A DNA stretch of 38,370 bases from a virus, in the IMG/VR virus record IMGVR_UViG_3300022562_000164, positions 1 through 38,370 of that record. One strand, 5' to 3'. The position numbers were made by a program, and so were the translations under genes. This document shows positions 1 through 38,370 of this stretch, in pieces. The notes beneath the pieces were generated by a model. It worked only from the letters and a program-made list of their open reading frames with translations, had not been told where the DNA came from and did not search any database. Each line of letters begins with the position of its first letter. Position 1 is the stretch's first letter.

Positions 1-27
1 AATAATCTGCCACCAGAGGTTGGGCTT

Positions 28-213
28 ATGACGCCCATCCTAGCACTTGGCACACTGGCGGTCTGGTTCGTTCTGGAAATGTTTTACATCTGGAACGGCA
101 TGCCGTCCATCAGCACACAGATTAGCACGCTCTACCACCAGTGGCCGACGTTCGGCATGCTCTTCGCCCTAGTTGTTGGGCTTCTTCTCGGACACTGGTT
201 CTGGACGAAGTAA
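28..213 (+). CDS. Small two-helix membrane protein
   Basis: Unrecognised 61-residue protein. Two hydrophobic stretches are visible, about residues 5-23 (rich in Leu, Trp, Phe) and 43-60, so it probably spans the inner membrane twice with little outside it. An AGAGG site lies about 9 bases before the ATG. Its TAA stop overlaps the ATG of the HAD-phosphatase gene by one base (TAATG at 211-215), so the two are probably translationally coupled. It is the first complete gene of a plus-strand operon that seems to enter from the left. No family is recognised; a holin-like or other small phage membrane role is possible but unsupported. Confidence 0.6.
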   Translation: MTPILALGTLAVWFVLEMFYIWNGMPSISTQISTLYHQWPTFGMLFALVVGLLLGHWFWTK

Positions 214-665
214 TGACACCTGATGCTGTTGAGACGTTCGCCAAGGAGAACGGTTATCCACCAGTAGCAGAGGACGTTGTTTGCGTTGACTTCGACGGGA
301 CCATCGCCCCGTTCGGGGATAAGTTCGGCTTCCCGCCTCCGCTTCCGGGGGCGAAGGAGTTTCTAAAGTACCTGCGTGACGAGGGCTATAAAATCGTCAT
401 CTTCACATCGAGGCTCAGCACTGTATGGCACGCCTCAGAGGGCCGCGACCCGGCCCATGGTATTGCACAGCAGGTTCTTTACCTGCGAGACTACTTCGAC
501 ATGTACGGCCTAGAGGCCGACTCGGTGACTGCGGAGAAAATCCCGGCCATCGCTTACATTGATGACAAGGCCATTGAGTTCATCACCAAGTGGAGCACGG
601 CTAAGTCGAAGTTCCGCCAGAGGACCAAGGACCGAGTAAGCCCCTTGAGGGAGGATGCCGAGTGA
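213..665 (+). CDS. HAD-superfamily phosphatase/nucleotidase-like protein
   Basis: A 150-residue minimal HAD hydrolase. Motif I is VDFDGT with D26 and D28 as nucleophile and general acid, motif II is FTSR with T65, a Lys near 109 fits motif III, and the acidic pair IDDK (D117, D118) fits motif IV. Such small phage proteins are phosphatases of nucleotides, polynucleotide ends or similar substrates; the substrate cannot be read from sequence. The ATG at 213 is chosen because it overlaps the upstream stop (TAATG). A longer reading from 141 would lie inside the upstream gene and add a non-homologous N-terminus. The stop overlaps the GTG start of the MazG-like gene by four bases, so a shared nucleotide-metabolism role is plausible. 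Confidence 0.8.
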   Translation: MTPDAVETFAKENGYPPVAEDVVCVDFDGTIAPFGDKFGFPPPLPGAKEFLKYLRDEGYKIVIFTSRLSTVWHASEGRDPAHGIAQQVLYLRDYFDMYGLEADSVTAEKIPAIAYIDDKAIEFITKWSTAKSKFRQRTKDRVSPLREDAE

Positions 666-1132
666 GCAATACATTTGTTGTCAAGGACTCAGGGACTAGA
701 GAGACTTGGGAGACCGGCTCACGCCGGGACAGTCGAGAGGGCAAGGGCAGGTTCGACCTTATCCCAACGCTGCCGCTTAGGGAACTTGCCATCCACTACG
801 AGCAGGGCGCTGCCAAGTACGACGACAATAACTGGAAGAAGGGCCAGCCGTTGATGCGGTACATTGACTCGGCGATGCGACACATCAATGCCCTTGTCGC
901 TGGCGAGAATACCGAGAACCACGCAATCGCAGCGGCATGGAATATGTTTGCCTACCGCTGGACACTCAATGAAATCCAGAGCGGCCGTCTGCCAAGGGAA
1001 CTCGACAACCGCCCCGAGCCTGAGCCTCAGTATCAGGAAACTAAGTACGAGTACGTTAAGATAGCGGACGGCAGCGAAACCAAAGTCAACCATACGCACA
1101 TTACGTTTTACGACGCCGAGGGTATTAAGTGA
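662..1132 (+). CDS. MazG-like dATP/dGTP diphosphohydrolase-family protein
   Basis: This 156-residue protein has the pattern of the phage family named dATP/dGTP diphosphohydrolase N-terminal (DUF5664, MazZ-related). It has GKGRFDLIP near residue 27, HYEQGAAKYDDNNWKKG at about 45-61, DSAMRHINAL at about 69-78, and a Glu/His/Trp-Asn segment ending AAAWNMFAY. The acidic residues on these helices are those expected to bind Mg2+ in all-alpha NTP pyrophosphohydrolases, which release pyrophosphate from (d)NTPs. The C-terminal ~45 residues are a polar extension. GTG start at 662, overlapping the previous stop as GTGA. In 2-aminoadenine phages a relative (MazZ) makes dGMP for PurZ, but no purZ or datZ is seen in this window, so the role here is open. 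Confidence 0.75.
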   Translation: MSNTFVVKDSGTRETWETGSRRDSREGKGRFDLIPTLPLRELAIHYEQGAAKYDDNNWKKGQPLMRYIDSAMRHINALVAGENTENHAIAAAWNMFAYRWTLNEIQSGRLPRELDNRPEPEPQYQETKYEYVKIADGSETKVNHTHITFYDAEGIK

Positions 1133-1236
1133 GGATTAAGCCGCTTTACATTCTGTTTGCTTGGTTCCTTGCGGCCATCTTAGGAAAGATGGGCACTGAC
1201 AAACTCAGGGAGAGATTGTCTAAGAAGGAAGAGTAG
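1129..1236 (+). CDS. Short membrane peptide
   Basis: A 35-residue reading frame starting at a GTG that overlaps the previous stop as GTGA (1129-1132), the same coupling seen one gene earlier. It has a short basic N-terminus, one hydrophobic segment (about residues 5-19, LYILFAWFLAAIL) and a charged C-terminal tail rich in Lys, Arg and Glu. It ends 13 bases before the terminator hairpin, so it closes the operon. No family recognised; the support is overlap, composition and position only. Confidence 0.5.
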   Translation: MRIKPLYILFAWFLAAILGKMGTDKLRERLSKKEE

Positions 1237-1249
1237 GCAAACAAAAAAG

Positions 1250-1280
1250 AGCCCCGCCCGATTGTTAGTCGAGCGGGGCT
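1250..1280. terminator. Bidirectional intrinsic terminator between convergent operons
   Basis: An 8-bp perfect stem, AGCCCCGC (1250-1257) with GCGGGGCT (1273-1280), continues after one mismatch with CGA/TCG, giving a loop of about 7 bases. An A-rich run (AAACAAAAAAG) precedes it and a T-containing run (AATCTTT) follows, so it can act in both directions. It lies between the plus-strand operon ending at 1236 and the minus-strand late operon ending at 1294. Confidence 0.85.
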
Positions 1281-1293
1281 AATCTTTGTATAA

Positions 1294-1497
1294 CTAGCCT
1301 TCCGTCTTGTCCTCGTTCCTCTTAAGGAAGTACGCCGTCACGACGGCGGTAGCCAGCGGAGGGAACCACTCAGGGGTCTTGCCGTTAATGGCAATCTCCC
1401 ACCCAGCGAAGCCGGTGGCGCCAGCAAGCAGCACCAAGGCAAGGATTGAGCGGACGCTACCCTTCGGCATCCACAGCGGGTTGTCATCACTGAACAT
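1294..1497 (-). CDS. Putative holin / small membrane protein
   Basis: A 67-residue protein with two hydrophobic segments, about residues 15-34 and 44-58, a short polar N-terminus and a charged C-terminus (KRNEDKTEG). It lies directly downstream of the endolysin gene and is the last gene of the late operon, the usual place for a phage holin, which permeabilises the cytoplasmic membrane at lysis. The size and two-helix topology fit small class II-like holins. There is no sequence motif that proves this, so the call rests on topology and position. Confidence 0.55.
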   Translation of the reverse strand: MFSDDNPLWMPKGSVRSILALVLLAGATGFAGWEIAINGKTPEWFPPLATAVVTAYFLKRNEDKTEG

Positions 1498-1510
1498 CAG
1501 ATGTTTCTCC

Positions 1511-2503
1511 TTACTTTAGACCGAGCACGCCCTTAATGCGAGCCTGCTCCTGTGCAACACCCTTGAGGACGCCAGCGGCCTCCCCAACCTTCTTGCCAGC
1601 CTCAAAGCCCTCGGTCTTGCCGGTGGCATAGCCACCCTCGTAGCCCTCGGTCTTGCCCTTCTCGTAGCCGGACTGGAAAGCCGCATCCGAGAATACCTTG
1701 CAGGACTCTTCGGTCGGCTCACCGGGCACGGACGGCGGGCACTCCGGGCACTCGGCCTCGGTAATGAGCGGGGTCACGGTGACCTGAGACTTCTTAACAT
1801 AATAGTTGCGGAGGTTCCCGTCGTAGACAATAAGGTGCCCGCCAGTTACGGCATTCTCCTTAAGGAGAAGCATCGCTCTTCCGGGGTCAATCTGCACGTT
1901 ATTTGTATTGGAAGAGAAGTCTCCGCTCACGTAAAGCCACGTCCCCTTCGGAACGTTGACCTGCTTAAAGGCCATTTCTTTCTCCTGCGGTGGTGGCGGC
2001 GGCGTGACGCCAAAGAAGGCCGAGTAAAAGTTAACCTTGTCTCGGTTCTCTGAGTCACGGAAGTATGAGATATGCGTGTGCCAAAGATGGCTGTTGTCGC
2101 CGTTTCCGGGGCCAGTGTGGATTTGGTAGTCCACCCCCGACCATCGCCAAACGACCTTGCCATCGGGGGAGTAGATAATCTCCCTGATATCAGAGAAGCC
2201 CGGAGCCTTCTTCTTGCACTGGTCAACGGCCCACGTCGAGAACCGCCGGAGCAGCGCGTAGTCGCTCCCGAACTTGATATCAATGGCACTGGCAGCGTCG
2301 GTCAAACCGCTCTTGTCTCTCGTCAACTTGACAGAATAGTCATTCCATCCCTTGCCGGTGGAAGAGAAAATCCTGTCCTTGCCTAGATGATAGCCGCCTG
2401 TGTGAGCGGTGTTGCCGACGATGCCGAACTGAGAAAGACCGTACCCGGACTGCTTGGACAGATACGTCCGCAGGTCGAGTAGGGACTTCGGGGCATAGGA
2501 CAT
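1511..2503 (-). CDS. Endolysin, M15-like metallopeptidase with C-terminal appendage
   Basis: The first ~165 residues resemble phage peptidoglycan peptidases of the M15/VanY-like type: H39 in GGYHLG, D75 in AIDI and the HLWHTHISY motif at about 139-147 give the His/Asp/His zinc site expected for cleaving stem-peptide bonds. A proline run (about 168-173) links to a ~65-residue middle domain that may bind cell wall or virion, then a CPECPP segment and an unusual tail of short repeats of the type GK-TEGYE-GG (about 280-315). The gene is in the late operon just before the holin candidate; its ATG directly follows the upstream TAA stop (TAAATG). At 330 residues it is a normal endolysin length. A virion-associated role cannot be excluded. 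Confidence 0.8.
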   Translation of the reverse strand: MSYAPKSLLDLRTYLSKQSGYGLSQFGIVGNTAHTGGYHLGKDRIFSSTGKGWNDYSVKLTRDKSGLTDAASAIDIKFGSDYALLRRFSTWAVDQCKKKAPGFSDIREIIYSPDGKVVWRWSGVDYQIHTGPGNGDNSHLWHTHISYFRDSENRDKVNFYSAFFGVTPPPPPQEKEMAFKQVNVPKGTWLYVSGDFSSNTNNVQIDPGRAMLLLKENAVTGGHLIVYDGNLRNYYVKKSQVTVTPLITEAECPECPPSVPGEPTEESCKVFSDAAFQSGYEKGKTEGYEGGYATGKTEGFEAGKKVGEAAGVLKGVAQEQARIKGVLGLK

Positions 2504-2809
2504 TTAGAACCCAGCCTCCTTCTCGCTATCGCATTCGTCGTAGTCTACGACAGCCTGTTCAGTGGCAGTGCCCGTCCACTTCCATTTGTAAGTACCAACC
2601 TGAGCAAGCGTAATCAGAACGTAGTACACGCCCACGCCAGACTTCACCAACTCTGCGTCGGTACCGTAAACATATGTAGTCATCGTCCCGTCGGGGGCGC
2701 GGACCACAACGGATACGGCCAACGGGTCAACGACAGTGCCCGTGTCCGGGTCCGTATAAGTTACTCTGGCCCGGATGATTGAGCCATTGCCGAAGATTGC
2801 CCTAGCCAT
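2504..2809 (-). CDS. Small Ig-like virion/tail-associated protein
   Basis: A 101-residue, beta-rich protein. It reads as one sandwich domain: paired strands around VVDPLAVSVVVRAPDG, a TYVYG strand, and a GTYKWKWTGT strand. Such single-domain proteins are common next to tail-fibre genes in siphophages and are assumed to be virion decorations or fibre accessories. The start overlaps the stop of the 57-repeat fibre gene (TAATG, 2807-2811) and the stop abuts the endolysin start, so it is expressed with both. No enzymatic motif is seen. Confidence 0.6.
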   Translation of the reverse strand: MARAIFGNGSIIRARVTYTDPDTGTVVDPLAVSVVVRAPDGTMTTYVYGTDAELVKSGVGVYYVLITLAQVGTYKWKWTGTATEQAVVDYDECDSEKEAGF

Positions 2810-5800
2810 TATGGTTTCTCCAACCTAGACTTCAACGACCGGCTCGTGCCAGTCGTGGTGCTGATGGTTCCGATTACCGTCATGTCGATGCCGACCGCGA
2901 CCTTATCGGTCGAAGTCCCGAGCGTAGCCTTATCCCGGCTAGAGCCGAGCGTGCCGCGTACGTCCGTTGAACTGTTAATCCGCTTGGTCGCGGACGGGTT
3001 TGTAATGTAAGCCGATGCGGTGAACGACCCTGCGACCGTGGCTTGCAGGTGAGCATCCACCGAGAACGAGCCGCTTGCCGTGGCGAGAATGTATGCGTCA
3101 GCCGTAACGGCGGCAGAGGTCGTCTGCTGCACGTAGGCATCTGCCGTAAACGCAGCGGCAAGCGTTGCCTTAATGTTAGCATGCGCCGCAAACGTATTAC
3201 TAAACGTATTACGGATGAACGCATCGGCGGTAAAGTTTCCAGCGTAGATGCGCTGGATATCTGCATCTGCGGTGAACGACCCGGACAGGGTGTTCTTGAT
3301 GAAGGCATCTGCCGTGAAGTTACCGGCTACCGTGCCCTCGACCGCAATCCAAGCGTCTGCCGTGAAGGAGGCAGCGACGGTAGCGGCAATGTTTGCGTCT
3401 GCCACAAACGCGCCGGGGTACGTTACGGCAACCACCGCGTCGGCGGTGAAGGTTCCGGCAGTCGTCTGCTTGACGTAAGCGTCTGCCGAGAAGGAACCAC
3501 TCAGGGTATTCTGAACGTAAGCGTCTGCCGTGAAGTCGCCGGTCACCGTGCCCGTAACGGCAATCTCGGCGTCCGCCGTGAAGGACCCGGCAATCGTGGC
3601 GGCAATGTGAGCGTCGGCAGTTACCGTACTCTGGTAGGTCTGCTTGACGTAAGCATCCGCAGAGAACGAGCCGGTGAACTCACGCTTGACGTGGGCATCG
3701 GCAGTGAACGTACCGGGGTACGTAATCGCACCCTCAGTTACGTCCATCGACCAAGTGGCTGACCAGTCAGTCCACGAGGCCACGTCGATTACGGCATCGG
3801 CAACGAACGTCCCGCCGTAGGTCTTAGAAACAATGGCGTCGGCGGTGAACGTCGAGGCGATTGTCTTCTTGATGTGAGCATCTGCCGTGAAAGTTTCCTG
3901 CCAGATGCGCAGGACTTCGGCGTCTGCCGTGAAGGAGCCCGGCTGGACGACGAGGATTTCAGCATCAGCAGTGAACGACCCAGCGTACGTCTGCTTGATA
4001 ACCGCGTCGGCCGTGAATGCCCCGGCGATGGTCGAGGCAATGTGGCCGTCGGCAGTGAAGGCCCCGGCGACCGTCTGCTGGATGATGGCATCCGCAGTAA
4101 AGTTACCAGCGATGGTCTTCGCGATGTTCGCATCGGCCGTGAAGGAGGACTCGACCGTAGCGCTGATGTTTGCGTCCGCAGTGAAGGAGCCTTCGACTGT
4201 TCCTTCGGTCAGGATATAAGCATCAGCCGTGAAGGTCCCAGCCACCGTGCTGCTAATGTGCGCATCGGCAACGAACGACTGCTCAGTCGTCTTCTGGATG
4301 GTGGCATCAGCAGTGAAGGCGCCAGCCCACGTCCGAAGGATTTCCGCATCCGCAGTAAACGAACCCGCGTAGGTCTGCTTAATATCTGCGTCAGCGGTGA
4401 AGGCCCCTGCGTAAACCTGCTGGATGAAAGCGTCTGCCGTTACGCTGCCGCTGAAAGTCTTCTGGATGAAGGCGTTGGCGGAGAACGAGGACTCAAACGT
4501 CCGAGCGATATGAGCGTCCGCAGTAAAGTTACCGAAGACGCCGCCCTGAACGTCCATGCTCCAAGTATCAGACCAAGCCGACCAGTTGGCCGGGTCGATG
4601 ATAGCGTCAACGGTGAAGGAGCCGGGCGTGGTCTTGGCGATGGTGGCGTCTGCCGTAAACGACCCGGCGGCCGTCGTAGCAATGTAAGCATCGGCCGTGA
4701 CAGCACCGGCAATCGTGGCCTGCACGGTAGCGTCCGCCGTGAAGGTGCCCTCGGTGGTCTTTGCGATGTGGGCATCAGCCGTGAACGTACCGGAGAACGA
4801 GCGGGTAATGTCTGCGTCAGCAGTGAACGTGCCACTTGTCGTCAGCAGGATATCCGCATCGGCGGTGAACGTGCCAGCAACCGTGTTCGTAATGTTAGCG
4901 TCTGCGGTAAAGGAACCAGCGACCGTCTTGCTGATATGAGCGTCTGCCGTGAACGAACCACTGACGCTATTGACGATGTTGGCGTCCGCAGTAAACGACC
5001 CACTGACCGTGTTGAAGATGAAGGCGTCTGCGGTGAATGCCTGCTCGACGGTCTTAAAGATGTGGGCGTCTGCCGTGAATGAGCCGCTAGAAACGGCCAG
5101 AATATTCGCGTCGGCAGTAAACGTGCCAGCGTAGGTGTTCTGGATTTCGGCGTCCGCTGTGAATGTTCCAGCCGCCGTGGTAGAGATATGAGCGTCAGCG
5201 GTCAGGCTGCCCTGCGTCGTCTTCTGGATATAGGCGTCGGCCGTCAGGGAGCCAGAGAAGGTACGCTTGATATAAGCGTCGGCCGTGAAGTTGCCAATCT
5301 GCCCGGTCTGCACGTCCATCGACCACGTTGCCGACCACGTTGACCAGTGGGCAGGCTCAATGATGGCGTCGGCAGTAAAGGTGCCGGGGTATGTGGTGGA
5401 GGCAGAGCCAATCTCAGCGTCGGCAGTGAAGGTGCCAGAGAAGGTATTTGCAATGTGGGCGTCTGATGTAAACGAGCCGCCGACAGTTGCAAGAATGTAA
5501 GCGTCAGCAGTGAACGTCCCGCTGGTCGTCTTCTGAATGTAAGCGTCAGCGGTAAATGAGCCCCCTACGACAGTCAGGGACTGGACCGCGACTTCGATTA
5601 CACCCTGCGAGACAAGAGCGTTCCTGTTGGCCGCTCCGACCACGGACTCGATAACACCCTGAGCGACGGAAGCGGGCGGCGCGCTGCTCTTGACGGCCGC
5701 CTCGGTGACGGCCTGAGAGACATACCCAAGGGCTGTACTACCAGTCAGTTCCTTGCTGAACGCCACGAACACCGGGTCGAGGATGGACGGGCGGGTCGTC

Positions 5801-7566
5801 GTGGCAGCCGAAGACTGACGATGGTCGTAGTTGATGGTGCGCGACGCCCCGGACACGAACGGAACCACGTCCATGAGCGTCCACGGAGTCTCGTCGCTGG
5901 CGTCCCAAGCGCCGCCATCTGGTGCGTTGTTGAGGAACGGGTCTTCGACAACTCGCAGGTCGTCAAGGCTGCCGCCCAGCGCGCCCTCGTCGTCAAAGCA
6001 TCCGTACAGACCGACCTTGCCACTCGCTGTTTGAAGCGCGGCGGTCGAGTCCGACGTAGCGAGCGCCGGGGTGAACCCGGTGTCGGTGAACGTCGTCCGC
6101 AGGGCGTCCTGCGTGCTGGCCGAGAACACGATGAGTTCGGTCGGGCTCTGGCTGGATGCATAAATGCGGAACCACGGTCCGGCACCGGCAGCCCCAAGAC
6201 TCGTCTGAGCGCCGGAGGCCACGCGGTACAACGTGGCCGTTGCTCCGGTCTGGAACAACTGGTAAGCGTTGTATGACGACCCGGCCCCGGTCCACCGGAG
6301 CATGACTCCGGTCCCGTCGCCAACGGCGTTCATCTTGAACTCGATGTAGCCGTCGCCCATAGTCACGCCGGACAGGCTCGCCGCAGCGTACCCGAAGGCC
6401 GCCGAGCCTCCGACAACATGGGCTACATCGGTCGAGCCAACAACCTCCCAGCGGACCGAAGCGTCACCAGTGTAGAACTCATGCGTCCACGACTGCCCAC
6501 TGTCGGCGGTATGGGACGACAGGTTGACGGTCGATGCCTCGGTGAACGTGTCACGGGCTTTCAGCGTGCCGGGGTAGTCGTACAGCCCATTCCCATCCGG
6601 GTTGATTTGGAGGCTGTGGATTACGTCGGGGTTCTGGTCTGAGCCGTAGTCCTCAGTGACGTGGGAGAGGACGAAGTAGTCCTGCGAGGCGGACGGCGTG
6701 AACGAGGTCGTCCAAGCGTTCTGCCATGTGTCGAGCGCCGTCAACTGGTGGTCTGCCGGGGTCGCGATATGCGAGTCGGCAAACTTTGACAGGTTGATAG
6801 CGAGGACGCGGGACGACAGGAGCGTCGAGACAAACGACGACGAGGACTCCATCGAGCCCTGCACCTTGACGGTGTGGCTGGCGTTCGTCGGCGTGTTGGC
6901 CCAAACGAGCAGCCGGTTGCGGTACTCGTTGGCCGGGTCCTCGCCCTCTTCCGATACCTGCTGGACTACCCCACCGTCGTAGAGCAGCGTGTGGAACGTC
7001 TGCTGGTTCGGGGTGTTGGTGGTGGCGTCGTCTGTCGGATGCCACGTTACGTTGGCGATGTACAGGTACTTATCGGTGCCGTTCGGGGTGAATGTTACGC
7101 TGGCCCCGTCAGTCGGCGTCGTTGACAGAGTGTGGTCTGTCGTGTCTTCGCTGTACCAGTAGTCGGTGTTCTGCGTCCCGATGTCGTCGAGGTTGATGGC
7201 GACAATCTTCGCCCCTCGCAGGATGGCCTCCTGAGAGGTGGTCGAGGAGGCGTACTCAAGCGTGACGGCCTCGGTCGTCCCGGGCTGCGTGTAGACCGCC
7301 ATGAACCCGACCCCGACGACCTTGTTGCCGAGTACCTCGTCGGCCTCATAAGCGTCGGTGAACTGGGTCGGGGTCGTGCCGTGGACGAGCCGAACCAGTA
7401 CCTCGTCGGCGGACCCCGACAGCATCGTGTGTGCGACCGCGAGGATGAGGTACTTGTCGCCAGCCGTGAACGACCCGGCCGGGATGGAGGTTGCTTCATG
7501 CCACGCGGTGGAACTTAGCGTTTCCTTCTTGCCGGATGATGCGGTTAGGATTTGCGCCTGCGCCAT
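2809..7566 (-). CDS. Giant tail-fibre-like protein with 57 tandem 14-residue repeats
   Basis: 1585 residues. Residues ~1-330 hold two related beta domains with strands such as DKYLYIANVTWHP and QDYFVLSHVTED. Residues ~330-560 look like a concanavalin-type lectin domain (starts TFTEASTVNLSSH). Residues ~560-667 include short repeated Ala/Val/Gln segments (VSQGVIE). From residue ~669 to ~1526 come 57 back-to-back copies of a 14-residue unit with consensus G-S/T-F-T-A-D-A-x-I-x-x-T-x-x. Three units carry a Trp-rich insert (WSMDV). The C-terminus is a Ser/Thr-rich cap of about 60 residues. The repeats suggest an elongated beta-solenoid or trimeric fibre shaft; that is inference. An AAGGGA site lies about 10 bases before the ATG. 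Position between lectin-like genes and lysin supports a host-binding virion protein. Confidence 0.8.
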   Translation of the reverse strand: MAQAQILTASSGKKETLSSTAWHEATSIPAGSFTAGDKYLILAVAHTMLSGSADEVLVRLVHGTTPTQFTDAYEADEVLGNKVVGVGFMAVYTQPGTTEAVTLEYASSTTSQEAILRGAKIVAINLDDIGTQNTDYWYSEDTTDHTLSTTPTDGASVTFTPNGTDKYLYIANVTWHPTDDATTNTPNQQTFHTLLYDGGVVQQVSEEGEDPANEYRNRLLVWANTPTNASHTVKVQGSMESSSSFVSTLLSSRVLAINLSKFADSHIATPADHQLTALDTWQNAWTTSFTPSASQDYFVLSHVTEDYGSDQNPDVIHSLQINPDGNGLYDYPGTLKARDTFTEASTVNLSSHTADSGQSWTHEFYTGDASVRWEVVGSTDVAHVVGGSAAFGYAAASLSGVTMGDGYIEFKMNAVGDGTGVMLRWTGAGSSYNAYQLFQTGATATLYRVASGAQTSLGAAGAGPWFRIYASSQSPTELIVFSASTQDALRTTFTDTGFTPALATSDSTAALQTASGKVGLYGCFDDEGALGGSLDDLRVVEDPFLNNAPDGGAWDASDETPWTLMDVVPFVSGASRTINYDHRQSSAATTTRPSILDPVFVAFSKELTGSTALGYVSQAVTEAAVKSSAPPASVAQGVIESVVGAANRNALVSQGVIEVAVQSLTVVGGSFTADAYIQKTTSGTFTADAYILATVGGSFTSDAHIANTFSGTFTADAEIGSASTTYPGTFTADAIIEPAHWSTWSATWSMDVQTGQIGNFTADAYIKRTFSGSLTADAYIQKTTQGSLTADAHISTTAAGTFTADAEIQNTYAGTFTADANILAVSSGSFTADAHIFKTVEQAFTADAFIFNTVSGSFTADANIVNSVSGSFTADAHISKTVAGSFTADANITNTVAGTFTADADILLTTSGTFTADADITRSFSGTFTADAHIAKTTEGTFTADATVQATIAGAVTADAYIATTAAGSFTADATIAKTTPGSFTVDAIIDPANWSAWSDTWSMDVQGGVFGNFTADAHIARTFESSFSANAFIQKTFSGSVTADAFIQQVYAGAFTADADIKQTYAGSFTADAEILRTWAGAFTADATIQKTTEQSFVADAHISSTVAGTFTADAYILTEGTVEGSFTADANISATVESSFTADANIAKTIAGNFTADAIIQQTVAGAFTADGHIASTIAGAFTADAVIKQTYAGSFTADAEILVVQPGSFTADAEVLRIWQETFTADAHIKKTIASTFTADAIVSKTYGGTFVADAVIDVASWTDWSATWSMDVTEGAITYPGTFTADAHVKREFTGSFSADAYVKQTYQSTVTADAHIAATIAGSFTADAEIAVTGTVTGDFTADAYVQNTLSGSFSADAYVKQTTAGTFTADAVVAVTYPGAFVADANIAATVAASFTADAWIAVEGTVAGNFTADAFIKNTLSGSFTADADIQRIYAGNFTADAFIRNTFSNTFAAHANIKATLAAAFTADAYVQQTTSAAVTADAYILATASGSFSVDAHLQATVAGSFTASAYITNPSATKRINSSTDVRGTLGSSRDKATLGTSTDKVAVGIDMTVIGTISTTTGTSRSLKSRLEKP
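2989..5562 (-). repeat. 57-unit tandem repeat (42-bp period) inside fibre gene
   Basis: The array is exactly 858 codons: 57 units of 14 codons plus 60 extra codons in seven longer units. Fifty or so units keep F-T-A-D-A almost unchanged in protein, while the DNA copies differ freely at third codon positions. Three Trp-rich inserts have their conserved WSMDV segment at about 5316, 4554 and 3744, giving spacings of 762 and 810 bp (17 and 18 units), which suggests an older higher-order duplication. Confidence 0.95.
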
Positions 7567-7606
7567 GGGTTGAGTCCCTTAGTTCACTGCATTGAGTTGC
7601 TGTGAG

Positions 7607-8008
7607 TTACTGTCCTCCGACAGAGAATGACCCGAAGCCGGGATTGATGTACGTACCAATCTTCTCGATGGCGATTAACTTTGTATCGCCAGCCACGATG
7701 AGGCGTGGGATGCTGTGAGCCTCTAGCCAGTTGTTGACGGTGTTGGCTGTGCCGGGCGTGTACACATCGTCAAGCGTGGCGCCCGGAACGAGTTGGCAGC
7801 GGTTGTCGTTGCCCAGCCCAACGAGGTCCGGGTCGATGGCCTTGGTCAATGCAATGTCGGCCTTGGCAATGTCGATGGCATTGACAAACTGCGTACAATA
7901 TTGCTCAGCAGCCGGGCGGTATGGGCCGTTGAGGTCTGTGAGGGCCTCGCCCCTGCCCGGCCACTGGCCGTTGCCGATTACGTCACTGACGATGTACTCG
8001 ACTGCCAC
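7607..8008 (-). CDS. Hypothetical protein in tail-fibre cluster
   Basis: A 133-residue soluble protein with no recognised family. It contains an Ala/Ile/Asp-rich helical part (about residues 38-62) and a C-terminal beta part (SIPRLIVAGDTKLIAIEKIG) ending in a Gly/Ser/Phe tail. It starts with a GTG two bases after the stop of the lectin-like gene, so it is read from the same message. Its place between two large virion genes suggests a fibre chaperone, fibre tip or virion decoration; nothing in the sequence decides between these. Confidence 0.6.
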   Translation of the reverse strand: MAVEYIVSDVIGNGQWPGRGEALTDLNGPYRPAAEQYCTQFVNAIDIAKADIALTKAIDPDLVGLGNDNRCQLVPGATLDDVYTPGTANTVNNWLEAHSIPRLIVAGDTKLIAIEKIGTYINPGFGSFSVGGQ

Positions 8009-8010
8009 CT

Positions 8011-9078
8011 TTAGGCCGTCACCTTTTCGCCATACTCAAGGCCATTGAGTTCGCTGATAGTCCAAGCCGTAGCGGTAGCCGGGCTTGTCTCCGCGACCTG
8101 CGTGTAGCCGACGAACGAGTCAGTCATCGCCTTGCCGGTTCCGGTGTAGTCGGCTGCCGAGATACGCAACGCCGGAGCCACTGTGCGTGAACCAGAGGCG
8201 TCCTTCTTGGCGCGCATGTAATACTGCGCTGCATACACCGTGCCAGACGTTGTTACGAGGTTGCCCATAGCATAGGTATCAATCTCGTTCGTTACGTTCG
8301 TAGAAACATAGTCGGCGTCTGAAACCACCGGGTCATCGACAAGCAGGTAGTTGTCAACCTGATTGCCGTCAGAGCCATCCCACTGCGAGTAGTTGCCGTT
8401 GCCGTTGGGGAAGATGCACTCGACGGCCACGTCGCCGGGGTACGTAGTGTTGTTGGAGCCGCTGCCGTCGCCACAAATCCAGTCGTCGTAATAGAACTGA
8501 CCGACCTGAGCGGGTCCGGTGCCGTTGCCGTTAGCACCGATGCGCCATGTATCAACATAGGCATTTGCCGTCTGCTGGGTATCAATGCCGCTTGCCGTAA
8601 GTTCCTGCTGGCCGTTCAGAATAACCGTGTACGAGCCCGTCGTGTTGTTGATGGTGGCCTTGAACTGAATGTGGTTCCAACCGGCGGCCACGGTGGTCGT
8701 GCCGGTAGCGTGGAACGAGCCCCCAGCGTGAACCCTGAGTTTCTCGCCAGTGCTGAGCCAGAGAGCCACCTGAAACTCAGAAGTCGTGTCTTCGGTAATG
8801 CCGTTGGTGAACGCCGCAATGCACTGGTCGCCCGACACGCCAGCCGTGACATAGATAGCAAAGGTCATCCACGGGGTGGAAGTCGTGTAGCCACCCGGCG
8901 CGGTCCAAGCCCACCCGTTGCGACGGTCGTTCCCCATGTAAAGCGAACGCGGACCCGTGCGCTTCTGCGTGGTGCTCGTCACAGGAGTCGAGCCGCCCTG
9001 CGTCTGCACGGTGATGTTGGGACTCTTCTCCGCTGCGCTAGTATAATGGTCAAACGAGTCCATGAAGAGGATTGCCAT
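8011..9078 (-). CDS. Lectin-like (ConA/LamG fold) tail protein
   Basis: A 355-residue protein starting MAILFMDSFDHY, an opening typical of phage tail proteins with a concanavalin A-like jelly-roll. The visible jelly-roll features are GPRSLYMGN near residue 45, a central AGWNHIQFKATIN strand near 130, YTVILNGQ near 150 and FYYDDWICGDGSG near 195. The C-terminal ~130 residues form a second beta domain. Such proteins bind surface glycans and are thought to help adsorption. An AGGAG site lies 8 bases before the ATG. It is read with the eight-repeat fibre gene, whose stop is two bases upstream. No catalytic residues are evident. Confidence 0.75.
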   Translation of the reverse strand: MAILFMDSFDHYTSAAEKSPNITVQTQGGSTPVTSTTQKRTGPRSLYMGNDRRNGWAWTAPGGYTTSTPWMTFAIYVTAGVSGDQCIAAFTNGITEDTTSEFQVALWLSTGEKLRVHAGGSFHATGTTTVAAGWNHIQFKATINNTTGSYTVILNGQQELTASGIDTQQTANAYVDTWRIGANGNGTGPAQVGQFYYDDWICGDGSGSNNTTYPGDVAVECIFPNGNGNYSQWDGSDGNQVDNYLLVDDPVVSDADYVSTNVTNEIDTYAMGNLVTTSGTVYAAQYYMRAKKDASGSRTVAPALRISAADYTGTGKAMTDSFVGYTQVAETSPATATAWTISELNGLEYGEKVTA

Positions 9079-9080
9079 TG

Positions 9081-10310
9081 CTAGACTCCTGCCCTAACCC
9101 GGCGGTACCAGACGCCGGTCGTGAGTGGCGACTGCACGGTGTAGCGTGCCTGATTGCCAGCGTAGGTCGAAGCGACTCCGGTTGACGGTACGGCCACCCA
9201 GCCGCCGCTGCCGGTCTGGTCGTACTCCCAGCCAGTCTGGTCGATGTACGTCTTGAGCGAGCGGAGATTGCCGGTGTCGAAGGTGTTGGCCGTGTCAATC
9301 TCCATGTGGAAGTGGTAGTTGCCAGCCGGGCCGCTTGGGATTTCAAAGACGAGGACCGGGGTGGCGGAAACAGTCGCCGTATCGGCAGGCGAAACCCACG
9401 TCGGGTTGGACGGGGCAAGCCCCTGAATGTAAGCGTCAGCAGTAAAGTTACCGACCAACGTCGCCGTGACGTGGCTGTCGGCAGTGAACGAACCTTCGGT
9501 GGTCTTCTTGACGTAGGCATCCGCTGAGAAGTTACCAGCAATCGTAGAAAGGATTGTGGCGTCAGCAGTAAAGTTACCCTGAGTCTGCGTGCTGATGGCG
9601 GCATCAGCCGTGAAAGTATTGGCGGTCGTTACCGAAACGAAGGCGTCTGCCGTAAACTGCTGGGTGATGCCAACACGCTTGACGTTGGCATTCGCCGTGA
9701 AGGAACCCGGAATGGCGTTCCTCTTGATGTTGGCATTGGCAGTAAACGAACCATTGACCGTCGTGGCTCCAAGGTTGTAGGTACCGCTCAGGAACGCCTG
9801 ATAAACATTTGCGCCAACGGTATCGCCGCCCTTGGACCGGGTTCGGGTCCACTGGATTTGGACGATGGCTCCGTCCCATGCCGTCTTGTTTGCCGTCGTG
9901 TTGACGTAAGAGAAGCCGGTCGCAGACGAGTTGGTCGGCGTGGCGGTCGTGCCCGGTGTAGCAATCTGCTGGAAGGTGCCGCCAGCCGAAGCGGCTGCGA
10001 GGATGGTCGTTCCGTCAGAGCCGACCACTCGGGCGTCAAGGGTATCCCATGTCGAGTTGGTGACGGCAGAGGCCCAGCCGTAGCGGATGGTAATGGCGAG
10101 GGTCGCCATGGTGCCGAAGTCACCCGGCGTGTTGTCCATCGCACGGCCGTACTGATACGTACCGGACGTGTTCGTAGACTGACTATCGAACGTGGCGTCA
10201 CTGGCATCGGACAGCGCTGTTACGCCACCGGGGGACGAGATAATCGAGCCGGTCGTCGGCAGGCCAGTAACGTCTGCTGCTCCGGGGTATAGGGTAGGAA
10301 GCGTAGCCAT
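9081..10310 (-). CDS. Tail-fibre-like protein with eight 14-residue repeats
   Basis: A 409-residue protein. The N-terminal ~185 residues form a beta-rich domain with the segment AITIRYGWAS and a strand IVQIQWTRTR. Residues ~187-300 are eight units of the same motif found 57 times in the giant fibre gene, here with FTANANI, FTADAFV, FTADATI variants. The C-terminal ~110 residues look like a fibronectin/Ig-like domain (ATPVLVFEIPSG, YHFHMEIDTANTF, GVWYRRVRAGV). The shared motif implies common ancestry or co-assembly with the giant fibre. The start overlaps the upstream stop as TAATG (10308-10312). Role in adsorption is inferred from composition and neighbours. Confidence 0.75.
   Translation of the reverse strand: MATLPTLYPGAADVTGLPTTGSIISSPGGVTALSDASDATFDSQSTNTSGTYQYGRAMDNTPGDFGTMATLAITIRYGWASAVTNSTWDTLDARVVGSDGTTILAAASAGGTFQQIATPGTTATPTNSSATGFSYVNTTANKTAWDGAIVQIQWTRTRSKGGDTVGANVYQAFLSGTYNLGATTVNGSFTANANIKRNAIPGSFTANANVKRVGITQQFTADAFVSVTTANTFTADAAISTQTQGNFTADATILSTIAGNFSADAYVKKTTEGSFTADSHVTATLVGNFTADAYIQGLAPSNPTWVSPADTATVSATPVLVFEIPSGPAGNYHFHMEIDTANTFDTGNLRSLKTYIDQTGWEYDQTGSGGWVAVPSTGVASTYAGNQARYTVQSPLTTGVWYRRVRAGV
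9411..9752 (-). repeat. Eight-unit array of the same 14-residue motif
   Basis: Eight consecutive units, two of 15 and six of 14 residues (114 codons). The first two units have Asn instead of Asp (FTANAN). The array is in a different gene from the 57-unit array, about 3.8 kb away, and matches it in motif and period. Confidence 0.9.
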
Positions 10311-10582
10311 TAACCCTTACCTCCGCACTCAGCGCAAGTTTCGCCCGGCCTAGGCCAGTCTCCGCACTCCACGCCGATGCGTGCCATGGTAGGGGCGACA
10401 TGCTCAATGTATTCTGCGCTTTCGTGAACAGCCTGCCATGAGCCAAGTTTCTCACGCAGCGTACAAACAAACCGACGACGGAAGCGCCGCTTGCCGTCGT
10501 CACGCAGGAATGGGCACACCACCCCGTTAATCCAGCAGCAATGTCCTTCTGTAGTTACTCCTGCTTTGCAGATTTCAGCCAT
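10310..10582 (-). CDS. Cysteine-rich small protein
   Basis: A 90-residue protein with eight cysteines: C5, a CC pair (15-16), C23, C40, C73 and a C-terminal CAEC pair. The arrangement suggests metal binding or, if secreted, disulphides; no signal peptide is seen. It has basic stretches (KRRFRRRF). Family not recognised. The stop overlaps the fibre gene start (TAATG) and an AAGGAC site lies before its ATG. It sits among virion genes, but could be a non-virion accessory protein. Confidence 0.6.
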   Translation of the reverse strand: MAEICKAGVTTEGHCCWINGVVCPFLRDDGKRRFRRRFVCTLREKLGSWQAVHESAEYIEHVAPTMARIGVECGDWPRPGETCAECGGKG

Positions 10583-10614
10583 TGAGTTGAGTCCTTGCCC
10601 CTGTTGAGTCAGGG

Positions 10615-11088
10615 TTATGCATCCTCCGGCTCAGGGATTTCCCTGACCTGAGTATTCAAGTGCGAACGAAGCAGGTCGCCAAGGTGGCTATCGTCACCGG
10701 TCCCAACCTCGATAGAGCCGTCAGGCAAAATCCAAGTCCAGACGGTCGTCTTGCCCTTCTTCCAGCCGATGCAGAACACACGGAACTGCGGGACGGTCAG
10801 GACAGGAATAACTTTCCTCTCTCGCTGGTCGCTGCTCCGGCTGATGATGCTGCCGACGTAGACTCGCGAACGAAAGATTGGCTTGGCGCCTTCGGGGATG
10901 GCAATCTGTACCATCGGCCAAGGGCGTCCAGACAAGTTAACGTGCGTGCCCTTCGGCACGAGCGACCATCGAACAGTGCGGGCGAGGATTTCCTTGTCGG
11001 CCCACCCGCGCTGTTCTAGGTCAACGACGACCTCTTCCCCGTCGTCAAGGGTTGCGTTAGCAAAGTAAGGGAACTCATTTGCAGACAT
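10615..11088 (-). CDS. Hypothetical protein, tail-fibre cluster
   Basis: A 157-residue protein with alternating beta-type segments (VRWSLVPKGTHVNL, PIFRSRVYVGSII, KVIPVLTVPQFRVFCIGWKK) and an acidic C-terminus. There are no membrane segments or catalytic motifs that I recognise. It is preceded by an AGAGGA site about 12 bases from the ATG and lies 37 bases after the previous gene. Position suggests a tail accessory or early-infection product carried in the late operon. Confidence 0.55.
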   Translation of the reverse strand: MSANEFPYFANATLDDGEEVVVDLEQRGWADKEILARTVRWSLVPKGTHVNLSGRPWPMVQIAIPEGAKPIFRSRVYVGSIISRSSDQRERKVIPVLTVPQFRVFCIGWKKGKTTVWTWILPDGSIEVGTGDDSHLGDLLRSHLNTQVREIPEPEDA

Positions 11089-11125
11089 TGAGTTGTCGGT
11101 CCTCTCTCCGGCCTAGGGCCGGGGC

Positions 11126-11653
11126 TTAAACCTCGTCGTACGAGTAGTTAAGAGTCTCCTGCTGCATGGCACCCGGAGCGGCAGAGCCGGTCGGAGCCAA
11201 CTGAAGCAGCAGCGCCTTGCTGACGGTGTTGACCGCCGAGTACGTAGCGAGGTCCCAATCGCCCTTGCTGCCCGACGTGTACGTCATGGCATCGGCATCG
11301 CCGGTCATGGGCGTGGCGGTCGGCTGGGTGTCGCCAGTGCCGGGGGAGGCCCCGCCGGTACCAACGGCCAACTTGGCCCGAAGGCCGATGTTAGCGCCAG
11401 AGCCGGAGTCGAGCGGCCCGGTGCCGTCGGTCCAGAACTTGACGTTGCCCCACGAAACTGCGGGGGCGACAGTCGCCTTGAGGCGAATGTGCTTCTCATA
11501 CGAAGACGTGCCAGCAACAACGGGGTTGTTCTGGCGAGTCGTCGCATCGGTAGCGGCGGAGTCAATGCTCAGGAACGAGATACCCGTCTGAACAGTTGAC
11601 TCAGTGGCGGCGCTTGCGCCCGTGTAGACGAAGACGCCAACGGTTGCGGCCAT
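11126..11653 (-). CDS. Probable structural/tail decoration protein
   Basis: A 175-residue Ala/Thr/Ser-rich, Cys-free, beta-type protein. It opens MAATVGVFVYTGAS and contains EKHIRLKATVAPAVSWGNVKFWTDG, a pattern resembling a virion decoration or fibre-associated beta-sandwich. A strong AGAAGGAGT site sits 4 bases before the ATG, suggesting high expression, which fits a virion protein. No specific family is recognised. Confidence 0.55.
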   Translation of the reverse strand: MAATVGVFVYTGASAATESTVQTGISFLSIDSAATDATTRQNNPVVAGTSSYEKHIRLKATVAPAVSWGNVKFWTDGTGPLDSGSGANIGLRAKLAVGTGGASPGTGDTQPTATPMTGDADAMTYTSGSKGDWDLATYSAVNTVSKALLLQLAPTGSAAPGAMQQETLNYSYDEV

Positions 11654-11655
11654 GT

Positions 11656-11823
11656 TTACTCCTTCTGCTTATCAGCAGTCTTTGCGTCTGAGTTGTCGGG
11701 CGTCGGAGTCAGCCGTTCAATCTCTCTACGGGCCTCATTGAGTTGGTCCCTTAGTTCATCCATCTCCAATACTAGGAGTCCAATCTTTTCAAATGACTTC
11801 CTGAGAAGTTCCTCGACCGTCAT
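11656..11823 (-). CDS. Small coiled-coil protein
   Basis: A 55-residue protein whose residues ~3-38 form a heptad-like amphipathic helix (LLRKSFEKIGLLVLEMDELRD), followed by a charged, Pro/Asp/Lys-rich tail. The start is set at 11823 because AAAGGAGG ends 6 bases before that ATG; a longer reading to 11847 would remove this spacing and only add MLTQRRNR from the overlap with the upstream gene. A coiled-coil of this size beside fibre genes could be a fibre chaperone or trimerisation factor; that is a guess. Confidence 0.65.
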   Translation of the reverse strand: MTVEELLRKSFEKIGLLVLEMDELRDQLNEARREIERLTPTPDNSDAKTADKQKE

Positions 11824-11846
11824 GCGGTTCCTCCTTTGCGTAAGCA

Positions 11847-13619
11847 CTAACTACCGTCAGGCCAGAAGATGATGCCGTCAAGCGGCACATACCCGGTGCC
11901 ACCGGCCTCGGGGATGACTTGGCCGGAAGTCTCGATGTCAACACGTCCGGGTGCCGCGTTGGAATAAACCGAGTAGATGAGCGTCATCGCCGGTCGGAAC
12001 CCGCTTGGCAGGGTGAACGCCGCCGCAGCCGCCGTGCCGTTCTTGATGAGCCCGCGAAGGTGGACGAACCCGGCCGCATCCTTCATGTATGAAGCCGTCT
12101 GGAACCCGTTCCCGTAGTTGACCCATGAGTTCGTCAGGGTCGGCGCGGTCCAAGAGGTATTTGCTTGTGGTAGGAGAATGCGCCAACGCTGGCTGGTTCC
12201 ATCATAAACTGCCTCAACGCCGCCGCGCGGGGCAAGAGTTAGGTCCGCGTTACCCGGACAGAGGAAGCGGTTGGCCGCAGTGCTGCTGGCCGACTCATGG
12301 GCGAGAATGATGTCCGTTGCCGTGTTGACGTTGAACAGCCACAAGAAGATGCCGTGGTTCGGTGGAGCCACGATGCCGGTAATCGTGCGCACTGTCGAGT
12401 CGGTCGAAATCTTGATGGTGTTGGCAAGGTCAAGATTGGTCGGGTTCCAGTTGTTGGTGTTGGCTGACAGGGCAGTGGGGCTGATGGTGGAGTCGAAACC
12501 GACCCGGGAGTTGCTGCGACCGAGCAAGATGCGCGGCCCGGCACCGTCGTTGTATGTCCAACGAGATACTTCGACCGCCGACTCCGATGGCGTCGTGCCG
12601 GTGGCGTACAGGATGCGAAGGTCGTTGGAGGTGGTGGTCCCATAGTCCATGAGCCACTTGGCGTTCTGGCTGCTGTCGAGCCAGCGGAACGCCGCGTAGT
12701 CGCCGCTCCCGAAGGTATCGGTGGATGCGGCCTGAATGCGTAGCCGTGAGTCGGACGAGCGGTAGATGAACACGTCGCGCGACGTTGAGCCCGACCCAAG
12801 CCCAATGCCGACCGCTTCCTTATCGCCCATATAGCCGCCGACCCATCGCGCCGCAACGTCGCCCGCCCGGTTGGCGGCAAAGGCCGTGTAGTCCGTAGAG
12901 CCGGGGCTACTGTCACTGAGCAACCGGAACAACGGGTTGTTCGTGTTCGCTCCACCTGCGGCTTCCATGTACATCTGGTTGGCACCGTTTCGGTACAGGC
13001 GTACATCGCGGGTTGAGCCGGATGGTCCCCACTGCATCTCGCCAGTGTTCTTCATGGCGAAGGCGACGCTGGAAGCATTGAGGTTGGTCGGGTCAGTCAG
13101 CAGGACGTAGTTCGCGCCGCTCGCCCGGTAGATACGCAGTTCACCGAGAACGTTCCAAGCGTTAGCGTCACCGTAGTCGCCCTCGTCCATGACAACAGCG
13201 GCATAGGGCGAGTCCCAGCGGATATAAGAACTCGCCGCAGCAGTGCCGGGACCGAAGGCGACCGATGCCCTAACAGAGTCAACGAGCAGCGGCTTGTAGG
13301 CCGCTGGCACATTAACTTCCTCTACCCACCGCTCGTCAGTGTCGTAGTTGATGTTAACCTTTACAACGTCGCCGACGGTGAGGTATTGCGTTTCGGGGAT
13401 GCGAAAGCCACCCGACATGTAGGCCCCGTCGGTCTCGCCGTAGAGATAAGCCGACGCCTCGTGGACGCCAGCATCGACCTCACCGACCGTGCCCCATGTG
13501 CTAGAAATGCGGGCACCGTCTTTCAGGCGCCGCTCAATCCTCTTGTCGATTGCGGTGAGGATGCGAGTGGCGTCAGAGTGCAGCGATGGAGACTTAGGGG
13601 AGATTTCGCCGTCGGCCAT
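11847..13619 (-). CDS. Tail fibre / receptor-binding protein
   Basis: A 590-residue protein. The N-terminal ~110 residues hold an oligonucleotide/oligosaccharide-binding-like beta segment (QYLTVGDVVKVNI), expected to attach it to the tail tip. The central part is repetitive, with recurring strands of the type RDVRLYRNGANQMYM, RDVFIYRSSDSRLRI and NDLRILYATG, consistent with a fibre or spike shaft. The C-terminal ~110 residues (WVNYGNGFQTASYMKD, FVHLRGLIKNGT, FTLPSGFRPAM) match the receptor-binding tip found at the end of many phage fibres. Start overlaps the hub gene's stop (TAATG, 13617-13621). Good candidate for a host-range determinant. Confidence 0.75.
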   Translation of the reverse strand: MADGEISPKSPSLHSDATRILTAIDKRIERRLKDGARISSTWGTVGEVDAGVHEASAYLYGETDGAYMSGGFRIPETQYLTVGDVVKVNINYDTDERWVEEVNVPAAYKPLLVDSVRASVAFGPGTAAASSYIRWDSPYAAVVMDEGDYGDANAWNVLGELRIYRASGANYVLLTDPTNLNASSVAFAMKNTGEMQWGPSGSTRDVRLYRNGANQMYMEAAGGANTNNPLFRLLSDSSPGSTDYTAFAANRAGDVAARWVGGYMGDKEAVGIGLGSGSTSRDVFIYRSSDSRLRIQAASTDTFGSGDYAAFRWLDSSQNAKWLMDYGTTTSNDLRILYATGTTPSESAVEVSRWTYNDGAGPRILLGRSNSRVGFDSTISPTALSANTNNWNPTNLDLANTIKISTDSTVRTITGIVAPPNHGIFLWLFNVNTATDIILAHESASSTAANRFLCPGNADLTLAPRGGVEAVYDGTSQRWRILLPQANTSWTAPTLTNSWVNYGNGFQTASYMKDAAGFVHLRGLIKNGTAAAAAFTLPSGFRPAMTLIYSVYSNAAPGRVDIETSGQVIPEAGGTGYVPLDGIIFWPDGS

Positions 13620-14779
13620 TAGTTAAGTTTAATCTCTCGTAGCAACCGCAGGGTTTGCCGAGAACTTGAAAGCGGGATTGTGAAGGCTTTCAAGCGGTAG
13701 GTGTTGTCCAACTTTGAGAAGTCCGTTTCGCTAATCTTAATCACATCGTTACCCTCAAAGGCCGGGTTGCAAATAACCTCTAGGGTGATGTCTTCGTTGA
13801 CTAGAACATGCTTGTAGAACAAACTTTCGGCCACCTTGTCGGCGACCGTCTGAGAGCCAATGGTGTCATCCTCGTGGATGAAGACCCGCTCTCCAATCCT
13901 GTTTACGTTGGTAACGCTCTGCGGGTTGGTGTCAGAGATACGAGAGGTAACAATGTTCTCCTTGTCGGCAGTGCCGATGACCAGAACGGTATTGTAAAGA
14001 TTGTCATCCGTATAGGAAGCCTTAACGGTTACAAGGTTGTTGTTGGCCTCCGGGCCGTATGTATAGACCACGGCCGCGTCTCCGGGGCTCTTGAAGTCCT
14101 GCGTGGTCAGGAAGCCCAACTGGTCGAAGTAAATGTCAAGGTAGTTCCCGGTCGCCAAGCGGGCGAGGGCCTCGCCGCGATTGTCGCCCTGCTCTACACT
14201 GAACTTCCTCATGACTCGACGGTAGGTGTCGGTCCTCGACAGAAGCGGGTCTAGGTTGCGAAAGGTCAGCCCAACCTCGTCGCAGATATCCGCAATGATT
14301 GTATTAAGATACGTGTTTGCTGCCCATGACCGCGCCTTCGGGAAGACGCTCTTGCCCAACTTCTTCCACAGGTCAGAGCCAGAGAGGACGACCATGGACA
14401 TGCCGCGCTCGACCTCAACATCTGCCGAGTCGATAGCGAACACGCCAATAGGCACGACCTCTTCGTAGTCTCCATAGGCAATGCCACGCCAGAAGCGGAC
14501 CAGACGGTTAACGTAAAACGTCCCGCCGTACGCCCCGTCCGGCGACCAGATGCCATCTTTGTTGAGAACAGTAGCAGAAAACGTGCGCCGTGTCAACCGC
14601 GTAATATCTACGTCAACGTTGCCGTCAACAAGAATGTTCTCCGGGTAATCACCGATTAGGCCGGTGTCGTAGAAGGCAGCGATAGTATTCCAGTCCGTGT
14701 CGAGCACGTCCATCCGGATACGAACAGTGTGGCCTTGAGACTGTAGAGAACTCAGGAACGAGCCTGAAACCTTATACAC
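13619..14779 (-). CDS. Tail-tip hub / baseplate protein (gp27-like)
   Basis: A 386-residue protein in the place of the phage tail hub. It contains ILVDGNVDVDITRLTRRTFSATVLN near residue 49, a pattern of tail proteins with a T4 gp27-like beta-barrel, then VPIGVFAIDSADVE near 110 and a helix-rich middle (LNTIIADICDEVGLTF). The protein probably forms the ring that closes the tail tube and carries the fibres. It starts with GTG at 14779, overlapping the upstream stop as TAGTG. The call rests on pattern and gene order; no enzymatic domain is seen. Confidence 0.65.
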   Translation of the reverse strand: MYKVSGSFLSSLQSQGHTVRIRMDVLDTDWNTIAAFYDTGLIGDYPENILVDGNVDVDITRLTRRTFSATVLNKDGIWSPDGAYGGTFYVNRLVRFWRGIAYGDYEEVVPIGVFAIDSADVEVERGMSMVVLSGSDLWKKLGKSVFPKARSWAANTYLNTIIADICDEVGLTFRNLDPLLSRTDTYRRVMRKFSVEQGDNRGEALARLATGNYLDIYFDQLGFLTTQDFKSPGDAAVVYTYGPEANNNLVTVKASYTDDNLYNTVLVIGTADKENIVTSRISDTNPQSVTNVNRIGERVFIHEDDTIGSQTVADKVAESLFYKHVLVNEDITLEVICNPAFEGNDVIKISETDFSKLDNTYRLKAFTIPLSSSRQTLRLLREIKLN

Positions 14780-17700
14780 TAGTCAACCTCAGTCCACGAG
14801 AGCGTGGCATTAAAGTGGCCGACCTGCTCGTAGTCCTTGGTTGGCCCGGCAAACTCGACCTGCCATACGTCGCCGAAGGGCGACTTAAGAAGATGCGGTC
14901 CGGCGTTAGACTTCACGTAGTCAATCTGCTCTTTCGCAATAGTACGCTCACTCGTGGGCCACTTGGCTTGCAGCGTGCCCTCGGCCCCCATGACGCCGCC
15001 CCGAAGGATGACCTTTCGGTTCGTGCCAAGGGGCTCAAACACTTCCTGCTGAACCGGCTCTTGGAACGGAGCGGCAATGACAGGGACCTCAAAGATGTGG
15101 CTCAGGGCTCGGTCCGCGCCGATGATGACCCAAGAGTCGGTGTCGAGCGTGACCGTCGAGATATCGCTATCGCCACTCTCTAGGTCAACGTCGCCCGGAA
15201 TAATCTGGAACTGCGTAATCTTATAATCGTAACTTACGCTATTAGCAGCAGTGTAGTCAAGATATGAAGTGGTTGCCTTATTAACGATATCAGTGATAGC
15301 AGTCCAGTTGTCGCTGCCGGTGACCTTCCTGTAGATAGTATACTGCCGGAACTCATTGGCGGCGACAGTGGACTCGTCCCAAGACATGGAGACAGCAGAC
15401 TGGCTCACGTCGTCGGAGACAACGAAGTTGCTGATGGCGTCAGGTGCAGTCCAGTTAGTCGTGAACGAGTTGAAACTACCAGCGGCATCCGGGTCCGAGG
15501 TAAGGCTGTCGGTGTCCCACATCTTGACATGGACCGTGTAGCCCGTTCCGTTGACTAGGTACCCGGCCGGGAAGGCAAAAGTCTGCGCCGAAGAGTACAC
15601 CCGGCTGAGTGTCTGGTAGATGATGACCCCATCCGAGTTCCGAACAACCTTGAGGTAGAAGGAGTTCTGTCCCTTGCTGCCGTTAGAGGTATGGGTCCAG
15701 ACGATATTGAAGGCCGGTGAGGTTACCGTTCCGCTCTCCGATGGGGTCTGGATTGTCAGAACCGGAGACTGGCTCGGCTTGAAGACCGTGTAGGAAGACC
15801 AAGTGCCTTCGGCCCCATGCGCATCCGCGAACCTCATGCGGTATTTGTACTCAGTCTCGTAAGCGATAGGGTTGGCGGCTCCGGTGGTCTTGATGACCCC
15901 GGCCTCGCCATCGGTCACGGTGTTCGTCCCGCCGATAAGCGGGTCGGTCACCGCCGCATCATCGTCCTTGTAGAGTGTATAAACATGCGTCGAGTCCGAG
16001 TTGCGGTAGACCTCAACGGTCATGCCGGTCGGAACGTCGCCGCGCGTTGTCTTGTCAGTGTCACCGAAGACGGCCGAGAAGGTCGGAGCGGTGGTGTCGG
16101 GGACGACCTGCCCGGTCGATGGCGACATCGAAGTCGGGATGGTCGGCGCAGAGTTAAGGATGAACGGCGTCCTAGCAGACAGGCCGCCCTCCGGGCCGGT
16201 GCTCTTAACGTAACTTGCCTGCCAGTAGTAGGTCTGGCCGGGCGACAGCGCAGAGCCGGTATACAACTTAGAGAACGTGGTGCCGGAACCGGCCTGATTG
16301 GTGCTATCCCAAATCAGCGTCCCGCCGGATGCCGCGTCGTAAACGTAAATCCGATACGTCGAGATTACCTCGCTGTTGTACGTCGTGCCGTCGAAGGACG
16401 GGTTGGTCGCATCGAACACGAGGTCGTCAACGTTGATGTCGCCGGAGTACGAACCGCCAGAAGCGTTGACACGGACGCCGATGCGGGTAACATTCGACCA
16501 GTCAACCGAGCCGCCAGTCGCAACCGGCGAGCCCTTAGTTGCGGTCTGCTGACCCCAAGAGGTCGTCGGCGTCACCGTATACTCGGCATAGTCGCCGGAC
16601 GTAGCGAAAGTAAAGCGAAGCCTGACGTAGCCAAGGTTGGTAACGGTCGAAGCCTTGGTGTAAATCTTAATGGGCGTCTGCCCGCCGTAGTCGCTCAGGT
16701 CTAGCGAGACCGTGCGGTACGTCTCGCTTGTCGAGCCGCTGCTCAGCGAGGTCAGAGACACGGCCATAGAGGCACGGCCAGTCTGCTTGTCTGCCGTGTC
16801 AACGGCAGCCGAGGCACTCGTGCCGTTGGTAACGTTAACGATATCGTCCCAGCCGTCGATGACGGACGGTGCGCCGAGCCAAGCATCGGGTCCGGGCGAG
16901 TCGTGCGTCGGGATGCCAGCCGAGTCCATGGAGAACTGGACGTACCCCGTCCAGCCCGAGCCCCACGACGAACCGGAGTCCGACGAGACCTGAACCCGCC
17001 ACTTGTAGTCCGTGTTCCAAGCAAGCGGAGTGATAGACGGCGCGCTGCCGGTGGCGCCATAGGTCACCGTAGTCGAGGTCGTAGAGCCCAGCGTGACGGT
17101 CCCGCTGACCCACGCTGCCGCGTTATCGGAGACGCGACGGACCTCGATTTGGTAGGCATTGAAAGAAGTTGAACGACCGAAAGTAAAGTCAGGCGTGGTG
17201 TCCGTGACCGGCGAAACCGGGGCAGTCTGCGAGATAGCACCGGCAGCCGGGGTAGTGAAATACTGAGGGCTGGACACATCTGACGTGCCGCCGATGCTGG
17301 ACGTGACCTGAGCGGTCCAGTAGTAGTTCGTGCTGTACGAGAGCGTGGTGCCGCCGTAAGCCTTGGTGAAGCCAGTGGACGTTACGCCAGACGTAAATGT
17401 GTTTGAGTCCCATACGAGTGAGCCACCGGTCGTGTAGACTCGCACGCGCGCAGACGTGAGGGAGTCTGCGGTAGTGGCCCGAGCACCGGAGAATACCGGC
17501 GCCGGGTTGCCGCTACCGTCAGTCGGCACGACCTCGTAGCCCGTCGGGTCAAGGTTGATTGGGATACCGGTCTTGTGCGTTGTGAAGTAAGCGTAGCCGG
17601 AGTAACTGCTCCAAGCGCCGTTGCTGTCCTTGGTCTTGGCACGCCACCGGTACTGCGTGTTCCAAGAGAGGGCCGGGCTCCCGCCGTAAAGGACGGACTT

Positions 17701-18789
17701 GGTGGTGGTCGCCGAAGACGAGACCTCGCCCGAGTTCCAGACAGACGAGCCGCCAGAAGTCTGTAGGTCAATCTGGTAGCCATACAGCAGGCTGTCGCCG
17801 GGGTCCGGGTCGCTGTGCGTGACCTTGAACGTTGGAGTAAGGGTCTTGATGTCAGTGGTCGGGCTTTCAAGCAGCGCCAAGGTCGGGACGTTGGGCACGG
17901 TATTGACCTTGAATGTTTGCAGCGTTGAGTTATACGGACCCCACACCCCGGCAGCATCCTTGGTCTTGGCCTTCCACTTATAAAACGTATTGCCGGTCAG
18001 TGCAGGCCCAGCGTAAGTCTTGCTGAACGACGTGCCGCTAGCCGAGAGCGTGCCGCTGTCCCACTTGAGCGTGGTGCCGTTGTTCTCATAAACGGCAATC
18101 TGCACGCCGCTCATAGTGTCACCGCTGTCCGGGTCATTGAAGGTGCCAGTAAAGGTGGGGGACAGGGTATTCACGATGGCGCTGTTGATTGGCGAAGTAC
18201 GGGTCGGCTCCGTCGGAGCGGTATTGGTTTCGTAGTTGACTACGATATAGGCATCGGTTGACGTGCTGTACTCGCGAGAGCGGAACTCCCAAACATCGGT
18301 GTTGCTCGTAGTCTCGTTCTGGCCAAGAAGCACGAGACCGTGGAACGTTCCAGAGGCAAACGCATCCTGAATAAGCGAAGTAATGTTAACGCTGTACCAA
18401 GACCCGGATGAAGTGCCCGGCGTCCACGAAGCCTGATTTTGCGTAGTGTGACTCGGCTGATTGCTCCACTCGACGGCGTTCGTTCCGGAGAGGCTAACAG
18501 CCGTTCCCTCGGACCAAGTAGACGTAAGCCTGCGGACGTACAGGGCTGGCGAGTAGTACGTAATGTAATACTGAGAGGCCATGCAGTACAGGGTGGCCGA
18601 CGTGATTGAGGTCATGCCAGAGAAGGAGTACGAGAAGCCAAGCAGGGAACGATAGCGGTAGGCGCCGCCACCGTCATTGTACTGCCCGACCGGACAGTAC
18701 AGCGATGCCCCCGCTCCGGCAGACCACCCATCTGAGGTTCGATACGCGATACGAGCGTCTTTACTTACGTTCCAAGTCGTACTTGCCAT
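14779..18789 (-). CDS. Very large tail-tip protein: DNRLRE-like head, FN3/Ig repeats, Dit-like tail
   Basis: 1336 residues. Residues ~1-190 resemble a DNRLRE carbohydrate-binding domain: WNVSKDARI opening, repeated Tyr/Trp strands and a WEFRSREYSTSTDAYIVVNY end. Residues ~190-1090 are consecutive fibronectin/Ig-like modules with recurring WKAKTKDAAGVWGPY / WRAKTKDSNGAWSSY / KYRMRFADAHGAEGTWSSY elements, interrupted near 660-790 by a further jelly-roll-like domain. A typical FN3 (VSMSWDESTVAANEFRQYTI) is near 1110-1190. The last ~125 residues resemble the tail-tube-joining domain of distal tail proteins. It follows the tape measure gene (TAATG overlap at 18787-18791), where distal tail and tail-tip genes usually lie, so it may combine structural and glycan-binding functions. 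Confidence 0.75.
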   Translation of the reverse strand: MASTTWNVSKDARIAYRTSDGWSAGAGASLYCPVGQYNDGGGAYRYRSLLGFSYSFSGMTSITSATLYCMASQYYITYYSPALYVRRLTSTWSEGTAVSLSGTNAVEWSNQPSHTTQNQASWTPGTSSGSWYSVNITSLIQDAFASGTFHGLVLLGQNETTSNTDVWEFRSREYSTSTDAYIVVNYETNTAPTEPTRTSPINSAIVNTLSPTFTGTFNDPDSGDTMSGVQIAVYENNGTTLKWDSGTLSASGTSFSKTYAGPALTGNTFYKWKAKTKDAAGVWGPYNSTLQTFKVNTVPNVPTLALLESPTTDIKTLTPTFKVTHSDPDPGDSLLYGYQIDLQTSGGSSVWNSGEVSSSATTTKSVLYGGSPALSWNTQYRWRAKTKDSNGAWSSYSGYAYFTTHKTGIPINLDPTGYEVVPTDGSGNPAPVFSGARATTADSLTSARVRVYTTGGSLVWDSNTFTSGVTSTGFTKAYGGTTLSYSTNYYWTAQVTSSIGGTSDVSSPQYFTTPAAGAISQTAPVSPVTDTTPDFTFGRSTSFNAYQIEVRRVSDNAAAWVSGTVTLGSTTSTTVTYGATGSAPSITPLAWNTDYKWRVQVSSDSGSSWGSGWTGYVQFSMDSAGIPTHDSPGPDAWLGAPSVIDGWDDIVNVTNGTSASAAVDTADKQTGRASMAVSLTSLSSGSTSETYRTVSLDLSDYGGQTPIKIYTKASTVTNLGYVRLRFTFATSGDYAEYTVTPTTSWGQQTATKGSPVATGGSVDWSNVTRIGVRVNASGGSYSGDINVDDLVFDATNPSFDGTTYNSEVISTYRIYVYDAASGGTLIWDSTNQAGSGTTFSKLYTGSALSPGQTYYWQASYVKSTGPEGGLSARTPFILNSAPTIPTSMSPSTGQVVPDTTAPTFSAVFGDTDKTTRGDVPTGMTVEVYRNSDSTHVYTLYKDDDAAVTDPLIGGTNTVTDGEAGVIKTTGAANPIAYETEYKYRMRFADAHGAEGTWSSYTVFKPSQSPVLTIQTPSESGTVTSPAFNIVWTHTSNGSKGQNSFYLKVVRNSDGVIIYQTLSRVYSSAQTFAFPAGYLVNGTGYTVHVKMWDTDSLTSDPDAAGSFNSFTTNWTAPDAISNFVVSDDVSQSAVSMSWDESTVAANEFRQYTIYRKVTGSDNWTAITDIVNKATTSYLDYTAANSVSYDYKITQFQIIPGDVDLESGDSDISTVTLDTDSWVIIGADRALSHIFEVPVIAAPFQEPVQQEVFEPLGTNRKVILRGGVMGAEGTLQAKWPTSERTIAKEQIDYVKSNAGPHLLKSPFGDVWQVEFAGPTKDYEQVGHFNATLSWTEVD

Positions 18790-21700
18790 TAGTCCACCGT
18801 ACTCATGCGCTCAAGCGCATTGACCATATCGGAGCCAGAAATAATGCTGGCCAACTTGTTCAGGGAAATCTGGTCGAGGCTGCCGTCGCCGGACTCGACA
18901 TTGACATTAAGGTCGATGCGCATCGTCTTGTCGTAGGTCTTGTTCAGGCTGAACTGGCCGCCCTCTGCGGCCACGGTGACCTGCCCCTGCGTGGAGTCCA
19001 CCACAGACGCTAGATTATTGCTGAGGGCGTTCATCGCCACCAAAGCGTCGTCTGTATTGACAATGCCCTGCGCGAGCCCTTGCACAATATTCTCGCCCAG
19101 CCCGGCCATGACCTTAGAGGGGCTGCTGATGCCAAGAATGTTTCGGATGGGCTCAGGGATGATGTTCTTGATGAAAGCGGTAATCTTCCCGATAATCCAG
19201 TTCTTGGCGTCGTTGATGCCCTTCCACAGACCGGAGACGATGTTATCTCCGATGCCAGCCATCAGGGTAGACGGGGAGCGGACGCCGAGGAAGTATTTGA
19301 TGCCTTCGATGATGTTGCTAAAGAACTTCACAACGCTGTCGATGGCTCCACCGATTGCCCCGCCGATGCCCTCAACGAAGCCGTTGATAACGTCCTCGCC
19401 AAACTTCTGTAGCGTATTAATGAAACCAGCAATCTGCATGTAGACCGAGCCCTCGCCGGTCCCGAAGAATGTCTTGAAGATGCCGCTGACAATCTCAATC
19501 ATCCCGTTCCAGAGCCCGACGAAGATGCCGATGAAGCCCCGGACGATAGACTCGGCCACCTGAGCGAAGCCGCTGATGATGTTCTCGATGCCATCCCACA
19601 TGAGTTGCCAGTCGCCGTTCAGGATGCCGGTGAAGACTTGGAAGATGCCCTCCAAGATTTCAAAGAAGCCCTGCACGACCCCGGCAATGCCCTCCAAGAT
19701 GCCACCCCAAAACTCAGCCATGTTCTCAAGCCAAGGCAGGACAATGTTATTGACTGCATCCGAGAGGAACTGGAAGATACTTTCAACCGTGATGGAGAAC
19801 TCAGAAATGTCAACCCCAATGCCCTCAAGCACGGAGTCGAGCCACTGCCAGAACTGAGAGAACGCCTCGGCCAGAACCTCAAACGGCTCCATGAAGGCAC
19901 CAATCAGGGTTCCGAGGAATGCCCCGAACGCCTCAGCGGTCTTGCCTGCCTGCTCAAGCACGGGGCCGAAGGTCGAGACCAGCCAGTTGATGAACTCGCC
20001 AATGGCGGGCAACACTACGTCTCGGATGAAGTTTCCGATTTCGCCGAGGACGAAGAGCAGTGGCGGCACGACATTAGTCATAATCCAGTTGACCACGCCG
20101 TCTACGAAATCCTTGAAGCCCATGAAGTTCGTCAGGTATGCCGCCACGAGAACTGCAATGACGGCGGCGATTACGCCGATGACGCCGAGGAAGAGTCCAA
20201 CGGTGCCCATGAGCATCGGGCCAACCTTGGTGGCCACGACAATGAGACCAGTGATAACCCCGCCGATAACGTCCATGACCTTCCCGGCGCCACTCTTCGC
20301 GCTGTCGGCAGCAGTAGCGGTAATCTTAATGCCAGTCTTCGTTGTCTCGTAAAGCGTCCTATAGGCCGTCGTGACTTCCTTGATTTTGCCGAGAACGATG
20401 CCGAGGCCGTAACTAGAAGCCACGATGCCTGCAAGGGCAAGGCCAATCTGCTTAATCTTAGCAATGTCCTCAGCCGACACGCTGTTCATCCAGATGGCAA
20501 GGTCCGCGATGATGCGAACCAGTTTCTCCACCGCCCGCCCGACAATCGTGTTGATTGTGTCCGCTAGGCTTCTAAGCCCGCCTTCCGTGTCTTCTGAGCC
20601 AAAGATAAGGATAGTGAAGAAGCGCTTGGCGGCATCCGCGAAGAAGCGGAGCACCTTGCTCACAGCCCACCACCGGTCGTAGATGTGCTTGGCGGCAGCG
20701 GCGATGACGATGCCAGCCATCGTGAAGACCGCAATCATCGGCGCCATGCCGATAGTAATCAGCAGAATGTTGCTGAGCATGAACACAAACGTACCGGCGG
20801 CGAGCAGGATAGCGCCTGCCACGCCCGCAATGACAGCAGCAATAATGCCGAACTTGGCCAACTGCTTAACAATCTTGGGGTTGGCCGCAGCCCAAGCAAT
20901 CATGCTCTTGATGACAGCCGTGACCTGCTCAACGATGGGCCGGAAACTTTCGATGATTTCGCTGGCCATGCCGTTGACCGCCGGGACGTTATCCCAAATA
21001 ACAACGTTCAGTTCGTTCAAGGCGGGCGTCAGGACTTCGGCGATGGACCGACCGACTTCAAGGACGATGGGCATGAAGGACTGCTTGAGGCCGCCGAGTG
21101 CGCCCTTCCAAGAGTTCTCAAAGTTAGACCACGTACCCTCAAACGCCTTGTGGGCCTCTTCCTGAGTCGCAAAGTATTCGACCCAAGTATCCTTGCCTTC
21201 ATTGACGGCGCGGGTGGCGGCACCGACCATCTGAGTCATGACCGGGAGTTCGTTCGCCGTGGTGATGGTGGCCAGAATGTTAGCACGCTGCTGGTAGTTG
21301 AGGCCCTTCATCGCGGCACCCAACTTCATGACGTACTTCTCCATGCCAATGAAGTTGCCCTGAGCGTCGAAGGCTACCTTGTTATAGCCGCCCTGCGCCT
21401 TGAACAACTCGTCAAGCACGCCCTTGGCCTTGGCGGTTGGCTTAACAATCTTGATGTACGTCTGCCGAAGGGCACGGCCAGCCTGCGAGCCTCGGATACC
21501 GGCGTTGCCGACGGCGCCAAGGATGGCGACCATTGTCTCAAGTGGCTCGGATGCCTGACCAGCGACGGCACCGGTCATCTTCAAGGAATGGATGAGGTCG
21601 GGGAACTCAAGGGCCGTCTTCTGCGTGGCATAGAACAGGAGTTCCGATACCTCAGCAGTGTCGGCAGTCGTCATGTTAAACTGCTTAAGGGTGGAGTAGA

Positions 21701-22298
21701 CACCCTTAATCGCCTGCTCGTAAGACGTGTCCGTCATCGCGGCGACCTTCATCACCGACTCGACAGACTCCATGGTCTGGATTAGGTCTTCCTGACTATC
21801 AATGACCTCGCCGGTCGTTGACTGCCAGAAGTAAAGGCCCTTGGCTACCTCTTCCGCCGGGAAGATGCGGAGTTCGTGGGACAGGTCGTAGACGCTGTTC
21901 TTAAGTTGGTCGTAGAGTTCAGACTGCGTATCAAAGATATCAGCAGCAGCAGCGGCTCGGTTGAGGGTAAACTCAAAGTCTCCCCAAGCACTGACCGCAT
22001 CGGCGGCGGCACCGGCCGCGCCTTGAGCAAAGCCAAGAAGGTCGCGGCCCATCGACTGCATGTGGACGCCAGCACGGAACACCGCGTCCAACTTCCTCTC
22101 CACCTTGGAGAGCACGCCGACAACCTTGTCGAAAGCCTTGACCCACATGCTTGAGCCCTTGGCTGTCTTGTTCATGCCAGATGCCATCTTCTGAGAGGCA
22201 TCCCGTGCCTTGTTCATAGACTGGACAAGTTGAACAAGAGCCGCGCTATTCTGTACGTCAACCCTAATACGCAGAATGATATCGGAGGTATCGGCCAC
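18789..22298 (-). CDS. Tail tape measure protein
   Basis: 1169 residues, the usual tape-measure form: helical coiled-coil N-terminus (opening SDIILRIRVDV), a TP901-type core with YEQAIKGVYSTLKQFN near 190 and AGQASEPLETMVAILGAVGNAG near 245, two hydrophobic stretches near 500-560 and 680-725, and C-terminal repeats with the LGVRSPSTLMAGIGDN / LGISSPSKVMAGLGEN pair. It sets tail length; by the usual 0.15 nm per residue the tail would be roughly 170-180 nm (inference). The start is a GTG at 22298 with no good ribosome site; instead a long hairpin lies just upstream. No lytic domain is evident. Confidence 0.92.
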   Translation of the reverse strand: MADTSDIILRIRVDVQNSAALVQLVQSMNKARDASQKMASGMNKTAKGSSMWVKAFDKVVGVLSKVERKLDAVFRAGVHMQSMGRDLLGFAQGAAGAAADAVSAWGDFEFTLNRAAAAADIFDTQSELYDQLKNSVYDLSHELRIFPAEEVAKGLYFWQSTTGEVIDSQEDLIQTMESVESVMKVAAMTDTSYEQAIKGVYSTLKQFNMTTADTAEVSELLFYATQKTALEFPDLIHSLKMTGAVAGQASEPLETMVAILGAVGNAGIRGSQAGRALRQTYIKIVKPTAKAKGVLDELFKAQGGYNKVAFDAQGNFIGMEKYVMKLGAAMKGLNYQQRANILATITTANELPVMTQMVGAATRAVNEGKDTWVEYFATQEEAHKAFEGTWSNFENSWKGALGGLKQSFMPIVLEVGRSIAEVLTPALNELNVVIWDNVPAVNGMASEIIESFRPIVEQVTAVIKSMIAWAAANPKIVKQLAKFGIIAAVIAGVAGAILLAAGTFVFMLSNILLITIGMAPMIAVFTMAGIVIAAAAKHIYDRWWAVSKVLRFFADAAKRFFTILIFGSEDTEGGLRSLADTINTIVGRAVEKLVRIIADLAIWMNSVSAEDIAKIKQIGLALAGIVASSYGLGIVLGKIKEVTTAYRTLYETTKTGIKITATAADSAKSGAGKVMDVIGGVITGLIVVATKVGPMLMGTVGLFLGVIGVIAAVIAVLVAAYLTNFMGFKDFVDGVVNWIMTNVVPPLLFVLGEIGNFIRDVVLPAIGEFINWLVSTFGPVLEQAGKTAEAFGAFLGTLIGAFMEPFEVLAEAFSQFWQWLDSVLEGIGVDISEFSITVESIFQFLSDAVNNIVLPWLENMAEFWGGILEGIAGVVQGFFEILEGIFQVFTGILNGDWQLMWDGIENIISGFAQVAESIVRGFIGIFVGLWNGMIEIVSGIFKTFFGTGEGSVYMQIAGFINTLQKFGEDVINGFVEGIGGAIGGAIDSVVKFFSNIIEGIKYFLGVRSPSTLMAGIGDNIVSGLWKGINDAKNWIIGKITAFIKNIIPEPIRNILGISSPSKVMAGLGENIVQGLAQGIVNTDDALVAMNALSNNLASVVDSTQGQVTVAAEGGQFSLNKTYDKTMRIDLNVNVESGDGSLDQISLNKLASIISGSDMVNALERMSTVD

Positions 22299-22321
22299 TT
22301 AACGACTCACAAAAGGAAAGG

Positions 22322-22386
22322 GGGCCACATCAAACATTGCCACAAGTGTTTCTCTAACGCAATACTTGTGGCAACCGATGTGGCCC
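22322..22386 (-). promoter_or_regulatory. Two-part long hairpin between tail chaperone and tape measure genes
   Basis: Perfect outer arms GGGCCACATC (22322-22331) and GATGTGGCCC (22377-22386) enclose perfect inner arms of 11 bp (22337-22347 and 22364-22374) with a 16-base loop; only 5 and 2 unpaired bases separate the two stems. On the minus-strand transcript it starts 10 bases after the chaperone stop and is followed by CCCCCTTTCCTTTTG. It could be an attenuating terminator, an RNA-processing site, or a structure controlling tape-measure translation. Confidence 0.8.
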
Positions 22387-22396
22387 ATTCGTCATC

Positions 22397-22693
22397 CTAC
22401 TTCAATGATTTAGCGGCGGCGGCGTTCTCGCCAGCACGAAACTGGTCGAAGATGCCCATCGTCCATACTGATTGGTCAAGCACCCCGCCAGCCTCGGGGA
22501 GTTGCGCGAAGCCGGTAACAAACTCCGTTAGTTTGTGCTCGGTCTTTCCGCGCTTTTCGATTGACATGTGGAAGAGCATCACCGTCCGACATGTAAGGTA
22601 CATGTCGAAGGCCCTAGCAATGCGAGGGTACCGCTTGCGGACGCTTTCCGTCCGGTATCCCTGCGCATACTGGCGTGCTAGGTCAAATGCTAC
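22397..22693 (-). CDS. Tail assembly chaperone, frameshifted C-terminal part (gpT-like)
   Basis: This 98-codon segment has no convincing start of its own and is read by -1 frameshifting from the gene at 22690-23034. After slippage at GGGAAAG (22693-22699) the ribosome continues GTA-GCA-TTT and gives VAFDLARQYAQGYRT, then MYLTCRTVMLF, to the stop at 22397. The product would be a 212-residue fusion, equivalent to lambda gpGT, which binds the tape measure and tail tube protein during tail assembly. An internal ATG (22603) could only give a 68-residue fragment. Gene order, size and slippery site all agree. Confidence 0.8.
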   Translation of the reverse strand, partial: VAFDLARQYAQGYRTESVRKRYPRIARAFDMYLTCRTVMLFHMSIEKRGKTEHKLTEFVTGFAQLPEAGGVLDQSVWTMGIFDQFRAGENAAAAKSLK

Positions 22694-23034
22694 TTTCCCT
22701 CGGCGCTCGTCGGGACCAGTCCCTCAAAGTGAGCGGCGACCTTAAGGTCAACGGCATTGGCTGCCGCAGCCGAAAGGCTGTGGTAGTCCTCAAGCGTAGG
22801 CTTGCCCTCAGAGAGAGACCAGCCAACGACAAGGGCGTCGAAGAGGAAACCCTGAAACTCCATGGCCTCAGAGAGCGACATCTCTGTCGCATCCTCGCTA
22901 GAACGAGGCATCGCCGCAGCGATGCGGTTAAACTCTCGCTTGCTGACTTCGGACTTAAGCAGGAGGAAATCCTCCTTCTCGTCGTCCAGATAAACAGTAT
23001 CAACCTGCTCGCTAGCCCTGCGAAGAACGCCCAT
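22690..23034 (-). CDS. Tail assembly chaperone (gpG-like)
   Basis: A 114-residue, mostly helical acidic protein located between the major tail and tape measure genes, the standard place of the lambda gpG-like chaperone. Its segment FLLLKSEVSKREFNRIAAAM and acidic C-terminal half fit such proteins. Translation ends at TAG (22690-22692) right after the heptamer G-GGA-AAG, so a minority of ribosomes should shift to -1 and make the G-T fusion. An AAGGAA site lies 6 bases before the ATG. No enzymatic function is expected. Confidence 0.8.
   Translation of the reverse strand: MGVLRRASEQVDTVYLDDEKEDFLLLKSEVSKREFNRIAAAMPRSSEDATEMSLSEAMEFQGFLFDALVVGWSLSEGKPTLEDYHSLSAAAANAVDLKVAAHFEGLVPTSAEGK
22693..22699 (-). 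promoter_or_regulatory. Programmed -1 frameshift slippery heptamer GGGAAAG
   Basis: The heptamer fits X-XXY-YYZ in the zero frame (ga[G GGA AAG] TAG). The two tRNAs can re-pair on GGG and AAA, moving into the open downstream frame. The zero-frame stop directly follows. A stable stem-loop (CGGACG...CGTCCG within a longer stem, 22626-22661) lies about 30 bases further on; that is farther than usual for a stimulator. Confidence 0.8.
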
Positions 23035-23067
23035 AGTATTCCTTCCCTCTCCCTAGTGGGAGTAGTG

Positions 23068-23089
23068 GGGAGCGGCCGAAGCCGCCCCC
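23068..23089 (-). terminator. UUCG-tetraloop hairpin after the major tail gene
   Basis: On the minus strand: GGG, a G-U pair, then GCGGC-UUCG-GCCGC and CCC, about 9 bp. It lies 10 bases after the stop at 23099. There is no U-run after it, so it may stabilise or define the 3' end of the message rather than terminate transcription. Confidence 0.7.
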
Positions 23090-23098
23090 GTTCACTTA

Positions 23099-24046
23099 CT
23101 ACGCTACGGCCGACTCGTCATTGACGAGGGTCGCGGTGAAAACGTCGCCGCCAATCGGAGCAACGACGAGAGCCTCGACGCTCTGCTCAAGCATGTCGCC
23201 AGCGGAGAGCGGGACGCTCACCTTGTTCCAGCGAACATTCGGGACCTCGATGCGCAGGATTGTCGGCGAAGACATTCCGGCAAGCGTCGGCCCGGTCATG
23301 TGCAGGTCAACATCGAAGATGTCTTCGTTGAGGAACCTGTCGTACTCCGAGGTATCGGTGAAGTCAATGGTCAGAGCCAGAGTAACCTCCCGCATACCAA
23401 GGTCGAGCCGCTGCCAAGCACGGGTCTTGCGAAGGGTGCCGACTCGCTCGATGTTGTTGTTAACCCCGAAAGTAAAGTCCTTGACAGTACCAAGGATAGT
23501 ACCAGAGTTAACCTTGATGTCCACGCCGGAGAAGTGGAACGGCACAACGTCGGTGTAGGTGGGCGTATTTGGCGAACCAATCTTGGTCCGGTTAACACCC
23601 TCAAGCCCGAACGAGGCAGTCACGATTTCGCCGAACGCGGCCTTAATCTCGATAGTGTTAGCACGAACACCACCGTAGCGCATGACGAGAACGTCGCTGG
23701 CGCTGCCCTCAAAGGAGATAGTCGGCTCCTCAGAAGCGGGGGTGAACACGTGCTGGTAGCCACCACCAGCATACGCAGACGTGACGACCGTCGCAGCAAA
23801 AGCCGACTTGAGGAGCGAAGCAACATCCTTCGGGATGAGTTCCATGTCCATCGAGCCGGACACCGCGTACGGTGCAGCCATAGCGATATACCTGTCGCGG
23901 CTGTGCCTAATCTGGTCAGGCACGATAAAGTCGTTGGAGTCCTCAAAAGAGAAAGAGGTCACCGGAATGTATGCGGTCGGAGCGACCTGAACACCCTCAG
24001 TGGACTCTACTCCATATCCGACATAGCCAAGTGCGCCAAGGCCCAT
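23099..24046 (-). CDS. Major tail (tube) protein
   Basis: A 315-residue beta-rich protein, Cys-free, directly before the chaperone and tape measure genes, exactly where the tail tube subunit lies. It opens MGLGALGYVGYGVESTEGV, as many tube proteins do, and has alternating strands such as GSMDMELIPKDV, FSGVDIKVNSGTILGTVKDF and EVTLALTIDFTDTSEYDRF. It should polymerise as stacked hexamer rings around the tape measure. GAAGGA ribosome site before the ATG. The UUCG hairpin downstream fits a highly expressed gene. Confidence 0.82.
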   Translation of the reverse strand: MGLGALGYVGYGVESTEGVQVAPTAYIPVTSFSFEDSNDFIVPDQIRHSRDRYIAMAAPYAVSGSMDMELIPKDVASLLKSAFAATVVTSAYAGGGYQHVFTPASEEPTISFEGSASDVLVMRYGGVRANTIEIKAAFGEIVTASFGLEGVNRTKIGSPNTPTYTDVVPFHFSGVDIKVNSGTILGTVKDFTFGVNNNIERVGTLRKTRAWQRLDLGMREVTLALTIDFTDTSEYDRFLNEDIFDVDLHMTGPTLAGMSSPTILRIEVPNVRWNKVSVPLSAGDMLEQSVEALVVAPIGGDVFTATLVNDESAVA

Positions 24047-24061
24047 AGTTGTTTCCTTCGT

Positions 24062-24544
24062 TTACTGTTCGCGCTGTCGTTGTTTGTTAACAGTCAGCGT
24101 GACCTGTGCGGACTTGGCAATAACCGAGCCGCGCACCTGTACCATGTAGTCCGTGGCCGAAGCCCTGACTTCACGGGTGCCACCTAGCCCGCTAAGCGAG
24201 CGATTGTGGTCTGTCCTAAACCAGTTCCGGACCTTCTCCATGACCTGAACCATCACCCTGTCGCCCGTAGCCTCTAGGACCGTGGCGTCCCAAAAGGCCC
24301 GTGAGTCGATTAGCAGAGTAACGAGGACTTCCAAGTCCCTGACCTCGTAGCCGGTCGTCTCGATATCTGGAAGGTCTCGCACCGGCTGGACGGTGAAGCA
24401 TGGGTAGGAGTTAACCGGAATGACTCCGGGGTCGCCCCAATAAACAGCCTCAATGGTCAGAATGTCGGAGCATCCCCCAGCAGCCGATGCTGTATCTTTG
24501 AAGAGTTCAAGTTCTGTAACGATAGAGTTGACTACATCTTCCAT
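24062..24544 (-). CDS. Tail terminator / minor tail protein
   Basis: A 160-residue protein between the HK97 gp10-like and major tail genes, the place of the tail terminator (lambda gpU-like). It begins with a helix (VVNSIVTELELFKD), then strands YEVRDLEVLVTLLIDSRAFWD and ends with SVIAKSAQVTLTVNKQ, an alpha/beta pattern typical of this family. It would cap the tail tube at its head-side end. The start overlaps the upstream stop as TAATG (24542-24546). The specific role is inferred mainly from gene order. Confidence 0.6.
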   Translation of the reverse strand: MEDVVNSIVTELELFKDTASAAGGCSDILTIEAVYWGDPGVIPVNSYPCFTVQPVRDLPDIETTGYEVRDLEVLVTLLIDSRAFWDATVLEATGDRVMVQVMEKVRNWFRTDHNRSLSGLGGTREVRASATDYMVQVRGSVIAKSAQVTLTVNKQRQREQ

Positions 24545-25074
24545 TACAGCCTCTTGAGATTATCGGCAAGAACCTCAGTTGCCCGCTTGTGCACTTCCCT
24601 GCTTGCTGGCCCCGTGGTGAACCAGTAGGGTCGGGCACGGCGGCGAGGCCCTGCTTTCTGTAGGATGGCCTTGTCTCCGAACGCACGGGCGTACCCGCCG
24701 TCGTCGCCAATCTGTAGTTCAACTCTAATCTGGCCGCCGTCAGGGTCGGTAGCGCTAAAGGTTCCCGAACCACCGGCAATGCGGAGAGCGGTGGCCGTGG
24801 TGTCGCGAAGGTCGCGGTACCGGACCATGATTGGATGGCTTCCGCTGAAACCCTTCCTCTCCCGGTCCTCGACTGTCCTTTCCCGAAGTTGGGGCCAGCC
24901 GCCGACAAACTTTCCTTCGCTGTCGAAGTTCTGCTCAAAGAGCCGCCCTAGGGCGTTGAAGCCAGCCTTCGTGATATCCTTGCCAGCATCCTCTTCGATG
25001 TACTCGCCGATTTTCTTCAAGTGCTCATAAGCCTGAGTGATGCCGGGCATCGAGACCTCAATGCGGATGGCCAT
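24544..25074 (-). CDS. Tail completion / virion morphogenesis protein (HK97 gp10 or Mu gpG-like)
   Basis: A 176-residue protein with features of the phage virion morphogenesis family: N-terminal helical pair (QAYEHLKKIGEYIEE), F-x-x-E-G motif FDSEGKFVGGWPQL (about 51-64), a central DPDGGQIRVELQIGD strand, the tail-end ARPYWFTTG near 148-156 and a final helix. In the family these proteins sit at the head-tail junction. Gene order (connector, then this, then terminator) agrees. Overlaps both neighbours by a single base (TAATG). Confidence 0.75.
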   Translation of the reverse strand: MAIRIEVSMPGITQAYEHLKKIGEYIEEDAGKDITKAGFNALGRLFEQNFDSEGKFVGGWPQLRERTVEDRERKGFSGSHPIMVRYRDLRDTTATALRIAGGSGTFSATDPDGGQIRVELQIGDDGGYARAFGDKAILQKAGPRRRARPYWFTTGPASREVHKRATEVLADNLKRL

Positions 25075-25649
25075 TAGCCAAGCCTCTCTCGACGGTACCG
25101 CTCAAGCAAGTCAACAATCATCTGCTCAAGGTTTGTGACCATGAAGATTTCGCGCTCCTGCGGACCCTGATACTGAGGCTGCAAGAGCATGGCAATCTTA
25201 AGTGCGGTGGCACGCTGGACCGGACCCGGAACATCGGCATACCCGGTCTGGTAGGTCAGAGTATAGAACAGGCTGGGATACCACATTCCGCCGTAGAGCC
25301 CGGTGTAGGCAAGAGACGGCTTCCACTCGATAATGCCGCCCTCAAGGATGCGGAAGTCACTAACATCGAACTGGCCCGTCATGCCGTCAGGGGCCTCCCA
25401 ATAAGCCGAAGTCAGGGAAACGACCGGGTAGTTGTCGGCAAGAAACTTAGTGTCAGGGCGACCCTTCGGCCCGTAGCGCGTCTCAGTGACCGTGGTCAGT
25501 GCAAACTTCCGGTCACAGTAGTCTTCAACGTAGTCGCTGGCCTCTTCGATGAGAATGTTCAACTGGTAAGCAGACGGCGAGAACGCCGACTTCAAGCCAA
25601 GAGTGGCCATGTTCTCGTTGAAGTATTCTGGTGTGATTAGTTGAGCCAT
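25074..25649 (-). CDS. Head-tail connector (gp6/Ad1-like)
   Basis: A 191-residue protein with the pattern of siphophage connector adaptors: an N-terminal helix ending in ASDYVEDYCDRKF (about 38-50), a beta part with the ligand segment NYPVVSLTSAYW and a C-terminal helix pair (VQRATALKIAMLL, LEQMIVDLLERYRRERLG). It should form the ring between the portal and the tail end. AGGAAGG ribosome site ends 5 bases before the ATG. The stop overlaps the next start as TAATG. Confidence 0.75.
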   Translation of the reverse strand: MAQLITPEYFNENMATLGLKSAFSPSAYQLNILIEEASDYVEDYCDRKFALTTVTETRYGPKGRPDTKFLADNYPVVSLTSAYWEAPDGMTGQFDVSDFRILEGGIIEWKPSLAYTGLYGGMWYPSLFYTLTYQTGYADVPGPVQRATALKIAMLLQPQYQGPQEREIFMVTNLEQMIVDLLERYRRERLG

Positions 25650-25751
25650 CTAAGCCTTCCTGAGCAACTTGCTGCGCTTCCGCTTCCGCGTCCGCAGCAG
25701 AGACCCAGCGCGATGCTCAGACCTGCGAGCACCTGCGGTAATCTTAGCCAT
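25650..25751 (-). CDS. Possible tiny basic protein
   Basis: A 33-residue frame, MAKITAGARRSEH then mostly Arg, Lys, Ser and Leu. Its ATG overlaps the end of the glycosyltransferase gene by 8 bp and its TAG directly precedes the connector ATG, the tight packing typical of this operon. A weak AGG is the only ribosome site. A longer version up to 25910 would overlap the glycosyltransferase by 167 bp and is less likely. Function unknown; it could be chance. Confidence 0.35.
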   Translation of the reverse strand: MAKITAGARRSEHRAGSLLRTRKRKRSKLLRKA

Positions 25752-27054
25752 CGACCTGAGCGGTAGATTTCGGCGGTTGTCCCGCATCATCAGACGCAGA
25801 CGAGAGAAGTAGCCCGGCCTCCGGCCCGGCTTCTTGCCACCTTTGACTTTCCTGTGCTGATAGGTCAATCCCTGACGCTGGCCGGGAGTGGACTTCCTTA
25901 ATCTTGGCAACTACGTAGTCCTCAAACACTGTCCAGTCGAAAGACTTGATTGCCTCCAAGCCTGCCGCCCGCATCTTGTTTCTCTTGCGCTCGTCCCGCT
26001 TGAGTGCCAGAATAACTTTGGCAATCTCTCGCGGCGCCACGTTGGCGTACTTGGTGCCGCTCTTATGGATTTCCCAATCGTACGGCTCAAGGCCGACGCC
26101 GCCACCAAGCCGGGCCACTTCCCAGCCTGCTCCGTACTTGGTGACGGCGACCGGCGTCCCACATGCCATGGCTTCCGCGATAGGGAGACCGAAGCCCTCA
26201 ATCTGGCTGGGTAGAACAAAGAGGTCAGCAGACCCAACGAGTTCTCGCAGCCCCGGAACATCTAGGTCTCCTCTTTCTGGAACACCCTTACCGAAGCCCG
26301 ACATGAGCGGATTAAATACGACCTCGCCGTCGAGGCCGAAGGCGGCAGCCACTTCGGGCAGGTTCCACCCCTCAAGCCAGTGCCCCTGAAACGGGACGGT
26401 GTGGAGGTAGAGAACGATGTCCTTCTGGTTGTACTTGAACTTGAGGATGGCCATCGCTTCGATGAGTCGCGTCAACTGCTTGCGCCGAACATTCTGCGCA
26501 ACGCAGGTCACGACAAACTTGTCATCCCAGCCCAACCGCTTGCGATAGGTCTGCCGCTCGTCGTCGTCTAGCGGCGTGAAGACCTCAGAGTTGACCCCGT
26601 GGTAGATGTAATCAATGTCTTTGTTGAGGTCACTCTTGGCGACCTGCTGGCCATACTGCGAGCAGGTGAAGAAATCAATATGGGAGAGAAGCGCTCGCCA
26701 CGTTGAGTTGATAAGAGGCTCTCCCTCGATTGGGACGTAAGCCAGAAACGGGACCTTGGCGGGAATAATCTGCGAAAGCGCTGCGATGCTTCCCGGCTCT
26801 CCCGTGGCGTAAATGACATCTGGCTGAAACTCGTCATCCTCAAATACCTTAATCCCCCGAACGATACCCATGGGGTCGTTCTTCTCGGGGACGAACTGGA
26901 TGATATCGAGGTCAGTCTCCTTCGGCTTCGACTGTAGCCCCGTCACCGACGCCACTGTCCAGCCCTGCCTTAGAAACGCTCTTACTGCGTGATTGTTTAC
27001 GCGGCCGAACCCCGTCAGCCCCACCGGGCTGTCCCCCAGCGTCAAGACCTTCAT
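25744..27054 (-). CDS. GT4-family glycosyltransferase
   Basis: A 436-residue GT-B fold enzyme. The N-terminal half begins MKVLTLGDSPVGLTGFGRVN, a sugar-acceptor-side Rossmann domain with a glycine-rich loop; YHGVN near 151 precedes the C-terminal domain. That domain has CVAQNVRRKQL (184-194), the nucleotide-sugar phosphate-binding segment, and the E-x7-E motif E286-GFGLPIA-E294, characteristic of family 4 retaining transferases. The start is set at 27054 because AGGAG lies 6-7 bases upstream; the longer frame to 27087 lacks this. It overlaps the upstream gene by 143 bp. Lying between capsid and connector genes, it may glycosylate virion or host-surface components; donor and acceptor are unknown. 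Confidence 0.85.
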   Translation of the reverse strand: MKVLTLGDSPVGLTGFGRVNNHAVRAFLRQGWTVASVTGLQSKPKETDLDIIQFVPEKNDPMGIVRGIKVFEDDEFQPDVIYATGEPGSIAALSQIIPAKVPFLAYVPIEGEPLINSTWRALLSHIDFFTCSQYGQQVAKSDLNKDIDYIYHGVNSEVFTPLDDDERQTYRKRLGWDDKFVVTCVAQNVRRKQLTRLIEAMAILKFKYNQKDIVLYLHTVPFQGHWLEGWNLPEVAAAFGLDGEVVFNPLMSGFGKGVPERGDLDVPGLRELVGSADLFVLPSQIEGFGLPIAEAMACGTPVAVTKYGAGWEVARLGGGVGLEPYDWEIHKSGTKYANVAPREIAKVILALKRDERKRNKMRAAGLEAIKSFDWTVFEDYVVAKIKEVHSRPASGIDLSAQESQRWQEAGPEAGLLLSSASDDAGQPPKSTAQVDG

Positions 27055-27313
27055 CAACTTCTCCTGCACTCTCGGTACTAGTGGCATTCAGTTCGGCCTC
27101 GGCCAGAGCCCTAATCTCGGTCAGTTCCATAGCCCTGCCGGTATCAGGGTCGCACCTGAACCCCAAGATGAATGCGCGGTCAAGCCAAGCGGGCCTATCC
27201 ACTGGCAGTTCGATTGTACCATACCGCACAACCGCACGACCGTCATAGAAATACTGCGTCCGGAGCGGGATATTACTTGGGTACAGATGCTTTAGAAAGA
27301 TTGTGTTGGCCAT
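26912..27313 (-). CDS. Hypothetical head-associated protein
   Basis: A 133-residue protein. The first ~75 residues are folded-looking (FLKHLYPSNIPLRTQYFYDG, RPAWLDRAFILGF); the rest is low-complexity, rich in Glu, Gly, Ala, Ser and Lys/Arg. Start at 27313 is chosen for the GGAGGT site 9 bases before ATG. The low-complexity tail is encoded by the same bases as the first ~48 codons of the glycosyltransferase. Directly downstream of the capsid gene, it may be a small head-joining or decoration protein, but no family is recognised. Confidence 0.6.
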   Translation of the reverse strand: MANTIFLKHLYPSNIPLRTQYFYDGRAVVRYGTIELPVDRPAWLDRAFILGFRCDPDTGRAMELTEIRALAEAELNATSTESAGEVDEGLDAGGQPGGADGVRPRKQSRSKSVSKAGLDSGVGDGATVEAEGD

Positions 27314-27337
27314 CTGGCGGCTACCTCCGCAGTTGGA

Positions 27338-27357
27338 GGGAGGGCCGAAGCCCTCCC
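27338..27357 (-). terminator. UUCG-tetraloop hairpin after the major capsid gene
   Basis: Perfect 8-bp stem GGGAGGGC-UUCG-GCCCUCCC on the minus strand, 20 bases after the capsid stop at 27378. There is no U-run after it. It matches in type and position the hairpin after the major tail gene (23068-23089), suggesting a 3'-end stabilising or processing role. Confidence 0.75.
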
Positions 27358-27377
27358 CGCACAACTACTTAACTACC

Positions 27378-28259
27378 CTAGAGGTTGAACCCCGTCAGGT
27401 GGACCGGCCGACCCTCAAGGGCGAAACCGAAGTAGCCCTTAATCATGAAGTCAGTCGAGTCCTTGGTCTTCGCGAGTTCCTCGTACGTCAGGTCCTGATG
27501 CACGAGCAACTTGGCATCCGCCCGGCGGATGAAGAGAATGTCGGTGTCGGTCTCCCAATGGAGGTCCGTCACAATCGGCAGCCCGTCATACGTGAGGACG
27601 CGGAAGCCAGCAGCAACCTCAATGCGGTCATTGAAAGCCTGCTGCGCCTGAAGGAGAGCGTTGATAGCCCGGCGCACTCGGCGCGACGTGACGATAAGGT
27701 CAACCTCACCGCGAGCGGTGTCGATGGCCTCGTCAATCATGGCGAGCGAGAGATACGAGCCGGTCTTGTCAACGACGCCGGAGCCCGTCGAGCCCCAGTT
27801 AGTCGAGTCATCCGTACCAATCTGGTACAGGATGCCGGTGATATCATTGCTGCCGCCGGTAGCGGTAGCGATATCCGTGCTCAGCTTCTCGATGACGGCG
27901 CGCGTGTGCGCCTCGACCTCAAGAGAGAGAGCGTTGTAAAGCGAGCCCGCAGCCTGCTGCATCGGCCCGGTGACCTCACCGCGCGTGTACAGATAGGCAA
28001 CCGACTTGCTGACCTTCGCGTAGGTTGACTGCGAGGCGGCAGGCAGGTTGCCTCCGTCCGTCGCCCACGTAGCCGTCGGGAGAGCGTCCCGCCGACGGAT
28101 GAAGTACGTGTTCGTCGCCCACGGCACCCGCGTCACGACGTTAGCGAGCACCGGCTCCTTCGTCGCGTAGTCACGGATAGCATTGTCCACAACCTCGGGA
28201 ATGAGGTAGGAACCGGTAGACGCAAGGTCAAGGGCCTTGCGGATAGTCGTCTGTTCCAT
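27378..28259 (-). CDS. Major capsid protein (HK97 fold)
   Basis: A 293-residue protein directly after the protease gene. It has no long N-terminal delta domain and starts near the mature N-terminus (LASTGSYLIPEVVDNAIRDY). It contains the typical features ANVVTRVPWATNTYFIRRRD, EVEAHTRAVIEKLSTDIATAT (spine-helix-like), YLSLAMIDEAIDTARG, LIVTSRRVRRAINALL, and the C-terminal GYFGFALEGRPVHLTGFNL. All fit HK97-type capsid subunits. GAAGGGA ribosome site before the ATG; a small hairpin (28271-28287) sits just upstream. The absence of a delta domain fits the scaffold-like tail on the protease. Confidence 0.88.
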   Translation of the reverse strand: MEQTTIRKALDLASTGSYLIPEVVDNAIRDYATKEPVLANVVTRVPWATNTYFIRRRDALPTATWATDGGNLPAASQSTYAKVSKSVAYLYTRGEVTGPMQQAAGSLYNALSLEVEAHTRAVIEKLSTDIATATGGSNDITGILYQIGTDDSTNWGSTGSGVVDKTGSYLSLAMIDEAIDTARGEVDLIVTSRRVRRAINALLQAQQAFNDRIEVAAGFRVLTYDGLPIVTDLHWETDTDILFIRRADAKLLVHQDLTYEELAKTKDSTDFMIKGYFGFALEGRPVHLTGFNL

Positions 28260-28270
28260 TGTTTTCCCTT

Positions 28271-28287
28271 CTAGCCTAGTCGGCTAG
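28271..28287 (-). promoter_or_regulatory. Small hairpin in front of the capsid ribosome site
   Basis: CTAGCC (28271-28276) and GGCTAG (28282-28287) form a 6-bp stem between the protease stop (28290) and the capsid ribosome site. It could affect mRNA cleavage or capsid translation; evidence is the inverted repeat only. Confidence 0.4.
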
Positions 28288-28289
28288 GA

Positions 28290-29426
28290 TTACTTGCCGC
28301 CCGTATGAGCAGCGAACGCAAGCCGCATCTTGTCAGATGGGCTAGCCTTCTCAAAGACCTCAGCGAAATCGTCCGCAGCCTTCTTCGTGTCATCGGTGAT
28401 GGCACCGGGCTCGTCAACGACCGGCCGAGACTCCAACTCAGCGATGCGCTCGTTTGCCTTCCGAAGTTCATCAGCAAGTGCGTCCAGTTCGGCCTTCGTG
28501 ATGGCCGGGGCCTCAGCCTCGGTCTCAACGGTGGCCTTCTCGACGGTATCTTCCTCTTCGTCGGAAGCCGACTTCTCGCTAGCAGGGTCCTCAAGGACAC
28601 CAAGGTCCGTGAGAGCGGTCTGCATTTCATTGAACAGGCTGAGCAGGCGAGCCGCCGTAGCGTTGCTCACGCGCTTTCCAGCCTTCTCAACGTCGTCCTC
28701 AGCGACAACATCGTCGCTGGACTCAGGCTCGTCAGCCTTCTCGACAGCCTCGGCATCAGCCTCGGGAGCCTCGTCGGCCTTCTGAGTCTCGTCCTCAGCA
28801 CCCTCGGTGCTTTCAGACTTGGCAGCGTCCTCGACGGTTGCGTCAAGGAGTTCGCTGTTCTCTTCGCCCATGCGATTATCTCCATTCGGTGCGTCGGAGG
28901 ACGACGCATCCTTAATCGACTTGGCCAACACAGTCCCGAAGGACGGATACCAAGCCGGTCGCGTCGTGTTGGAGATTTCATCCAGCACAACATTCTTGTA
29001 GGTACGGATAGTCGTATTTGCCGAGGCCACGAACTCGTCAATGTAATCGACCACCCGACCAGCAACGGACATGCCGTATTGCTTGCCCTTCTCGTTAATC
29101 TGTCGCCACAGGTAAGCGGCGGAGGGGTTGTCCATGTCCAGACGGACTTCGACGCCAAGGTGGAAGTTCTCTTCGACCCACGCTCGCGTAATCTCGCCAA
29201 GGTCGCGCAGCACGCCGTCGGGCGCGTGGGCGTCTCGGTAGACAAGACGCTGGCCGGGAGCAGCCCCGTTAATCTGCGCCGAGAACCTTTCGATGGCCTC
29301 TGGCGACATTCGCTCTCCCTCTGAGTCAATCTCCGGACCCGACGCATAGCCGACAAGGAAGTTGCCGTCCTCTCGCGTCTCGGACTTGACGATAGGGAAT
29401 GTATACTTGAAGGTTGCTTCTGTCAT
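28290..29426 (-). CDS. Prohead protease with scaffold-like C-terminal domain
   Basis: 378 residues. Residues ~1-170 resemble the U35/S78-type prohead protease: VGYASGPEIDSEGERM near 25-40, VYRDAH (H67), and GMSVAG with S120 as likely catalytic serine, followed by VVLDEISNTTRPAWYPSF. Residues ~175-378 are highly acidic (Asp/Glu/Ala/Ser-rich) with a coiled-coil segment KAELDALADELRKANERIAEL near 304-324 and a basic, hydrophobic end (KMRLAFAAHTGGK). This second part resembles an internal scaffold and may replace the missing delta domain of the capsid protein. Lies between portal (3-base gap) and capsid genes, as expected. Confidence 0.8.
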   Translation of the reverse strand: MTEATFKYTFPIVKSETREDGNFLVGYASGPEIDSEGERMSPEAIERFSAQINGAAPGQRLVYRDAHAPDGVLRDLGEITRAWVEENFHLGVEVRLDMDNPSAAYLWRQINEKGKQYGMSVAGRVVDYIDEFVASANTTIRTYKNVVLDEISNTTRPAWYPSFGTVLAKSIKDASSSDAPNGDNRMGEENSELLDATVEDAAKSESTEGAEDETQKADEAPEADAEAVEKADEPESSDDVVAEDDVEKAGKRVSNATAARLLSLFNEMQTALTDLGVLEDPASEKSASDEEEDTVEKATVETEAEAPAITKAELDALADELRKANERIAELESRPVVDEPGAITDDTKKAADDFAEVFEKASPSDKMRLAFAAHTGGK

Positions 29427-29429
29427 CGC

Positions 29430-30827
29430 TTACCCGTCTCGCTGGTCCTCTCCACCCTGACCCTCGTCACCGGGTCCGGTCTCAAGCGCCTCGCCCTCGC
29501 CAGATGGCAGGGGCGGCGTCGGCTGGTTACTTGTACCCTGACCGGAGATAGGCTTGCCATCCGGAGCGATGAGGCGCATGGCCACGTCGTCAAGCCACTG
29601 GACGGGGATAGCCCCGGCAGCCGTCTGGACGAAGTGAACGTCACCACCCGGAATAGGCGGAAGACCGAGTTCTCCCTTGACCTGATTGATGGACATCGCG
29701 CCCATTCGCTCGGCCTCAGAGTACAACTTCATCATGTCCAACTGGTCGCGGCGGCTGGCATCGTTCTGTCGGAACAGAATGTCGTCCCACCCGAACAGTC
29801 TCATGATGATATGGTTGTTGATTTCCTCTTCCACTACGAGTTGCAGCGGTGAGATGTTCTCCTGCCGGAACGTGTTATCCGCTTCCTTCGACACGGAGCG
29901 GTTGCTGTTCTCGTTGATGCCAATCTTCGATGGGTCAACATCGAGCACCGAGAGGATTTCCTCACGGTTGAACTTGCGGCCCTCGATGAACTGCATGTCG
30001 GCGCGGGTCGAGACTGACTTCTCAACGCCGATATCACCCTCAAGGATGATGGGCTTGTGCGCATTCTCAGTGCCGACGTAGTTCTGCTCAAGCCACGTCC
30101 GGTTCCTCGCCACCTCTTCGGGCGTCGAGTTCTTCATGTTAAAGATGATGCCGGTGTGGGCCGAGTTCTCAAAGAAGCGCTCGTTGAACTTCATCGCAAA
30201 CAGGTCGGAGGCGACAGTCAGTTCAAGGGCCGAGAGGAGGCTGAGCCCACGGATATCATTGTCGGGGTCATCAAACTTAAAGTGGACGACCTGCTCAGGC
30301 TTGTAGTCCTTGGCCACGTCCGAGTCGAAGATGGGGCCGAAGCGCCAGCCGATTAGTTTCCCGCCACGGACCTGCTCGTCCATGTACTGAGGATGCAGCC
30401 TGCGCGCGTAAAGGGGCTCACCCCGCCCGTTGGACTGGATGAGCCAGAAGGACTCGCCGTAAACCATAAGGTCCCGGTAGGTGGTCCGGAGCAACTGCGA
30501 GCCGTTAGACTCTCGGAAGAACTTCCGCAGGGTCTCGACCTTGCTCTGCACGACTTCCTCGTCGGCGGTCTGCGGCGTAAAGCGATACCCGTTGACTACG
30601 GCGACCTTGGATACCTTTTCGATAGCAGCCCTGACCGTCGGGTGCTGCCTGTACATTTCGTAATAAGTATTGTACCGGCCGCGACGACCACGGTCAATGG
30701 AGACATGCTCGCCCTTGGCACTGAGCCCAAGCACGCTGATGTTAGCGTTGACCTTCGGCGTGGGCTCGCTAACAACCGCCCGCTCGACGCGGCTACGGGT
30801 GCGACCTGCGCTTGTCTTACTTACCAT
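29430..30827 (-). CDS. Portal protein
   Basis: A 465-residue HK97-type portal. It has an N-terminal extension, then HPTVRAAIEKVSKVAVVNGYRF (about 62-83), the GESFWLIQSNGRGEPLYARRL block (about 124-144), DIRGLSLLSALELTV (about 192-206), a clip/stem region and C-terminal NAHKPIILEGDIGV...FNREEILSVLDVDPSKIGI segment typical of the family, ending in a Gly/Glu/Pro-rich tail. It forms the 12-subunit ring at the DNA-entry vertex, binds terminase and receives the connector. Placed between terminase and protease, as usual. Confidence 0.9.
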   Translation of the reverse strand: MVSKTSAGRTRSRVERAVVSEPTPKVNANISVLGLSAKGEHVSIDRGRRGRYNTYYEMYRQHPTVRAAIEKVSKVAVVNGYRFTPQTADEEVVQSKVETLRKFFRESNGSQLLRTTYRDLMVYGESFWLIQSNGRGEPLYARRLHPQYMDEQVRGGKLIGWRFGPIFDSDVAKDYKPEQVVHFKFDDPDNDIRGLSLLSALELTVASDLFAMKFNERFFENSAHTGIIFNMKNSTPEEVARNRTWLEQNYVGTENAHKPIILEGDIGVEKSVSTRADMQFIEGRKFNREEILSVLDVDPSKIGINENSNRSVSKEADNTFRQENISPLQLVVEEEINNHIIMRLFGWDDILFRQNDASRRDQLDMMKLYSEAERMGAMSINQVKGELGLPPIPGGDVHFVQTAAGAIPVQWLDDVAMRLIAPDGKPISGQGTSNQPTPPLPSGEGEALETGPGDEGQGGEDQRDG

Positions 30828-31026
30828 TGTCGTCCTTCAAGGTGAATACCCACGTACAGGACAGCCCCATAGGGTCGGCAACCTTTACGCTCCAAGAATG
30901 CTTAGATACCGAGAAGCCAGTCACGTTCCCAGCCGCCACAGCCTTGCGCACCCTGCGCAGGGCCATCTTGGTGAATGGGTTAAGCGCTGTCTTTGAGATT
31001 AGACGGTCTAGGTCGCGGGTATCCAT
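30817..31026 (-). CDS. Hypothetical protein between terminase and portal
   Basis: A 69-residue protein, basic, with a helical N-terminal half (RDLDRLISKTALNPFTKMALRRVRKAV) and a beta-type C-terminal half (KHSWSVKVADPMGLSCTWVFTLKDD). Its end overlaps the portal start by 11 bp, so it is part of the same message. A GGAGG site lies 11 bases before the ATG. No family recognised. Confidence 0.6.
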   Translation of the reverse strand: MDTRDLDRLISKTALNPFTKMALRRVRKAVAAGNVTGFSVSKHSWSVKVADPMGLSCTWVFTLKDDNGK

Positions 31027-31032
31027 GTGGCT

Positions 31033-31215
31033 CTAGTCCTCCGTGGTGCGCGACTGCCACTTAACAATGGCACCGCACTTGCGGCACGGACCTTCTACAG
31101 AGCCAGTGATAATACGGTAAAGGTCACGGTGCTTGATGGCGATGGAGGCACCGCCGCCCTGCTCGTACCCAAACAGGGTACCGCAGGCGCACCTGACCGG
31201 CTTCGACATACTCAT
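31033..31215 (-). CDS. Small zinc-ribbon protein (Com-like pattern)
   Basis: A 60-residue protein with CACG at about 9-12 and CRKCG at about 44-48, a two-knuckle zinc ribbon (CxC...CxxC). The pattern of VRCACGTLFGY, then a strand, then CRKCGAIVKW resembles the phage Mu Com family of small RNA/DNA-binding regulators, though identity is too low to assert. It lies immediately after the large terminase. In phages with Com-like genes it controls translation of a neighbouring DNA-modification gene; none is seen here. Confidence 0.6.
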   Translation of the reverse strand: MSMSKPVRCACGTLFGYEQGGGASIAIKHRDLYRIITGSVEGPCRKCGAIVKWQSRTTED

Positions 31216-31232
31216 GGCTCTCGGCCCTCTCG

Positions 31233-32720
31233 TTAAAGGAAAGAGATACGCGCCGGAACGCGGCCCTCCCCGTAGAGTGCTAGCATCAGAGACCAGAAGT
31301 AGTCGTCAGCCTTGCCGGAGAACTTATAGAAGTTACTTTCGGTCTTTGTTCGCCTGATGCCGTGGATTTGCTTCCGCAGGTCTTGGATATCCGGCCAGCG
31401 CACCGCACCGACCTGCATATCTCCCTTGAACCGCGTAGCCCAACTCTCTTTCTTGGCGTTGGTAAATACCACGCCCTCAATGTTAACACCATTGAGCAAA
31501 CGCTTAGCGTCTTCGACAAACTTCTGACCGACACCAGTCTGGTCGATGGTCACCCTGTCTGCCTTGGTCGCAACGATGAGCGACTTCATGTATTCAAACT
31601 GCTCGTTGTACGGCTCCTGCGTGGCGCGAGTGAAGAGGACTTTCTTCTCGCCGCTGTCCTCGTCGTGCTCTACGACCGTGAAGACGGTCTGGTCGCGCTC
31701 TTTGGCGAGGTCGATGCCGATGGAGATAAACCCCGTCGGCTCGTAGCGGTGGTCCCACTCACGCCACACCGGCAGTTCCGAGTCGGTGCAGTTGACAATC
31801 AACTCCCACGTAAAGTAAGAGGTCGTCTCGTCAGCGAACATCGCCTCATACTCGGTCTGGAACCCGATGAGGTCCCCGCCGAAGCCCTCGTAGATAGCGA
31901 TAAGTTTATCGGTTCCGTACTTGCGGACACGGGCCTCGCTATCCGGAATGTCGGCAGCCATGGCCAGAGCCTCTTCGTAGAGTTCCGGCGGCACCATCGC
32001 GGAGCACTCCCACCACGGAACGGAGTGGCGGCTGTACTGCGGATAGGCGTTGGCGTCCGACATGATATCGTAGAACATTCCGGACTGGCCGAGGGGCGTC
32101 GAGATAATCGTCAGCCGACTGTTGCCGCGAGTCGTAGCAGGGATGGCCGCGTTGTACAGTTTCTTGGCGTCCCTGATGTGAGCGAACTCGTCAAAGTAAA
32201 TATCCTTCTTGCCGCCCCGGATGGCGGAAGAGGCTGGCTGGCTGATGATGCTGCTAGTGTGCGGCGGGCGATGGAATGAGATTTCGTCATTCGCATTCGT
32301 CCAGAGCACCGGCTTGAGCGGAGGGTCCGTCTCCTTGAAGTGGTCGGGGATTGAGTGGTAGAGGTTACCGGCAATCTCAATCTTATCCGCCGCCTCCTTC
32401 TGGTTGATGGAGACGATGTTCGCCTTATAAGACGAACGAGTGCAGGCCGTCGCAGCGGTCTCGCCGCCGATGATTGTCGAGAAGCCAATCTGTCGGCTTT
32501 TGTTTACAATCCGAAACAGGCTCTTGTCGTTGAGGAACCTAATCTGGTAGGGTTCTAGGCGGAAGGGCTGGCTGTCCAACTCCGTCAGCGTTTCCAGCCA
32601 TACCGCCGGATAGGCCGCCAACAAGGACACCCAATCTTCCACCTGCAAGGAGTTCTCGGTCTGCGACAATCTGTAGTAGCGGCTGCTTGCCGTCCTTCGC
32701 CTCGTCCTTGTTCTTGTCAA
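31233..32720 (-). CDS. Terminase large subunit
   Basis: A 495-residue packaging motor. Walker A-like KSRQIGFST (about 74-82), Walker B DIYFDE (173-178) and coupling-type IISTP (205-209) form the ATPase. The nuclease domain has GIDLAKERDQTVF with D337, VTIDQTGVG with D393 and ADDYFW near D472/D473. The N-terminal codons overlap the small-subunit gene: with the ATG at 32720 the overlap is 182 bp, but the first ~25 residues (Arg/Thr-rich) look poor and a start at a nearer GTG (around QVEDW) is possible. It should cut and translocate DNA into proheads. Confidence 0.9.
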   Translation of the reverse strand: MTRTRTRRRTASSRYYRLSQTENSLQVEDWVSLLAAYPAVWLETLTELDSQPFRLEPYQIRFLNDKSLFRIVNKSRQIGFSTIIGGETAATACTRSSYKANIVSINQKEAADKIEIAGNLYHSIPDHFKETDPPLKPVLWTNANDEISFHRPPHTSSIISQPASSAIRGGKKDIYFDEFAHIRDAKKLYNAAIPATTRGNSRLTIISTPLGQSGMFYDIMSDANAYPQYSRHSVPWWECSAMVPPELYEEALAMAADIPDSEARVRKYGTDKLIAIYEGFGGDLIGFQTEYEAMFADETTSYFTWELIVNCTDSELPVWREWDHRYEPTGFISIGIDLAKERDQTVFTVVEHDEDSGEKKVLFTRATQEPYNEQFEYMKSLIVATKADRVTIDQTGVGQKFVEDAKRLLNGVNIEGVVFTNAKKESWATRFKGDMQVGAVRWPDIQDLRKQIHGIRRTKTESNFYKFSGKADDYFWSLMLALYGEGRVPARISFL

Positions 32721-33147
32721 TCTGGTGACGCAGGGACAGGAGGCTATTCAGCACCTTAAGGCGCTCTGTCACGTCCCGCCGGAACTTTGGCTCGTCGTCG
32801 TCGGTCGGGACCATTTCCTGAATGAGAGCGGGGTGAAGGTTGCGCCCAAGCAGCACGATAAGAATGTCGAGTTCCTTCTCGGTGGAAACGACATCGCCGC
32901 CCTTGACGACCCGCTTAAGATACTCAAAGTGCTCAGGAGGGATTTGCCCCTCAAAGGCGATGAGCATCTTATCGGCCAACTCAGTTGGCACGAGCGACTT
33001 TGACTTGTTCTTGGAGCCGGGCGGGCGACCAGCGCGCCGCTTTTCGCCAGCAAGGTTGCGGGTCCGGGCGACTGCTCCGGTTTGCCGCGACCCCTCTGTC
33101 TCCCTTAAGGCAGTTCGGCTATTTGCGTGGGTAGGCTCGTCTGCCAT
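32539..33147 (-). CDS. Terminase small subunit (probable)
   Basis: A 202-residue protein upstream of the large terminase. It has a basic stretch RAGRPPGSKNKSKS near 38-51, an AT-hook-like or helix-turn-helix-type DNA contact, then a helical core with LADKMLIAFEGQIPPEHFEYLKRVV and LDILIVLLGRNLHP (about 57-105), and RRDVTERLKVLNSLLSLRHQID near 123-144. Such proteins recognise the packaging site and stimulate the large subunit. GGAG site just before ATG at 33147. Its C-terminal ~60 residues are encoded in the overlap and are Gly-rich, so their value is uncertain. Confidence 0.7.
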   Translation of the reverse strand: MADEPTHANSRTALRETEGSRQTGAVARTRNLAGEKRRAGRPPGSKNKSKSLVPTELADKMLIAFEGQIPPEHFEYLKRVVKGGDVVSTEKELDILIVLLGRNLHPALIQEMVPTDDDEPKFRRDVTERLKVLNSLLSLRHQIDKNKDEAKDGKQPLLQIVADRELLAGGRLGVLVGGLSGGMAGNADGVGQPALPPRTLPD

Positions 33148-33168
33148 AAGTCTCCAAGATTAGGTGGT

Positions 33169-33266
33169 GCGCCGGGCCGCTGGTCGGTCCCACAGGACTT
33201 CCCATAAACTTTCACGTTACCCGCCCAAGTCTCCAACTGGTCTACGGTGGTCGAACGGCCCGGCGC
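33169..33266. repeat. 98-bp span closed by an 11-bp perfect inverted repeat upstream of terminase
   Basis: GCGCCGGGCCG (33169-33179) and CGGCCCGGCGC (33256-33266) are perfect complements with 76 bases between them. The 165-bp gap 33148-33312 has no convincing gene; a TTGACA is present on the minus strand at 33301-33296 without a good -10 partner. Packaging sites (cos or pac) often lie next to the small terminase gene, so this is a candidate, but I cannot show it. Confidence 0.6.
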
Positions 33267-33312
33267 GGTTAGCCATGGTCACATTCTACAGCACTTGTCA
33301 ACCGTGCAGTCC

Positions 33313-33630
33313 TTAGCGTAGAAAGGGCCGCTCACGCTCTTTCCATCTGCGGTAGAGTTTATACCCCACCTTGGCATGCAGGGCAAAGAGAGCCCACATA
33401 GCCATACGCTCAAGCATACGCCCGGCGGTGACCTCTCCGGTCGTAGCCATCTGCGTAACACTGAGAGGAACGATGAATGACCACCCCATCACGATGAGCG
33501 TGATGACGTTCGGGTCTCGACCTGCGCAACAAAGCCCCAAGTAGACACCCATTCCGATGCCGCCAGCGACGATGGCGATGATGGTCGCGACCGAGATTAC
33601 CTGTAGGTCGAAGAGGAATGTGGTATCCAC
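33313..33630 (-). CDS. Multi-span membrane protein
   Basis: A 105-residue protein with hydrophobic segments near residues 11-33 and 43-62, a possible third near 76-92, and a basic C-terminus (KLYRRWKERERPFLR). It may be a holin-like, antiholin-like or superinfection-exclusion membrane protein; no motif decides. GTG start at 33630, four bases after the upstream stop. Next to another membrane/coiled-coil gene, the pair may act together. Confidence 0.6.
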   Translation of the reverse strand: MDTTFLFDLQVISVATIIAIVAGGIGMGVYLGLCCAGRDPNVITLIVMGWSFIVPLSVTQMATTGEVTAGRMLERMAMWALFALHAKVGYKLYRRWKERERPFLR

Positions 33631-33633
33631 TGG

Positions 33634-33930
33634 CTATCCGTCTTTACGAGTCCTGCGGTGCAGTTCAAGGTTCTCCACCGTGAGTTCACGGACTTGTCTG
33701 GTGAGTTCCTCGACCTTCTCGGAAAGCAGAACATTCTTGTGCTCAAGGATAGCCAACTGCTTTTCAAGGTCGGTGATACGGGACATCAGCGCTTTGTTCA
33801 TGCCTTCCAACGTATCTTGGTAGGCTTCCTGCGCCTCACTCAGACCGGACTTTCGATTTAGCCAAAAGCCTACGACTTGGACTAGGAGAGCACTGACTGC
33901 ACCAATAGCGCCAACAATAACTACTTCCAT
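33634..33930 (-). CDS. Membrane-anchored coiled-coil protein
   Basis: A 98-residue protein. One transmembrane helix (about residues 2-23, VVIVGAIGAVSALLVQVVGFW) is followed by a long coiled-coil (about 45-90: LISRITDLEKQLAIL type heptads). The ATG at 33930 is favoured because it begins the membrane helix; a longer version (to 33960 or 34044) adds residues of poor quality and lacks a ribosome site. A spanin-like or anchoring role is possible. No family recognised. Confidence 0.6.
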   Translation of the reverse strand: MEVVIVGAIGAVSALLVQVVGFWLNRKSGLSEAQEAYQDTLEGMNKALMSRITDLEKQLAILEHKNVLLSEKVEELTRQVRELTVENLELHRRTRKDG

Positions 33931-34051
33931 ACCTTTGCCCACAGCCGTAAACCCTGCCATACGCCAAAAGAGAGCGGCAGCCGCTTGTTCTGGCCTCCGG
34001 CGCGATGTAAATAAACTGCTCGGAGCGTCGCAGATGCTAGACACTGCCGCG

Positions 34052-34071
34052 AGAGGGGAGAAACCCCCTCT
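34052..34071. repeat. Small inverted repeat between genes
   Basis: AGAGGGG (34052-34058) and CCCCTCT (34065-34071) form a 7-bp stem with a 6-base loop in the 177-bp gap 33931-34107, where no convincing gene is seen. No T-run follows on the minus strand, so terminator function is unclear. Confidence 0.45.
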
Positions 34072-34107
34072 ACTATATTAGGCGAGTTGAAAGCCAAATG
34101 GCGACAT

Positions 34108-34284
34108 TTACCTTCGGGCGTACGCCAAAAGACCCACGCCCAGCAATAGTGCAATGAACGCTGGAAAACCCATCGCATAGAAAAGCGAACAGATGAAGAT
34201 GGCGAGCAGCGCGTACAGAAATAGCGACAGCCCGCATCCGATTTTGCTCAGCAGTCCAAGCGTCAGGTCTTCCAGCAGTTCCAT
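34108..34284 (-). CDS. Small two-helix membrane protein
   Basis: A 58-residue frame too short for many gene finders. It reads MELLEDLTLGLLSKIGCG, then a hydrophobic run (about residues 18-33), a MGFPAF turn and a second run (about 40-54), ending AYARR. A GAGG site lies 8 bases before the ATG, and the ATG is three bases after the stop of the secreted-protein gene. Gene neighbours are also membrane proteins. Family unknown; holin-like size and topology. Confidence 0.6.
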   Translation of the reverse strand: MELLEDLTLGLLSKIGCGLSLFLYALLAIFICSLFYAMGFPAFIALLLGVGLLAYARR

Positions 34285-34287
34285 TGT

Positions 34288-34794
34288 CTATGCCTCAGTA
34301 TCGGTTGGTGGCAGAGTTGGTGTGGGCGTGGACGGCTCCGGCGAGAAGGTGGGAATGGGTGATGGTGGAGCCGTTGGTGAGGGCGTGGGTGTGCTCGCCG
34401 GAGGCGGAGTCACGCTCGGCTCTGGTGAAGGAGGTGTGCTCGCCTGCGGGGAGGCCGATGCAGGAGGCGACGATGGTTCCGTCGAAGGGCTCGTGCTCGG
34501 CTCCGCTGGCGGCGTCGGGCTGGGTGAGATAGGCGGGGTGACAGATGGCTCTGCTCCTTGACATTCCCCAAGGTAGTCATTCTCATGACCGGCCCTAGGC
34601 GTCCCGTTCTCGTAGAAGTGGCCCGCATTCCCGAACGCTGCGTTCCACGATAGAGTCAGGGTGATGAACTTAAGTGTACCGTCCTGTCCTGCCGCGTGGC
34701 AGATAGTTACCTTGTCGGCTGCGGACACTGAGCCCGCTACGGCTGTCGCTAGGACAAGACCAGCAACAACCAGAGTCCCCGAGACTATTCGCAT
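34288..34794 (-). CDS. Secreted protein with Pro/Ser/Thr-rich stalk
   Basis: 168 residues. A signal peptide is clear: MRIVSGTLVVAGLVLATAVAGSVSA with an AxA-type cleavage site near residue 25. The mature domain begins ADKVTICHAAG and continues to GHFYENGTPRAGHENDYLGEC, a small two-Cys domain seen in secreted proteins of high-GC bacteria. The last ~80 residues are almost only Pro, Ser, Thr, Glu and Ala, a stalk-like wall-spanning linker without an LPXTG motif. AAGGAG site 4 bases before the ATG at 34794. Likely exported to the cell surface of infected cells; a phage moron or superinfection-exclusion role is inference. Confidence 0.75.
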   Translation of the reverse strand: MRIVSGTLVVAGLVLATAVAGSVSAADKVTICHAAGQDGTLKFITLTLSWNAAFGNAGHFYENGTPRAGHENDYLGECQGAEPSVTPPISPSPTPPAEPSTSPSTEPSSPPASASPQASTPPSPEPSVTPPPASTPTPSPTAPPSPIPTFSPEPSTPTPTLPPTDTEA

Positions 34795-34795
34795 G

Positions 34796-34993
34796 TTACT
34801 CCTTGCGTACTTCATACAGGAAGCGCATCGGCGAACCACAGTTGTCGCAGACAGGATGACGCTTCCACTGACGTTCAGTATACGCCTTTCCGAAGTACAT
34901 GCCAACCTTCTTGCCCGGATAGTGGTGGTTGCATGCACCACCACAGGCGGCAAAGACGGTCGGGTCGCTGTAGTCGAGCCTGATTTCAATCAT
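34796..34993 (-). CDS. Small zinc-binding-like protein downstream of nrdJ
   Basis: A 65-residue protein with CGGAC near residues 17-21 followed by NHH and a CDNC pair near 49-52, suggesting a zinc site. It begins MIEIRLDYSDP; the second ATG (34993) is preferred because GGGGAG is 7 bases upstream. Its stop is one base before the next ATG. Immediately downstream of the class II reductase, so co-transcribed; any functional link is unknown. Confidence 0.6.
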   Translation of the reverse strand: MIEIRLDYSDPTVFAACGGACNHHYPGKKVGMYFGKAYTERQWKRHPVCDNCGSPMRFLYEVRKE

Positions 34994-35005
34994 TCGCATT
35001 CTCCC

Positions 35006-37396
35006 CTAACAGGCAGAGTAACCACATGAGAGGCACTTGGAGCAACCCTCCTGCCAGACGACGCTAGAGTTGCCGCACTCCGGGCATAGGTCGTAGTCGA
35101 GGCGGGCCGAAGCCACAGGCGGCGCCACGCTGACGGGTTCTTCCTTGACAGGGACGGGGGCTTCTGTAGAGTGATTTTCCGCAGATAGCGCAACTCCGAT
35201 AGCGTGAGGGATTGCCCGATTGAACTGCGACTGACCTCCGACGCCTTCCAACTGGTTTGCGACTCCGCCGAGAGTAGCGCCCTTCCGAAGCGCGAGCGAA
35301 GCAAGGCGTCCGAGAGCCTCAGCCATAGCGGCAACATCGGACCCTGCCTTTCCGACATTGAAGAATACTTCCACCGGGCGACCGCTGCTCGCGTCTCGAT
35401 TGACAGTAACGTAAGCCGCACCGGCTCTAGTCTCGACCTTCGTCGTGGTTCCGTGAAGATTATCTGGTCGCTGCCACTCCGCAAGAACACCGGAGTCATT
35501 GAGCGTGAGTAGGAGTTCTTGAACTCGCTCAAACTCGGAGCGTAGGAACTCGTAGTCTCCTGATACCCCATCGGACTTACCACTGGCGCCCTCCTTATTC
35601 AAGACCTGCGCTCGACCGGAACCGTCGCGGAAATACGCAAGGCCCTTGAGCCCGGAGGCGTAAGCGAGCGTGTATGCTTCTAGAACATCTTCAACGGTGT
35701 GGCTGTTGGGGCCGTTAATCGTCTTGCTCACCGACGAGTCGATATAGCGCTGCGCGGCAGCCTGCATCTGGATATGCTCTTTGACGGTAACGTCGTTGCT
35801 GGTGACCCACTCGTCTCCGAGCGGCACGCCTTCGGTGGCGTACTTCGCCAGAGCCGGAGCCCTGACGATGTGCTCGCCGGTCCGGTCCTTGCGGATATAC
35901 GTGAAGTCAAAGTACGGCTCGATGCCGGAGTTGACGCCAGCGAGGATGCTGGTCGTGCCGGTCGGGGCCTGCGTGAGAAGGAAGATGTTGCGGAGGCCGT
36001 ACTCCTTAATCTGCTCGCCGAGGGCAGAGCCCTCGTACTCAGCAAGATACGGACGCTCGGCCATCTCAGGCCGCCAAGCCGGAGCGGCGCCCTTCTGCTT
36101 AGCAAGGGCGACCGAGCGCATGATGGCGGCCGTCTGCATTTCCTCAAACACGCGGGCGGTGAACTGGATGGCGCCGTAACTGCCGTACCGCAGACCGAGG
36201 CCGATGAGGGCGTCGGCAAGACCCATCACCCCGAGCCCGACACGGCGAAGCCGCATCTGGATTTCCTCGTTCTCGGGGATGAAGTAAAAGTTCTTGTCAA
36301 TGGCATTGTCGAGGAACTCGATGGCGTCCCCGACATCACGGGAAAATCGAGTCCAGTCAAATGTCCTCTTGTTCCACAGCGGGTCGGAGGCCGTGTCCCT
36401 GATGACGTAAGCATCAAGGTTCATGGCGCCCAAGTTGCAGACCGAGTACGCCCCGAGCCCCTGCTCGCCGCAGGGATTGACGGAGATAATCTTCTCGACC
36501 CCCTTGGCGGTTGACTGCTCGTTGTAGCGGCCGAGGAACACCACCCCCGGCTCGCCGGAGGCCCAAGCGCTCTCGGCCATCTTCTGCCAGAGGTCGCGGG
36601 CGCGAACGCGGTCATAAACCCGGACCCCGTAGCCCTTCTCGGTCCATGACTTGATATCGCCGTCCCACTCGTCGTTGTAGTGCTCGTCATCGGTCTGCGG
36701 GAAGACAAGCGGCCACTCGGCATCTTCGTGAACTGCGGCCATGAACTCGTCGCTGACGGCAACCGAGACGTTGGCATTCGTAATCAGCGAGAAGTCCCGC
36801 TTGGCCTCGATGAAGTCCAAGACATCAGGGTGCCAGTCGTCCAGCATGAACATGGCCGCCCCACGACGGGAACCGCCCTGCTCGACAACTCCGACTGCGC
36901 GGCTGGCAACGTCCATCCAACTGACGGGGCCGGAGGTCGTGCCGTTGACTCGCTTAAGATGGGCGCCCTTCGGCCGGAGGACGGACCAGTTAATCCCGAC
37001 CCCGCCCCCACGGCTCATGATGTCAACCATCAGGCCGATGGTGTCGAAGATAGCCTCGCGGCTGTCGGAGCCAGCGTCATCGAGGGCCATGCCGGGCAGG
37101 CCAGCGTAGCGGTGGGCACGCCGGGCCTTCGTCTCAACGGGAATGACGTAGCAGTTGTAGAAGGTGACCTCAGCCCCGGTCCCGGCACCAGCGAGGATAC
37201 GCCCGCCGGGAACGAACTTGAAGTCCCTGAGCAAGTCGAAGAACTTCTGCCGCTGGGCTTCGTCATTGCCCATGAAGTTCGCCACCCGCTCCCACATCTG
37301 TCCGGGGTCGTCTTCAAGTGGACGGCCCTCGCCGTCCTTCATAGCGTAGCGGTCTAGGAAGACCTTTAGTCGTTGCTCGTTCAAGGCAGACCTCAT
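35006..37396 (-). CDS. nrdJ: Class II (adenosylcobalamin-dependent) ribonucleotide reductase
   Basis: A 796-residue class II reductase that converts ribonucleotides to deoxyribonucleotides using adenosylcobalamin to make a thiyl radical. Visible motifs: redox Cys C82 in NCYVIP; NPCGEQ (307-312) with radical Cys C309 and E311; partner Cys C320 in SVCNLGAMNLD; a nucleotide-binding loop around TGTTSILAGVNSG. A TSCPD-type domain (about 620-730) precedes the C-terminal Cys cluster CPECGNSS...CSKCLSCGYSAC (771-796), expected to re-reduce the active site. Full length, no break. The ATG at 37396 has no ribosome site; a TTG at 37384 with GAGG 6 bases upstream is possible. A compact inverted-repeat element lies 60 bases upstream. 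It supplies dNTPs for phage replication. Confidence 0.9.
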   Translation of the reverse strand: MRSALNEQRLKVFLDRYAMKDGEGRPLEDDPGQMWERVANFMGNDEAQRQKFFDLLRDFKFVPGGRILAGAGTGAEVTFYNCYVIPVETKARRAHRYAGLPGMALDDAGSDSREAIFDTIGLMVDIMSRGGGVGINWSVLRPKGAHLKRVNGTTSGPVSWMDVASRAVGVVEQGGSRRGAAMFMLDDWHPDVLDFIEAKRDFSLITNANVSVAVSDEFMAAVHEDAEWPLVFPQTDDEHYNDEWDGDIKSWTEKGYGVRVYDRVRARDLWQKMAESAWASGEPGVVFLGRYNEQSTAKGVEKIISVNPCGEQGLGAYSVCNLGAMNLDAYVIRDTASDPLWNKRTFDWTRFSRDVGDAIEFLDNAIDKNFYFIPENEEIQMRLRRVGLGVMGLADALIGLGLRYGSYGAIQFTARVFEEMQTAAIMRSVALAKQKGAAPAWRPEMAERPYLAEYEGSALGEQIKEYGLRNIFLLTQAPTGTTSILAGVNSGIEPYFDFTYIRKDRTGEHIVRAPALAKYATEGVPLGDEWVTSNDVTVKEHIQMQAAAQRYIDSSVSKTINGPNSHTVEDVLEAYTLAYASGLKGLAYFRDGSGRAQVLNKEGASGKSDGVSGDYEFLRSEFERVQELLLTLNDSGVLAEWQRPDNLHGTTTKVETRAGAAYVTVNRDASSGRPVEVFFNVGKAGSDVAAMAEALGRLASLALRKGATLGGVANQLEGVGGQSQFNRAIPHAIGVALSAENHSTEAPVPVKEEPVSVAPPVASARLDYDLCPECGNSSVVWQEGCSKCLSCGYSAC

Positions 37397-37455
37397 TATA
37401 GACTATTTTCGGCGATGATACGCCTTAATGCCAACCGTGGAAGGAGAGTAGGAAA

Positions 37456-37564
37456 GGCCGCCTGCCGGGAAGGGAACTGACCGTACAAACGGTGCAAGGA
37501 GGCTACCTTGCATACCCAGCAGGCGGCCGGGGACGTAGCGGTGACCTGCATCGGAGGCTACGTC
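37456..37564. ncRNA. Structured, multi-branched inverted-repeat element upstream of nrdJ
   Basis: Closing stem GGCCGCCTGC-c-GGG (37456-37469) pairs with CCC-a-GCAGGCGGCC (37515-37528), 13 bp with one mismatch. Inside are two hairpins: ACCGT/ACGGT (37480-37493, loop ACAA) and TGCAAGG/CCTTGCA (37493-37512, loop AGGCTA). Next comes GACGTAGC (37532-37539) with GCTACGTC (37557-37564). The loop GGCTAC and the last stem's GGCTAC are the same, so GTAGC could pair with either: switch-like. On the minus strand it would be the nrdJ leader. I see no cobalamin-riboswitch core. Strand is unproven. Confidence 0.6.
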
Positions 37565-37850
37565 TTATACTTATATATACTGTGTCCTTGTCTTCTGTAC
37601 TTACAAGTACGTTAAGTATAACATGCCTTGCAACCTTCTTCAAGTACCCCTAGTAAGGAGATGTTACGTCACCTTACAGTCTGTATAAGTAGCAGTAAGG
37701 CTGTGACTTGCAAGGAGTGCGTATTACTAACAACGGGCTGCGGTTTGAAAAAGCGAAAAAATCCACGATGTTGTACGTTAATCAAGGTTCGGGACTGGTG
37801 AGTTTGAAAGTTGTTTATATTTCCAAGAGTCACTTGGAGCGGCACGAGGG
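37565..37850. other. A+T-richer control-like stretch upstream of the late operon
   Basis: No convincing gene; readings from 37708 on the plus strand look accidental. Runs such as TTATATATAC (37571-37580) and TATAAG (minus strand) could hold promoter -10 elements, and GTACTT-AC-AAGTAC (37597-37610) is an inverted repeat. TGCAAGGAG occurs at both 37493 and 37709. It is the most likely place for the promoter of the minus-strand operon, but no clear -35/-10 pair is seen. Confidence 0.45.
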
Positions 37851-38370
37851 GCCGGTCTCGGAGCCCGCGAGAGGGGCCGCCGGTCGCGCTGCTATCGCCT
37901 GCTATCAGCCGACCGCCCGCCCGAGAGACCGCCCGCCACCCTCCGCCCGCCGCTCCGCCGGTCGCCTATCGGCCCACCACGAATGTGCGACCGCCCGCGC
38001 CGCCGAGACTAACGCATGCACATATGCGCATATGACGATATCCTCTGTGAGCCCGTAGAACGGCCGTAGAGCGGCGATGCGACGGCTCCCGCCCATTCGG
38101 TCTCGGCCCTACCGTTTCGGGCCGTGACGGCCGTTTCGTGCTCAGAGAGGGTAGGGTCTCACGCTCACGGCTCCGCCGAGCCGGACCCGGCCCGGACCGC
38201 CCGTCCGGACCGCGCCACGAGAGACCCGCCCGACCGGCCGCCGAGAGACCGGCCCGGACGGCTCCGGCTCCGGCCGACCCTCCCGCCGGAGCGGCTCCGG
38301 CCCGGCGCCGGACGGCTCCGCCCGGACCGGCTCCGCCCGGCTCCCGCCCGGCCGGGCCGACCGTCGGACC
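37851..38370. other. Extremely G+C-rich, repetitive non-coding end of the window
   Basis: The last 90 bases have only 11 A or T (about 88% G+C). GGCTCCG recurs many times and GAGAGACC followed by GCCCG-type bases occurs near 37923, 38220 and 38242. No gene or ribosome site is convincing. This differs sharply from the rest of the window. A perfect 14-bp palindrome CATATGCGCATATG lies at 38021-38034. It may be a contig-end artefact, a chimeric join or a real terminal/intergenic sequence. Confidence 0.7.

Follow-up and report, generated by a model that had tools for sequence, protein, structure and literature searches.

The window, i.e., the whole stretch of DNA analysed here, is a complete viral record of 38,370 bases. 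On its minus strand lie, in this order, genes for terminase, portal protein, and major head protein, a GT4-type glycosyltransferase gene inside the structural gene block (25744..27087), and genes for a tail protein, the tape measure protein, an Ig-domain minor tail protein, and the tail hub. After a fibre gene and some small genes comes the first of two repeat genes (9081-10310); two more genes separate it from the main repeat gene (2809-7566), beyond which lie a small gene and a lysin-like gene (1511-2503), the last being named by its look. The matches to terminase, portal, head, tape measure, hub, and minor tail proteins are found in order on one strand, and the array-bearing gene is the last before the lysin-like gene; this place in the tail module supports a virion protein built from repeats, as proposed earlier, its role in the virion being predicted. 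The syntenic anchor of the module is the tail hub gene (13619..14779, minus strand; phrog_1887, E 2.7e-43), whose product is 64% and 62% identical to the hubs of the uncultivated viral contigs L002 and L035, respectively. Array genes lie downstream of the hub in both, with about 30 strict cores in L002 and 40 in L035. Phages of Gordonia, Rhodococcus, Streptomyces, and Tsukamurella have distant relatives of the hub gene, a hint that the host is an actinobacterium. An exact short-peptide search with this gene returned no loci. The terminal stretch of the record (38200-38359) is very GC-rich and of low complexity, with short tandem repeats unlike the remaining sequence, and is perhaps an assembly artefact.

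The main repeat gene (2809..7566, minus strand) is a single open frame located between the tail-fibre genes and the lysin-like gene, and it encodes a protein of 1585 amino acids. The product is composed of an N-terminal head of 668 amino acids (5563..7566), the repeat array, which occupies residues 669-1526 and makes up the C-terminal half of the protein, and a C-terminal tail of 59 amino acids (2812..2988) ending in GTSRSLKSRLEKP. Compared by eye, the counterpart in L002 ends in VGRSLVGRTEKFS. Three similar beta, jelly-roll-like stretches can be discerned by eye in the head, with a LamG-like stretch inserted in the third; the head reaches the cut-off of no Pfam family and has no match in isolate phages. 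The second repeat protein (9081..10310, minus strand; 409 amino acids) carries a short array at about 9411-9752. Its C-terminal domain is common to L014 (44% identity), and a similar C-terminus is seen by eye in L001, where the counterpart of this gene apparently sits directly before the long-array gene. Strand, full gene, and second array are missing from the first-pass annotation. On the plus strand, an open frame of 402 amino acids (3874-5082) is nothing more than the array read in antisense.

Translation and core spacing bear out the 14-residue array of 858 codons and 57 units that had been described at 2989-5562 (minus strand), with the unit G-[ST]-F-T-A-D-A-x-I-x-x-T-x-x. Its 57 FTADA-type cores follow each other at 14 residues in 49 of the 56 intervals, the others measuring 16, 16, 16, 17, 30, 30, and 33 residues. 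Seven longer units, which had been counted in addition to the 57, are included in that number, since 50 x 14 + 158 = 858. When the array residues were shuffled 500 times, 1.1 cores were obtained on average (maximum 6) versus the 57 observed, and 0.004 in-phase pairs (maximum 1) versus 49. In the window, the consensus residues reach the following frequencies: G1 78%, F3 89%, T4 84%, A5 93%, D6 90%, A7 98%, I9 78%, T12 69%. At the level of DNA the repeat has decayed; pairs of units share a mean identity of 56%, and Tandem Repeats Finder detects only three short pieces of the array. Sharing of synonymous codons between units shows no excess over shuffles at any lag. From this low identity and the lack of excess codon sharing it follows that the array is old and has been kept by selection at the protein level rather than by recent copying. 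The array is real, old, under selection, and part of a predicted tail protein.

The regular series contains three divergent, W-type units, identified by motif search and alignment at 5312..5346 (WSTWSATWSMDV), 4550..4584 (WSAWSDTWSMDV), and 3740..3774 (WTDWSATWSMDV), all on the minus strand. Exactly three copies of the motif W-S-x-W-S-x-T-W-S-M-D-V are present, at 5312, 4550, and 3740, with none expected, and these positions agree with the 762 and 810 bp that had been reported between the Trp-rich inserts. A pattern search of viral contigs with the motif returned the copies of the window and no other viral contig, while looser W inserts are present in the arrays of L001 and L005. The inserts come after units 5, 22, and 40 and divide the array into blocks of 5, 17, 18, and 17 units. 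The suggestion of about three super-modules does not agree with this division; similarity at lag 17 (z 2.2) is not significant among 27 lags, no duplication is found at the codon level, and an origin by super-module duplication was rejected. In the multiple alignment WSMDV lands on FTADA, so that the insert is in register with the repeat and is more aptly described as a divergent unit whose turn is lengthened. The Trp-rich "joint" proposed in the first-pass annotation is doubtful for the same reason, and the AlphaFold2 model of the W region (pLDDT 57.5, pTM 0.42) is too weak to judge it by.

Relatives were retrieved by a DNA pattern of two FTADA cores placed 42 bases apart. The pattern matched 33 stretches of viral contigs which, together with the window, make up 28 records, all of them matched by the repeat profile, which puts the repeat in about 27 uncultivated viral contigs besides the window. 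Core spacings in the relatives are 14 residues in 442 of about 636 counted, 15 in 50, and 28 in 67. Several of the 28 records have more than one array gene. The heads, the tails, and the number of units of the array proteins vary; by eye, heads include, e.g., jelly-roll-like, LamG-like, and propeller-like sequences. At the C-termini of the array proteins of L021, L033, L007, L019, and L008, repeats of another, shorter class, about 10 residues long, were noticed (e.g., SLDVELRKP, SMTATAK). Among bacterial and archaeal genomes the pattern matched six contigs, only two of which bear an array. One is a Diapherotrites contig with the same array protein and the same contig size as viral locus L036, apparently a virus record binned with the archaeon; the other, L038, is a 4.8-kb contig of a Bacteroidetes MAG with a short, loose array. 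L039-L041 were rejected as unrelated or as carrying a different FTADAFE repeat, and L043 was rejected for having no in-frame array.

The array was not found in 50,697 isolate phage records as searched by tblastn, the low-complexity filter of which may mask such repeats, and it matched no family significantly in Pfam, PHROGs, NCBIfam, or the PDB sequences (best PHROG E 0.066). The earlier remark that the repeat is not recognisable as a described fibre family is upheld by these profile and sequence searches. A full-text literature search for FTADA yielded nothing relevant, and structural matches in BFVD were weak and uninformative. By hmmscan at E 0.1, the SufBD core profile of Pfam did not match the array. 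Bactofilin (PF04519) reached 24.9 bits against a cut-off of 27.9, with zero significant single stretches, and dispersed weak matches to other Pfam and PHROG families (GYF_2, ShlB, holin, and others) were dismissed as sums over many repeats, mostly lacking a significant stretch. The repeat family is new, uncatalogued, and common to uncultivated phages, while the kind of object is known.

For fold prediction, 12 consecutive units were submitted to AlphaFold2 as a monomer, with 21 other array segments serving as alignment. The model (pLDDT 72.7, pTM 0.69) has one strand per unit. Foldseek against the PDB gave a best E value of 0.096, which is not significant, for SufB/SufD. In VIA-align, the top five rows were all beta-helix cores of the SufB/SufD type (Z 11.7-13.8; 165-166 of 168 residues, rmsd 2.7-2.9), and the next row had Z 7.2. 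Either a beta-solenoid or a trimeric shaft had been suggested for the array; it is the beta-solenoid that fits the only confident model, i.e., the 12-unit monomer with its SufB/SufD neighbours. Two strands per turn, as in SufB/SufD, would imply turns of 28 residues each and, in place of a long trimeric shaft, a rod about 14 nm long. A turn of two units should leave a trace in the sequence, in that unit i would resemble unit i+2. Such similarity at lag 2 was obtained in a first data set (z 3.3-3.5), most strongly in L016, whose array (L016:332-2512) has a KKGKAQ turn at every second unit and gives the clearest two-unit period (z 3.9-4.4). The signal is absent in the array of the window and in a small set of 51 held-out units (z -0.5), and by contig it is positive in 12 of 20 (Wilcoxon p 0.31); a two-unit period is clear in L016 only and was not borne out as a general rule. 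Judged by one model of moderate confidence, the fold is most likely a short rod of stacked sheets.

The interpretation we prefer, at somewhat short of an even chance, sees in the repeat protein a structural component associated with the tail of an uncultivated, siphovirus-like phage and built as a solenoid rod with sugar-binding heads. The function is proposed from where the gene lies and from how the heads look, the binding of sugars being a putative property read from the sequence. According to the model, each 14-residue unit would contribute a short turn and a single beta-strand, F-T-A-D-A-x-I, in which F, A, A, and I share a face. About 60 strands (57 units and three of W-type) would stack into about 30 turns, resulting in a rod of 13-14 nm. 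This rod would act as a stiff spacer for beta-sandwich or LamG-like heads, placed at its end or inserted between units, which would bind sugars of the host surface; the number of units would set the length of the rod, and the heads would set the specificity. The W-type units may be divergent strands interrupting the regular stack every 17-18 units and may serve as docking patches.

A different architecture would be a trimeric fibre shaft of the triple beta-spiral type, about 75 nm long with W-rich interruptions. Triple beta-spiral shafts have a 15-residue repeat with about 13 A per repeat, and trimers are the rule for most phage fibres and usual for those built from repeats. The 14-residue unit comes close to that length, and the hydrophobic or small residues at positions 3, 5, 7, and 9 together with the conserved Gly 1 would suit such a shaft; however, the monomer already closes into a stack in a model of moderate confidence with a clear structural neighbour, and the alternate-unit turns of L016 would be unexpected of a one-repeat period. 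We regard the trimeric shaft as possible, though rather unlikely. Gene position is also where attachment to the head instead of the tail, as a decoration or neck fibre, has to be weighed. The portal gene directly follows the array gene in L017, and major head protein genes are found close to the arrays of L016 and L026; this neighbourhood of head genes makes a tail role uncertain for the repeat family as a whole. In the window, L002, and L035, on the other hand, it is the tail hub and fibre genes that precede the array gene, and an attachment to the head or neck appears clearly unlikely.

The array could also be a glycosylated shield, that is, a Thr/Ser-rich scaffold decorated by the glycosyltransferase of the phage itself. 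Thr and Ser account for 211 of the 858 array residues, and a phrog_2170 glycosyltransferase, the type encoded in the window at 25744..27087, is present in 16 of the 28 array records, against 2 of 30 in a comparison set picked with an arbitrary 15-mer. The p-value of this difference (Fisher p 3e-5; 2e-5 with near-identical lineages collapsed) overstates the case, since the array records share ancestry and are not independent. The phrog_2170 gene lies directly beside the array in several records, but in others it is next to the major head protein gene, whose product may be the substrate, and arrays of the KTFTADA type lack the enzyme. A shield of this kind is considered very unlikely, and no greater likelihood is assigned to the most elaborate combination, in which a virus-restricted solenoid with one strand per unit would give many uncultivated phages a length-adjustable monomeric stalk with exchangeable heads, glycosylated by the phage's own enzyme. 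If the solenoid rod proved true, a monomeric stalk of stacked sheets would add to the ways of controlling how far host-binding heads extend, and the 14-residue unit would be a designable module. The repeat also offers a handle on genes for receptor binding that go unnamed by current libraries in many uncultivated phages.

Among known systems, the triple beta-spiral shafts, exemplified by the adenovirus fibre, resemble the array in unit length, in the alternation of small and hydrophobic residues, and in fibre-like context, while the monomer model of the array is a solenoid. The SufB/SufD core, a flattened right-handed beta-helix, would share with it the predicted two strands per turn, with Z up to 13.8 (PMC6006206); there is, however, no sequence relationship, the array model is devoid of helical end domains, and no iron-sulphur role is implied. 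Bactofilin, likewise a beta-helix protein, gives weak profile matches to the arrays of the window and of L031 (30.1 bits in the latter), but these are sums over many repeats with no single significant stretch. In Mycobacterium prophage prophiGD02-2, gp102 (L102:1895-3115) combines TITGGxP repeats with a domain that resembles the head of the array protein in L031, and it shows the gene order minor tail protein, repeat protein, lysin; it differs in repeat sequence and in the order of its parts. The tail protein of Aeromonas phage BUCT552 (L101:3917-8347) has a C-terminal 14-residue PYNLR repeat (AELLAPYNLRSSVQ; 42 bp, about 15 copies), the unit sequence of which is unrelated to the array of the window. 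It was rejected as a relative, the BLAST match being antisense to the tail gene, and would serve instead as a cultured analogue for experiments.
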